DNA of 64,000 nucleotides from the NCBI GenBank assembly GCA_032622095.1, contig CP136064.1, forward strand, positions 215,402,205 through 215,466,204, in the 5' to 3' direction. This DNA comes from Siphonodentalium dalli (taxonomy: Eukaryota > Mollusca > Scaphopoda > Gadilida > Siphonodentaliidae). Below the pieces are notes generated by a model. The model saw only the letters and a program-made list of their open reading frames with translations. It was not told the DNA's origin and made no database searches. This document shows positions 1 to 64,000 of this stretch, piece by piece. Each line of letters begins with the position of its first letter. Within the stretch, counting starts at the first letter, position 1. The position numbers and the translations under genes were made by a program.

Positions 1-480
1 GAACTCGATCTGTATTTTGGGCTGAGAAACTCACATACCAAATTTGGTTCCGATCAGATAAAAAAATGTTTGAGTTATGGCAGAATTCATGAATTCTAAG
101 TCGAAAAAGGGCCATAACTCCGTAAAAAAAAGTCGGATCAAACCCATATTCGAACTCGATCTGTATTTTGGGCCGAGAAACTCACATACCAAATTTGGTT
201 CCGATCAGATAAAAAATGTTTGAGTTATGGCAGAATGCGTGAATTCTAAGTCGAAAAAGGGCCATAACTCTGTACAAAAAAGTCGGATCAAACCCATATT
301 CGAACTCGATCTGTATTTTGGGCTGAAAACCCCATATACAATATTTGGTTTTGATCAGGTAAAAAATGTTTGAGTTATCGCATTACACGTAAAGTGTCTA
401 CAGACGGACGGACAGACGGACGGACGGACGGACGAACGACGAGTGGTCAATCCGGACAACGACACTATGTTTACCATACA
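1..480. repeat. Tandem repeat, about 150-bp monomer, with GACGGACG tail
   Basis: The phrase GAACTCGATCTGTATTTTGG recurs at 2, 152 and 303, so the monomer is 150-151 bp. Each unit also carries ATACCAAATTTGGTT and GGGCCATAACTC. The array starts before the window and ends in a CAGACGGACGGACAGACGG run (about 400-433), followed by a short palindrome near TTTACCATACATGGTATGGGTAAAC (471-495). Tandem core plus a GACGG-type tail is the layout of non-autonomous Helentron-like elements (the pearl/BIV160 type of bivalves); that assignment is inference. Diverged fragments occur at 36700-37190, 40640-40840 and 42880-43000. Confidence 0.8.
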
Positions 481-504
481 TGGTATGGGTAAACATAAAA
501 AGGT

Positions 505-946
505 TTAATTTATTTTTTTACAACATTGAGGAAAATGTTGTAGGATGCACTGGCTTACAAAGTCAAGGTAAATATTATTAGGCCAATGTATTCTCTTATA
601 TATGAAAGGCTCCCTATGGTAGACTCGCATGTATAAGAGAATGCATTGGCACAGGGTTCCTTCCATGAATGGAGCTTCCAGGAATTTTGCAAAAACCCTG
701 TGCCAATGCATTCTCTTATACATGCGAGTCTACCATAGGGAGCCTTTCATATATAAGAGAATACATGTACATTGGCCTAATAATATTTACCTTGACTTTG
801 TAAGCCAGTGCATTCTCTTATATACCGGTACATGAGTCTCCCTACAAGTGGACTTCTTATTGGAGACTCACATCATATATAAGAGAATGCACTGGCACGG
901 GATCCTTTATTGCTCCACCAGGCAACTCCCATCATGAAAGGGTTAA
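505..946. mobile_element. Fold-back MITE, TTAA family A (CCCTTTCATGA ends)
   Basis: Two long inverted arms (about 545-655 and 695-815) carry ATAAGAGAATGCATTGGC and the complementary GCCAATGCATTCTCTTAT, so the single strand can fold on itself. The right end reads CATGAAAGGGTTAA (TTAA at 943-946). The left end has lost its CCCTTT terminus, so 505 is only approximate. Family members are at 24895-25475, 34828-35062 and 40285-40510. TTAA plus CCCTTT suggests piggyBac mobilisation. The ORFs here are only the palindrome read in both directions. Confidence 0.75.
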
Positions 947-1196
947 CTCCCAGTAGAAAATGGTTAGAACAATTCGAACTACATGTACATGTAAAACTTG
1001 GGATAAATAATGTAATTCAGAATGATTTTATAGAGTAGATGATTTATTCAAGAAGTCAATAAGAATAAAAACGACTTAAGGCACAAGACGCAAATATTTA
1101 TATAAATAATTCAAAAGCTTTATAGACGAAACAATACTAAAACAAGTAATGCTCGAGGCCTCTCAAATAAACACGCAAATGAAAATGGGCAAATTA

Positions 1197-1293
1197 CAGT
1201 AATGCCCTAAATAAGCCATATTTCCGACTAAATCCTGAAAAGTTACCAATAATTCTGCTGTGGTTAAGGAGTCGATTATTTAGGGCATTACTG
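1197..1293. mobile_element. Hairpin MITE, TA target (CAGTAATGCCC ends), short copy
   Basis: The copy starts CAGTAATGCCCTAAATAA and ends TTTAGGGCATTACTG, and is flanked by TA on both sides (1195-1196, 1294-1295). TA duplication with a CAGT start is typical of Tc1/mariner-type MITEs. It is a half-length version of the copy at 2852-3062: the left arm is deleted shortly after its terminus and the right arm is complete. Confidence 0.8.
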
Positions 1294-2851
1294 TACTCCA
1301 TGGGAAATACGTGTATATTGAATATATCCTGGTAGAAATGCCACATAGCTGCCATCTCAATATTCAGGCCACACATACCATACTCTTGTCTGAATTGGTA
1401 GAGCTCTCACCGTCTCACGTTGACAAAAGTAGAGAAACATTGCATGATCGAAAGTTGTTCAACATATTATACGGACAGTCGGAGTATACATGTATGATGT
1501 ACCGGTATACATGTACCACAGCTTTGAATTGTCTCATCAAAATCCACAAATAAAGACATGTAGTGATGTACTCATCCCTTCTATAATATACCATGCAAAC
1601 TGCAATGTACAGACCATTATTAATGTTAAATGGATGGGTATGTAGGCTTTATTGGTGGATATTTACCAACAAGTGCATGTGGTTTATACAGACGGAAACA
1701 ACGTGGAGAAAGGATTCCTCAATGTGTATATATCTCACTGAATAAGAAAAACGAATCAATTATTACATGTGTTCATATTTATCTTTTCTTTTTATATGTC
1801 AATACATATCAGTTGAATTGAATCGAATTAGAACATTCAATTTAATGGTAGAGAATAGATTCAGTCAGATTGATCTACTTACACACAGTGTGTACAATAA
1901 ATGTATTGATTGTGCTCACAGCCTACATTATACATGCGGGATAAATTTATTGATTTAATATGGCCACACACTGTCTGCGATTTGTCTGCTAAATCATAAG
2001 GCACCTGTTGCATGTGTAAAATGAATGGGGAAAAAAAACTCTTGATGAGTCACGTTGATCTGCATGATAAGGAAAATTGACTTGATGACAACAGTTACTC
2101 CCAACTAGAGTCCGAGAGATATTGATTGCATGTTGCAGAACATGAAAGGATTTTAGGTTAAGGTATTATAACTAAAATAGCCTGTCCCGTGTTTCATGGT
2201 ATGTAATGTGCAGCTTAAAACTAGATGTGCAGTACAGTGAGGGACATATACATGTACACAGTAATATAGTATATACATGTATAAAGGAGCTTGTAACTGC
2301 CCCACTTCTTGCCCATGTCTGTAAACACACCTGGTATACACCTTAATAACTTAGTATTACAGACCTTATTGGTATAGTATATATATACTTGTACACTGCA
2401 GTGTATATCAGGGGTGTATGCATGCAGGGATGACCAAGAAGTATTGTGGAGAATGTTAAAAGCCTTCCTATGCCCATGTGACGGAGAATATCAAAATACA
2501 TTATTTAAATGAAGGTTGTGTCTCTTTTTCAATGTATTAACTTTTTTTCTTGGAGACCAAGATTAAAAATAAATTGTCGAGCCAGAAAAGGGTTTACATG
2601 AATATAGTGCAAACCTCTGTAAAAGCACAGCTGCATAGATCTGCATAAATAATATCTGGAATGTCTGGGTTAAACACGAAAAGTGTGGTTTGATAGTGTG
2701 AGATCGATATTTTCATTTGTTTTTAAATTTTCTCTCATGTCGATTTACTTCCCAGGAGATGCTCAAAATTGTATAAACTTTATATTGTGAGCTTCAATGG
2801 ACAGAGTTGAATCTTTGAATAATTTATTGGTGGGAGTGGCCTTATGACTTA
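1294..2851. other. Gene-free stretch
   Basis: I see only short unconserved ORFs (60-80 codons), scattered TACATGTA and TATACATG words, and no splice-bounded coding segment, RNA gene or inverted repeat with a target duplication. Confidence 0.5.
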
Positions 2852-3062
2852 CAGTAATGCCCTAAAAAATCGACTCCTTAACCACAGCAGAATTATGGGT
2901 AACTTTTCAGAATTTAATCGGAAATAAGGCTTGTTGCCATTCATCGGAAAGCTCTGTGAGAGCTTTCCGATGAATGGCAACAAGCCATATTTCCGAATGA
3001 ATCCTGAAAAGTTACCCATAATTCTGCTGTGGTTAAGGAGTCGATTATTTAGGGCATTACTG
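2852..3062. mobile_element. Near-perfect hairpin MITE, TA target (CAGTAATGCCC family)
   Basis: This is a 211-bp palindrome. Arms of about 103 bp run inward from CAGTAATGCCC to GGAAAGCTCT and out again, with only a few mismatches around a loop of about 4 bases near 2956. It is flanked by TA (2850-2851 and 3063-3064). It is the most complete copy of the family; others are 1197-1293, 51663-51848 and a remnant at 30845-30890. Confidence 0.88.
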
Positions 3063-3489
3063 TATTTCACTATATCAAACCACACATTTCGTTAACCCAG
3101 AATGCCAATTTGAACAAAACTACATCGTGACTAATTTCTCTAGTTTGGTACCCACAATGATACCAGTCTATCAGAAATAATTTCCCATTTCTTGTCATTA
3201 TACCAAAATATATTCATTTATAAATGCATTTTATAGTAGGAAATTTCTCACGATGCTGCAGATGCGTAACTGGTAGATGGAAACAATGTACATGATCCTG
3301 CATGATCCCGAAAATAATCTGAGTACGATATAAATGAATTATGTCTTTCTATCTAAACTATATAATAACAAATGTATGTGTAAATATCACACGTAGTGAT
3401 GAGCGCTTGTGAATAAACTGCCTGAACAGGATGAACATAAATTAGGCTGGTAGAATGCTCAGGGACGTGGCAATATTTTAACTTTTGTG

Positions 3490-4375
3490 AAAATTTTGAA
3501 TGGGCATTTCAATGAAAATATCCAGAGCAAACATCACAGAGTTGCAAATACATTTTTGTATTTGTGTGTGTGGCTTGATGTGATATTGAAAATAATACAA
3601 ATTTACTAATATCTGGTAGGTTGGCTTGGAACTTGTTCCATTAGAATATTTATCATTTTATTTGTTAATTTGATATTCATATTTCAAAAGTAGTTTAAGT
3701 GAAGTAATTACAGGAAAAAACCTCAAAAATTACTTTAAAGCAATATTGATAATTTACCTACCCATGTAGTGCACCACCAATTAAAGGTACTCAATCCGAT
3801 AAAACTCATCTCAATTACTATTTCAATGGCTTCGGAGGTCAAAAATATTTGATTCGAGTCGAGGAAGTCACCTATCAAAGCTCAGATTTGTTAGATATCG
3901 ATTTTAGAAATCTATTATTTTTCATTATCGTGAATTCTTTCTGGCCCAGTACGTAGTCAAAATTGCGTTATTATTACCACTTGATTTTAGAGTTATCCAT
4001 CCTTGTCTGTTTGAATAGAGTTTTGGTGTACTCATCTCGAGCAGGTTTCAAAATTGACGGCAATTATTAGTACTCATCTTGAGAAATTAACAAATTTCAA
4101 AAATCAATATCTAATAACTCTCGAGCTTTGTTTGATGGGTTCCTCGACTCGAATCAAATATTTTTTACCCCCAAAGCCAAAGAAATAGTAATTTAGGACC
4201 CTCTGATCGGATTGTTGTTGTTGGAATCTGTTGAGATGGGGACCCTCTGTTCGGATTGAGTACCTTTAAATGTTATCATAATCAGTTATGAGTGTTTAAT
4301 GATATGACTTCTTAACATTTGCACAAGAGATGTGAACGGAAACGCCCATTCAAAATCGGTCACTTGAATAAAAGT
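3490..4375. mobile_element. Old TTAA element (family of 21657-22061), split by a younger MITE
   Basis: The segments GGCTTGGAACTTGTTCCATTA (near 3623) and CCAGGAAAAA-like text match the intact copy at 21657-22061. The right end, CCCATTCAAAATCGGTCACTTGA, appears at about 4346-4368, after the insertion at 3781-4269. Boundaries are diffuse because the copy is diverged. Confidence 0.6.
3781..4269. mobile_element. TTAA MITE family B (AGGTACTCAATCCGA ends)
   Basis: TTAA at 3781-3784 and 4266-4269 flanks AGGTACTCAATCCGA and its inverse TCGGATTGAGTACCT. The element is about 489 bp with a subterminal inverted repeat (TTTGATTCGAGTCGAGGAA and its complement). TTAA duplication with AGG termini is what the Kolobok superfamily shows; that assignment is inference. 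Other copies: 7663-8121, 14664-15149 and 28258-28734. The TTTAAA context leaves the exact TSD edge uncertain by one base. Confidence 0.85.
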
Positions 4376-5096
4376 GGATTATTGTCCTACTTTTAGTAAA
4401 GATGTTCGACTGAAATGCATGGCAATCAGTTGGAAAATCTCCAAACATAAGGTATAAGTTTTGTCAGATTTATTTTCTCAGTTTTAAAGTTTGAACTATC
4501 AATTTGAAAATTCCAACTCCAATTTAAGTTTCACAGCGTTCTGTTCTTTGAAAAAGGTTGTGTACATATACTAGTACAGTAGTTTGGAAATTTGAATATG
4601 AACCCCACCTCCAACCCTCTGGCCACGTCCCTGTCTCAAGTGGAGTTCAGGCACTCATTGATCACATTTGATCCACGAACTGGGATTGTTGAAGATGCTG
4701 CTCAAACAGGTTTGTGTAGGGTGCGACTTCATGCTGTTGTTGGAAGTCATGGAAGAGTAACCGCGATGCGTGCGGTGTAGGCGGATGCTGGTAGGGTAAA
4801 TCTGGCAGTGTAAACATAAGCCGCGGATGAGCCAGTGCACCCCGGCCAGATTCCTCGCTCTTTGCACACGTCAGCTGTTATGTGTTGTAACCGCGAATTT
4901 AGGTCGACCCCGATCTGTGCAACCTCGTATCTGTTCGTAAATCCGTACATATGTTACTAAAACGTATTTTATTTCATTCCCATTTAATTAATCCGAGCAC
5001 CAGTCCAAGAAAATTCGTTAATATATGCACGCATCCAGTTGATTTTGAAACGTCGACATTTTTAGTGAGAAAGTTTGTAAGTTTCTATATACTTCT
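4376..5096. other. PLAC8-like gene 3' flank
   Basis: Nothing coding is recognised. The stretch from 4968 to 5096 is the likely 3' UTR of the minus-strand gene that follows. The rest is unassigned, with a GC-richer patch at 4740-4900. Confidence 0.4.
4968..4973 (-). terminator. Poly(A) signal AATAAA for PLAC8-like gene
   Basis: The plus-strand TTTATT reads AATAAA on the minus strand, about 125 nt past the stop codon at 5097. That is a sensible 3' UTR length for a small single-exon gene. Confidence 0.5.
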
Positions 5097-5417
5097 CTAC
5101 TCTCGGGCAATAGCCTGTGGGGCCATATCTTCAACTTCCTGGGCCTCTTGAACTAGAGCACAAATACCACAGCAGCACCACAGTAACAAGTCACCCACAA
5201 AGCTTCCCTGAATACCCTTTGCTTCCCTGATCTTTCCTCTGATGATCGCTCCGAGGACCCAAGGAACGAATAAGAAAGCTAAGCCACAAACTAAACAGCT
5301 TTCTCCTACCTTTTCCGCATTCTTTCCAAATGTGTAACACGGCACAAAATAAGAAATTATGCAAATGCCGATATTATCGAAACATCCGAACAAACTATGT
5401 TGAAATTCTCCTGACAT
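5097..5417 (-). CDS. PLAC8/cornifelin-family cysteine-rich protein
   Basis: A complete 106-residue ORF in one exon. It has the PLAC8 family pattern: GCFDNIG at residues 11-17, PCYTFGKNAE at 26-35, CLVC at 41-44, the basic RGKIREAKGI at 60-69, then a cysteine cluster (C81-C83, C86) and ALVQEAQEV at 87-95. A hydrophobic stretch (about 42-59) and another at 75-88 fit the membrane-associated form of the family. PLAC8 proteins (also called cornifelin or, in plants, cell number regulator/FW2.2-like) are small, membrane-linked and variously tied to growth, ion tolerance or lysosome function, so a precise role cannot be read here. The length matches the family (about 105-115 aa). The ATG is supported by an in-frame TAG 12 nt upstream. 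No intron is visible; this may be a genuine single-exon gene or an old retrocopy with an intact frame. Confidence 0.92.
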   Translation of the reverse strand: MSGEFQHSLFGCFDNIGICIISYFVPCYTFGKNAEKVGESCLVCGLAFLFVPWVLGAIIRGKIREAKGIQGSFVGDLLLWCCCGICALVQEAQEVEDMAPQAIARE

Positions 5418-5535
5418 CTTCTTGTGCTAGTGGTCAAACAGTTCCAGACGAGTTATGAATACTCACAAACAACTTGGTCAGCTTTCTAACGCTGTCTGCT
5501 TAAATGAGAAGGAAGGGCGGGACCAAGACCGATAT

Positions 5536-5547
5536 ACGCATGCGCGA
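5536..5547 (-). promoter_or_regulatory. NRF1-like palindromic site upstream of PLAC8-like gene
   Basis: ACGCATGCGCGA lies about 120 bp upstream of the ATG and matches the NRF1 core GCGCATGCGC closely. A GC-box-like CCCGCCC sits between it and the gene (near 5516-5522, minus strand). A role in transcription is inference from position and motif only. Confidence 0.4.
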
Positions 5548-5549
5548 TA

Positions 5550-6600
5550 CGCCAAACTCCCACGGAATTCGCATTAGCGGCACATGGATATCAGTGTGCA
5601 CAGCGGAGTGAATCGCGAGAACGATTAGACTTTTGCGGGTGACTTATGACTCCGATTTTATCGGAAACCAACCATGCACATATTAAACTTCGGTATAAAT
5701 ATATATATAGTGAATTCAAAAATACTTTTATCGAGAAAATGTCACCCAAAACAACCAGCCTTTGGCAATATATTCGCTTTACAACGGGGGAGTCCGAGCG
5801 GCAGGGAATAATATACCTGGCAAAACATTCGATCCAACACAGCTTAACTGTGCCTTGAGTGATATAATCATTAACCTATATATTTGTTGCGTTGTTCGAT
5901 TAACCCCTTTAGTCTAAATGCTAAACGAATAGACCGAAGTGTGTATATTTGTTCTAATTAATTAAGTTGTTCATTGTAGGTTATAACCTGCCGTTATATA
6001 GGCCTACAGCTCAGCGATATATGGGGCCTATGTAGCAACGTCTACGGAGTATAATGTTTCTTTATATAGATAATAAAGTTCGATTTTTTTTCCATTACGT
6101 TTTTCGATGTATCTTCATTCCTTTGCTCCTGAAATAATTTCCAGAACATTGAGCATGACATCGATGGTCGGTTCGTGATGCTCATGGATAGAATTTAAAT
6201 TGGAATGCAGATGCTTGACGGCACATGTCCGAACGATACACCATGTCGGATCCGACACCCCCCCCCCCCTGTGTCGAAGGTGTTTAGCTCACGCAGAGGC
6301 CTAGCTATGAACATATTGTATATATTTAACTATTATTATCTCCATATACCTATGTTATGTATGGTTTATGAGAAATAAACTGATTGAGGCCGACCCACTA
6401 ACCACAATATACTGAGCTATCAGCTATATATAAAATTATGTTCCGCGAACCTATATACATGTCCGATCAGCTTATAATATTTCATGCATATACATGTATA
6501 TCGTACATTTGGGGCGGTATCAATTTAAAACATGCATGCCTATATTCAGAAACCCAAAATAATTCCGACCGAATTTTTATATATTAGCTCTGAAAAATGC
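5550..6600. other. Gene-free stretch with one poly-C run
   Basis: No coding segment is recognised. A run of 12 C lies at 6258-6269. Confidence 0.4.
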
Positions 6601-7180
6601 GCTTCCCTCAGGGGGGGGGGGGGGGGGGGGGGGTGAAAAAAATAATTCCGGCACGTATGCCGGGGTGGGTGGGTGGTCAAAGCCACCAACAAGCAATTTT
6701 TTCCGCAACTAAAAAATTTATTTCCTGCTTGTTTTTTTAGTGTTTTGGCAATGAGTTGGGCTTCAAAACCACTTTGAATGAGAGAAATAATGTAATTCTA
6801 ACTGGTAAACTGACTGCAGGCAGTTATCGTGTTGTAGTTTGTTGCAAATTTTGAAATCCAAGATGCTGGCAGCCATGTTTTTTTTTGGCCGAATGACCTC
6901 AAAATGACTCATTCCTATTTACATGTCCATGCTAACATCCATGATAAATAGTACGCACAGAAATTCATATACAGCTGTTTACAGTGAATTTCCCCCCGCA
7001 AATCTCTGTTTTAGTGTTAAAAGGGGGGTGGGTGTCAAAAAATGGTCGGAAAAAACTGCCGAAAACGGAAACAAATTTGGCGGTGGGGGTGGGTGGGTAC
7101 AAAAAATGATCGAAAGGGAAAAAATGCCATACGTGCCTGAATTTTTTTTCGACCCCCCCCCCCCTTGCTTCCCTCTCATA
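6601..7180. repeat. Two inverted copies of a G-run/C-run repeat
   Basis: Near 6601, GCTTCCCTCA is followed by 23 G (6611-6633) and a GGTGGGTGGGTGG stretch. Near 7153-7175 a 12-C run is followed by CTTGCTTCCCTC. Both blocks share CACGTATGCCGG/CATACGTGCCTGAA-type text, so they look like oppositely placed copies of one repeat. ORFs here encode only Gly/Pro-rich low complexity. Between them, 6855-6880 carries AAATCCAAGATG, a fragment of the tandem family at 8998. Confidence 0.5.
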
Positions 7181-7554
7181 TATTAAAACACATTGACTGG
7201 AGGCTCCAAACACGGGCCTTTAAACATTAATAATATAAATCTAGATAATTGTACACGAATATACTTGTGCACATCCATGCACGTGTTGGGACATCTACAT
7301 GTTCACACGAGGGGTAACTGTTATGGAACAGAATATCACGAGCCCGTGAGAACAAGTTGCGAGCATTCCAGGACATGTATATATGTATATTTGCTGCTAT
7401 CATTATATTACTTCCTGACCTATCCATGCTATCAATATCAATGAAACACTCAGTGAACTTTGTATGAACCCCCTTGTTGATATTTTTCTCGAGACCAATT
7501 AAAATGTAAAGACCACACTGAATCTGCCAGTAATCAGTTGTTGAATGTCGTTTC

Positions 7555-7650
7555 TTGAAAAACACTCGTATAGCCTATAGGCCTCAGCATGCATGCACAA
7601 GAAAAAACACTCGTATAGCCTATATAGGCCTCAGCATGCATGCACAAGAA
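7555..7650. repeat. 46-bp tandem duplication
   Basis: GAAAAACACTCGTATAGCC through GCATGCATGCACAA is present twice in tandem (from about 7556 and 7600); the second copy has a 4-bp TATA expansion. Confidence 0.85.
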
Positions 7651-7662
7651 AATGTCAATCAG

Positions 7663-8121
7663 TTAAAGATGCATATTCCGATTAAGCTCCCCTCAATTAC
7701 TATCTATTTGGATTCGGGGGTACAAAATATCTGATTCGAGTCAAGGAACCCACCTATCAAAGCTCTGAGTTATTAGATATCGATTTTTTAAATCTATTAT
7801 TTTTCACCATCGAGAATTATAGTGGCCCAGTAAACAGTCAACGAGCCGACGGTTTCGGACCAAATTGCGGACGAAGATGGATAACTCTAAAATCAAGAGG
7901 CTTTCTGTTAATAATAAGGCCAAATTTCGTCGAACAACATGTTGATAAATAACACGTTTCGGGCAATTTTATACCACAGTTGACAGTGGTTAGCATTATT
8001 GATCATTATTTTTGGGCAATTAATCTATATATTATGATAACTGAAGCGGCATTTCTAAAAATGTTATTGTTGATGGAATCTGATTATATGGGGACCATGG
8101 AATCGGTTTGACTACCTTTAA
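7663..8121. mobile_element. TTAA MITE family B, diverged copy
   Basis: TTAA at 7663-7666 and 8118-8121. Internal text such as TTGATTCGAGTCAAGGAACC-like sequence, AGTTATTAGATATCGATTTT and TGGATAACTCTAAAATCAAG matches the copies at 3781 and 14664. The left terminus is degenerate (AGATGCATATTCCGA). About 459 bp. Confidence 0.7.
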
Positions 8122-8990
8122 ACGGACAACATTTTGTTTACGTAATTTGGAAGAAGGTATTTCGATATTTTTCGATACCGGGAAAAGTTCAAAATCGAAT
8201 ATTAGTTGGTGTATTTTGGAGCGCAAACCACCAAGTGACTTTAATGTAGTATAATCAAATGACTTGTGTGCATATGCTGCGTATATATAATCTCCATAGA
8301 GGAGGTATTAAAGATATATGCACTTAAAGGCCACTTACGTGGCAATAAAATGTATCACCATGATCTACTATAACCACCACCACCACCACCGCCATGCAGA
8401 TTGTTATAATGGGTTTCTATAGACAGCTGTCTTATATAAAGTCCTTTTATCAAATCGTGCACCACGAACATGTTTGTCCTCCCTTCGTGTTATAGTACGA
8501 TTTGGGATGGATAAATATTGTTTAAATAAATCGGCACGAAGAAATTATCACGTTTATATTAGAGGCAGGGTGGCGGCAACACTGAATATCAAGTGGGTAC
8601 AACATCCAGATTGACACTTTTTACAATGTAAAATAACAATCAAAATCCAACCCAACACATTAATTAGAAGAGTACACGTAGTATTGTAAACCAATCACAC
8701 CTTGGCACCTCAAACTGCCAAACAGAGTTCAGTCCCCTGTATGCTACACTGGACCGAACATCATGCATCATGTCATCATGCATGTACACACACAATGAGA
8801 GGAAATCACTGATTTTTTTATATAAGACTTTTGTCGGTTACAATTCATTCGGCATTATTCTGAGAAACCGAACTGTCCATAATCATTAGAATGAAAGGGT
8901 CAATGACACTGTAGCTCAACGTGGAAAGAAGTTAAATTTTTGTGATGAGCAATGAAACATTACGGCCTGTAGCCCATGCTAATGGATTGA
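8122..8990. other. Gene-free stretch
   Basis: 8140-8240 resembles segments at 24050-24180 and 34260-34350 (ACCTATTTTGATA... TTTTGGAGTGCAAA), so it is part of another dispersed repeat. A short CCACCACCACCACC run lies at 8375-8390. No gene is seen. Confidence 0.4.
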
Positions 8991-8997
8991 ATTTTGA

Positions 8998-9470
8998 AAT
9001 CCAAGATGGCCGCTGACGGCCATGCTTTTGAACGTATTTCGGTCAAAATAGGAGGCTCCCATCTAGAAGTCACCCCGAAGATCCAAGTGAAGTTTGGTGA
9101 TGATCGGATGAGGGATGTGGTCTGTATAGGGTGTGCCAAAGGATTTAGTCATGCAAAGAGTAAAATCCAAGATGGCTGCCGGCGGCAATGTTTTTCATCG
9201 AAAACAGTTCAAATTCGATAACTCTCATCTACAGGTGATCGCAATCATGCCTGCAAAATTTATAAATGATCCAGTCATAAATACGGGCTGTGTCGATGGA
9301 TTCAAATTTGAAATCGAAGATGGCTGCTGGCGAAATTCGGAAAAATTCGATAGCTCCCATCTATAGGTCACCGTGACCCTGAAGCTACATAATATGCAGG
9401 TTGGTGAAGATCGGATGAGGGATGCGGCCTGTTGGGTGTGCCGAAGGAAATTGTTGACGGACGGACGGAC
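8998..9470. repeat. Tandem repeat with AAATCCAAGATGGC units and GACGGACGG tail
   Basis: AAATCCAAGATGGC (or AAATCGAAGATGGC) recurs at 8998, 9163 and 9311, giving three diverged units of about 150-165 bp. The array ends in TTGACGGACGGACGGACGGC at about 9450-9469. The layout matches the 1-480 and 25514-26712 elements but the monomer differs. Likely a non-autonomous Helentron-type element (inference). ORFs spanning it are periodic and not genes. Confidence 0.75.
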
Positions 9471-9479
9471 GGCAGCCAG

Positions 9480-10463
9480 CCCATGGCAATAGCTTAAACT
9501 ACGTTGTAAAGTTGAGCTAAAAATGGCTAGATCAAGCCATGAGGCCAGAATGAACTGTAAATAACAAAATAATGTTAGAATTACGTAAATATAAATGATG
9601 GTAGCGGTCAGACCAGCGTAGCGAGGGGACTGTTTTACTCACGCAGAATAAACGTTTTAACCCTATATACGACGACCAGGTGTGCTTCAATTTAAATATA
9701 CTGCATATTATAATTCCTAAAATATCGAACATATAGTTACGCTTGTTTTTTTAACTTCTCTTTCTTTTGTATACCCTGTAGCTGTTGTGTTACACAATTC
9801 ATCATTATCGCTATCTGCAAAAGAAATACATACAAATTAAGCCATGTTTTGTATTCTATTTTTACACGTGATATAATAATCGGTGTATGCATGGCCAAAG
9901 GCGAAAACAAAGTCTAATTGGGCCATAAATATTACTGGTCGACTGAACATCAAAGTTAATCCCCAGGGGCTAAGATGATAAAGATGACAACATGGGATTA
10001 CATAATACATGTACATCACGCATATACGGGTAACGGCTATAGGTTAATGAAAGGTCATGCTGTGCTCCTGGATGTGTGTAAAAAAAAAAAAAACAAAAAA
10101 AAAAACACACATTCATTATAATTTTAATCCATATTTTAGTAGTACATATAAGTGTTTTGGATCATTCATATATCTAATTTTTATTATGATTAGTTGTGGT
10201 GACTTTTTCTATACTGAGGGATCGTTTACGATTAAAATGCATGCATGGCGGCATAAAAGCTCATGGACTTCAGTACCGGAAACATATTCAACGCAAATTC
10301 GTTCATATTTGGGTCGGGCGCCGGGGCTGTGTTGTGGGGCCGGTTTGTAATTTTAGGAATAAAAGAAAGATCATCTGATCCCGCCCATATGGGGCGCCGT
10401 TCTTCTATTTATATACCTATTTAGTGATATCAATAATTCATTTGATTAATTAGCTATATATAT
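9480..10463. other. Gene-free stretch
   Basis: No gene or clear repeat apart from an A-rich run at 10080-10106. The 97-codon ORF at 10057 begins inside this run and shows no recognisable domain. Confidence 0.4.
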
Positions 10464-13361
10464 CACCCCATGCATCCGGACATGCTCGTAGCGGAAGACA
10501 TGCTCGTAGCGGAATAACCACATGGCCCGCGATTTGCACACCGTTCACTGTTAGACACATGTTGCACCGAAACCAACACATACCAGTGGTTGACGGTGGT
10601 GGTATTATTTGTGGCTATAATTTACCCAACTGTACATCAAACTTCGTTAACAATGGACGCAGTTTAATCCTATTTTATCGGGAAGTTAGGCCAAAAATTG
10701 TGGCAAAATTTGCATTTCTTACATAAAATTACGATTTATGTGGTAACACCCCAGAAAATCTAGTCTTTGCATACATTGCTATTTCCGCGGATATTCCCTT
10801 AATATAATAGACAACATTTCCAGTCATGTATATACATTTTCCATATATAGTAAAAAATAACCATATATGCAGGTCATAGCAAGAAAATATTGTATGTCTA
10901 TAGTATAGCAGTGGTATGACATGTCTATAGCACCAGCGATTTTATAATGATGTGCTCGTAGCAGATTTGCTTTTAGGATAATTTCAACAACTAGACCTTT
11001 TGTTAAGCTAAAACGCAACGCTAATCATGTGGATAGTAGTAATCAAGCCCGAGTCGAAAGAGTCATTTGGTTAAATGCATGAAGAATAAGTAGTGGCATT
11101 CAAAATGACATGCATGGTCGTCTTCGTGTGTGGACACTATATTATTGTGTAAATCGCAAATTAGTAATATAATATTGGGATTTGATAACAAAGTTTATTG
11201 AAAAGATGCAAAATTGGTGATGTTCCACATGCACGCGGCTATTTTCGAGCGAAAATAATTTTGAACATTTGATTAACAGCTGTGGATCGGTATCATTCAG
11301 ACACTTTTTGCAATTGCACATTTTATTTATTTGAACATATAACATAAATATGAAATACTATTAAAATCACGGAGGTCACTAATCGTTTAAATGTTTATTC
11401 TGAGCAATCTGTAGACGAACTTTTTCGGAAGGATTTTCTAAAGGATGATTGATAACTTTACACCCTCTTGTGCGATGTTCATAACAAACTTTTTCAATTA
11501 CTGCAGGCGATTTATTTCAATAAAACTATAAACTACTATTGTACAGTATATATATTAATACGATTAGTGGCCACCTTGTCTAAAAGAACGGAAAACTACT
11601 TTTCACCCGAGAAACATATTATATATGAGGTATTTGCCTTTAAAAATATAAATTAATGAATGTATATAAAGACTCTGTCTAAATTTAAAATGAATAAACG
11701 TATTTGATAACTAAAACATGAGGCAATCTATAATCTAAATATATAATATGTGTATAAAAAAGGCTTTTATCTGAGATTAACGTATTTGATAACTAAAATA
11801 TAAGGCATTTTGCTTTTTAAAATAAACAATAAAGGTATAAAAAATGCTCTTATCTCAGATTAAAAATAAACGGAATTTACAACTAAAATATGAGGCATTC
11901 GCATTAAAAGGGACACTAAGACTACACGTTTGTTTTACGAAGCACAAAGATATAAAGGCTATAATAGACAAGTCTGGTCGTACCCGTAGTAGAATGGGAG
12001 ACATAAAATCCAACGAGGGAGACCTGTGAGTGGTGGTAGGTTCTCTTAATCAATGCAGTCGTTGATCAGATACACTTCATATGGAAGACCCAAACTGGGC
12101 TTGCAATCTATATACCGCCAACATTTTAATCCATAATATTGTCTGATTATAATCACACCCTTATGGTAGTAAACTATATATATATATATATATTTAGATC
12201 GTTAATTCCACCATTTCATTGACTATCAATCTAATTGTATGCCATTAAATTCTTTTGACCATGTTTTTCATAGCACATGTGGACTATTAGTAAAGTGTAT
12301 ACCATACTGACGATTGTTCGAAGATATTTGGAACTAAAATTTGATATCGTATTTTGTAACACTTAGTCTAAAAGTGTTACAATACCACAATAATCGCTTA
12401 TTATGTGATACCAGGGCGTTCTGCAAAAGTCTGAGTGTCACTTCACCGTTACACAAATTATGATAATCGAGATCAAGAGACACAGGTGCCGTCTCAATTA
12501 ACACGTACATGTATGTAATATATGTACATATTTCGTCTAAATTAATATTATAGCCATTCCCATATTGATAACATTTGTTTTATACAAATATTAATTATAG
12601 CCAAAATTTACTAGCACATGCATGCAACCTTCCGGATATAATGATTTTAGAAATTAAACTGTGAAATATACTGATGCAATGATTGCAATTTACAATGTGA
12701 ATGTTTATATAATGTAGCGTTTCCCGTGGCGGACACTAGCCACGTTAAATGATGTAAACGGCGTGAAGTGGTTAATTGTTACGTGGTACAAAATAGCCTG
12801 TCATTCATGTGATATATGTATATGCTAGCACTATCTAGACGCTCTTTTTAGTTGACAAAAGTGTGATTCTCTCGCATATACACATATTTTATATAATACT
12901 ACGAGCATATCACCCGATGCTATGAGCACATCATAGCAAGTTTTACGTTTGCTATAGACATGCCCCAAAATCGAGTGAGTGCCTCCATGGAAACTAATTT
13001 TTCGGGCACTAATATGATTGACATCGCAAACATGTCCAGTTCATTGTGAAGCTAAGATATCATACTTTGAGAGACTGTATGTTATATAATGTGTCAATGC
13101 AAAGATTCATTAAAATTTTATAAAACTTATATCGAGTAAGTATTTCAGTTCATAATTTTCGTATAAAACCCGATTATCGAACAGTAATATGCAAATTGCG
13201 GAAACCACAACCGCTCATTTCTGTAACAAAAAATCAAGGTAAAATGAACCGTGTTTTTATGAAATAACTTACACCTAAAGACGATGTGCAAATCGCGGGC
13301 CATTTGGTTATTCCGCTACGAGCATGTCTTCCGCTACGAGCATGTCCGGATGCATGGGGTG
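10464..13361. mobile_element. 2.9-kb DNA transposon with 77-bp terminal inverted repeats
   Basis: The left end CACCCCATGCATCCGGACAT (from 10464) is repeated inverted at the right end (to 13361). The two ends agree over 77 bp with one mismatch, through TAACC, ATGGCCCGCGATTTGCACA. Each TIR holds two tandem copies of GACATGCTCGTAGCGGAA. Related words occur inside as inner inverted repeats (GTGCTCGTAGCAG near 10951; ACTACGAGCATATC and GCTATAGACATGCC near 12900-12965). Flanks are TATAT-rich, so a TATAT-type target duplication is possible but not provable. No transposase is seen, so it is non-autonomous; the superfamily is unassigned. Confidence 0.85.
12174..12193. repeat. TA microsatellite
   Basis: Ten TA units inside the long-TIR transposon. 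Confidence 0.9.
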
Positions 13362-13424
13362 TATATGTACATCGGAAATTGATTTGCATGGATGTGCAAG
13401 TAATATAAGCAGACGACAGATAAA

Positions 13425-13575
13425 TAAAAGTACAGAAGGAGTCCTATTATTGAGGCAAATGTTTAGATAAAAAGTTCAACAAGCGACCTATTTGTTGAAC
13501 TTATATTATCTGAATTTCCTGTGGGATAACTACTCATCAATGATGCTTTAGTATATGCAATTTTAAAGATAACTT
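13425..13575 (-). mobile_element. Fragment of TTAA family C MITE
   Basis: The phrases AGTTCAACAAGCGACC, TTGTTGAACTTATATTATCT and GATAACTACTCATCAATGA match the complete copies at 27999-28253 and 51395-51638. Termini are lost. Confidence 0.6.
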
Positions 13576-14663
13576 ATCTCTTGCCTTGAACTTCTAGTGT
13601 TGATTCAGATCTTGTATATCAACAATTAGAGTTATCGCGATAATGCGAGTTTAGAATTCGCGATAATGGACGGACGGACGGCGGATATTTGACGTCGGCA
13701 TTATGGCATATGGAAACACACAAAAAGCTACATAGGTGCGCGGAGGGATTATAGGGCGGATATCCCAAGGTGACGCGAATTCTTTTAAAATAATTCAATA
13801 AAAATAATTCAATAAAAAAAAAACATCTGTAAATATCAAAGCTCTGGACAAACTAATTTGATCGTGATGATTTGGGAACCCGATGTAGAGTTCAAAATTC
13901 GCGAAATACAAAACTGATAATCCGGATTATAACCGGTGTTTCTGCAGCGATCGAGTCCATGGAAAATCACGAACAAATCAACCAAAAAGCAAAACTTTTG
14001 ATTTTAGTTGAGATTATCAATATACTCTGATAGTACAAGAGGGATAACTCTACTCCGACTGCTTTAACTTGATGTTTCCGTGCTCAGGATAACATTATTA
14101 AAGAGCCTGTTTTGTTTTTCGTTTGGATTAAAGGGCATTATATAGCCACATAACTAAGAAAGCACATCATTCCGTTGAATAACATATATTAGATACCATT
14201 TGAAGTAGGAAGCTCAAAACAAATATCCCGCTGGCCAAAATTCAATAAAGCCAAAACAAATAAATAAATAAAAAATACAACAAAAATATAAAGGATAATT
14301 TGAGATGTTAAGGAAAAGAAGAAAATAGCAATGCTGGCATCTATATATAAGCAAAACACATTAATAATAATAAAAAATAAGAAACAATTCATGTTTTTTA
14401 CCTCAAGCTACACTTCAAGGAAAGTGAAGAAAAAAAACAAAATTTTTATGTTATATATAAAACTATTTGTATTAAAATAAAAATGATTGGCTTTGGACAA
14501 AACGTACCTGCTTTTTGTTACTACAGGAGAGATAACTCTTAATGATATGCACCTCTGAAACCTTTATGCATATCACAAAACTTTCCTCATTTCCTCAAGT
14601 TTTGAACTATTTATTTGACTGTGAGAATGACTCTTGGGTTTCGATATTCAGATGGAACTTGGT
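13576..14663. other. Gene-free stretch
   Basis: GGACGGACGGACGGCGG at about 13668-13684 marks a decayed Helentron-like tail. The AT-rich 14180-14470 segment encodes only low-complexity ORFs. No gene seen. Confidence 0.4.
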
Positions 14664-15149
14664 TTAAAGGTACTCAATCCGAACAGAGGGTCCCCATCTC
14701 AACAGATTCCAACAACAACAATCCGATCAGAGGGTCCTATATTACTATTTCTTTGGCTTTGGGGGTAAAAAATATTTGACTCGAGTCGAGGAACCCATCA
14801 AACAAAGCCGAGTTATTAGATATTGATTTTTGAAATTTGTTATTTACTCGAGATGAGTACTAATAATTGCCTTCAACTGCCGTAATCTGCTCGGGATGTG
14901 TACACCAAAATCTATTCAAACAGACAAGGATGGATAACTCTAAAATCAAGTGGTAATAATAACGCAATTTTGACTGAGTTCTGGGCCAGAAAGTATTCCC
15001 GATAATGAAAAATAATAGATTTCTAAAATCGATATCTAACAAATCTGAGCTTTGATGGGTGACTTCCTTGACTCGAATCAAATATTTTTGACCCCCGAAG
15101 CCATTGAAATAGTAATTGAGAGGAGTTTTATCAGATTGAGTACCTTTAA
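14664..15149. mobile_element. TTAA MITE family B, complete copy
   Basis: TTAA at 14664-14667 and 15146-15149; termini AGGTACTCAATCCGA and TCAGATTGAGTACCT. 486 bp, in the opposite orientation to the copy at 3781 and similar in length. The right TTAA is immediately followed by the left end of a different element. Confidence 0.88.
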
Positions 15150-15240
15150 AGGCCCACTTAATTTTCGGATGACCAGATCATTACATTATACACAGCATAT
15201 CCCATCTTCTACTATATATTTTGAGACTTCCCTATATAGA
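15146..15240. mobile_element. Left end of TTAA family D element (AGGCCCACTTAATTTTC)
   Basis: TTAA is shared with the preceding MITE; then AGGCCCACTTAATTTTC and CCAGATCATTACATTATA, matching the terminal region of the complete copy at 62734-63190 and, inverted, the segment at 16570-16690. Beyond about 15240 the similarity stops. Two explanations remain open: a broken copy, or two partial copies. Confidence 0.6.
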
Positions 15241-15244
15241 GGAT

Positions 15245-15365
15245 CTCACATGAGTTTCTATTTAATACGGAATTTATCAACCGAGTTCACTAAATTCGAT
15301 TTGAGCCGAGGTTTACCGAGGCTCAAATAGAATTTAGAGGACGAGGTTGATAAATTACGTATAAA
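15245..15365. repeat. Imperfect inverted repeat
   Basis: TTGAGCCGAGG and CCGAGGCTCAAATAGAATTTAG (15301-15337) are complementary to the sequence just left of them (CTAAATTCGATTTGAGCC at 15290). The outer part, TAATACGGAATTTATCAACC, pairs with GGTTGATAAATTACGTAT (15344-15361). No target duplication identified. Confidence 0.6.
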
Positions 15366-15839
15366 ATAGGACGAGGGTGAGATACCTTTTATCACATGAT
15401 CAAATAAACCCGAAGCAACGCGAAATATTCATCGAAAACAACAATCATAAACTACAGCGATCGCAAGTTATTTGAAGAACGCCGTGACGTCATCGCACGC
15501 GCTGATATTAAACGTGTCTATTACCGATAATTATGAAACTGCTTTTATGGTCAAATTATGTGATAAATATAAATGTGTGTATATCCTTTATAGACTCGAA
15601 AACGGCTCGACCGATTTGAGCCCAAACTTGCTATCTAAGAGTAAAAAGCCACGGGAAGTGTCATCGCACCGCTTCTGAGAACGTCCGAGCACTCCTTCAC
15701 CCTTTGCCGTCCCACCGTCCTTGGAATTGATGGGTTAATGAGGTTAATGATAAAGAGCGTTCGTTTCTGCAGTGTACTTGTTAAAGAGCGTTTATATACA
15801 CGAGTATAACTACGGCTCAATGGAAACTGGGGATATCGA

Positions 15840-16100
15840 GACGAAATTTCGTACTTAGGGCTTCCAAGGGACGGGGAAGATTTTCGTCGGGTCAGTTTGT
15901 CCGCCTGAGATGACCTTGACCTTAAAACGGGTACCCACAAATGACCTTGGGCGATATCTCGGTCGTCAGTGGTGACCGAGACGTGAAATTTGTTATGTAT
16001 GGTCAACTCGGAACAGGGAATATTTTTGTCGGGTTATTTTGTCCACCCAACATGACCTTGACCTTGAAACGGGTACCAACAAATGATAGCATGCTGTCGG
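15840..16100. repeat. 142-bp tandem duplication with TGACCTTGACCTT
   Basis: ATGACCTTGACCTT occurs at 15910 and 16052, each followed by AAAACGGGTACCCACAAATGA-like text and preceded by TTTGTCGGGTTATTTTGTCC-like text. Two diverged units. TGACCTTGACCTT contains the inverted AAGGTCA half-site bound by several nuclear receptors, though here it is more simply part of a satellite unit. Confidence 0.75.
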
Positions 16101-16439
16101 CGTGCCTGTACGGTGTTATCTTGAAAAACAAAAATTAATGGATCGACCAAAGCCAGTGGCGGGCTAATCTGCTAGTATTATATACTTTGGAAGAGGAACC
16201 AAAAATATATATATTCCACCAGAATACGGAACAGCTGTGGCCTTGGAGTGTCCACCAAGTGAGAGATTCTCAGATTCATTTTAAGACTTTCCCCCTTGTC
16301 AACCCAGAATGCATCAGAATTCAAACTAATAGATAGAGTTATTACCCTTCCATTGAGAATAATAGACTTTATAGTAGTCTGGATCTAAATTAATCAAAAT
16401 CTGATTATATATAATTCCACATATCTATTGATTAATGTC

Positions 16440-16535
16440 CATGAGCATTTCTTGTGTATTTATATAATGTGTAAAACGCTTAGGGCCCCTTGCGGGGGAT
16501 AGGCGCTATATAAATATTATTATTATTATTATTAT
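16440..16535 (+). mobile_element. SINE/LINE 3' tail (GGCGCTATATAAATATTATT)
   Basis: GGCGCTATATAAATATTATT followed by more ATT repeats is a common 3' end of retroposons in marine invertebrates. Only the tail is recognisable here. Confidence 0.5.
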
Positions 16536-16559
16536 AATCACAGAACACCCCTCAGTACC

Positions 16560-16700
16560 TGGACAAAAACAATGTTCCCAGTTTATTCGACCGGATCAGT
16601 TGATAATACAATGTTTTGGAGCTTCCTCTTTCAAATGGTATATAATATGGAATATGTTGTATATAATGTGATCTGGTGGTTTGAAAATTATGGAAGTTAT
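16560..16700 (-). mobile_element. Partial TTAA family D element
   Basis: In reverse orientation, CATTTGAAAGAGGAAGCTCC and AACATTGTATTATCAACT match 62810-62850 of the complete copy, and CCACCAGATCACATTATA matches the 15160-15190 fragment. Confidence 0.6.
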
Positions 16701-16889
16701 GATGGAAAAACACGCACTCTGATTTTGACATTCGCTGGCAAGTCGGCTCATTCACAACCTGTTTTATGTTCAATTACCCGCGTTTAAAGAGCATCTATGC
16801 ATCAGGATTAACAGAGTGACAATGTCAATTGACCACATGTCTGGGTATGAAATTACTTGCCAAAGGCCACCAATACATTGTTTAGCATA

Positions 16890-17300
16890 GGTACTGGCTT
16901 GCATAACTTCAAATCATGACGGTATAAGAATCAAACATTCTAACCACTGGAGTATGCTACTAAAAATTATTATCCGATAACCAGTCATGGGAATGACAAA
17001 AGCCAAGACAGACAAAGTCAATCCAATATACCCCCATTTTTTCAATGAAAAGTGGAGTATATTAATAACACCGTACTATAGATGTGTTTCTTAATAATGG
17101 AGATTACTTTATTTTCATGAATATATACACATATCTAGATGTACATATAAATACAATAGGCCAAATCATACACATAACAATGCAAGCAGAATGTGTGAGC
17201 TTTAAATGTGTTTTTAAACCAATTCAATAACCACTGCGCTAAGATCAGGACCAGGGTTCTCAAGCAACATCCACATAAGCCAAGTTACAGCAGGTCTTCA
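16890..17300 (-). mobile_element. Possible tRNA-derived SINE heads
   Basis: On the minus strand, CTTAGCGCAGTGGTTATTG (near 17225-17245) and TCCAGTGGTTAGAATG (near 16930-16950) resemble the A box of tRNA-derived SINEs. Neither has a convincing cloverleaf or B box, so they are not called as tRNA genes. Confidence 0.3.
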
Positions 17301-17954
17301 CCCTAAAATTGGGTGTTAAGCCAGGAAGAATGAGTCTGATGACTCTTAGTCCCTGTTTGCAACATTGGATAATTGTTGAACTTACTAATTGAACATCCTA
17401 CAATGAATAAATGGGAATCAATAGCATGTTTCTCAGCCCGTTACGTTTTCAGAAAATCCCTGAAAATGGAGAATAGACATTTCCGATAGATTCATTTACA
17501 AATGAATACGGAAATCTATTCAAAGCAATGGGTGATTCCACAGCCACTCTCAAGGGGTGGGGCATAGCAGTTGCTAGGAGATAGTTGTCTGCTCAAATAC
17601 ATTAATTGATTTTACAGACTGTGCTTTCTGCTGGTTTACACACGAGAAAATACTCTTGTTCTTGTCTTCAAATGTAAAAAAAGTGTCACCCAAAATTTAA
17701 AGACAGTTACAGGCCATGGACAAATTGCAAACATCAACATACAAATCACAAGTTCAGTCCGTTATGATTTGACAACAAAGACATAGTTCGAAAATAGCCA
17801 ATTTAACACAAAATATATGCAGATATCCAAATTAGGGTGAACAGAGATGTCATCAGAAATTTGAATGCAGCAAACGACTGGCTCCATCAGTAAATGATTG
17901 GTAGAAAATATCTGCAAATAATTATTTGATTGACAGCTGTAGAAAGGTCCATTG
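17300..17954. other. Gene-free stretch
   Basis: Nothing recognisable beyond short ORFs. Text at 17600-17945 (for example TTGATTGACAGCTGT) has diverged parallels at 19110-19470, so the MITE at 18914 lies beside an older repeat. Confidence 0.4.
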
Positions 17955-18391
17955 CAAGCCTGCAAATAGTGTGTCTGTCATTTTCAGAATGAGGTCCCCA
18001 GTGGGTGAATTTAGTGATGCTATCCCACACAGTGGGCTAGCATCACCAAATTTACCCTCTGGGGACGTCATTCTGCTTAGGCCTCATCTTCTGGCAAGTA
18101 TCTATAGTTTCAAATTAACACCTGTTTTTAGTTACTTTTTCCCTTCTGGGGAAGTTTCTATATCCCCTAATTTGCAGAAGATAAACTGCATAACCGAGGT
18201 GACTAATGGGTGAACATCACCAATTTCAACTGGGAAACTTCTATCTGATCCTATAGAAGTTGAGGCCTAAGCAGAATGAGGTTATCAAAGGGTGAATTTG
18301 GTGATGCTAGCCCGCATTGCGGGATAGCATCACTAAATTCACCCTCTGGGAACCTCATTCAGCAAATGACAGACACATATTTGCAGGCTTG
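17955..18391. mobile_element. hAT MITE family E (CAAGCCTG ends), two-hairpin copy
   Basis: It begins CAAGCCTGCAAATA and ends TATTTGCAGGCTTG. Flanks GTCCATTG (17947-17954) and ATCTATTG (18392-18399) match at 6 of 8 positions, a decayed 8-bp duplication. Inside are two hairpins built from GAATGAGGTCCCC, GGGTGAATTT and TGATGCTA with their complements. Terminal CA and 8-bp duplication are hAT features. Confidence 0.82.
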
Positions 18392-18639
18392 ATCTATTGG
18401 GTCAACACAAATTATTCTCCACAAATTAATTTGTATTTTGTGAATAGTCAATAGCATAGATTCAAAACTTCAATCTGAATAAAATGTTAGTATCTCTAGA
18501 GGCACCCGTGGGCCTATTATGAACTTTTGGCAGCAGTGGGACCAATGACAGATCAACAGCAAATATGTAAGACCTGACCTATCAAAATAACATCCAATAC
18601 TTAACAGCACATAAGGAAACAAACAGACTACTTGATATC

Positions 18640-18830
18640 AAGAGAGTAGATCTCATTATAACCCAAGACTTGTTGCACTCACAAGTTTTGGAAGTACCAG
18701 TAGATGCTTTTTAATACTATTCTGAGTCCTCAAGAACTCAGTCTGTGGGAATTAGTGTAAATAATTGGCTCATGTCCCATGTAAAAATGGCTGAGAATAA
18801 AGCATTCATTCATTCATTCAATATTTCCTG
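18640..18830 (+). mobile_element. Retroposon 3' end with ATTC repeats
   Basis: GTAAAAATGGCTGAGAATAA followed by AGCATTCATTCATTCATTCA is a typical LINE/SINE-type 3' tail in invertebrates. The body upstream (from about 18640) is weakly defined; no reverse transcriptase ORF is present. Confidence 0.5.
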
Positions 18831-18913
18831 CTTTTTCTAAACTCATGGAAGTAACCACACCAATAGACTATGTCTTATTGGAAGGTAACTACAGTCCAAT
18901 GGAGGTTTCCACA

Positions 18914-19064
18914 CAAGCCTTGAAATAGTTTGTCTGTCATTTGCAGAATGAGGTTCCCAGAGGGTGAATTTAGTGATGCTACCCCGCATAGCGGGCTAGC
19001 ATCACCAAATTCACCCTCTGGGAACCTCATTCTGCAAATGACAGACACACTATTTCAAGGCTTG
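18914..19064. mobile_element. hAT MITE family E, minimal single-hairpin copy with perfect 8-bp TSD
   Basis: TTTCCACA at 18906-18913 and 19065-19072 flanks CAAGCCTTGAAATAG and CTATTTCAAGGCTTG. The 151-bp element is almost entirely one palindrome (left arm GTCTGTCATTTGCAGAATGA, GAGGTTCCCAGAGGGTGAAT; right arm the complement). The intact duplication indicates a fairly recent insertion. Confidence 0.92.
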
Positions 19065-19072
19065 TTTCCACA

Positions 19073-20442
19073 CAACTTAATTAGTGGGAGGAGCTTATGG
19101 TTTCTAAGAGATAAGGCAGTCTGCAGAAATAGTCTGATAAGTTTTAAAATGCCCATCCATATGCTGTAAAACACCCGAGAAAATACATTATTTTCGTCTT
19201 TAATTGTGAAAATTATGACTATTGTCATGCAAAATGGAGAATAGCATTATAATCATCGATGGAATTTTCAACATAAATGCAAAAATCAGCATTTCAGTAC
19301 ATTATGATTTAACAACACAAACATTGTTGAAAATAGCCAAATTAACACTGAAAGTATGCGCGGATATCAAAATTAGGGTGAACAAAAATATATTAGTGCA
19401 GCGAGCGACCAGCTCAGCTGCTGATTGTTAAAAAATATCGGCTAATATTTATTTGATTCACAGTTGTCAAAAGGTCAACTGAGAACACAACCATTGTGAT
19501 AAAATAACTTACCGATTCAAATATTCTAGCTACTGGAACAAAATGGCATAATTTGGTCCATGTCACATGTTCATAGTTTTCAATATTTTTATTCCTGACT
19601 TGTATTTGTTTTGGACTTTTTTCCTATAATTGCCATATTCTACTTGGCGTATTAATTGTGAAATAAACCTATCATCATAACCTGTCATAAAATCAAGTAA
19701 TGGGCACTTTACAACTTCTTTTGGGAGGTCAAATATTGTCTTTTTTAAGTCAGAAAGAGATGATGTATTGGATACTCATGGGTGTACATAATTGCACCCC
19801 TTAAACAAGTATTTCAGGAGTGAGTGGGTGTGTAGCACTCTGACACTCCTTAGTTTAACAATTTCTTTACTTAATGGATTCTACCAATCAGTTAACTGGG
19901 CCAAAAAAAAGGCCTCTTTGTTCCGATACCCTGCCAGGCTGAGATATTCTTGCCTGCCTAAATTTGTTTTTTTAATTTTCTCCAGAAGGCTGGTCTATAC
20001 TTACCTGTTAGAGTGTCAACGTGAATATTTATTGTTTTTCCCAATCCCAATTTACCAAAAGCAAAAATAATATTAAGCTCAACGGTGGTAGAGATCTTAC
20101 TGCAGAGTGAATGAATTCAAAGGACATAATGTTTTTATCCAATGCTTGGCTCATTATCAATACACATTGAGCTACCACATTCCATGGGACCGTGACTACT
20201 AGTACACTATTATATCGCTTACAGCTGAAAGTTTAAAAAAAAAAAAATTTGAAAAAAAAAGAAAAAAAGCACTGCCTGCCTGTCTGGAAAATTATCCCAA
20301 TGTTATCGGAAACAGAGAAGTTTTTGGTTTTGCCTAAATTAAACATTGGAATGGTCAATTATTCATTATGAGGGATGTTCAAGTAACAAAGGCAGAATAC
20401 AGACAGGCGAGAAGCTAATACAAGCGCAGAAGGATTCATATT
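19073..20442. other. Gene-free stretch
   Basis: 19110-19470 resembles 17590-17945 at a diverged level (TTTCAGTACATTATGATTTAACAACA). A-rich run at 20234-20270. The 92-codon ORF at 19792 has no recognisable domain and no gene-like context. Confidence 0.4.
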
Positions 20443-21030
20443 TTAAAGGGGTACTGTACGCCATTTTCAATACATTTCCGGTGATAACAACGATCTAATA
20501 TCGATAATATATAGAAACATAAGTAATTTGAGTCGAAGATGTATTCTGTAAACGCTCAGGTTAATAGGCTATCTTAAAATCAAAGGTAATAATTTGATAT
20601 AAATTTCATTTATGACTGGAGCCATAAAATGGCGTAAAGTAAATTACGAATTTCCGTGTGCAAGATGTAATCAAATTAATTGAGGGATACTGGATTGGTA
20701 AACGGATGGCACACGCGATCGTTTAAAACATTATGATGATACGGGGAGAAAGCCCAAGCCACTCACTGACTAGTGACGATACAATAACTTAAATGTGTAT
20801 ATGGGACTAGTATTCATATAATATAACTTTTATTTGATACATTTGGTTGAAAAATGTACAAAAATTACTCGACAACGACAATTTGTATTTTTGCATTCCG
20901 GTAAATTTGTCATCCGTAATACTACTTCGTACTCAACAGACTTTCAAATGATGAAAAAATTGTTACCTTATTCTCCGACTCGGAGACTATAGAAACCAAC
21001 AACAACAATTGGCGTACAGTACCCCTTTAA
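20443..21030. mobile_element. TTAA element family F (AGGGGTACTGTACGCCA ends)
   Basis: TTAA at 20443-20446 and 21027-21030 flanks AGGGGTACTGTACGCCA and TGGCGTACAGTACCCCT, a perfect 17-bp inverted repeat. 588 bp including targets, no coding capacity. The AGG start again suggests a Kolobok-type source. Confidence 0.88.
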
Positions 21031-21034
21031 GGTG

Positions 21035-21145
21035 GCAAATATTCAGATAATAAGTTCAACAAACATATTATAATTATTATCTGAACATTTCATGAGGGAA
21101 CTACTCATCAATGAGTATTTAGTAAAGAAATGGTTAAACACATTT
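21035..21145. mobile_element. Fragment of TTAA family C MITE
   Basis: ATTCAGATAATAAGTTCAAC, ATTATCTGAACATTTC and GGGAACTACTCATCAATGAG match 27999-28253 inverted. The left end is cut off close to the TTAA of the neighbouring family F element. Confidence 0.65.
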
Positions 21146-21656
21146 GCTCAGATATAAACAAAGTTATCCTAGCAAAGAGGAATGGAGGACAAGTGCTTAA
21201 CTCTTAAGAGTTCTCCTTCAAAATGCCAGGCCTGACTGGGCTAAAAGTGTATCAGTTCCAGTAAAGTGTGCTACATGTATGAGAGGCAAAAAGAATCTAA
21301 CACATGATTAATGCCAAATGACAATGCTAATTCCTCGCTTAGCAGTCCATTGTCCTTCGACCCAAATAAACTGAATGTTAAAGGGTGTACTCAGCTATAG
21401 TGACAAGGATGAGATTGGGGATGGTCAATGTCACACTTCAGCACCTTTAGTTAAGTTGTCCCACTAATTTACTGTGTTGGTGGGTCCTGCTGAAAGGCTA
21501 TGTTGATGGTGGAAAAATGATCCTGTTAATAAAAAGTACCGTTTATATAATACTTTTTCACGGTTCAATGTTAGCAAGTTAAAGTGAGTTGACTCAGTTG
21601 AGAGAAAGCCAGTGTCTATATGAAACATGCAAGATCATATATATTTAAAAAATATT
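21146..21656. other. Gene-free stretch
   Basis: No gene or defined repeat recognised. Confidence 0.4.
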
Positions 21657-22061
21657 TTAAAAGGGAGATCAAGTGACAAATTTTGGAGATTTCCATGCAA
21701 ATATGCGGAGCGAGGGTTGCAGAGTTGCACATGCTTCTGAGTGTGACTTGATGTGCTATTGGAAACAGCAGGTGTTTATCTGACGGGTCCGCTTGGAACT
21801 TGTTCCATTATAATGTTGGTGTATTTATTTTTTTATTTTATATTGATTTTTCAAATTTAGGTCAAGTGATGTAATTCCAGGAAAAAATTCTCAAAAAGAT
21901 ATTTATTGAAAATTTTGATAATTTACCAAGCCAAATAAAAATACCTGTTGTTTCCAATACCACATTGGGTCACACTCGGAGGTGTGTGCGGCTCTAACTT
22001 TTGCTCCGCAGATTTGCATGGAGGTCCCCATTCAAAATTGTTCACTTGACCTCCCCCTTAA
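21657..22061. mobile_element. TTAA element with inverted CAAGTGA/TCACTTG ends
   Basis: TTAA at 21657-21660 and 22058-22061. The left end AAGGGAGATCAAGTGACAAA pairs imperfectly with the right end GTTCACTTGACCTCCCCC; further inside ATTTCCATGCAAAT pairs with ATTTGCATGGAGGT. Internal word GCTTGGAACTTGTTCCATTA is shared with the split copy at 3490-4375. Confidence 0.75.
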
Positions 22062-22490
22062 TATTATAAATGGCTGCACTGGTGTTTGCAAAATGACAGG
22101 AATAGCCATCTTGATTATAGTCGGTGTGCAACAACCAACACAGCCATTACTAAATTAATTTACAGAATATATGTGAATATTTTACACGCATAATGACTTT
22201 ACTCGATTTGTTCATATTAGCCCATGACTGGGAACATGAAAACTTTGAAGAAAATAATTGTACTTTTCTCAACAGCATCAGTTTGCCTCACCAGCATCAT
22301 ACCAATTCAGTTGGACCCACCAACATATATAGCAAATTAGCAGGACCACATAACTAGGACTGTTCAAGCATCGACAAGACTTATAGTCACTATAGGTGTG
22401 ACAGGAAAATACCATTCATGCTATGCTCTATTTCCATATCAAGTGTTTATGACACTTTTCACATGATTCTTTAGTTAACAATGAGACATA

Positions 22491-22584
22491 TAGGATGGCA
22501 GTAATTGAGTGGTAACACCTTTTTAGACTCATTAGTGTATAATGCACACAAAGGTGTTGCCATTCAATTCCTGCCATCTTGTAT
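22491..22584. mobile_element. Small hairpin MITE (GGATGGCAG ends)
   Basis: AGGATGGCAGTAATTGAGTG pairs with CATTCAATTCCTGCCATCTT around a loop ACTCATTAGTGTATAATGCA. A related copy, with loop in the other orientation, lies at 52199-52258. Confidence 0.7.
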
Positions 22585-22746
22585 AACTTGATGGAGACTC
22601 ATGCGGCTATAACTTTGCAATGAGACATTGAATGGTACAATTTTATGGTCCTCTACATTTGCGAAACTCACATGGTGGTTATGATAAGCTTATTAACATT
22701 ATATTTAAGATACCATTGGATAGATTTTAACACCAGATGCTATCAG

Positions 22747-22865
22747 TGACCCGTGTCTGTTCACATTGTACAGGTTTTTACCTACCCGAAGCCAGCCATA
22801 ACCTGAATGGAATACGGCTGGCTGAGGGTAGATAAAAACTTATACTATGTGAACAGACACGGGTC
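22747..22865. mobile_element. Small hairpin MITE (TGACCCGTGTCTGTTCACA ends)
   Basis: About 50-bp arms: TGACCCGTGTCTGTTCACA and TGTGAACAGACACGGGTCA at the ends, AGCCAGCC and GGCTGGCT in the middle. No target duplication was found, and no second copy in the window. Confidence 0.75.
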
Positions 22866-23540
22866 AACGAAAATTTATCTATTGACTTTGCATTCCTGGT
22901 AGCACTTAAAGCAGTTATGATAACACTGAATTGCTAAATTTTCATATCATGTTTGATCTCATGAGTCCCATGTTTCAGAGCGAGGTATATCAAGGAAAAA
23001 TGAGGCTCCTACAGGAAACGGCGAATTTCTGGGAGGCTATAATTTCCTGAATGAGGCTCCCATGGGATACAGAGAATTTCTGGGGGCTGTAATTTCCGGA
23101 TCGAAGCTAGATGATACAGGAAAATCTTCAGTGGAAATTTAGTTGGTTTCAATAAAGACAGCCCCATATTGTGTGGCTATCGACGATTCGACCAATCAAA
23201 TACAACAATTCACACTAGTCATTACTATTCAATAGATAAAGAAGTTTTAGTCTGTTAATGCTTGAAAGTGACATCATTGCCAAATTAGGTTTTGTATGTT
23301 GTTGTAACTGCAGGTCAGGATCCCTGAATACATATTTAAAAAATTATGTATACATAATTTGGATAATGTATTTCAAAACATACATAAGCGGAAAATTTCC
23401 GAACAAATTTTGAAAATATGGGTGTTGTTTCTTATATATTTTGATAAAATTTGAAATCGTTTCGTTTGTTCCAACAAAGCAAATATACCTTTTCCAGAAG
23501 TCAAGCGTTATTCCGTTTCCAATTCCAGAATTGAATTGAA
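22866..23540. other. Gene-free stretch
   Basis: Direct repeat of GAGGCTCC...GAGAATTTCTGGG-type text at 22995-23095. 23345-23520 resembles 33990-34140. No gene recognised. Confidence 0.4.
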
Positions 23541-23970
23541 TACATAGACAGAACACAATGCGCATCTTAATCGAGAATCTTTTATCGAATGAGTTGCGGA
23601 TGGCACAAGGATATATTTCGCAAGAGCGCAGCTCAAGCAAAATATAACTTTGTGCCGTCCGCAACGAGTTCGATAAAAGATTAGAGATTATGACGCAAGT
23701 TTTGTTCTGTATTTATTCTACACCATTCAGTCAGATAAGTTCAAACCATGAATGTCACTGCTATTGTTACTATATCTACATTTATTGTGATTTAAGTCTG
23801 ACAAATAACCAGTAATTATGGGGGCGGGGGGGGTCACCGGAAGCGGATGATCGACGTAATGTACGTCATCTTTCTTGGCGACAACGTCAACAAGTATAGT
23901 TCTGGCTTGTTCCACTAGAGGTATACACTAATATGTATTCAATGGCTGGGATTCCGTTGAATACATGTGA
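23541..23970. mobile_element. Dispersed repeat family G, long copy
   Basis: The left part (23541-23715) is a fold-back: TACATAGACAGAACACAATG and GAATCTTTTATCGAA pair with TTCGATAAAAGATT and TTTTGTTCTGTATTTATT. Similarity with 41113-41490 continues past the hairpin to CCGTTGAATACATGTG (near 23955), so the real unit is about 400 bp. Further copy at 32359-32533; a left-end fragment at 62709-62733. Confidence 0.65.
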
Positions 23971-24894
23971 CTCATGTCAATGGGTGTGGAATAAAAATGT
24001 CGCAATATTTGATTTGAAGTTGTGTTTTTTATGACTTCAATGCATCTTTCTGGGCCATATGCTCATAGAAAGGTAGTTCAGGTATTTATCTACCTATTTC
24101 GATACAGGAAAACATTCCAAATAAAATATTATACAGTGTATTTTGGAGTGCAAATCGCCATGTAGCTTTAAGCTATTGTTGGATTGATTTTACCACTACA
24201 GATATGGAATGTTATAGTCTGTCTTAGTTTTAAAGAAACATTGATGTTCTCCAATCTAAACTTCTCCATTGTAAATATTTTCGTGGAATTGGATATTTCT
24301 CGATAACTTTGAGTAACACTAAAATAATAAATATTGTGGATAAATTTTATTTACACAACACAAGTATAAGCTCAGTTCCTGAAAATAAATGTTCTCACTT
24401 GTCACTGAGGTGTTGGTGAACATTCAAATTTATCCTGACAATGAGTCAGACATGACCAACATGAGAATATTAGGGGATAGAAAATAGCTTAAACACAATG
24501 GCTGTACTTAGTTTAAGTTATAGTATCTTATATTTTGCTTTATATATATCTGCTAATAATAAGAAAATTCCATGTATACAATTCTTTCAATAGTTGTTTC
24601 TTGAAGTTGTTTGGTTTGAATAATCTATACATTCATAGGAGAGAAGTGGTCATTAAAATATTTAAAGAAATTCTTCTATTCCAATAATTTAGCTTGAAAA
24701 CCATTAAATGGGAGCTCAGAATATTAAAAATAATCAATGCAGATTGCAAACCGATCAAATAAACTAAATTCTCATCAGGACCCTATTCTATAAAACATCT
24801 ATCAGTGTACATCACAAGACGGTAAGATTAACGTCAGTGGTTTATATTCTTTTACCGCGTCTATTGAGATTGTGTGAAGATAAAGTGCAACTAA
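23971..24894. other. Gene-free stretch
   Basis: 24010-24180 belongs to a dispersed repeat also at 34220-34360 (TTTTTTATGACTTCAATG, AAAGGTAGTT). No gene recognised. Confidence 0.4.
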
Positions 24895-25475
24895 TTAACC
24901 CTTCCATGACTGGAGCTTCCTGAAAATTTGCGAAAACCCTATGCCAATGCATTATCTTATATATGCGAGTCTCCGATGGTGGGGACCCTCGCATATAAGA
25001 GAATACATTGGCCTAACAATCTTTAACCCTTTGGTAAGTAGAACGACACATATGATGCCGTACGGTTCGCAGGTGGAACGACATATATGTCATTTCAGGA
25101 AGTGTCATTTTTACGTAACATCAATTGATCATCTGATTTATAAATGATTGGTAAAGGAGATATTTTGATTAATATAATGTCCCAATGTATAAGTGCAATA
25201 GATTATGATTGCACACGGTAAACAGAAAATACACCTAATTAAAACAAATTATTGGACCTTTTGACCAGAATTTGTTAACAATTATTGCTATGACGTTGAT
25301 GTAAATCTCACGCATGACGCCATGTATATGACGTTATAGATACTCTCCAATGGGTTAAGCCAGTTAATTCTCTTATATATGCGAGGCTCCCTATGGGAGA
25401 CTCCTATATAAGAGAATGCATTGGCACAGGATCTATAATGCTGCATCAGTGTAACTCCTGCCATGAAAGGGTTAA
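24895..25475. mobile_element. TTAA fold-back MITE family A, interrupted copy
   Basis: TTAA at 24895-24898 and 25472-25475; ends CCCTTCCATGACTGGAGC and GCCATGAAAGGG. Carries the family's ATAAGAGAATGCATTGGC arms. The interior is split by a second TTAA element (25023-25358). Confidence 0.8.
25023..25358. mobile_element. Nested TTAA element inside family A MITE
   Basis: TTAA at 25023-25026 and 25355-25358, with CCCTTTGG and CCAATGGG termini. The flanks, GGCCTAACAATCT and GCCAGTTAATTCTC, are the two halves of the host MITE's fold-back. About 336 bp, no coding. Confidence 0.65.
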
Positions 25476-25513
25476 AGAATCCAATAACAGGGGTACGCAT
25501 CTAAGATGCTTTT

Positions 25514-26712
25514 GTCAAGTTTTTTTGGCAGTCGAACCAAACTTCTGCCAATAAATAAGGTGCACAACTCCGGGAAAAAAAGTTGGACGGTGGTATATTA
25601 TTGCAATAGATCTACATGTATATACCAAATATCAATTGAATCTGTTAATATTTCATTCAGTTATCGCACCAACGGTGATAAAATTGTGATTAAAATAGAC
25701 AAACTAAGACCCATAACTCCGGAATTTTTTTTCGGACAAACCAGGTTTTCGAACTCGTCCGAGATATTGTTGCAATTGACTCATATACCAAATATTGTTT
25801 AAATCGGTTAATATTTCATTGAGTTATAACGCTAACGTTTATAACATTGCTAAAAATAGACAAACTAAGACCCATAACTCTGCAAAAATAAATTCGGACA
25901 AACCTGGTTTTCGAACTCTTCCGAGATATTGTTGCAGGGGACTCATACACCAAATATTGTTAAAATCGGTTAATATTTCATCGAGTTATCGCGCTAACGG
26001 TGATAAAATTGTGATTAAAATAGACAAACTAAGACCCATAACTACGTGAAAAACATTTGGACAAACCTGGTTTTCGAACTCGTCCGAGATATTGTTGCAG
26101 GACACTCATACACCAAATATTGTTGCGATCGGTTAATATTTCATCGAGTTATCGCGCTAACGGTGATAACATTGCTAAAAATCGACAAACTAAGATCCAT
26201 AACTCCGCGAATTTTTTTTTGACAACCCTGGTTTTCGAACTCGTCCGAGATATTGTTGCAGGAGACTCATATAACAAATATAGTTGAAATCGGTTAATAT
26301 TTCATCGAGTTATCACGCTAACGGTGGTAAAATTGCTAAAAATTGACAAACTAAGACCCATAACTCCGGATTTTTTTTCTCGGACAAACCTGGTTTTCGA
26401 ACTCGTCCGAGATATTGTTGCAAGAGTCTCATATACCAAATATTGTTGAAATTGGTTAATATTTGCGTGAGTTATCGCGCTAACAGTGAAAAACTTAACT
26501 AAAAACCATCTAAGATGGATAACTCTTGGTAAAAAGTTCGGACGTGACCCATTTTCTACAGGCAGTAAATAGTCATTGGGAGCAACTGCCATACCAAATT
26601 TTTTTGGAATCCGTTCACAAATGTCAAAGTTATAAGGCATTCTTTAGGTCTGCCCGCCCGCCCGCCAACCGTCCCTCGTCAAACCATAAGTCGAGATTTT
26701 GAAAAACTCTAC
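25514..26712. repeat. Element with six tandem 162-bp monomers
   Basis: GTTAATATTT recurs at 25644, 25807, 25969, 26132, 26293 and 26455 (spacing 161-163). Each monomer carries GACAAACTAAGACCCATAAC and GGTTTTCGAACTCGTCCGAG. The array lies between GTCAAGTTTTT and AAAAACTCTAC, a short terminal inverted pair, and ends with CCCGCCCGCCCGCC-rich text. A second copy with two monomers is at 50527-51044. The structure matches tandem-core, non-autonomous Helentron-like elements of bivalves (inference). Confidence 0.85.
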
Positions 26713-27998
26713 TAAAAAGAAAGCACATACAATGTGTAGTATTGCTGATTATAGCACTCAAAACATTACCGACTTATAAATTACATGTGTAGAAGTTTTA
26801 CAGTATTGGTCCCATATCTCAAAATCAGTGATAAATCCTTATTTCATTCAGGTTGCAAATGTTATTAGCAGGGTTTGTGGTGACAACTTATATCAATTTG
26901 ATATGCAGTGCTCATGTTTGCTATACACTGTTTATATTTTGTCATAAAACAATAGAATTTTTATCTTTTCGTTTAAGGTGCTTTTATTTCTCGATGAATG
27001 GAATAAGTCAGTTGATGATTCTTTCCTTTGTTATTTTACTCTAGGGATTCCAACATTTTATTTTCCAGATTGCTCAAAGTCCTGAAAAAATGGCAAAAAA
27101 ATATATAATAATCAGAAATGGTAAAATGTTTTACCAGATATCAAAATGTTAGCTATCATAATTACATTGGAACTCAGATCAATTGAAAACAAATGATGAG
27201 TATTTTTGGAATGATCCAGAAGTTAAGAAATTGTTAACCTCTTTAATTCTACATAGGATGTTCGTGGTATGGAAAATACACAGTGGGAAAATATAATGGG
27301 CAACATCATGATATGATTCTTCTGTATCCATACTCTTTAATATGGACGTATAGATTAGCAGCAAAGTCAGACGAGGTTAGCACTATAACTGGATACTCAT
27401 GGATGAGTAGTTACTAAATTCATATTTATTAATTCGGCACTAGCAGATGGTGACGCAAGCGTCGCTACCTCACCAACTTCTGCATACGATGTTAAATTTG
27501 AACAAACAAAATATCATTGAGGCATTCAAATGGCTTTGGTATTGGGGCATTGCAACCAAAGCTTTTATTGCAAGAATAGGATTTGCTCTAATTGGGCGTT
27601 GCTTTCGGGGCATTTAATCAAGTGTTTCCACCTTTTTCGAAAAAAACAGAGATAGACGAAGTGATTGGATGTGGAATCCATCATCATTGGTCTATCGACA
27701 TAAACAAAATGGCCACTTCCAAATCAATGTCTACTGACAAAATTATAATTGCAATGCAAGAGCGTGGAATATTAGATAACAAGACTCTCACAAATCACTC
27801 TACTTAAAGATCAAGTGTTAGTGGACATCGTGTCCCGCCTATAAATGTACGGTTATTTAATAGCCATTTGGAAAATGAAAAACAAATGAGAGAACCCCCC
27901 CCCCCCCCCCCCCCCCCCATATAGGATGATGAAAATTCATTAGAATGTTTTGACACCATTGATGCTGAAATCGCGATGCGTTGCTGTCTGCACAGGCC
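26713..27998. other. Gene-free stretch with a 24-C run
   Basis: ORF 27592-27807 (71 codons) has no recognisable domain. Poly-C at 27895-27918. No other structure seen. Confidence 0.4.
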
Positions 27999-28253
27999 TT
28001 AACCCTTTCTATACTAAATACTCATTGACGAGAAGTTCCCTTACGAAATGTTCAGATAATAAGTTCAACAAACAAAGAACTTATTATCTGAACATTTCCC
28101 ACCAAAGAATATGAATCCTTCAGCACTTGTATTACAATTTCATCATACAATCTGCTCATTTTTCCTCAAGAATGGTCCAAATGAATAATAGACCATTCAG
28201 ATGTATATTTTTATAACTGAGTGGGAGAACCCATTTAGTATAGCAATGGTTAA
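27999..28253. mobile_element. TTAA MITE family C (CCCTTTCTATACTAAAT ends)
   Basis: TTAA at 27999-28002 and 28250-28253; left CCCTTTCTATACTAAATACT, right CCATTTAGTATAGCAATGG. A strong internal hairpin: TGTTCAGATAATAAGTTC with GAACTTATTATCTGAACA. piggyBac-type ends (inference). Confidence 0.82.
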
Positions 28254-28257
28254 TAAG

Positions 28258-28734
28258 TTAAAGGTACTCAACCCGTAAAGAGGGTCCCCATCTCAACAGA
28301 TTCCAACAACAACAATCCGATCGGAGGGTCCTATATTACTATTTCTTTGGCTTTGGGGGTAAAAAATATTTGATTCGAGTCGAGGAACCCATCAAACAAA
28401 GCTCAGAGTTATTAGATATTGATTTTTGAAATTTGTTATAAACTCGAGATGAGTACTGCTAACTGCCGTAATCTGCTCTGGATGTGTTCTCCAAATCTAT
28501 TCAAACAGACAAGGATGGATAACTCTAAAATCAAGTGGTAATTTTAATGCAATTTTGACTGAGTTCTGGGCCAGATAGTATTCCCGATAATGAAAAATAA
28601 TAGATTTCTAAAATCGATATCTAACAAATCTGAGCTTTGATGGGTGACTTCCTCGACTCGAATCAAATATTTTTGACCCCCGAAGCCATTGAAATAGTAA
28701 TTGAGAGGAGTTTTATCGGGTTGAGTACCTTTAA
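28258..28734. mobile_element. TTAA MITE family B, complete copy
   Basis: TTAA at 28258-28261 and 28731-28734; ends AGGTACTCAACCCG and CGGGTTGAGTACCT. 477 bp, the same orientation as 14664-15149. It begins four bases after the TTAA of the family C copy. Confidence 0.88.
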
Positions 28735-29430
28735 TGTCATATAAATAAGCTGTTTGTTGAACAGCCTGTCATGTGGTTATGTTACCATAACTTAAATAGA
28801 CCATTCCAGTAAAAAGTTTTCTGAATCAAATGGTTGCTACATGCATTAGTTCTGAAGAAAACAAATGCTTAAAGGGACGTAACGCCTTTCGGAGTGGGTA
28901 GATGAGAGAGATCATAAAAGTATGTAAATCGATTATCACCAAGAACATGGGAAAATGACTATGTTCTCATATCGACTATAAATAATTCTCCAATGATGAT
29001 ATTTCACCTGCTGAAACCATTGTTATGTAACCATTAGTCATAGCAACTTGTCACTAATTGTGCAGGTAATTCAAATATTTTAAGTCGAAATCTTGTTTCT
29101 CGGAATTCCTGTCAAAGCTCTTTTCCCAATGTTTTAATACCTTTATATTTCGACTGGAATTCGGTATTTTATTGGACTAATTGAACTTTGATGTAGCTGT
29201 GACAGTAAAGTTTACATAACAAATATTAACAATGGTTTGACATGCAAAATCTTGGAGAATAACTGATAATGACAATAAGAACAAAGATAATCTATTTTTA
29301 TATGTAATCTGATGTAATTGCTGATAACAGTTGTTTTACAGACGTTCATGAATTATCACAGGTACCTACTGCAAAGAAACAGTGAATTAAATCTGTTGAA
29401 ACATGGCCTGCTGATACATGGTACAAGGAC
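28735..29430. other. Gene-free stretch
   Basis: No gene or repeat structure recognised. Confidence 0.4.
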
Positions 29431-29868
29431 CAAATATGGTGTCTGTCATTTGCAGAATGAGGTCCCCAGAGGGTGAATTTAGTGATGCTACCCCGCACTG
29501 CAGGCTAGCATCACCAAATTCACCCTCTGGGAACCTCATTCTGCTTAGGCCTCAACTGCTATTGGAGACCTAGGATCAGATTGAAGTTTCCCAGTTGAAG
29601 TTTGTGATGATCGCCCATTAGTCACCTCGATTATTCATTTTATCTTCTGCAAATTATGGGATATAGAAACTGAACAGAAGGGAAAAAGGTAACTAAAAGC
29701 AATGTTAATTTGAGACCATAGATACTTCTCAGAAGATGAGGCCAAAGCAGAATGAGGTTCCCATAGTGTGAAATTAGTGATGCTTGACTGCTGTGCAGGG
29801 TACCATCACTAAATTCACCTTCTGGGGATCATATTCTGCAAATGACAGACACCATATTTCCAGCCTTG
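29431..29868. mobile_element. hAT MITE family E, copy with ACAAGGAC duplication
   Basis: ACAAGGAC at 29423-29430 and 29869-29876. The right end CCATATTTCCAGCCTTG is complete; the left end is reduced to CAAATATGGTGTCTGTCATT. It holds two hairpins, as in the 17955 copy, with the same TTTGTGATGATCGCCC-type linker region. Confidence 0.82.
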
Positions 29869-29900
29869 ACAAGGACATCTCATTTCAGCATGGTTTCTAA

Positions 29901-30190
29901 CAAGCCTGAGTTTAGTGTGCCTGTCATTTGCAGAATGAGGTCCCCAAAGGATGAATTTAGTGACGCAATCCCACATAGCAGGTTAGCATCACTAAATTCA
30001 CCTTTTGGTGACCTCATTCGACCATATTCACCATTTGGGAACATAAATCTGAGTCTATGTCTCCCATAGCAAATGAGGCCATGCAGAATGAGGTCCCCAG
30101 AGGGTGAATTTGGTGATGCTAGCCTGCTGTGTGGGATACCATCACTGGGACCTCATTCTGCAAATGACAGGCACACTAAACTCAGACTTG
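29901..30190. mobile_element. hAT MITE family E, copy with GTTTCTAA duplication
   Basis: GTTTCTAA at 29893-29900 and 30191-30198 flanks CAAGCCTGAGTTTAGTGTGC and GCACACTAAACTCAGACTTG. 290 bp with two degenerate hairpins. It lies 32 bp from the previous copy; that spacer also appears inside the composite element at 43486-44036. Confidence 0.88.
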
Positions 30191-30198
30191 GTTTCTAA

Positions 30199-32358
30199 CC
30201 AACATCATTCTTACCACAAATATCTGCTTACTAACAACAATGTATCCATATATTATTCTGTAAAAATGTACATACATATATACAGTGCCACAAACAAGTA
30301 TGAGGCATACGATAAGCAGCCTCACAACTGTGTCACAGATACATTTAAAGTTCTCAACCAAAAACCATGTATATAATTCCATCTCAGTGGGTCACAGAAA
30401 ATGGCTGCAAACTTATGCATAGTGAAAGTGTGAGAAAAGACAAACAAAATTTGTTTGATGACAATTGACAACATTTCTAATGTATGGGAACAGTCATTTT
30501 AAAAAGCTGGCCATAATCTTTGATAACTAAAGATAGAGTATCTCTTCATGACAAGTTTTATATAATTTCTGGGGTATAAAATAATAAATATGAATCTATT
30601 TCAAGACGCCTGACTGGAAACGCTGCGATGAATTAATATTGAATTTTCTTGTATAATACATACAACTTTTTGAGATGGTTTTACAGGCTTTTTTTAAACA
30701 CAAACTCCAGGCGATCTTGTGGAAATGTACAGTGTAGCAAGAGGGAGAACTCTATCTTGTTAGCATTCTCCATCAAGGCAAAATGTCATTTCGATTCAGA
30801 TATTTTGCTTGGCTACATCCAGAATAAACAACTTTATTGTGCCTACATTAATGCTCTAAATAATCGACTCCTTAACCATAGCAGAATAATATACCAATCT
30901 TCAGTTTTGTCTGTTTTATTCACAGAAAATGTTATTTGTAGTCTTGAAAACAGGTTTTATAAAAATTATGTTGTAGTAATTGTGGCCCGGAAGAGGTACA
31001 CCATCGTTAACACCTCTATAATTCTAATGCAAATCTAATTACAAGGAAGGAAAATCATCATCCCAAGATTTACTGTTAGTAACAGATGATTCCAATTCCT
31101 GGTCCAAACCTGTTTACTTTCCCCTATTTCGGCGGTAGTCTCCCGATTTTGTGTCATTTCTCCTGTGCTCCCAATTGGGTAATGAAATCTCCCGATTCAA
31201 AAGATAAAACCCACATTAGCTGACGGCTGTAGCAAGTGATAAGCTATGCATGCTATAGTGTTACAAATCAATTAGGAAACAGCGATAAAATGTGTCGGAC
31301 TCCCTTTTGTTTAACAGCGTTGAGTAAGTCAATGCGGGCTTCCATGTCCAGACAAGGATTATAATATACCAAACAAGAAGCCTTCCTTTTGGGCCACACT
31401 TAATATTGTGTTGGTTTCTGCTCACCCCGACCGACTGCTTTAAAAAATTTTTTTTTTAGAATATTGTCAGTCACACCTTGATAAATGATAAAGGTTTGCA
31501 AACCGATGAAATTAATTATGCTCAGCTACAACCAATGTTTGGATGAGGACTCGCATAATATCAAATTTGAATCAGAACTCTAGAGGCGTTAATAAGAAAA
31601 TTTAATGATGACTTTTCAAAGAGACTAAGATGTGATTTGAAATGTATTTTCTGCATACAAAAAAAACAATTTTAGACTGACTGCGGATAACATTTTTAAT
31701 TAGAGACATGCCCAGTTGAATGACTAAAATTGTGAAAACTAATATACATAGTGAGATAGTCAGAACCAGGGACCAGCCAAGAGGGCGTCATCTTCCTCCT
31801 AAAATGTGCTTCTCCCTATTTTTGTCCCCAGAGAGAAGTGACTTCCCCCTCATAGACCCCAACAGCATATGTAAAGTTTATTACTGATTATAATGGTAGT
31901 CTTACTCACTGTAATGGCTTATACTTTATGAATCAGAGAACGGTGATGTTGGGGTGTAAATTGAACTTCAGACATTGCTATTTCTCCCTGATAAATAGTC
32001 AAATTCTCAATAATAAGTTATAACCAAACAGGGAGAAGTGACTTAACAGGGAGAAGTCACCTCTCCCAATTTGAAATCTCTAGGTTGGTCCATGATCAGA
32101 ACTAGATGCCATATGCTAGGAATTTGTCAGTAACCAGTTTTTAATGGGTCAATTATATTATTTCAGATATTTATTGCCCAATGGCCATAATAAATAAATA
32201 ATAAATATGCTGAATTATAATGTGATGATCTCCTCAGATATAATAAATGGTTTCATATTCAAATGAAACTGGTGGATTCGATGATTGAAAAAACAAAACA
32301 ATTATCTATATTATAATATATATAATTACAATATAGATAAATTAACATTAAAACTAAT
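30199..32358. other. Gene-free stretch with MITE remnant
   Basis: 30845-30890 (ATGCTCTAAATAATCGACTC, CTTAACCATAGCAGAATAAT) is a remnant of the CAGTAATGCCC family. AGGGAGAAGTGACTT-type text repeats at 31838-31856 and 32030-32063. A 129-codon ORF at 30649-31038 overlaps the MITE remnant and shows no domain. Confidence 0.45.
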
Positions 32359-32533
32359 ATATAGAGAGAACACAACATACATCTTAATCAAGAATCTTTT
32401 ATCAAATGAGTTGCGAATGGCGCAAGGATATATTTCACTAAAACAGAGCTTGAGTCAAATCTGACTATGAGCCGTCCACAAGAAGTTCGATAAAAGATTC
32501 TAGATTATGACGCAAGTTGTGTTCTGTATGTAT
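32359..32533. mobile_element. Dispersed repeat family G, fold-back copy
   Basis: GAATCTTTTATCAAATGAGT pairs with TTCGATAAAAGATTCTAGAT; the ends carry AGAGAACACAAC and GTTGTGTTCTGTAT. Matches 23541-23715. Confidence 0.65.
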
Positions 32534-33592
32534 TCCACACCCCTTGTGTCGGATAAGTTTAATCCATGACAGTGACTACCATTGAACCTTGAAAACTGAC
32601 CAAATTCAAACTATTTTTAAATAAGTCTACAAGGATACACCCAACTAATATTGACCAATTTATGCCATTACAACTGGATCTGCCCCTTAACATTGCAATT
32701 TATATGCATTGTTTCTAAATGAAAGACATCCAAGCATAATAATATGGTGAATAATTCATGGTGAATAGAAAAACACTCAAATGAGTTGAACATGGTCAGG
32801 TCGAAAATGAAAATAGGTGTGTTTCCAACTGATCTCTGGGACCACTCCACTGGCACAATTTTTGTGATTTTGCATTGTTTTGAGCCAAAAATAAACAAAA
32901 TATTTCTTCTATTATACAGCGTGCGCAAGGGAGGCAATACTCAATTTGAAACTAGAACTTTCGGCAAGACAGTGGAAACAGACCTATGACTTGCATTTGA
33001 GATGATACAGTGCATGATAGGTGAAACATGCCACTATTTCTTTTTGCCCTTAACCAATTTGGATAAGATTAATCTTCGATATAGTTCAATACAGGTGTAA
33101 ATTTATTGAAAGTAACGAACAGATGATTCCTTGCTTTCTGAGTTGCTTTTTTTTATCCATGATATAAGCATGATATGGGAAAATATAGAATATTTCTGAG
33201 GTGAAATTGTGGGTGCGGAGAAAAAAATTGGATTAAATTAAAAAATACATGTATATCATCAAACTGTTACTCTATTCCAGTTACCAATCAACCAGCACTG
33301 TATGAAAACAATTGACTAAGCTGTAAAGCCACACATATTGCTCAAGCTCCTAATTATATTTTATACATTATATTCTTTACCATTGCAGAGTAACCTCTAA
33401 AATAATAGACAAGTTAAGACCAAGAAACTTCTAACTTTAAAAGTTGAGCCACTCACCTTTCAAACGGTCAGATGATGCATGTTGTTACCCGACGTTCTCT
33501 CATATAAATAAAGACACATATTATATTTATACGCATGCAAAATATTCTGGACACAAGTTTGAAGTTAGAAGTTCTCGATTTAAACCTGTTTA
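32534..33592. other. Gene-free stretch
   Basis: Two antiparallel ORFs (32668-32937 and 32786-32989) overlap without recognisable domains. Nothing else seen. Confidence 0.4.
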
Positions 33593-33830
33593 TTAACCCT
33601 TTCAGTGCCAAGTCCGACTTTTGTATCAACCCATATTTCCTTGATCATTTTTCAAATTTATTGATTATAATAATGTGGTACATTGATGGAAAGAGCTTAG
33701 AGCTCTTTCCATCAATGTATCATAGAGCTCTTTCCATCAATGTATCACATTATTATAATCAATAAATTTGAAAAGTGATCAAGGAAATATGGGTTGATAC
33801 AAAAATCGTACTTGGCACTGAAAGGGTTAA
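33593..33830. mobile_element. Palindromic TTAA MITE (CCCTTTCAGTGCCAAGT ends)
   Basis: TTAA at 33593-33596 and 33827-33830. Left CCCTTTCAGTGCCAAGT, right ACTTGGCACTGAAAGGG. Arms run almost unbroken to the centre, where GAGCTCTTTCCATCAATGTA is locally duplicated (33700-33748). 238 bp, piggyBac-type ends (inference). Confidence 0.88.
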
Positions 33831-34827
33831 CATATCTTGGTCTATCAAATGTTATTTTGTAGAAAATATATCTTATTAAAACAAAAACTTAGTTTCAAAA
33901 AATATATTTCCTACAAATAACATTTGATATACGTCAGAAATATTTGCACTTGTTCAATAATTACATCACGCATCTAATCGCATCCAGTTAAACGGATATA
34001 TGGCTCATTCGAACCCCATTTGTAAGAATAAATACGAGGAAGATCTCGGAACAAATTCGTCGATATAATGCTGAAAATACACGTTTTGTTTCCTATATTT
34101 CTCGATAAAATCTGCAGCTGTTTCGCTCTGAAGTCTGAAATGTTTATGGTAAGTACTACAAAGTTTGACAATTTAAAACAAAGAGAAAGTAGTGCATGAA
34201 GTGTGTTTAACTGTTTACAAAATTGTATTTTTTATGACTTCAATGTGACTTGATGGGGACATATAATGCTCATACAAAGGTAGTTAAGGTATTTGTCCAC
34301 CTATTTTGATAAAAGGAAAATTTCAAAAGCGAATATGTATGTGGCTTTAAGTAGCAGAAATGTCAAAACTAGACTTAATGAAGTATGATTTTTTTCACTC
34401 CTATTTTTAATCCGCAGATGATAATACATATTTTTTTAGGTCATAAGTTAGTACGGTATAACTGAGGTTTAAACAATATGTGTGGCTTTAAAATACATGC
34501 ATTGCAAGCCCCAACCATACACCTTAATACATGATTCATATGAAAAAAAAGTCAATAAAAACTAGCATTCAGGAAATATAAAATATACAGCTGAGGGGAA
34601 TACTAACATCATCACGTAACTTCATGTATGCTTGGAAGCAAGTACCCATCACTCATACACGCACACTTCCCAAGACTCAGCCAAAACGCAAAACCAGCTG
34701 TTCGTTTGTTCGTCCATTAAAATTAGTCTGAGGTCCCTTCGTTCACAACTGAGATGACATGAGAGTCAAGTGACACCAGTTGCATAGTGAGAAGTGTTTG
34801 TCAACTTGTAGAAACCTTGTTTGGGTG
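33831..34827. other. Gene-free stretch
   Basis: 33836-33925 contains a loose inverted repeat (CTATCAAATGTTATTTTGTAG with CTACAAATAACATTTGATA). 33990-34140 and 34220-34360 are dispersed-repeat pieces shared with the 23.4-24.2 kb region. No gene. Confidence 0.45.
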
Positions 34828-35062
34828 TTAACCCTTTCATGACGGGAGCTGCGCTGGTGCAACATTAAAGGTCCTGTGCCAGTGCATTCTCTTATATATG
34901 CGAGTCTCCCTATAAGAGAATGCACTGGCTTACAAAGTCAAGGTAAATATTGTTAGGCCAATGTATTCTCTTATATATACCGGTATGCGAGGCTCCCTAT
35001 GGGAGACTCGCATGCACAGGGTTTTCGCAAAATATTAGGAAGCTCCAGTCATGGAAGGATTA
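34828..35062. mobile_element. TTAA fold-back MITE family A
   Basis: TTAA at 34828-34831, left end CCCTTTCATGACGGGAGC; right end CTCCAGTCATGGAAGGATTA, with the final TTAA degraded to TTATAT. Carries ATAAGAGAATGCACTGGC and GCCAATGTATTCTCTTATAT arms. Confidence 0.78.
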
Positions 35063-36440
35063 TATACCAGGAGACAAACCTCGAAGAGGCTATCATGATA
35101 GATATAGATTGTTTTATGCATGTATGTTCATGCTATGAAATTGCTGACACAGAGAGTAGATGTGAGTACCAGAGCTGTTAAGTTTCATGAATTGTCTGTG
35201 AGACTCCCGGGTTGCCATAGGAAAAACTTCCAAAATAGGGAGACCACCCATTTCTCCCGCATGTGAAGATGCACTATTTGTAACTTCAACACTAAGCAAT
35301 ACTGCTCAAAACTTAAACAAACTGTCGGTAACAACAAGAGTAATGACACATTCATCATCATTCAGTACTAATCAGCAGAGTGAGTCAATTGAGACTAATT
35401 AATTTTCACACCCTTCGTAGCCATGCAAGCTGTCATGATAGTATAGGCAATAGATATTTAATATAACATGAGGATTACATAAGCGAGCATGAATGATAAT
35501 TGTCTGGCACTGCAGTGCAAATAGAATACAACAGAAGGGAGAAAACTGGAATTAGAACAGGAAGTCATTAGGTGTCCTTGACCTTTGAATGTATGCCGAC
35601 ATTTTCACATTCTATGTTCCCAGGTATTACTTTATATAAACATGCATGTATCTTATACTGTATCTGTATAAAACTCAGTTTTTATTACTGTTTTTTAAGG
35701 TGTATATATATTAAATAAAATAAGCACAAATAGAAACTCATAAAACTATGTAATCTTCATCATAAAAATGATAAAAAGATGAATACATACTGCAAAAATA
35801 TCCCGCAAAAATCTCCCAAAAAACTTAACAGGTCTGGTGAGTACATACTGTATACAAGTATATTCCTACCCATATTGAAACATGGTTAGTAGGCAAGAAG
35901 TGACATGATGGGCAGTTGCTTCACATACCCACATATAAAATTGACCTAGCAACCTGTTTATATTAAAAGCATGGCTTGGTAATAAATTTGAGCAGGTCCC
36001 AAAACTTAATCACTATGCACTAATATATAACTATTCTGAGGTTTCCAACAATTCTCTCATGTGGTCTCGATTTAAAACAATGAGCAGCCTCAAACTAATT
36101 AATTATATAGTGCTTTAAGTGCCCAAAATAATATTGAGACGATACACATTTGCTGTTAGTAAATGTACCCATTATATTAAATAAATTCATTTCATAATCT
36201 GTAATTTCCAGTTCTCACTTAAACATCCAGAAAGAATAAATATTCCTGCAGAATAGAATTTCCATTGAACTTCCTTCCGATGATTTCTCCAATAATCACA
36301 TTGATGTGTAATGTGGCCCATGATCGAGTGGAGAAAACTAACAGCGTGTTGCCGACGTAACCTCCAAGGAAACATGTTGATTGGCCCAGGAAATGATCAC
36401 ATGGTTCGTCAGTGTGTAAAGTATAGCAGACGACAACACA
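35063..36440. other. Rab5 3' flank
   Basis: The minus-strand Rab5 transcript must end somewhere here. A minus-strand AATAAA (plus TTTATT at 35681-35686) is one candidate poly(A) signal, giving a 3' UTR of about 750 nt; the true end cannot be fixed from sequence. No other gene seen. Confidence 0.4.
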
Positions 36441-36553
36441 CTACTTGCTGCAGCAGCCTCCTTCTGACTGCTGATTTTGTTCGTTATTCAGTCTGACACC
36501 TTGTTGTCGTGGCTGCGCCTGTCCACCAACATCACTTTTTGGTAACTTTTTAG
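36441..36553 (-). CDS. Rab5: Rab5 coding exon 5 (residues 178-214) and stop
   Basis: Acceptor TTTTTCAG. Encodes KKLPKSD, a Gln/Asn-rich hypervariable tail and the prenylated GGCCSK end, followed by TAG. Confidence 0.95.
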
Positions 36554-39500
36554 CTGAAAAAAGAATCAAATGGAGGTTATCAACAGGAATGAAGATATGA
36601 CATAAGAGAAAAACTACAATGCACATATATCGTGACACACAGTCACCTTTAGGTTAACCATCACCACTTATATCTGATACACACCTAATTTTAAATATTA
36701 AAATGCAACTGTTAAACACATATACCAAGTTTGATTCTGAACAGGTCGTCCAAATTTGAGTTATAGATCGGAAGTGAAAATGTTAACGGACAGACGGACG
36801 GACAACATAATACGTCCTTTATTATCAAACTAATAGTAGGGAAATACACATTCCAAATGTTTCAGATAAAATAATCCAAACTGGAGTTATCGGTCAGAAA
36901 CAAAATATGTTCACAGAGGGTCAAATAATAAGTAGAAAGATGGCAGTAACTCACGTAGAAATAATTGTACGGAACCCATATATTTTTAGCTGGGAAATAC
37001 ACATACCAACTTTGGTTGAGATCAAATAATCCAAACAGGAGTATCGGTCGGAAACCAAAATGTTTTGAAATTGGTAGATTTCTAAGTCGAAAAAGGACCG
37101 TAACACACGTAAAAATAATTGGACAGAACCCATAATCGAACTTGGAATCGGTTGGAAAACAAAAATGTTAACGGATGGACAACTTTTTTACAAAAGGGCG
37201 TATACTAAAGATTAATCTCCTTAATCTAAACTTTTGTCACTTACCTATTGCCAAAAATATATCATTAACGTTCATTGCAGTTTTTGCTGATGTTTCCATG
37301 AACAACAAGCTGTTCTCTTCTGCATAAGACTGTGCTTCCTGGATGAAAAAAAAATGTTTGGCAGATCAAGCAAAACAGCAAATTAAACTAGAAATGTGAC
37401 CATTTACTTTCAATAAGAATACCCTGGCGAGTAGGTGATGCACATGCAGTATTCAGCATACTTAGGCCATGGTTAATTAAGGTTATGTTCAGCGTTATCC
37501 AGGATTCTGATAATTTTATGCTAAATGTGGTGATTATCTATTATTAGTTATTCTCAGGTTTCTGAAGTTACTAATATTGTACAATGTAATTATGATATAA
37601 CTAAAAGTGATGTGAAACACTCCGATATGGTGACAAATATAAATGGAGAATAATCTTGTTCAAAGTAGTTCAAAGTAATAATTTTTACAAATAGAATATC
37701 CAAATTGACAACGCACACAGTCATTCTTATATATGAAATAAATGCAGTGACTCTCGATGGGGAAATCGTTTTCGTTTGTTTATTGCCAATAGATGCATCC
37801 TGAATCGAGTAGTAAATATTTACAATTGAGCGTAGTTCTGACGATGTTTTCTATGGAGTGGTATGATCGATTTGCTTAAAATTTTCAGTGATGTTAGTAG
37901 AATGTTACATTCCTACAGTTGTCATAGCGCCTGAATACTAACTTATCAGTTTCACGCACCCGAACAAGTACATAATATGGCTTTAAGTATTAACACCGAT
38001 CTTGTTTACATTAATTTGATGTGAATGAAGCATCTGTCTAGGGACTAAGATTAACTGCGCCTTAACCAGAGATGAAAGAGGGTATCTCTTAAAATCCCTG
38101 AAACAGAGCGCAGCGAAAAAAATTTGGCCGGGGTCCAGGGGCCGCATAGGCCCCTGGAAGCTCTAGGGTTTTTGAAGCTCTGAGATTGATTCTCAGCCTC
38201 TCCTGGCAGCTTTTCTGGCTTTATTATAGTGGCATTTTTTGGCTGGAAAGTTCAAATTTTTAGTCTATATCACAATATTTTAGGAGATCCTCCAATTCAT
38301 TATATTATTAGATTAAGAACATACACAAATATTTGATAGAATGATAACCATACCTCAAAAAGTATTGATTGAGACCATTTGCATTTATACAGAGGTGCTG
38401 TTGTCCATACAGGTACTGCAGTAATTTCACATAGATAGAACACACATTGGAAAGTTCCTTTAGAGTCGGTTGAAGTTGCAAATTAAATAAAGTTAACTCA
38501 TCTATACACTGTACATACAGGTATGGTAAACATAAGATGTTTACTTTTCCATTTTCTTTCTTTTTGGGATTGTGTAGTTTTTTAGTGAACTGCATGGAGA
38601 TTTCCTTTTGGAACCTGTCACTGTATGAACTGATTGTGGTTTAGTAGCAGAAATGTTTTCCTTGATTTGTCCATATTTCCTCACAGACATGATTGAGTTC
38701 TTTATCAGTTTTGCCTTCTGATGTGTGGTTTTTGTTTTTTTGGAAATTTTTGGCAGTTCAAGCAAAGCAGTTTCCTCCTTCTTTTCATTTCTTTTATTTA
38801 ACAACTGTTTCTTATACCGACCATATGAGGTTTGAAGATGGTAACAAACACTCTTGTCTATTTTGTCATGATGAATGTCATCACGATGGAACAACTCCAG
38901 TGAAGATTTATTCTTCGATCGGAGTTCATAACGAACAGTTTGATAAGCCGAATAGGTTCTCGTGTGCAGTCTATTTGTCGTTTTGTTTACGATGTAGTTC
39001 ATACTACTAAAGGACTGCTCAACATGTGGTGATGTAAATATACTTAGGCAGGCTTTTACAATCTTACTAACTGTGGGATATTTGTTATCCTTGAATATTT
39101 TCGCCCACCACAAATCAAGTCTGACCGGTTTCCGTTGGCCATCCACAACTTCCAGAGCATCTGGTAACGTAGGATCTAACTGGATCTTTGATGATTCCAT
39201 GAAGAAGTTATTTCTATCACAATCCTTCAGAACACTTGGGAAAAATGTACACAATTTCTTGAGTGCATCATTTGTCACTCCATGACCAATTGCCTTTGGA
39301 TCAATTGCCGACACATATCGCAAGAACCTGTTGTTCAGGGGGAACTTTTTCAGAATATATTCGGAGGTTTCCACATTGGCATCTCGCACCGAATGTTATT
39401 GGAACACAGATTTCCATCATGCACATTAAGAGGTGCCCCATAGGGGAGAGTGCACCTTTCACGATCACCACCACCAGGAAGGGATTGTTTTTCTTCTGGT

Positions 39501-42500
39501 TGCAATATGCCCTGCTTGACTTTTACATTGAAGAAAGTTGCAGGTAGAGACTGATTTGTTTGTATGTTTTTACGATGTCCACGATGTAGCACTGAGTTTG
39601 AATGTACTTTTAAGGCCTTCTTTCCTTCGTTTCCGTAGCTGATATCTTTGTTGCACCACCAACATTTTGTGAAGCCAGGACGGTCAATTTTTCGCACAAA
39701 GTCAGACAAATAGTCACCATTGGCATCCTTTTCTTGAAGCCAGCTCCATTTAAATTTATTTTTAATATTCTCCTCCTTTTTCGAAAGATCTTCCTGACTT
39801 TTTCAATTCCATCATTTAATGCCGATAACACAAAATAATTATCGCCGATCGAGCAATAAACACTTTGAATTCTTGGAAATATATTGGCGCCAGATCGGCA
39901 CCGTAATTTCAATGTACAATCCATCGCGTTTGGCTGATATTGAAGCATCGCAGAGTCTCTTGCAATAGCAGGGCCAATCAACAGAGGCATCGTAAATAAC
40001 TTTGTCTGTGACGGGTGAATCGAAAAGTTAGCCGGTGCTCGTAATAATGGCCGGCTTTTTTTTTTACAAGAACAACAAATCGCCGGCGAACTTCATCGAT
40101 GTCCGATTTTCGCTTCGCAAACCTCACCCCCTATAATTTTCGTTCGGATTTGTAGTTATCTTAAGAAACAATAACCCAAAGCTGCTTAGTAATGAATATT
40201 GATGAAATAATTCCGGAATTAATTTTCATTCCGGAAGACTTGTGATTTTTTTTAGAAAATCTCGGAAAACTTTCATCTCTGGCCTTAACCCTGGAGTTTC
40301 CTGAAATTTTGCAAAAACCCTAAGCCAATGCATTCTTATATATATGATAATCTCCCATAGGGATCCTCGCATAAATAAGAGAATACATTGGCCTAAAATA
40401 TTTACCTTGACCTTGTAAGCCAGTGCTTTCTCTAATATTTGCGAGGCTCCTTATAGGACTCATTAATATAAGAGAATGCACTGGCAGCTCCAATCATGAA
40501 AAGGTTATTAATGCAGATTAACCTTGCATCCACCATAATTTAATAATGCAGGCTATAAAAGATCACGACCAAAATGTCCCCCAACAAAGGTGGCATGTTT
40601 CAGATCCCTATACTACAAACTGTACGAGAAATTGATTACCACAATATGATACAATGTACATATTCATTGAATATGCCTGGAAAAAATTGACTGGAAAATG
40701 ACGGAATACTGGCTTGGACAAAAGATGCATCCAAGGATGTACAATTCTATGTCGAAAAATGGCCATAACTCCACCAAAATGAGTCCGACTGAACTCACAA
40801 TCGAAGGTGTGCAGGTTCCCCTATAGGTAATCCCTATATGATGTACAATGTCATAATTTTTCATTCTTTATTTCAAATTAAATTAGTTTATATCCATTAT
40901 AAAGTTCTCCCTATATTTTCTGGACCTGGGAAGGTATAATAACCCATGCTTACTATGGACAGAAAAAAACTAAAAAACTAAATTAAAACCCTCGCTCCCG
41001 CATTGATCTTAAAAAAAATAGCCTGATAATCAAGTATCTTTTTTGTTTGGCCTAAGAATGTAATTTGTCATACAGCATCACCAATGTCCAGTTCATGATA
41101 AAGACAGACAAGTGATGACAGAAAACAATGCACATCTTAATCATGAATCTGTTACTAAATGAGTTGCAGATTTGTCAACTTGCAAGGATATATTTCACGA
41201 AAGCGGAGCTCAAGTGAAATGTAACAATGAGTTGCCCACATCAAGTTCGATTAAAGATTTTAAATTCTGATACAAATCATATTCTGTTTATTTAACATCC
41301 TCCTATCGGGTAAACCAATCATTGACTACAACCTCCATTACTATAATTGTAATTAAACCTGACAAAAAACTGTCAATTAATGGAAGCAGATTGCTGGCGT
41401 AAATATATGTCATCTCTCTCTTGAAAACAAAATAAACACGAAGTAGTTCCTGCTTATATTCAATGTGTCCGTTGAATACATGTGCCTTGTGCCTACGGTT
41501 GTGAAATAAATAATAAATATTTTGTTTAATGTGACTGATTAAAGAAAGACCAACCTCATGTTCCACCATTCTTTTGTTGGCTAAATCGGCTTTGTTTCCC
41601 GATAATGCAATAACAATGTTTGGACTAGCCTGCCTCTGTAATTCTTTCACCCATGACTTTGCCCTGCTGAATGTGTCCTGAAAATATTAAATTATTAAAG
41701 GTATAAAGAAGAAATAGATTTATGTTTTGTCATGATAATGTCATGGGAATTTCACTATGAGAAAACTGCAACTACAATCAAAAGGAATGTTTTAATCAGC
41801 TAAATACTTTATCCATGCGGATAATGAGCCACAGCACAAAGTAAATATGGCGGCGATGCCCACATTTACAAGTTCTTACTCGTATGTGAGTCTTCCAAAG
41901 TATGTTCTTTGCGATATAAATGTGGCATTTGTGCGTGATAATGATTTGTTATATCCCATATAATTTGAATAAACTGTTGGATATCAAGCATAATTGATTA
42001 AAGAGTTCATTTGGCCGAGAGCATCTTGTCATATGATCATGAATAGTACATTGACTATGATAGGTCATCGCAAGTGATTTCGAGTCTATGACTGTTTGAC
42101 GTCAAATTAAAAGGTTGTACGTGCACTTTGATGAGGCAACGTCACCAATTATTCCAGTCTATGATGAAATTCTTTGATCATATTTATCAATTATGGTCTT
42201 CAATTTTTATGCTTTGAAGCTTTGGTAATGGTAAATATACTATAATATAGTAGAGCTCATATACTATGAATCAAATCAAAACTTTAACTCAAAATCAAAA
42301 TTTTATTCGATGAATCTAAGGCCCTAATTCATTTATTAGTTTATTCAAGTTATCATACTTATGACTCAAAAAATTAATCAAATACCATTCCCGCACATAC
42401 AAATGTCAGGTCTCACTGAATGTTTTTTCATCTCAGTCATGTACATGTAAATTAATTTTTGTAACACCTTCATTCATACCTGGTTTGTGATATCATATAC

Positions 42501-45500
42501 AACAATGGCAGCCTGAGCTCCTCTGTAATACATCGGTGCCAAGCTGTGATATCGCTCCTGTCCTGCAGTGTCCCATATCTCAAATTTCACTGTCGTGTCA
42601 TCTAGACAGACTGTTTGTGTGAGAAATGCAGCTGAAAAAGAGAGCAAATCTCAAATTATTAATCATCGCTGAAACAATTCTGAATGTGGCAGAAATGATT
42701 AGAAGTTTAAGACCTGCAATAAAATTTACAACAAAACAATAGGATAGGATAGTCTGAGAGATGCTTTTAAAGAATTATGCAGGGTGTCCGCTATGGGTTT
42801 AGGAAAAGGAACCCTAAAACCGCTAGGGGAAAATCTCAGTCCATTCCATGCAACTAACTATTTTTTAAAATCAAAATTTTGAAAAACTAACGCCGTTATA
42901 ACTTCTGCGAGGGTAACCTGAGTCACCGTATCAAATTTGGTCGAAATCGGTCCAGGGGTCTTGGAGAAAAATCCTGACAGACGGACAGACACTACTCTTT
43001 TAAATACATGTATATTAGATGAGTAAATCAGATCAGAATTTTTTTTTTAGCCCATTTCTGAGTTGATTCCTTGACTTTATCTACTTATATACCTGTAGAT
43101 GTCTACAGAAATATAAGTAGATAGAGTAAACAAATTGTAATTGTGTTCTTATCTGTAACAAACTAAAAGGAAAACTAATGCAAGGGTGTTGTCATTAGAC
43201 ATTTTGCGACAAAACCTTTAAGTTACTGGCAGGTCAAAAGCAACAACAGTAGATGAAACTGTTAAAATTTCCAATTTATTTCTATATCTAACTACAATAT
43301 ATTAACGAAAACATTTTTGATATCATTAAATATCCGGATCAACCTTTATTGGCCAGTTTGATAATATTAAAACTCCATCTTATTTATATGATGTTGATTG
43401 TAAACTTGGTCTAGTTTGCATGAGACTGACATCTGGCCTGCATAATCATTAAACAGTTCAAATCCGCGAAGGACCTACATGTGTTCAAGTCTGAGTTTAG
43501 TGTGCCTGTCGTTTGCAGAATGAGGTCCCCAGAGGGTGAATTTAGTTACACTATCCCACATAGCAGGCTGGCATCACTAAATTCACCCTCTGGGGACCTC
43601 ATTCTGCAAATGACAGACACCATATCCTTGACAAGGACATCTCATTTCAGCATGGTTCCCAACAAGCCTGAGTTTAGTGTGCCTGTCATTTGCAGAATGA
43701 GGTCCCCAGAGGGTGCATTTAGTGACGCAATCCCACATAGCAGGTTAGCATCACTAAATTCACCCTTTGGGGACCTCATTTGACAAAGGCCTCATCTTCT
43801 CTGGAAAGTTTATCAAAATTGGCAGATGACACATTACAAAATTGAGGTTCCCAACGGATGTACATCACAATATTCACCATTCAGGAACTTAAATCTGAGT
43901 ATGTCTCCCATGAGGTCATGCAGATTGAAGTCCCCAGAGGGTGAATTTGGTGACAATAGCCTGCTGGATAGCATCACTAATTTCACCCACTGGGGTCCTC
44001 ATTCTGCAAATGACAGGCACACTAAACTCAGGCTTGCATGTGTTATTTGACAACATAATGACAATGTAACGCCCCCATGATGTGGGCGCAGTGCACTCCC
44101 TTTGTGAACTGAAGTTTTAGTTCAAATTTGTAGCACTCTTGTCGGTGATTAGATATGCCACTGTATCGACGGTCAACTGTGCTGCTGACTGGGGCTGAGT
44201 GAACAACGGACAATGCATGTGATAACACATGCGTATTACATGTACATGTGTATATGCGTGTGAGTGAGTGGACTGTAAATGAGATTATGTGCGCTTGTGT
44301 TATAGATGTCAGTTGGTTATTATGTAGTTCAGAGTAAAAGTGTGTTACAGTATATGCAGTACTTTGCTTTTTCGACTCCTTCTATCTTCCCCATACTTAT
44401 ACATACATGTGTACTTCCCAAAATTTGGTCCCTCTAACAGGATCCCTGGACTAATCGTGAATTCAACAAAGGAATGCACAAACATAAGGATATGGGTATA
44501 GCTAGTTCGCAAGGCCGATGCTCTCATGGACTTACAATCTCTGGAGTACGCAGAGGAACTCTTAGATATTCAATGGCTGATCAGAACTAATGTTAAAACC
44601 TTTGGTTGATCATCCTGAGATCTAACAGAACACATAGAGAATGATGTGTATCTCAGAAAAATTGATCTTATACATTAGAGGATGCTATGTGAGGTGTACG
44701 AGAAAGGTGTCCCATGATTGGACAGTGTCTTGATGGATATCTAGATGTACATGTAAGATAAACGTTCACAACACAGCTGATACAAAATTTCCCTGTCTAG
44801 CAAAGCAGTCCCTCAGGCGCTTTGCGCGATGACAGACGTTCAACCAACGTTCGTGTGACCGATGGTCTGAACCCAGTAAATACAGAGCTCTTTACAGCTG
44901 CTTTGCTTCTCCTTGCAACTTGATTCCTTGTCAGATATATCCTCAGTCAGATTGTCTTGCTTCTGGAGAACACACTAGTATACTCAGAATTCCATACGAG
45001 AGCGATGTGCTCTCTGATGTGCTCATGCCTGTATGTGAATTTGCGAATGAGGTACTACATGGTTCACAGACACTAGATAGTTTTCAGTCTCTTGGAAATT
45101 TGAACTTGATAGTTAATTCGCGTGACATATTTTCATATATTGTTTTAGGTCTTCTAGACGCGTATTCTGTATTTTAATATGAATTACTCAGATACTTGGC
45201 AATCCCGAACAAATTCACTTTTGGATTGAATTTCAAGATGTCCACAGCGTGCCAAATTTTGAATGGATATTTCAATGGAAATTTAAATCTGCGCTGCTTC
45301 TGACTTTGGACTTCTGCTCGGAGCTCCCAGAGGATGTCGTGAATCAGATATGCCACTGCATCGGATGGTCAACTGTAGTGACGATTGTGGCTGAGTAAAC
45401 AATTGACAATGTACGTGACAACACATGTGGTATGATATGATCATGAGTGAGTGAACTTTGATTGTGACTATGTGCGCTTGTGTTGTTGATGTCAGTTGGT

Positions 45501-48500
45501 GATTATGCAGTTCAGAGAATAGATGTGTTACAGTATATGCCATACATGTACTTTGCAAAATGGACTCCTTCTATCTTCCCGATACTTATACATATTTCCC
45601 CGACAACTCTACGAGTACTAGCTTTGGCCAAACCCCCGACAATATGTAGCCTTCTTTCTCATGGTACATGCATACTGTATGAGACTAGAGCCCAACAAAT
45701 TTATAACATAACAGATTAAATTGACATGTGATCATATAAATGAGAGATAAAATAATCATGCATTATTTGTCATGGAAGGTTCAGGAATCATAGAGATATG
45801 CACAATTAGGACAATACATGAGATATTGTTCAGGATCCTTGTTAACATGGCCGCTGCTTCAACTGCATTTTGGAAAATGGATAAGTTCAGGTACAGCCAT
45901 TGCTATAAATATGGTATTAAGTATGGTGCTTATATATCAGGCGAGCAAAATTCTCGAAAATCACACGCCAAACTCGGTCCTGATGAAGTTAAACATTAAC
46001 GAAAGCGCTAGACCTATACTGCAGGTTATCTGAGTGTTGAAGCTTTTTCTCAGGAGTTTTATCTCGATTTTTTGCCGTGCTTATATATATATATATCACT
46101 TCGACTCAATTCTATTTTAAATTCGGATATGATCACAGTATCATTGCACAGAGGTATCTAACCTCTTATTTCGTTTACTCGCCGGGGTATTTGTAATGAA
46201 TGATAAGCCTGACATTTTTCATGAACAGTCTTATACATGTATAGTATAGTAATCCTTGGTCTCAAACAACTATCTTTGAGATATGAACATAATTTCACTG
46301 TCGAGTTCCATTGTACTTGTCCTCTTGTAATGCCATTCCTTGCTCTCATTTAATTCAGCACTATAAATTGATGTGGAACACTCCACTGAGGTGTTCGGAA
46401 TGGAATAACAAATCATACCAGTAAATGTGTTATCGGTTCCATAAAGCACGGTAGTGGTGACCAGACCACCTATATACAGCCTCATAGATACAGCTATGCT
46501 CTACATGTAATTATTGGACCACTTTAACGAGGTTTTAGGCAGGTAACGACCGTGGTCGTACCTCCAGTCAACACTGTCAAGTGGTATCACCGCAAACGCT
46601 AGCGGTTGACATGCGGTATATCTTACCACGGTAATTTTTTAACTGTGATAACCAAGTAAATTACCGCCGTGTTAATTTGTTTGCAATCGCAATAATGGCG
46701 AATTCAATTTAGATAATTTGGAACATATCAGCGTTTGACATCTGGCGCCATTTTCAATCACCAAGTTTTCAAATCACAAATACCATATCATTATCTACAC
46801 CATCAGGGGTAACTTTAATTTCAAATTAACTAAACACAAAATATTCCAATTAATAAACTGCTTACGGTTTATTCAACATACCAAGTTGGTCACCGACCAA
46901 CATTTTCGATTGCATCATCAATGCAGCTTTACGTTACAGTAGAAATAAACAACTTCTCTGGTGTGGGTATAATGCAGACTTTAAATTTTTTTAATTCATA
47001 TAGACATTGCATGAAGAATACGGTCTAACTGGGATTGCGAGGTGGTACTGCAAACAGGCGGTATAATTGACAGTGGTACTGCAGTAATACTGGTGGTCAA
47101 CCTCATTACTTAAGGAGGGTCGATTATTAGAGCATAGCTGTATTAATCAGATGTAGGCACAATTAATCTTGATCTAATGTCCATTGAGCTGTCAATTCCT
47201 CAGGTGTGACGCCAAATCTGGTTTCATTTCAGACCATTTCATCTAATTCAGACTTCAGATTAACTGAATTTTGGCATTATCCAAGATAATCTTTTTGATA
47301 TATTTGACTGCGAGGAAGTTCAAAGCCCTGATATTTGATTGATTTGCGGATGAATTCGCTGAGCAATTATATTGAGGCTTTTGGCGGCAGTTTATACTTA
47401 GCAACAGACACTGTATGTTCTTTTTTTGTGAACTGAATCATCACGTGTGCTCCAATGTGGGTGCCTTCTTGGCAGAACTACCGGTATGCATGATCAATTG
47501 ACTCAATTCTGTGTCCTTAATCTTGGGATCCAAATAATAGTACTGGGCAGAATAATAGCACAGGGAGGAAATTTCCAATAATTCTAATAATAGGTCACAA
47601 TAAAATAGGGTGGATCACCAAAAACATTGTACAATTTTTCAGTTCTGGTGATGGGTGACATTTTAGTGGAGATTATAGTTGACAAAGCTTAATAACATAC
47701 AGACCCAAATAAGGACAATATAGGGTGGTTTTTCCTGGAAAATTAATAGACATACGGACACCCAGACTATGAGAGTAGTCAAGTAGTAAAGACGGTGAGA
47801 TTTTTTTTTCTGAAGCTACCGGTACTTCTTCATACCACTGCTACTGCTTCGAGAACAGGCTAATGGCGCATTACATTCAAAACACTTTGCTTTTGTATTT
47901 GTCACTTGGGTAGTCGAGACAGTAGTCCCAAGCCTGGCTTGTTTCATTATTTGGTCTGGAACATGTAGCCATGGTTGGAGGATTAAAATTCAACTGATTT
48001 TAGCAATAAGATGAAAAGTCGGTGTCGGTGTATACTTGTTCACTTGTGATACACATACACCATGTAATATACCGTTAAGTAGTAACATACACAGAATTTA
48101 TATGAGAACGATTTATGTGTGTGGTGGAGTTTGACAAGTACGGGGGTGTACTATCCAAGCAGGGTGACATTAAAATGGCATAATGTTTTATCACTGACTG
48201 ACATACATGTAGTGTTCAGGGAGTCAGCAGATATAACTTTTGTCACAATGTGACAGCAACAACTCCACACAATCTTGTTATCAGCAGAATGATCAATGGA
48301 GTCATGGTGTTCACTCAGCAGCCATTACAGAAAAGCTCAATTCCCTAACATCTATAGTTCAGTCATCAATCGCCATCTCAATGTCATTCGCATACATGAT
48401 ATGTTATGTTTGGCGTGTGAGTTTTTCACTATGACAACTGACCTGCCAGGTGCAGAAAACAAGTGAGCGAAATTAACTATCAAAATTAAATTCTGTTTCA

Positions 48501-51500
48501 AATGTTGAGATAAACAACTGTTAACCCTGCTCTAAATGCTGCCACACATTGCCGATTACCAACAAGTGGGAACCGGTGTAACAGGATATGTCCTCCCCCC
48601 TAGACATCTCCCCCCCCCCCCCCCCCCCCCCCCATGTACGACTAAAAAATAATTTCACTCATTTGATATCGTTGGGTCCTGAAATGGCCAGAAAAATGTT
48701 TTTTTTTTTTTTTTTTTTTTTTATTATTTTAAAAAAAAAGTGACCATTTTTTTTTAACGTATTTGATTGTTTGTTCCTGAAATGGCCAGATTTGGTTTTT
48801 TTTTCAAACGTCCAGGCTTGGAAATTCCCCCCCCCCCCCCCAGCACCTACATGACAAAAAAATCATTGTATGGTTTTATTGCTTATTTTGCTTTATATAG
48901 TCATGAACGGCGAGAAATTAACTTCTTCAGAGAAAAAGTTTTTAGAGTCAGGGTTTGGGGTGGGGGGGGGGGGGATGTCCAGGTCAGGATATCTTCCCCA
49001 CCCAGCACCTACATGACAAAAAAATCATCTTATGGTTTTATCGCTTGTTTTGCTTTATAGTCATGAAACGGAGAGAAATTAACTTCTTCTGAGAAAAAGT
49101 TGTTTGAGTCAGGGTTTGGGTGGTGGGGGGGGGGGGGGGGGTGGGGGAGATGTCCAGGTCAGGATATCTACCCCCACCCCACCCAGCACCTACATGACAA
49201 AAAGTCATCTTATGGTTTTATTGCTTATTTTGCTTTAGATATTCATGAAACAGCGAGAAATTAACTTCTTCTGAGAAAAAGTTTTTACAGTCAGGGTTTG
49301 GGGTGGGGGGGAGTGGGAGATGTCCGGGTCAGGATATCTCCCCCCTTCCCCCACCAAGCACCTACATGACAAAAAATCATCTTATGGTTTTATCGCTTAT
49401 TTTGCTTTATATATTCATGAAACAGCGAGAAATTAACTTCTTCTGAGAAAAAGTTTTTACAGTCAGGGTTTGGGGTGGGGGGAGTGGGAGATGTCCGGGT
49501 CAGGATATCTCCCCCTCCCCCACCAAGCACCTACATGACAAAAAATCATCTTATGGTTTTATCGCTTATTTTGCTTTATATATTCATGAAACAGTGAGAA
49601 ATTAACTTCTTCTGAGAAAAAGTTTTTTGAGTCAGGGTTTGGGGTGGGGGAAGATGTCCAGGTCAGGATATCCCCCCCCCCCCCCCCCCCACCCAGCACC
49701 TACATGACAAAAAAACAAAAAAATCATCTTATGGTTTTATCGCTTATTTTGCTTTATATATTCATGAAACCGCAAGAAATTAACTTCTTCTGAGAAAAAG
49801 TTTTTGGAGTCAGGGTTTGATGTGGGGGGGGGGGGGGGGGGATGTCCAGGTCAGGATATCTCCCCCCCCCCCCCCCCCACCAAGCACCTACATGACAAAA
49901 AAATAATCGTAAGGTTTTTATCAATTTATTTTGCTTATATAGTCATGAAACAGCGAGAAATTAGCTTATTCCAAGAAAAAGTTGTTTGAGTCAGGGTTTG
50001 GGTGGGGGGAGATGTCCAGGTCAGGATGTCTTCCCCCCACCCCAAACCCTGACAACTTTTGCTCGGAAGAAGTTAATTTCTCTCTGTTTCATGACTATAT
50101 ATATAAAGCAAAATAAGCGATAAAACCATAAGATAATTTTTTTGTCATGTAGGTGCTGGGTGGGGGGGGGGGGGGGGGGATATATCCTGACCTGGACATC
50201 CCCCCCCCCCCCACCACAAACCCAGACTCAAACAACTTTTTCTCGGAAGAAGTTAATTTCTCGCCGTTTCATGACTATATATGGTGCTGGGTGGGGGGGA
50301 AGATATCCTGACCTGGACATCTTCCCCCACCCCAAACCCTGACTCAAACAACTTTTTCTCAGAAGACCTGGACATTTAAAAAAATGAAATTAAATAAAAA
50401 CAAATTTAAATCTCAAATGTCATTTTTCTAGCCATTTCAGGATCAAACAATTAAAATGTGTGATGAAAAAATATATATTTTAATAAAAAAAACAAAAAAC
50501 AAGGGGTATGCATCTAAGATGCTTTTGTCGAGTTTTTTGGCAGTCGAACCAAACTTCTGCCAATAAGGTGCACAACTCCGGGAAAAAAAGTTGGACGGTG
50601 GTATATTATTGCAATAGACCTATATACCAAATATCAATTGAATCCGTTAATATTTCATTGAGTTATCGCACTAACGGTGATAAAATTGTGATTAAAATAG
50701 ACAAACTAAGACCCATAACTCCGGAAAAAAATCGGACAAACCAGGTTTTCGAACTCGTCTGAGATATTGTTGCAAGAGTCTCATATACCAAATATTGTGG
50801 AAATTGGTTAATATTTGCGCTAACGGTGAAAAACTTAACTAAAACACATCTAAGATGGATAACTCTTGTAAAAAAGTTTGGACGTGACCCATTTTCTACA
50901 GGCAGTAAATAGTCGTTGGGAGCAACTGACATACCAAAATGTTTTTGAATCCGTTCACAAATGTCAAAGTTATAAGGCATTCTTTAGGTCCACCCGCCAA
51001 CTGTCCCTCATCAAACCATAAGTCGAGTTTTTGAAAAACTCGACTAAAAATCATTTTTCTGGCCATTTCAGGATCAAACTATGAAAAGTGTGAACAAAAA
51101 AATTGTCACTTGAGAAAAAACAATTTAAAGTAAAAAAAAAATATTAAATCTCAAAAAAAATAAAAAATCTTACCATTTCAGGGTCAAACGATATCAAATG
51201 AGTGAAATTATTTTTTAGTCATATATGGGGGGGGGGGGGAATATCCAGGGTGGAAAGATATCCTAGGATAACTTCCCCCCCACGGAGGAAGATATCCTGG
51301 GGGGGGGGGGGGGGGAAATGACGTGTTACACCGGTACCGCATTTATGGCACATTTACCATGGATCCAATTCTGGTACTGGTTGAGAACCCTGATTTAACC
51401 CTATCTATTACTAAACCATTATTGAGTAGTTATCCCATAGAAAATATTCAGATAAGAAGTTCAACAAACGACCAATAGTCTATTTTCTAAACATTTCCCT

Positions 51501-52082
51501 CAATAAATAGGGCTACTCCTGCACTTTTATTTATCTGTCGTCTGCTTTTATCACCTGTAAAATGAATAATAGACCATTCCGATGTACACTTTTTAACTGA
51601 CTGGGAGAATCAATTTACATGTAGTATAGAAAGATTAAATGCATTGAAGCAAACTTTACATACAGTAATGCCCAAAGTAATTGACCACTTAACCACAGCA
51701 GAATTATGGGTAATTTTTGAGGATTTAGTCGGAAATATGTTGCCAGAGCTTTCCGATGAATGGCAACAAGCCATATTTCCGACTAAATCCTGAAAAAGTA
51801 CCCATAATTCTACTGTGGTTAAGTGGTCAATTACTTTGGGCATTACTGTATGTACATGTACCGGGTATACACAGGTGGTGCAGAATCAGATAGTTTGGCT
51901 TTAATTATGCCTAACTTACCTCCTATCGTACTCTCCTGATATTCATGAAACTGTCCTTTCACGAAGCGTAGAACTAAACTAGATTTGCCAACAGCAGACT
52001 CTCCCAACAAAACTAATTTGAACTGGCAGATTTTGCCCTGTGTCGTTCCATTAGGTCGCTGTGCACCGCTACGTGCAGCCAT
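36441..52082 (-). CDS. Rab5: Rab5 small GTPase, five coding exons
   Basis: Rab5 recruits effectors to early endosomes and drives their fusion and cargo sorting. The joined exons (52082-51920, 42631-42480, 41677-41555, 37338-37245, 36553-36441) encode 214 residues; animal Rab5 is about 215. Visible motifs: P-loop GESAVGKS (27-34), switch I Thr52 in QESTIG, WDTAGQE (74-80) with catalytic Gln79, NKAD (133-136), ETSAK (161-165), and the C-terminal CCSK with tandem cysteines 211-212 for geranylgeranylation. Intron phases are 1, 0, 0, 1. All introns are GT-AG; intron 3 has a weak GTTGGT donor. A TTGCAG acceptor 46 nt before the ATG implies an upstream 5' UTR exon not located here. Introns 1 and 3 are inflated to 9.3 and 4.2 kb by transposons. 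All GTPase residues are intact, so the gene looks functional. Whether it is the only Rab5 gene of the genome is unknown. Confidence 0.97.
36700..37190. repeat. Diverged tandem-repeat fragment in Rab5 intron 4
   Basis: Repeated phrases GGGAAATACACAT(A/T)CCAA and GAAAC(A)AAAATGTT, with CGGACAGACGGACGGACAAC near 36784, show decayed units of the 150-bp family seen at 1-480. Confidence 0.6.
37245..37338 (-). CDS. Rab5: Rab5 coding exon 4 (residues 147-177)
   Basis: Acceptor CATCCAG, donor GTAAGT. Encodes [20 protein letters not shown], including the ETSAK base-binding motif, then [11 protein letters not shown]. 94 bp, ending one base into the Ala codon. Confidence 0.95.
38067..40281 (-). mobile_element. 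hAT transposon, internally deleted, in Rab5 intron 3
   Basis: Perfect 8-bp duplication GCCTTAAC at 38059-38066 and 40282-40289. Terminal repeats CAGAGATGAAAG and CTTTCATCTCTG. 2215 bp. The transposase frame is on the minus strand and is broken; its middle, with the catalytic core, appears to be missing. The duplication includes the TTAA and first base of the adjacent family A MITE, so this element inserted after that MITE. Confidence 0.93.
38541..39800 (-). pseudogene. hAT transposase remnant: BED-like zinc finger plus C-terminal dimerisation domain
   Basis: Two overlapping frames remain. The N-terminal frame (stop at 39350) contains CWWCNKDI, then [18 protein letters not shown], a CxxC...H...H zinc finger of BED/TTF type that binds transposon ends; its open frame extends upstream of 39709 through [16 protein letters not shown]. 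The C-terminal frame (38541-39389) has [20 protein letters not shown] and ends lysine-rich, matching the hAT C-terminal dimerisation region. The frames meet at 39350-39389. Intact relatives have several hundred residues between these parts, including the catalytic acidic residues, so the core is deleted. A separate 126-codon frame (39610-39990) may be 5' leader rather than protein. It cannot make an active transposase. Confidence 0.85.
40285..40510. mobile_element. TTAA fold-back MITE family A, next to the hAT
   Basis: TTAA at 40285-40288 within the right hAT duplication, then CCCTGGAGTTTCCTGAAA; right end GCTCCAATCATGAAAAGGTT. Carries GCCAATGCATTCTTATATAT and ATAAGAGAATGCACTGGC arms. The right TTAA is degraded (TTATTAA). 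Confidence 0.72.
41113..41490. mobile_element. Dispersed repeat family G in Rab5 intron 3
   Basis: GAAAACAATGCACATCTTAA, then AATGAGTTGCAGATTTG, and the complementary GTTCGATTAAAGATT match 23541-23715. Similarity continues to CCGTTGAATACATGTG (near 41472-41487), 65 bp from exon 3. Confidence 0.65.
41555..41677 (-). CDS. Rab5: Rab5 coding exon 3 (residues 106-146)
   Basis: Acceptor ATTTTCAG. Encodes [13 protein letters not shown] and the guanine-specificity motif [10 protein letters not shown]. 123 bp, 41 codons. The donor is GTTGGT, weaker than the others; the exon end is fixed by continuity with exon 4 (GAG then GAAGCACAG). Confidence 0.95.
42480..42631 (-). CDS. Rab5: Rab5 coding exon 2 (residues 55-105)
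   Basis: Acceptor TTTTTCAG, donor GTATGA. Encodes [12 protein letters not shown], the switch II core [11 protein letters not shown] and [15 protein letters not shown]. 152 bp, ending in phase 0. Confidence 0.96.
43486..44036. mobile_element. Composite hAT MITE family E carrying captured spacer
   Basis: Perfect 8-bp duplication CATGTGTT at 43478-43485 and 44037-44044. Ends CAAGTCTGAGTTTAGTGTGC and CACACTAAACTCAGGCTTG. The interior contains a first hairpin ending in GACAGACACCATATCCTTG, then a non-MITE spacer (about 43631-43663: ACAAGGACATCTCATTTCAG, CATGGTTCCCAA), then a second CAAGCCTGAGTTTAGTGTGC start. The spacer is nearly identical to the sequence lying between two separate MITEs at 29869-29900. 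Confidence 0.88.
44150..45600. repeat. Diverged direct duplication (44150-44420 and 45345-45600)
   Basis: Shared phrases in the same order: AGATATGCCACTG, GTCAACTGT, TATGTGCGCTTGTGTT, GATGTCAGTTGG, GTGTTACAGTATATGC and GACTCCTTCTATCTTCCC. The copies differ by many substitutions and small gaps; the middle (44640-45180) is not duplicated. Confidence 0.75.
45620..48571. other. Gene-free part of Rab5 intron 1
   Basis: 46540-46680 and 47030-47130 share GGTGGTAC/ GTGGTATCACCGC-type CGGT-rich text and may be the two ends of a decayed element (TAACGAGGTT at about 46524, AACCTCATTA at about 47098). TA microsatellite at 46082-46095. No exon recognised. Confidence 0.4.
48572..51335. mobile_element. 2.8-kb fold-back element with G-run/C-run satellite
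   Basis: Outer ends ACCGGTGTAACA and TGTTACACCGGT. Inside them, ATCGTTGGGTCCTGAAATGG on the left pairs with CCATTTCAGGGTCAAACGAT on the right. The core has seven direct units starting near 48841, 49003, 49184, 49356, 49526, 49694 and 49883 (CAGCACCTACATGACAAAAA, then GAGAAATTAACTTCTTC, GTCAGGGTTTGGGGTGGGG), then inverted units from about 50035. Each unit ends with a G run, AGATGTCCAGGTCAGGATAT, and a C run, which folds as a hairpin. The right arm is interrupted by the tandem-repeat element at 50527-51044. No target duplication was found. Confidence 0.85.
50527..51044. repeat. Second copy of the 162-bp tandem-repeat element, inserted in the fold-back arm
   Basis: It begins GTCGAGTTTTTTGGCAGTCG and ends GAAAAACTCGAC, with a 23-bp palindrome at 51022-51044. 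Two monomers (GTTAATATTT at 50645 and 50806, the second shortened). Internal text is nearly identical to 25514-26712, including GATAACTCTTG and CATTTTCTACAGGCAGTAAA. Confidence 0.85.
51395..51638. mobile_element. TTAA MITE family C in Rab5 intron 1
   Basis: TTAA at 51395-51398 and 51635-51638; left CCCTATCTATTACTAAA, right AGTATAGAAAGA. Internal GAATAATAGACCATTC matches 27999-28253. Confidence 0.75.
51663..51848. mobile_element. Hairpin MITE, TA target, 71 bp from Rab5 exon 1 donor
   Basis: CAGTAATGCCC ... GGGCATTACTG flanked by TA (51661-51662, 51849-51850). Arms contain AACCACAGCAGAATTATGGG and its complement. The left arm has lost about 25 bp near the loop compared with 2852-3062. Confidence 0.88.
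51920..52082 (-). CDS. Rab5: Rab5 coding exon 1 (residues 1-54)
   Basis: Encodes the variable N-terminus, beta1, the P-loop GESAVGKS and switch I up to STIG. Ends one base into the next codon; donor GTAAGT at 51919. The non-coding part of the exon extends to 52129, behind acceptor CTCTCTTGCAG. Confidence 0.96.
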
Positions 52083-52128
52083 ACTATGTTAGTTTTATTT
52101 TTACCAAAAATGATGAGAAAACTCTGAA

Positions 52129-52143
52129 CCTGCAAGAGAGATA
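52129..52143 (-). promoter_or_regulatory. Rab5: Splice acceptor of Rab5 5' UTR exon
   Basis: Minus strand reads TTATCTCTCTTGCAG then GTTCAGAG, 46 nt before the ATG. A pyrimidine tract and CAG at this place imply that transcription starts upstream (above 52143) in a separate non-coding exon. Confidence 0.7.
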
Positions 52144-54100
52144 ACATTATTAATGTATGATGATGTATATGTATAGCCATATGAGTCTTGATCAAGTTAT
52201 AAGATGACAGGAATTGAATAACACCTTTATAGACTCATTAGTGCATAATGCACACAAGCTTTCGGCAGACTTTAAATATATATTATAATATACATTAATC
52301 ATATCACCAAACAAAACTGTGTAATGAGTGCTAAAAGGTCTTTCAGTTGGTATCTGGAAATGACGGCCCAAAAAAAAGTTGTCCTCAAGAGGAATCAGCC
52401 GGATAAATTAAAGATTACTCAACAGAAGTCGGCACCATCTTTGTTTCTGTGAACTCGCCCAAACTTTTAACCCCACACATACATGACACTGCCAATTACA
52501 TCCTCACATATTGTACCTGTAACTGCAATCAATTAATCCCTTCCTTTATATTTGTCTTCCTATGAACTGGAGATCAGGCCTTTAGATGTTGTAAGACAGC
52601 ATCTCACCTACATTTACCAATATAACTAGCTGATTTACATTTGAGGAAACTTGGACGAGCCGTTAGATAGGTGTAATTTGGGCACATCAAAACTTTGAAT
52701 TTTTTGGAAATACTCGCATTCAATTTCGGAGAATGAATGATTCCGAAATAATATTTCATTGATATTAATGTTGTAACATTTCAGTGTTTAGCAGCGTGCG
52801 AAGAAAAAAATGCATTCTCTTATTTATTTTGGGAGCATATTCAAATTTTTGGCTACAGCGTGTACTGACTTGAATTCAGGGGAATATTAAGGCCTAAACA
52901 GGACAACATCCATAATTTCTAAACAGGATTAATACCGTAATTGTTAAGTATGCATGCAGGTAAGTCATTGACCTGACTACTAATTTTATCTAAAATCCAG
53001 CACCAATGTTTTTGATAAATTTTTGTCAAACTAGACAAGTTAAACAAATTCATTTCTATTCAATTCAATATTTCTCTATCTATCTATATTGTACCTGAAA
53101 CACTCTCATGTCACAATGACAAAATTAGAGTATTCAGGGAGAAATTGTGGCATGTCAAAGGGGGCAGTCAAAATTTAGATCCCGGGTGATTCGGGGTGAA
53201 CAGTTCCAAAGAAAGTGAATTGATAATTGTACTTGTGTTATTGTTATGTATATGTATATATAAGGTAAGTATGTGTAATGACTTTGCCGTATTACAGAGA
53301 CTGTGTTCAGTAAAATGGGAAATTGCCCAAAACATTTTGGGAATAGAATCGCAGCCATGTGGTCTAATGCTGGCACGGTATATAGATATGGAAAACGAAA
53401 ACCTCAAGTAACGTTGTTGAGTGCGCTCGATGCATGACCATATTGTTCAACACGAATTTTAGAATCATTGACAAATTAGAAGAATTGAACATATAATAAA
53501 AAATTTAGAGCAATATTTTAGAGCAATACAGTATAATTTTTACAATTTGCAAATCGCAGATAATTTTTTATATGCATGGAATACAATGCGGACATTCGAC
53601 CATGTGGCTGTGAATCTATTCCCAAGAAGCAATGGGAGCTTCGACACAAGCTACATCTTACATTTCTTTATATATACTTTCTGTGTATTCTGATGCTGGA
53701 TATTTGGATATTAGGAAAATTCTGGGCCAATGTTCTGCAACATTCGTGGTGGTCATCATTTTCCAAAAGGCAATGACACATATGGAATAAAGAACTTCGC
53801 GAAAAAGAGTGACATCTCTCTAATAATTTCACACTTATTTTGGTGTTTTCAATACTCGCTCATTTTCCGATCAAGGCGGGGGGCCACAAGATGTTTACTC
53901 CACGTGGTTTTGCGTTGTTCAAACATTTGACTTACCGGTGTTATTGTTTATCCGAAATTGGCGACAATCTTCTTTCATTGTTTCAATATGAAACGGAGAA
54001 TTGACGATCTGTTCACATATCTCAATGTGCAATGTGTCGAAAATTAAATAAGCGTACAGGGGCGAATAAGCAACGTACAGGTGGGAATTTTATCGTGAAA
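52144..54100. other. Rab5 upstream region, no gene recognised
   Basis: 52199-52258 is a copy of the GGATGGCAG hairpin family. 53320-53370 and 53580-53640 are inverted relatives (CCACATGGCTGCGATTCTAT and CCATGTGGCTGTGAATCTAT). AATAAGC(G)TACAG-type words repeat at 54045-54115. A Rab5 first exon and promoter could lie here but I cannot place it. Confidence 0.4.
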
Positions 54101-54118
54101 ATAATAAGCGTACATGTA

Positions 54119-54935
54119 CGATTATTCGGAACTCGAGAGTACTGGTCATTTATTCAAAAAAACATCTTTATATTTAACACAGTTTATTGAAGAAAAACAA
54201 GCACCTGATTACTATTTAGACAGAAGTTATCGATTCAGTTCCCTATTATGCATTCTTAATGCAAATTTGCAATCAAACTCCAGCGAGAGTTATCTCCCAT
54301 CGCTCCGCTGAGATACAGAGCTGGAACAAATTGGCAGACACGAAGCCCAAAAAAATACTTTCATATCTCAAGGTACCCACCACCCCATACTTGAAAAAAA
54401 AATATTTTAGTTTGAGATGGTCATACCTACATCATCTAGTTATGGGGAATGAGTTAAAATTTGTAGTTAGCAGTCTAATAGTAGAACCAGTTCCAATACA
54501 TCCGATGTTTGTTTACTCGCATCCGTAACCCCTATTATTCGGATTATAAACCGGTTGGCTATACATGAATGAACTATTTATAGATTGGGTGGTTTTCTCC
54601 GAAATGCTGAGAAATCCCCGCCAGTTAGACCTGAATGAATATTCGAGGAACTAACAGCCATTTTATGGTAAGTGGGGAAAGATAGAAACAATCTGAATAC
54701 ACCAGCATTTCTCGAAAAAAATACGGAATATGATTATATAAACTCAGAATTGGCGAATGTGTGTGTGGCATGAAAATTTGTACTGTTAAATTTCGTTCAA
54801 ATCATCTGCCAATGACAATCCAGATCACAACATTTTTACTTGCCCAACTAGTATTTCTATAGTATATTGATTTAGTATTATCAAATATTATTATATTTAA
54901 CAAACAGCGATTCCAAGGGACTGTGCCGAGACTGG
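54119..54935 (+). repeat. Large dispersed repeat, copy 1
   Basis: 54262-54935 matches 60625-61195 over nearly the full length: CAATCAAACTCCAGCG, GAGTTATCTCCCATCGCTCC, GCAGACAC, AAGTGGGGAAAGATAGAAAC, GCGAATGTGTGTGTGGCAT, ATCATCTGCCAATG. Copy 1 has about 125 extra bases at 54405-54525. The preceding 54145-54225 (TTGAAGAAAAACAAGCACCT) matches 59905-59962 inside the hAT element. No coding frame is conserved between the copies. Confidence 0.75.
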
Positions 54936-55957
54936 TGTACACTTTGTATAACAATTTATGACAATGACACCATCAGTCTTAAGTTTCACACCACAGTCCT
55001 GGGAATCACTGTCTATGTAATATTCAACTTGATTAAAATATATTAAATAGATATATTAATTACCTCTAATAAATAGAGAGAGCTACCAGTTAGGCAACAT
55101 CAGATGTTGTTATTATGCATACCATCATCTGATTGGCTGAAAACCACCCACCGTGATATATCACTTAAACGAACAATTAGATAGCAATTACCTCTCCACA
55201 TTTCACATGTGGCAATTAAGCAAATTTCTCTTAATGCGCTCGTTAGGTGAGATAAACTCTACCTTGTCAGAGTTGTACATAAATCGTAATTTTTCATCCA
55301 TATATTCACATTTGTTGTGAAGCGCCAGCTAAAATTCAGTGACGTATTTCTATTTATAAATCCAGTTCCCTATTACCAGTGCTGGCCTTATGAAAAATCT
55401 GCAGGGGCTAAATTTGCCCTCGCCAAAATACTTTGCAGGGGCAATTTCTGTTTTATGGGGTATTTATGTTGTAACATATGAAATACAAGTAAACTGACAT
55501 ATGTCATATTGCATATAACTTATTATGTGGTAAGTGATAATATTTAAATTTAATTAATTTATAATCATATATTAATTGTGAAATTATCAATGAATGTTGT
55601 ATAACTTATTAATGTTTAATAAAGTACTTTTATAAATGTTATACCATGTCTTGCATATATGGTATTGTTGTGTTTGTTCCTTTATGCCTGATCCAAGTGA
55701 CCTAATGGTTAACCAGAATCAATCAATCATTATAATATATTTATTATATGACTATCGTTTTTCTTTCCCCAATACCTCTATTGTATAGCGATCATTTCCT
55801 GGCAATCGGATCATCTGCAGTTTGATCCGATGTCATACAACCCTTCCTCATCTCGCATACTGCGCATGACCGGAAAAAGCAGGACAGTTCTTTCTTTATT
55901 TTTGATACTAGAGAGCGTGTGCAATTGGTTTCATTTCATAATTAATGAGAGAAATTG
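54936..55957. other. Gene-free stretch
   Basis: No gene or defined repeat. 55380-55470 is somewhat GC-richer with no recognisable coding. Confidence 0.4.
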
Positions 55958-56001
55958 TGCTTTTTAAATAAAAAGCATGTGCTTTTTAAATAAAAAGCAT
56001 G
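55958..56001. repeat. Two tandem 22-bp palindromes
   Basis: TGCTTTTTAAATAAAAAGCA is present twice in tandem (55958-55979, 55980-56001). Each unit is almost self-complementary. Confidence 0.85.
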
Positions 56002-56015
56002 TCATATAATAAACC

Positions 56016-56181
56016 TGTTATCGCGGCAGTGAATTGATCTGGGCTTCGCATCACGTCTCGTTAAAGAGGTCAGATCGCTGGATCAAACTCGACGCCTGCG
56101 GCGGCTCGTTTGATCCAGCGATCTGACCTCTTCAACCCGACGTGATACTTCGCCCCAGATCAATTCACTGCAGCGATAACA
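56016..56181. mobile_element. 166-bp hairpin (TGTTATCGCGGCAGTGAATT ends)
   Basis: TGTTATCGCGGCAGTGAATT at the left pairs with AATTCACTGCAGCGATAACA at the right; inner arms GAGGTCAGATCGCTGGATCA and TGATCCAGCGATCTGACCTC are perfect. Loop CCTGCGG near 56094. GC content is well above the surroundings. No clear target duplication. Confidence 0.82.
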
Positions 56182-56716
56182 TGTATTTATATCATATATT
56201 ACATGCTGTTATACTGTATAATACATGTATGAGGTGACATCATGGTAAGATATTATTGTATAAGTTAACCAGAATCAATCATTATGCCATGCACATATTG
56301 TACATACATGTACATGATATGTTTGTGTTTGTTCCTTTATACCTGAGTGACCAAGTTACCTAACCAGAATCAATCATTATATCATGCATTTATTTGTTCC
56401 ATACTTTTATCTATATAATCCATCGGTACATTCGCGGCTTCCGTACATTTGTGAAATTTCGTCCACTTCTATCGCGTCAAAACATACATTATTCCGTACA
56501 TATCATAAATTAAATCACTTCTATGTTTGTATCATCTCATAACCCATCCGTGCTATGTATAAATCACTCATTTCATGTAATTAATAGCACGATATCGCGA
56601 TATTTATTCTTTGTTTTCGTCACTTCATTCACCTCATTTGTTTACATGTCAGCGAGCACTGTTGCGCGATTGGCGGATTCCTTTGTAGCCCCACCCATCG
56701 CTGTCAACAGCGCTCA
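56182..56716. other. Gene-free stretch
   Basis: AACCAGAATCAATCATTAT repeats at 55713, 56268 and 56365 with TGTTTGTTCCTTTAT-type text: a diverged local duplication (55660-55740, 56230-56300, 56320-56400). ORF 56523-56723 has no recognisable domain. Confidence 0.5.
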
Positions 56717-56778
56717 GGCCTAAAAAAAAAATACCTTTGTTTCCCCCTAACGGAGCTGAAAAATATAGGTGCGGGCGG

Positions 56779-58119
56779 TAGAGCTGAAACGGTTAGACGG
56801 TTAACCGGTTAGCATCCGGTTAGCGACGTAACCGGTTAGAAAAAAATGAACCGGACGTAACCGCATCCCGTTGTCAGTTGAATGTGAACGTGAATAATCC
56901 TCAAAATATTAGGTTAAATGATGCAAAACTAATACTAAATCCCGTGTCACCGATAGTAGAGTGCAATGCAAGCATTAATTGGTACACGCGGTAGTATCAG
57001 ATACTTAGTAGCAATTCTCGAACTGCCTGGAAGTGTCGGCGACCTTCAATCAATTCCGACCCTTTGAAGTTTTCTTCCGACAAAAGCACGTGTGCAGTCA
57101 CTGTGTATCAATTCTGAATCACACAAGGAAGTGACAACGTAAAAGTGACGTTGTGTGGCAATGCGTGCTTTCGTAACTTAATAGTTAATACTGCACGAAG
57201 CAACATGGATTCAAATTGGAACCACACCACGACATACTATATATAAAACTGTTTTACAGTGGGGTTTATAAAAACTATGTAAGTCGACAAAGTTTGAAGA
57301 TTGAGATCAGCTGCACAATGTCTTCACTCTTCCCGTTCTTCCTCCGTGTTGTGATTTAATATGATCAATTCAATTGAGTGACTCAAACAGACATCGTAGT
57401 TGAAGCAACCCAAAACTTCTTCAATAATCTTCCCTTTTATCAAGGAAATTGATGCTCCATGCTACTCTGTAACTGGTTGTGCCTGTGGGACTAATTAACA
57501 CTCAATTTGGCAGTAATTGCTATATGTTACGTGATTGCATACTAAAACCGAAACCGAAACGTAAATTATATAACCTCCCAACACTTGTGTCCGCTATCAT
57601 GATACCGACGAATAGCTCGAATACTGAATAGGACTGCGAGTCTGACCTAACTGACCTTCCTTTTTGTTCTCTAGTTATTACTTTCTTGTCTTTATATATA
57701 ATGCATTGGAGGATATACCAATGATGATAATGATATATTACAGATCTTTAATATATAGTTTTGTTACTCGTTTTACCAATACCCATACTATTTTACTCGT
57801 TTTACAAATGCCCAAACATATGCTGATCACGGCAAATAAGCGATCTCTCCTGCCATTCACAAATTTCACTTGCTCATTCCCCATCACGAGAGCCAGCAAA
57901 AGAACAAGGAATGCGTGTTTTTGAATATCGTTAAATGCCGTGAATAAGGTCTTTATTTCAGCTACTACTTCTCACTTAGGTTTGTCCCTGGAGCATGGCA
58001 TAATGTCGACATAATTAGTGTGAGAGAAGTCCGCTAGATATTTAGCGGTTAACCGGTTGAAATCCGGTTAACCCCGATGGTTAACCGGTTAGAAGAATGG
58101 GTCAACCGTTTCAGCTCTA
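56779..58119. mobile_element. Non-autonomous hAT, TAGAGCTGAAACGGTT ends, perfect 8-bp TSD
   Basis: GCGGGCGG at 56771-56778 and 58120-58127. Termini TAGAGCTGAAACGGTT and AACCGTTTCAGCTCTA. Both subterminal regions carry several GGTTAACCGGTTA motifs (56804-56838 and 58045-58090), likely transposase-binding arrays by analogy with Ac-type hAT elements. 1341 bp; the only long ORF inside (57664-57924) has no transposase features. Confidence 0.9.
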
Positions 58120-58269
58120 GCGGGCGGGCGGGATCTCCCAAAAGTTCTCACTTTCCCATGTATATATACATGTCAGGTGTGATTTGAATGCTGGGAGCAT
58201 CATATTATGATATTGGAAGGAGATCAGCAAGACACAACTTCACAAGGCATAAAATAGAATAGCATAGTA

Positions 58270-58275
58270 TTTATT
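58270..58275 (-). terminator. Candidate poly(A) signal behind the 58.3 kb ORF
   Basis: Plus-strand TTTATT reads AATAAA on the minus strand, about 54 nt past the stop codon at 58329. Confidence 0.35.
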
Positions 58276-58328
58276 TGTATTTAAAATCACAAAGTACAAT
58301 AAAAAGTAAATATTCAATACCAATTCAA

Positions 58329-58613
58329 TCAAAAATATCCTATACCAACATATGCTACCATTTTCACTTTAAAAGTGTTTAAAATATCGCCAACAAAACA
58401 CTCCTTTTCAACGTTAAACGTTTCCTTTGAATCCAAGTCCAAACTACATTTAACGACAATGTTGTCCGCAAAACCCGTATGGTGTTCTTGAAACACGTGT
58501 AAAAACTTCTTAGCATGTGAAACTACGGTAAATTTGTTTACCGCGTCCATGAGAGAACATTTTAGAAACTTTAGCCCTAACACACTGCTGCTAACCATGG
58601 TTTGTGACGCCAT
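58329..58613 (-). CDS. Unidentified ORF in transposon cluster, interrupted by hAT
   Basis: From the internal ATG (MASQTMVSSS) this frame encodes 94 residues. I do not recognise the protein. It is moderately hydrophobic and has dispersed cysteines with ECFVGDIL near the end. The frame stays open upstream to 58650, where a hAT element is inserted; the apparent start at 58670 and the next seven codons come from that element's terminus. On the far side of the insertion the same frame continues for 23 codons (60139-60071, including FVKWWCPRK) before a stop. This continuity suggests a coding exon or transposon protein fragment, but chance cannot be excluded. Confidence 0.35.
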   Translation of the reverse strand: MASQTMVSSSVLGLKFLKCSLMDAVNKFTVVSHAKKFLHVFQEHHTGFADNIVVKCSLDLDSKETFNVEKECFVGDILNTFKVKMVAYVGIGYF

Positions 58614-58649
58614 GACATAGGTGAATATTCCTGTTTTGATGGAAGATTT

Positions 58650-60062
58650 TAGTGATGAGCCGATTGTCAAATAGAGCCTTGCGCCGATTGCCGATTATTT
58701 GAGATCACAATTAATGGGCCGATTCAGATTATTGTAATAATTATACCAGAATATGTTATGTGTTATATAATACTTAGAATTAGAAGCAAGCAACAACCGT
58801 AGTAATATGCCAGTACACAGTATACATAAGTATACGTTTGGGTAAGTATATAGGTAGGTATGGGCGGACTTGTGATCGAATACAGGCACATGTCCTGCAG
58901 AGGCTGTAGTACGGGGCCTCGGTGTATTTATTGTAATGTATTGTATCGACGAATCGACGATGCAATGCATTAACTTACCCATGTATTCTAGGCTATTCCA
59001 CAACAAATAGTTTGAAAGTTTGATGTAGCCACGTGCATGACGACATATCCACGATTCCACGGCCCGTTTTTGATAACAATTCATCAAACGGCATTTTTCT
59101 TTGATCCCAATTCAAAGACATCACATCAAAGGAAATGACCCGACTGAACTAGGTGCAAGTTACACCATGTTCATGTCAATATCGCAGACACGATTTGATT
59201 GTCGATTTCGGCATGGTCATCAAAATAATCATTGGTGGTGACCTATACGTGACGTCACACGAGGCTGACTGGATGGAATGACATTGTCTTCGGCTATTTA
59301 AAGTTGATCATTAATGGAAAGTTGTGTTGGGTGAAAGACTTTGAAAATATTAATTAGATAGTCAAATTAATAAATAAATTTCTGACTATTAATGCTTGTA
59401 CAGTTTTTATTCCTGCGTCCTGACAACTGATACACATGTTATAATATGCTAAATTTAATTGAACAAACAGTGAAGTCAGCTGTGCAATTAAATGTCACGT
59501 GACATGCACTTTCGGTTTCTACAGTTTATACCTGTTTTACGCTGTGTGTACTATATCGATAGATTTGTTGTGCTGCGTTTGCATACATTTTGATTTTTTA
59601 TAGTCTGACACACATAAATCCAAATGTCTACACGTTGACGAACAATAAAGTTACGTATCGGCGTACATGAGTCCCATGATATGTAATGTGTGTACATCAT
59701 CATATAATTTATGATTACGCGCTATCACGGCGTCATCATCGCAGCCTGGCTCTAACCCAAAGTGTCGCGTTCTTCCCGGCGATCCCCACTGTAATATATT
59801 GTTCAAACATAGACCCAGGTACGGCCGGTGTATTGAAGAGGAGATGGCTGTATATCAAGTTTGTGTTTGGTAAATCACTTTCCCCATGTTTAATGGTCAT
59901 TTATTCAACAAAACATCGTCATATTTATTGAAGAAAAACAAGCACCTGATTTCTATTTAGACAATCGGAAATGCCGATGTTGAAACCAGAGTACCGATTG
60001 TCATCCGATGGGCCACAATCGGCCGATTCCGATTGTCGTTCCCGATTATCGGCTCATCACTA
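58650..60062. mobile_element. Non-autonomous hAT, TAGTGATGAGCCGAT ends, perfect 8-bp TSD
   Basis: GAAGATTT at 58642-58649 and 60063-60070. Termini TAGTGATGAGCCGAT and ATCGGCTCATCACTA; CCGATTG/CAATCGG motifs cluster near both ends. 1413 bp. The ORFs inside (for example 58695-59087) show no transposase domain. 59905-59962 matches 54145-54225. Confidence 0.9.
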
Positions 60063-60619
60063 GAAGATTTAAACGAAAACGATGTATTTTTTATTTTCCG
60101 TGGGCACCACCATTTTACGAAATGCGTCCGGACGTCGAGTCATTAGAAACGGAGCCTATTATAAAGCGACGAACTCAGACAAACAGCGTCGGCGGCTATT
60201 TTCTTTTATTTTCGAAAAAAAATAAAAATGCGGGAGGTTTTAATAGGTGCGGGCGGGTTAGGGGAAACAAAGTTATTTTTTTTTTAGGCCTCATCAAACT
60301 ACCTTGTAGGTAAGGTATGATTTGTGGGTAGCACTGCACGTTCACAGTTAGGTCATGTAATCGTCAGTCTGTCACTGGTGACGGGTGTGTAGCATGGTTT
60401 GACCTAATTAGTTATACCGGTGGCAGCCGACTGTTAACATAGCATGTGTCTCCTGCTTCAAAGATGCGATGTTGCGTTGCCTTATATGTTTTCAAACGGA
60501 TAACTCATCAAAATTACGACTGCAAAAGTATGTTGGGTAGTGAATGTTGCGCAATCGATATATCGCCCACGCCAAATTAAAATCGCTCGCGCCATATTGC
60601 CAGGCCTGTATTACACATC

Positions 60620-61195
60620 CTTAATGAAAATTCGCAATCAAACTCCAGCGCGAGTTATCTCCCATCGCTCCGCTGACATGCAGAGCTGGAACAAATTTGC
60701 AGACACCGGCCCAAAAATATACTTTCATATCTCAAGGTACCAATCATCCCTACTTGAAAAAATATCCGTAACCCCTATTATTCGGATTATCACCGGTTGG
60801 CAATTCGTGAACGAAGTATTTATAGATTGAACGTTTTTCTCCAAACTGCTGAAGAATCCCAGATCTTTCACCTGAAAGAATATTCGAGTAACTAACAGTT
60901 ATTTTCTCGTAAGTGGGGAAAGATAGAAACAATCTGAATACACCAGCGTTTCAAAAACAAATACGGAATATGATGATATAAACTCAGAAGTGGCGAATGT
61001 GTGTGTGGCATAAAAATACTCTGTAATTTCGTTCAAATCATCTGCCAATGGCAATGGCAATGAAATCCAGATAACAAAATTTTTACTTGCCCAACTGGTC
61101 TTTATATTGTATAATAATATAATATAGTATATTGATTTAATATTATTAAATATTATTATATTTAACTAACAGTGATTCCTAGGGACTCTGTTCAC
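60620..61195 (+). repeat. Large dispersed repeat, copy 2
   Basis: Matches 54262-54935 from CAATCAAACTCCAGCGCGAG to GATTCCTAGGGACT, lacking the 125-base middle segment (the junction reads TTGAAAAAATATCCGTAACC). The two copies share orientation. Confidence 0.75.
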
Positions 61196-62733
61196 ACTGA
61201 TCTCTCAACAAATTACAATCAACATTGTAATGACTAATATTATATAAAATATAGTCTTGAAGTTGAACTTGAAGATCATCCAGAGCTCAACAATTCAAGG
61301 CAGTTGTAAATAGCTCCTCCATTATAATCAATAGCTATCTTAAATGTGTTGATCATTTCATATGTAATCAATTCATATGTTCACTTAATAAATCGTGCCA
61401 TATCGATGCTATAATTAGTTCATTGTCGGAGAAATTACGCCTGCATGATGTGACACTTTCGTTTTGTTTACATCGAAAATAGGTGATGTCAATTGACGGG
61501 TCGAATGTGCGTTTATAATTGATACTGGACATTTAACAGCTCGATAGACATCATAATATGTTTCGAATAACTCCCATTGTTGTTTGCGAACTGGTGATAC
61601 ATTCGTGCCTTGGATTTTCGGAATCCAAATCGCCACTTGAATAAAAATTTCAGGAAAAATATCGCGAGAGAGAAATGTTGGTCTTGGACTTACGGTGAAA
61701 ATATGTGTTTTCCCAGGTACAACGGGAACAATTTGATGACAGGACATAAGCTTTCTTACCCTACCAATTCTTTGTGATAGTAAGTTTCACAGACGTTGTC
61801 AGTTTTAAGTTGTTAATAACAATATAAGTCAATATTTATTACGCAGAACCACCCTCCGAAAATCGAGTTAGAGTTTTTGCTGCTTTAAGCGGAAAATGCT
61901 ACGCAGAAAAATATAGTTCCATAGTGAAATCAAACGTATTTTTTACTGGAAAGAAGGATTGAAAACATCAGCAAATTACTTTCGATCACAAAATCAGTAA
62001 AAATAATGGCATCAATGAGATTAAATCCGAACGCAATGACCTTAGTAGCCAATAAAAGTTTTTAGGCGGATGGATATTTTGAGTGAGGGCTAACTCTTCA
62101 AGAAATAATGAGGCCCAAAGATAGGGAGTGACGTCATCGGCTCATATCCGTGAATGAGACCATATCTTTCTGACCAATGAATATTTCAATTTGAATCGGT
62201 TCATTAATTAGCTGTGTAATTAATCGGCAATGTTTGAAAGTTAAAACGTGATGTTCAATGTAGTGGAATGCGCCCAGAATGCGCATTATTTCGCCCTTTA
62301 TATAAGTTCACGAAACAGGTGCTTGTCAGGCTCAAGTGCTAAAACTAAAAAATACAAAAAAATACAAAATATCATCAGGACTAAATGATAGGCCCCGTAT
62401 GATAAAGGCCTACGTACGGTGCCGTAACTAAATAGTCAGGGATCCAGAACGATGAAATGTAATTTGTGGTAAAAAAAATTGTGTCTGATGCCCCAATCTC
62501 AACGTCATGCATACGTGTACGGTGTCCAAATCCATTTTCAAAGAAAAATTATAACTAATGTTTTACTAAAAACAATAGGAATATTTATAATTGTTCACGC
62601 TTATTTATAAACTGTACAAAAATAGAGCATTAATTAATGGCATGCATTGAAATATACATATTTGCTGTATATTATTATATGAAATTCACTGTTTGGTAAA
62701 CATAGGGCCTATAGACAGAACACAACGCGCATC
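61196..62733. other. Gene-free stretch
   Basis: A 110-codon minus-strand ORF (61415-61747) has no recognisable domain and no gene-like flanks. 62709-62733 (TATAGACAGAACACAACGCG) is a left-end fragment of family G, ending exactly at the TTAA of the next element. Confidence 0.45.
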
Positions 62734-63190
62734 TTAAAGGCGCACTTAATTTTCAACCCCCAGATTATACATTAATTATATAAAATATATGCCATATTAT
62801 ATATATACCATTTGAAAGAGGAAGCTCCAAAACATTGTATTATCAACTTATCCGGTGTAATAAACTGTGGACATGTTGTTTTTGTTGAGTTGCCAACGCG
62901 TTTTGTCATCAAGAATGAAGTAAAAATCAGTATTATTTTCAATGCAGGGGGAATAACTCTATATATTAAAGATAGTGTTCTTCCCCTTCCATTGAAAAAG
63001 TTTGAATTCTGTTGCAATATGGGTGAAGTCTTCTAGTTATCTGTGGCCATCTTCTGAGACACAGATGTTTCAAATAGTTGTGAATTATAGCATTTTAATC
63101 ATATTTTATGGCATAGATTGTTATTAAAACCGTATATCAAGTCACTATAACAGAAATTATTGGCGACTCGAAAATTAAGTGGGCCTTTAA
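62734..63190. mobile_element. TTAA element family D (AGGCGCACTTAATTTTC ends), complete copy
   Basis: TTAA at 62734-62737 and 63187-63190. Ends AGGCGCACTTAATTTTC and GAAAATTAAGTGGGCCT. 457 bp. The overlapping ORFs (62772-63017 and 62812-63036) run antiparallel and resemble nothing known. Confidence 0.85.
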
Positions 63191-63674
63191 GATATGCTTG
63201 GAACAAAATAGAATTGTCACAATTGCATGTGATGGTTAAGCATATTATAGGACAACATGGAATTGAATTGGGTTGAAAACTAATTCTATATATCGTATAT
63301 AATATCAGCATATATACATGTAGTGTGGTCGACATCTGCATAATTATCCGTACGGGTCAGGGGGCTGGGATGACTGTAGCCGTCCCAATACATTTTTAAA
63401 TTAAAAAAATCGGACAAATTTGGTAAAAAATTGGGCAATTCGGCGGAGAAATTTTGGTAATTTCAGGATAATTTTTTGCATCTATTATACTATATGCAAC
63501 ACATATTGGTAAATAGTCTGCATAGACTGTATTACAAGTATATATAGTCTATATTTATCATTTATGTAATGACCAGCCATGGCCATTCCTTAAGATTGTC
63601 GAAGACCAGCGCGGCATAAAAATATGTCAATTCTAATTATCATATATATAGAGGCCCTTTTCACATTTATTATT
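63191..63674. other. Gene-free stretch
   Basis: No gene or repeat structure recognised. Confidence 0.4.
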
Positions 63675-63793
63675 TATTTACGCTTTAAAAGCGCAAATAT
63701 TTGCGTTTAAGCGCAAATAACCTCTATCATTTGCGCTTAAGTGCAGATATTTACGCTTAAGCGTAAATCATTTGCGCTTAAACGCAAATAAAA
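63675..63793. repeat. Cluster of TTTGCGCTTAAGCGCAAA palindromes
   Basis: Within about 115 bp the words AAAGCGCAAATATTTGCG, TTTAAGCGCAAATAA, TTTGCGCTTAAGTGCA, TTTACGCTTAAGCGTAAAT and TTTGCGCTTAAACGCAAAT follow each other. Each is close to self-complementary and they also pair with one another. Confidence 0.8.
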
Positions 63794-64000
63794 ATTAATA
63801 TGCATTGATTCCCCTGAATTAAATTTAAATGGCACAGGCCTAAACATATCACTAAAGTCTATATAGGCCCACCATATGAGGGAAGCGCAATCCCCCAGTA
63901 ACCCCAAGATCCCTTTTATGACCATGGAAATGGCATAGATCTGTGCAGGATATGTCTCTTTTATAAAATATACTAGATATCTGGGATGGAGACACAAATT

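Follow-up and report, generated by a model that had tools for sequence, protein, structure and literature searches.

A satellite-armed fold-back element in Siphonodentalium dalli, probably an internally deleted Ginger1-type transposon

The window, a 64,000-nt stretch of the Siphonodentalium dalli genome, contains one copy of a fold-back element (window 48577–51330, within the piece 48,501–51,500). This copy is very probably a gene-less, internally deleted Ginger1-type transposon, in which satellite units have lengthened the terminal inverted repeats (TIRs) toward the interior. It is read as an internal-deletion derivative because complete copies carry Ginger1 marks between their arms. Ginger1 identity was assigned by published marks, compared by description, and on this sequence evidence the case for it is strong.

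The window copy and its dispersed family

The layout of the window copy is given in Table 1. The direct units start at 48842, 49004, 49185, 49357, 49526, 49695 and 49883. The first-pass annotation had described seven direct units followed by inverted ones, and this was confirmed, the inverted units amounting to one full and two partial. It had also placed an outer inverted repeat (ACCGGTGTAACA / TGTTACACCGGT) at 48572 to 51335. Such a repeat is present, but these limits include the CCGG target; the repeat proper starts TGTAACA and terminates on the right in TGTTACA, with CCGG immediately beyond both element ends. The unit edge was composed as described, with GATGTCCAGGTCAGGATATC between a G run and a C run. 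The window copy is without any gene and is a damaged example, since its right arm contains a nested insert.

Table 1. Features of the fold-back element in the window
Feature	Window position	Strand	Remark
Left target duplication, CCGG	48573–48576	no strand	Direct reading; status as target duplication from empty sites elsewhere
Left outer terminal repeat (A-type end), TGTAACAGGATATG..., holding C-run motifs in subterminal position	48577–48841	+	
Left arm, seven satellite units	48842–50000	+	Spacing 162–188 bp
Flip, a single intact unit edge: AGATGTCCAGGTCAGGATGTCT between G run and C run	50001–50042	no strand	
Right arm, inverted units	50043–50366	-	One full, two partial
Right outer terminal repeat, ending ...TGACGTGTTACA (B type)	50367–51330	-	Broken by nested insert
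Nested insert, an unrelated repeat, ends AGTCGAGTTTTT / AAAAACTCGACT	~50500–51050	no strand	Approximate limits; 161-bp internal repeat
Right target duplication, CCGG	51331–51334	no strand	Direct reading

The nested insert looks like another repeat-bearing mobile element because of its ends, and its text (ATACCAAATAT..., GCTAACGGTGA) is similar to that of a 161-bp tandem array at window 25620–26505. Elsewhere in the window, two tandem copies of the 18-mer GACATGCTCGTAGCGGAA (10479–10514) have their exact reverse complement 2.8 kb off (13311–13346); the pair possibly represents the ends of another element. The proposed setting of the fold-back element within an intron of a Rab5 gene is consistent with the Ras-family exons that flank it on the minus strand (51846–52088 and 42477–42650), the gene being presumably Rab5 rather than another Rab. 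An imperfect, MITE-like palindrome (ATGCCCAAAGTAATTGACCACTTAACC.../reverse complement, window ~51669–51850) lies beside the Ras-family exon.

A search of the window's own genome (2.23 Gb, nine contigs) for further copies, as the first-pass annotation had proposed, revealed a dispersed family. With up to three mismatches, the A-type end word occurs at 1,120 places and its reversed control at 2; for the B-type end word the figures are 1,062 and 3. Eighteen further loci were read, 14 of which contain two opposed arms of ~170-bp units. Right-facing units are followed by left-facing units, with one turn, in 12 of these (L006–L016 and L018); L020 also has one turn but is built of partial units, and L022, with a more complex turn, is the only locus with more than one. 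The remaining four (L017, L019, L021 and L023) have one arm only within the pieces fetched. Over 477 full units from the window, the further loci and the C9 copy described below, unit body columns match the majority letter at a mean of 0.969.

These results bear on the concern that the inversion might have arisen in assembly, or be a one-off inverted duplication of a satellite local to this site. Long homopolymer runs are difficult to assemble, and exact unit numbers are uncertain. However, the end words greatly outnumber their control matches, independent copies have the same layout, opposed arms recur in copies on all nine contigs, and precise empty sites are found. The 1,120 places of the outer word against 2 for its control, together with the recurrence of opposed arms, show that the layout is neither chance nor a local assembly fault, and an artefact is very improbable as a general explanation.

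From the best 100 of the 1,120 A-type ends, approximately every fifth was sampled, a set of 20 that is biased to well-kept ends and to contigs C1–C6. Fifteen run into units and three (L024, L035 and L039) belong to short elements without units, while for L037 and L041 the outcome is undecided within 1 kb. Two of the short copies, L035 and L039, have a common flank, CATGTATTATAT, which is likely to be a second repeated host site.

Target duplication and unit-edge motifs

Six loci (L003, L004, L007, L008, L011 and L012) have nearly the same flanks, at 99.8–100% identity on one side and 95–99.3% on the other, because the element occupies one place in a multiplied host repeat; these six share a single insertion point. 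The filled copies of this host repeat read GCAACCGG-TGTACC...TGTTACA-CCGGTACATT, and the empty copies L048–L050 read GCAACCGGTACATT, with CCGG once. The 300-bp left flank of the insertion has 23 listed matches in this host repeat at 99–100%, and the three element-free copies match the joined flanks at 96–97%.

Empty copies, which the first-pass annotation had suggested looking for, were found for three of seven insertions (L012, L016 and L020), and for L009, L010, L013 and L022 there were none, in each case among the matches listed. In the empty copy L047, CTGG occupies the position at which CCGG flanks the element in the filled copy. The L016 insertion is less simple. The first three host copies (L044–L046) read CACATTCCAT, are without the tetranucleotide and its surroundings, and fit neither duplication model. 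A pattern search for the predicted empty site gave 10 near matches, none of them exact, of which four were fetched. Two of these, L075 and L076, align to the joined flanks and have CTAG (CACATACTAGTACCAT), two letters off CCGG; L074 and L077 align less well and were excluded. Comparison of L044–L046 with L075 and L076 therefore reveals two versions of the L016 host repeat, and CCGG itself is absent from the empty copies of this repeat that were examined.

Since the empty sites keep one tetranucleotide, they indicate that a 4-bp CCGG-type target is duplicated, and that the inverted repeat starts at TGTAACA. The termini are TGTAACA...TGTTACA, some copies having TGTACCA instead at one end. Many ends read TA-CCGG, with T before ACCGG in 18 of the 20 sampled ends; a TA duplication was the initial reading and was dropped after the empty site GCAACCGGTACATT. 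A Tc1/mariner-type fold-back with TA target duplications, which these ends would suit, deserves hardly any weight and is ruled out by the empty sites: a CCGG-like tetranucleotide is kept there between the flanks. In addition, some ends (L055, L059, L062 and L067) are without TA, and the linked gene encodes an integrase and Ulp1.

The edges of the satellite units repeat the subterminal motif of the subfamily to which they belong, with three motifs in three subfamilies. Subfamily A has GGATATCTTCCCC motifs both in the TIR and at unit edges. Subfamily B has GGGTATC/GAGTATC in the inner TIR motif and at the edges, and subfamily C has GTTTATC in both places. Subfamily B departs from this pattern, since GTTTATC, the C-type motif, stands outermost in its TIR and only the inner subterminal motif matches the edge. 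Motifs beside C runs were counted in 13 of the A loci, all four B loci and all five C loci. GGATATC occurs 302 times in A and never in B or C; GGGTATC and GAGTATC together occur 26 times, all in B; and GTTTATC is absent from A, occurring twice in B and 23 times in C. A shared-word test of TIRs against edges gave values above shuffles in most pairs, but separates the subfamilies poorly, as they all share TATCTCCCC; the motif counts do separate them. Arrays of subfamily C have a period of 185–196 bp and a body that is undetected by the A-unit profile.

The edge core GATGTCCAGGTCAGGATATC is present, with up to seven substitutions, in 446 of 448 edges, and is exact in 287. Within subfamily A, edge conservation is 0.977 against 0.969 for the unit body; because this is only slightly higher, selection on the edge motif is unsupported within that subfamily.

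Gene-bearing copies and the turn between the arms

In L015, the arms are parted by 302 bp, one frame of which is part of Peptidase_C48 (Ulp1; E 2.9e-7, above the cut-off). A peptide search with this relic gave 49 matches in the same genome, several of them beside satellite arms. The C9 copy begins with the end CCGG-TGTAACACG and consists of 43 right-facing unit matches, a core of ~10.8 kb and 43 left-facing unit matches (both counts including partial units), for a total of ~25.7 kb. Its right outer repeat is truncated. At this right end (L053), the cut-short repeat is followed by AAAAACAAACACGAAGACGG, the reverse complement of left-flank sequence, which suggests that the locus was rearranged later or that the host sequence is palindromic here.

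The C9 core is read on its minus strand, where individual exon pieces gave matches to Integrase_H2C2 (4.5e-11), rve (9.4e-10) and Peptidase_C48 (2.7e-5), all above the cut-off. The last exon reads WTGPYEI, with a match to SH3_Tf2-1 (3.6e-5) below the cut-off. For the YPYY motif there is a candidate first exon, which gave no Pfam match, and three other open stretches of the core matched no Pfam family. Published Ginger1 elements encode a gypsy-like integrase with H2C2, DDE, GPY/F and YPYY, and a C-terminal Ulp1 or OTU protease. They have a 4-bp target duplication of CCGG (75%) or CCGT/ACGG (24%) and TGTNR termini, with TIRs of 40–270 bp and lengths of 2.6–7 kb (Bao, Kapitonov, Jurka 2010; PMC2836005, as far as the parts of that account used here extend). 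The present family shares the CCGG duplication and the TGTNR termini, and the C9 copy has an H2C2 zinc finger, a DDE core, a candidate GPY/F-like stretch and a C-terminal Ulp1. It differs in its 43 unit matches per arm and ~25.7 kb (C9), which place TIR and length beyond the published ranges, and in its ~1,100 end words genome-wide.

The gene is flanked by an arm on either side in C9, C8:18.05, C2:1.71, C8:56.68 and C1:146.3, and the gene copy at C3:81.73 has no arm on the one side fetched. The C9 last-exon query is identical over 142 residues at C9 and at two other places, which on coding sequence points to recent movement. Twenty Ulp1 loci without known arms were also fetched, 3.6–4 kb being read where no arm was found. 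A or B units adjoin eight of the first 12 of these loci. A tandem-repeat search detected subfamily C arrays in L064, L067 and L068; the C motif, with fewer repeats, is present in L065 and L066, and L069 has two weak unit matches. There is no such arm in the 3.6–4 kb examined at L056, L063, L070, L071, L072 and L073, the last being the one inspected of the 16 weakest Ulp1 matches (37–38% identity).

Complete copies have a gene core between their opposed arms, and its loss accounts for the flip in the window. Once the core is deleted, the two opposed arms meet; the L018 junction, which joins a unit edge to the inner-border sequence of the C9 right arm, shows this directly. The first-pass annotation had suggested that orientation could flip at the unit edge, which is near self-complementary; in the model that follows from this, the edge is what inverts the array. 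The window flip is indeed exactly one intact edge, and some edges fold well: in single-stranded DNA folding of four edges, two (z-scores -3.3 and -4.6) beat all 200 shuffles, and the other two (-1.0 and -1.8) were not outstanding. As a rule for the family, however, the model fails. The junctions read were grouped manually into 11 types, and a single intact edge forms the junction in two of them (window and L006). Scrambled edge sequence does so in one (L009), an edge is present on one side only in four (L014, L015, L018 and L022), and the turn lies inside units in a further four (the six same-site copies, L002/L010/L013, L016 and L020). Breakpoints fall in edges in 10 of 22 cases against ~30% expected from edge length (P 0.09), a hint at most that the edge is somewhat favoured. 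In complete copies, moreover, the arms are parted by a gene core instead of a flip, and multiple turns are found in L022 only. Inversion driven by the edge is thus very improbable as the origin of the opposed arms.

Had one arm arisen recently as an inverted copy of the other, units in mirrored positions should resemble each other most, and this was tested in the 14 elements whose arms each have three or more full units. Of two ways of pairing units in mirror order, the closer one stands above the mean of the cross-arm comparisons by 0.012 at most (L014), and in C9 it gives 0.961 against a mean of 0.959. The arms are therefore homogenised, and a single palindromic duplication has left no trace.

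Probable exchange of arms or cores, and comparison with known elements

The arms are labile in length. Four same-site copies that were read whole contain 18 (L012), 21 (L011), 22 (L007) and 43 (L008) unit matches. The flank-to-flank distance ranges from 3,646 to 10,702 bp in 12 same-site copies, which were paired from the listed flank matches, with other listed places outside the pairing; the longest may hold other inserts. Unequal exchange and slippage could lengthen and shorten the arms in this way.

The arms also appear to be shared between lineages. The Ulp1 sequences form groups A1, A2, B and C, with DNA identities of 0.637 (A1–A2), 0.687 (A1–B) and 0.619 (A2–B). Unit bodies (26 A1, 91 A2 and 16 B units) are identical at 0.919 between A1 and A2, against 0.756–0.757 between A and B. 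Other parts of the gene give a concordant picture. Compared with C9, which belongs to A2, the DDE exon is 80% identical in A1 and 84–86% in B, the latter over 50–51 of 74 residues. For part of the last exon the values are 68–69% in A1 (61% in the damaged L055) and 64–65% in two B copies. In the stretch that separates the Ulp1 end from the array, A1 (L054) and A2 have no match at E 1e-5, and their arrays align at 84–90%. A1 and B likewise have no match over that interval; their arrays align at 72–74%, except for one 36-bp piece at 89%. L054 and L055, both A1, have a common gene-to-array border (94% over 1.7 kb), so that the A1 array belongs to the A1 lineage. Because Ulp1 is 64% alike between A1 and A2 while the arms are 92% alike, exchange of arms or cores between diverged transposase lineages is well supported at the level of sequence identity. 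Recombination between the arms of different elements might have swapped gene cores or ends.

What the arms do, if anything, is less certain. By analogy with Galileo, the unit-edge motif may be a secondary transposase binding site, the satellite units then being arrays of putative sites. Copies of the window type could be mobilized in trans, with complete copies supplying the transposase. It is quite possible, if short of probable, that the satellite arms are instead functionless passengers of Ginger1, a stretch of TIR having been expanded by slippage and unequal exchange, and the motif recurring at unit edges only since it lay within that stretch. The near-equal conservation of edge and body within subfamily A, the long G/C runs, which are prone to slippage, and the labile unit number would all agree with this. 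However, subfamily C, with its unrelated 185–196-bp body, still has its own TIR motif at the edges, and the gene is flanked by arms in several transposase lineages. A more tentative proposal is that the arms are interchangeable docking modules, each with dozens of transposase sites, by which diverged Ginger1 lineages recombine, and that they also seed dispersed satellite DNA.

Long TIRs with tandem repeats and arms that nearly meet are features that the present family shares with fold-back elements, and several described elements resemble it in part; the comparisons that follow apply to those portions of the cited accounts that were consulted. Tetris of Drosophila virilis is a fold-back element with ~220-bp tandem repeats of variable number in TIRs of up to 1,735 bp, an 8–10 bp target duplication and a short derivative, DAIBAM; it is apparently non-autonomous and without coding capacity (PMC4079207). 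The fold-back form, variable-number TIR repeats and short derivatives are common to both, whereas the present family has a 4-bp target duplication and gene-bearing copies. Galileo, of the P superfamily, has TIRs of up to ~1.26 kb with two or three tandem repeats, in which secondary transposase binding sites were detected by gel shift, and its long TIRs have been proposed to recombine, giving new subfamilies (PMC3573991, PMC3688188). It is similar in having long TIRs that hold tandem repeats, but its transposase is of another superfamily and its two or three repeats compare with 43 unit matches per C9 arm. Rehavkus, a MULE-like element, also has a minisatellite preceding a terminal repeat, but on the 3' side only, with a 9-bp target duplication and a PHD finger (PMC6446971). 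The oyster satellite CgiSat41 is listed with DNA/Ginger1 but has a 1,736-bp monomer, and no fold-back arms are described for it in the part consulted (PMC8268682). The statement in the first-pass annotation that no element of this design was known is therefore too broad with respect to TIR tandem repeats, which Tetris and Galileo possess. For a satellite-armed Ginger1 it holds among the papers listed on Ginger1 with satellites, inverted or tandem repeats, and Ulp1, no title or abstract opening of which describes one.

In this family, a satellite-like repeat can be assigned to an identified transposon, some copies of which bear genes, unlike the apparently non-autonomous Tetris as described in the portion consulted. 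The published range of Ginger1, short-TIR elements no longer than 7 kb, would widen to elements of ~26 kb with satellite arms. The three matched motif pairs in three subfamilies make the idea of site arrays directly testable by binding assays. Arms common to diverged transposases would provide a natural case of the swapping of ends or cores, comparable with what has been proposed for the long TIRs of Galileo in the sections of those reports consulted. If the arms do act as docking modules, a lineage could take on the ends or the gene core of another in place of its own, and a transposon end signal could seed satellites repeatedly, with unrelated unit bodies.
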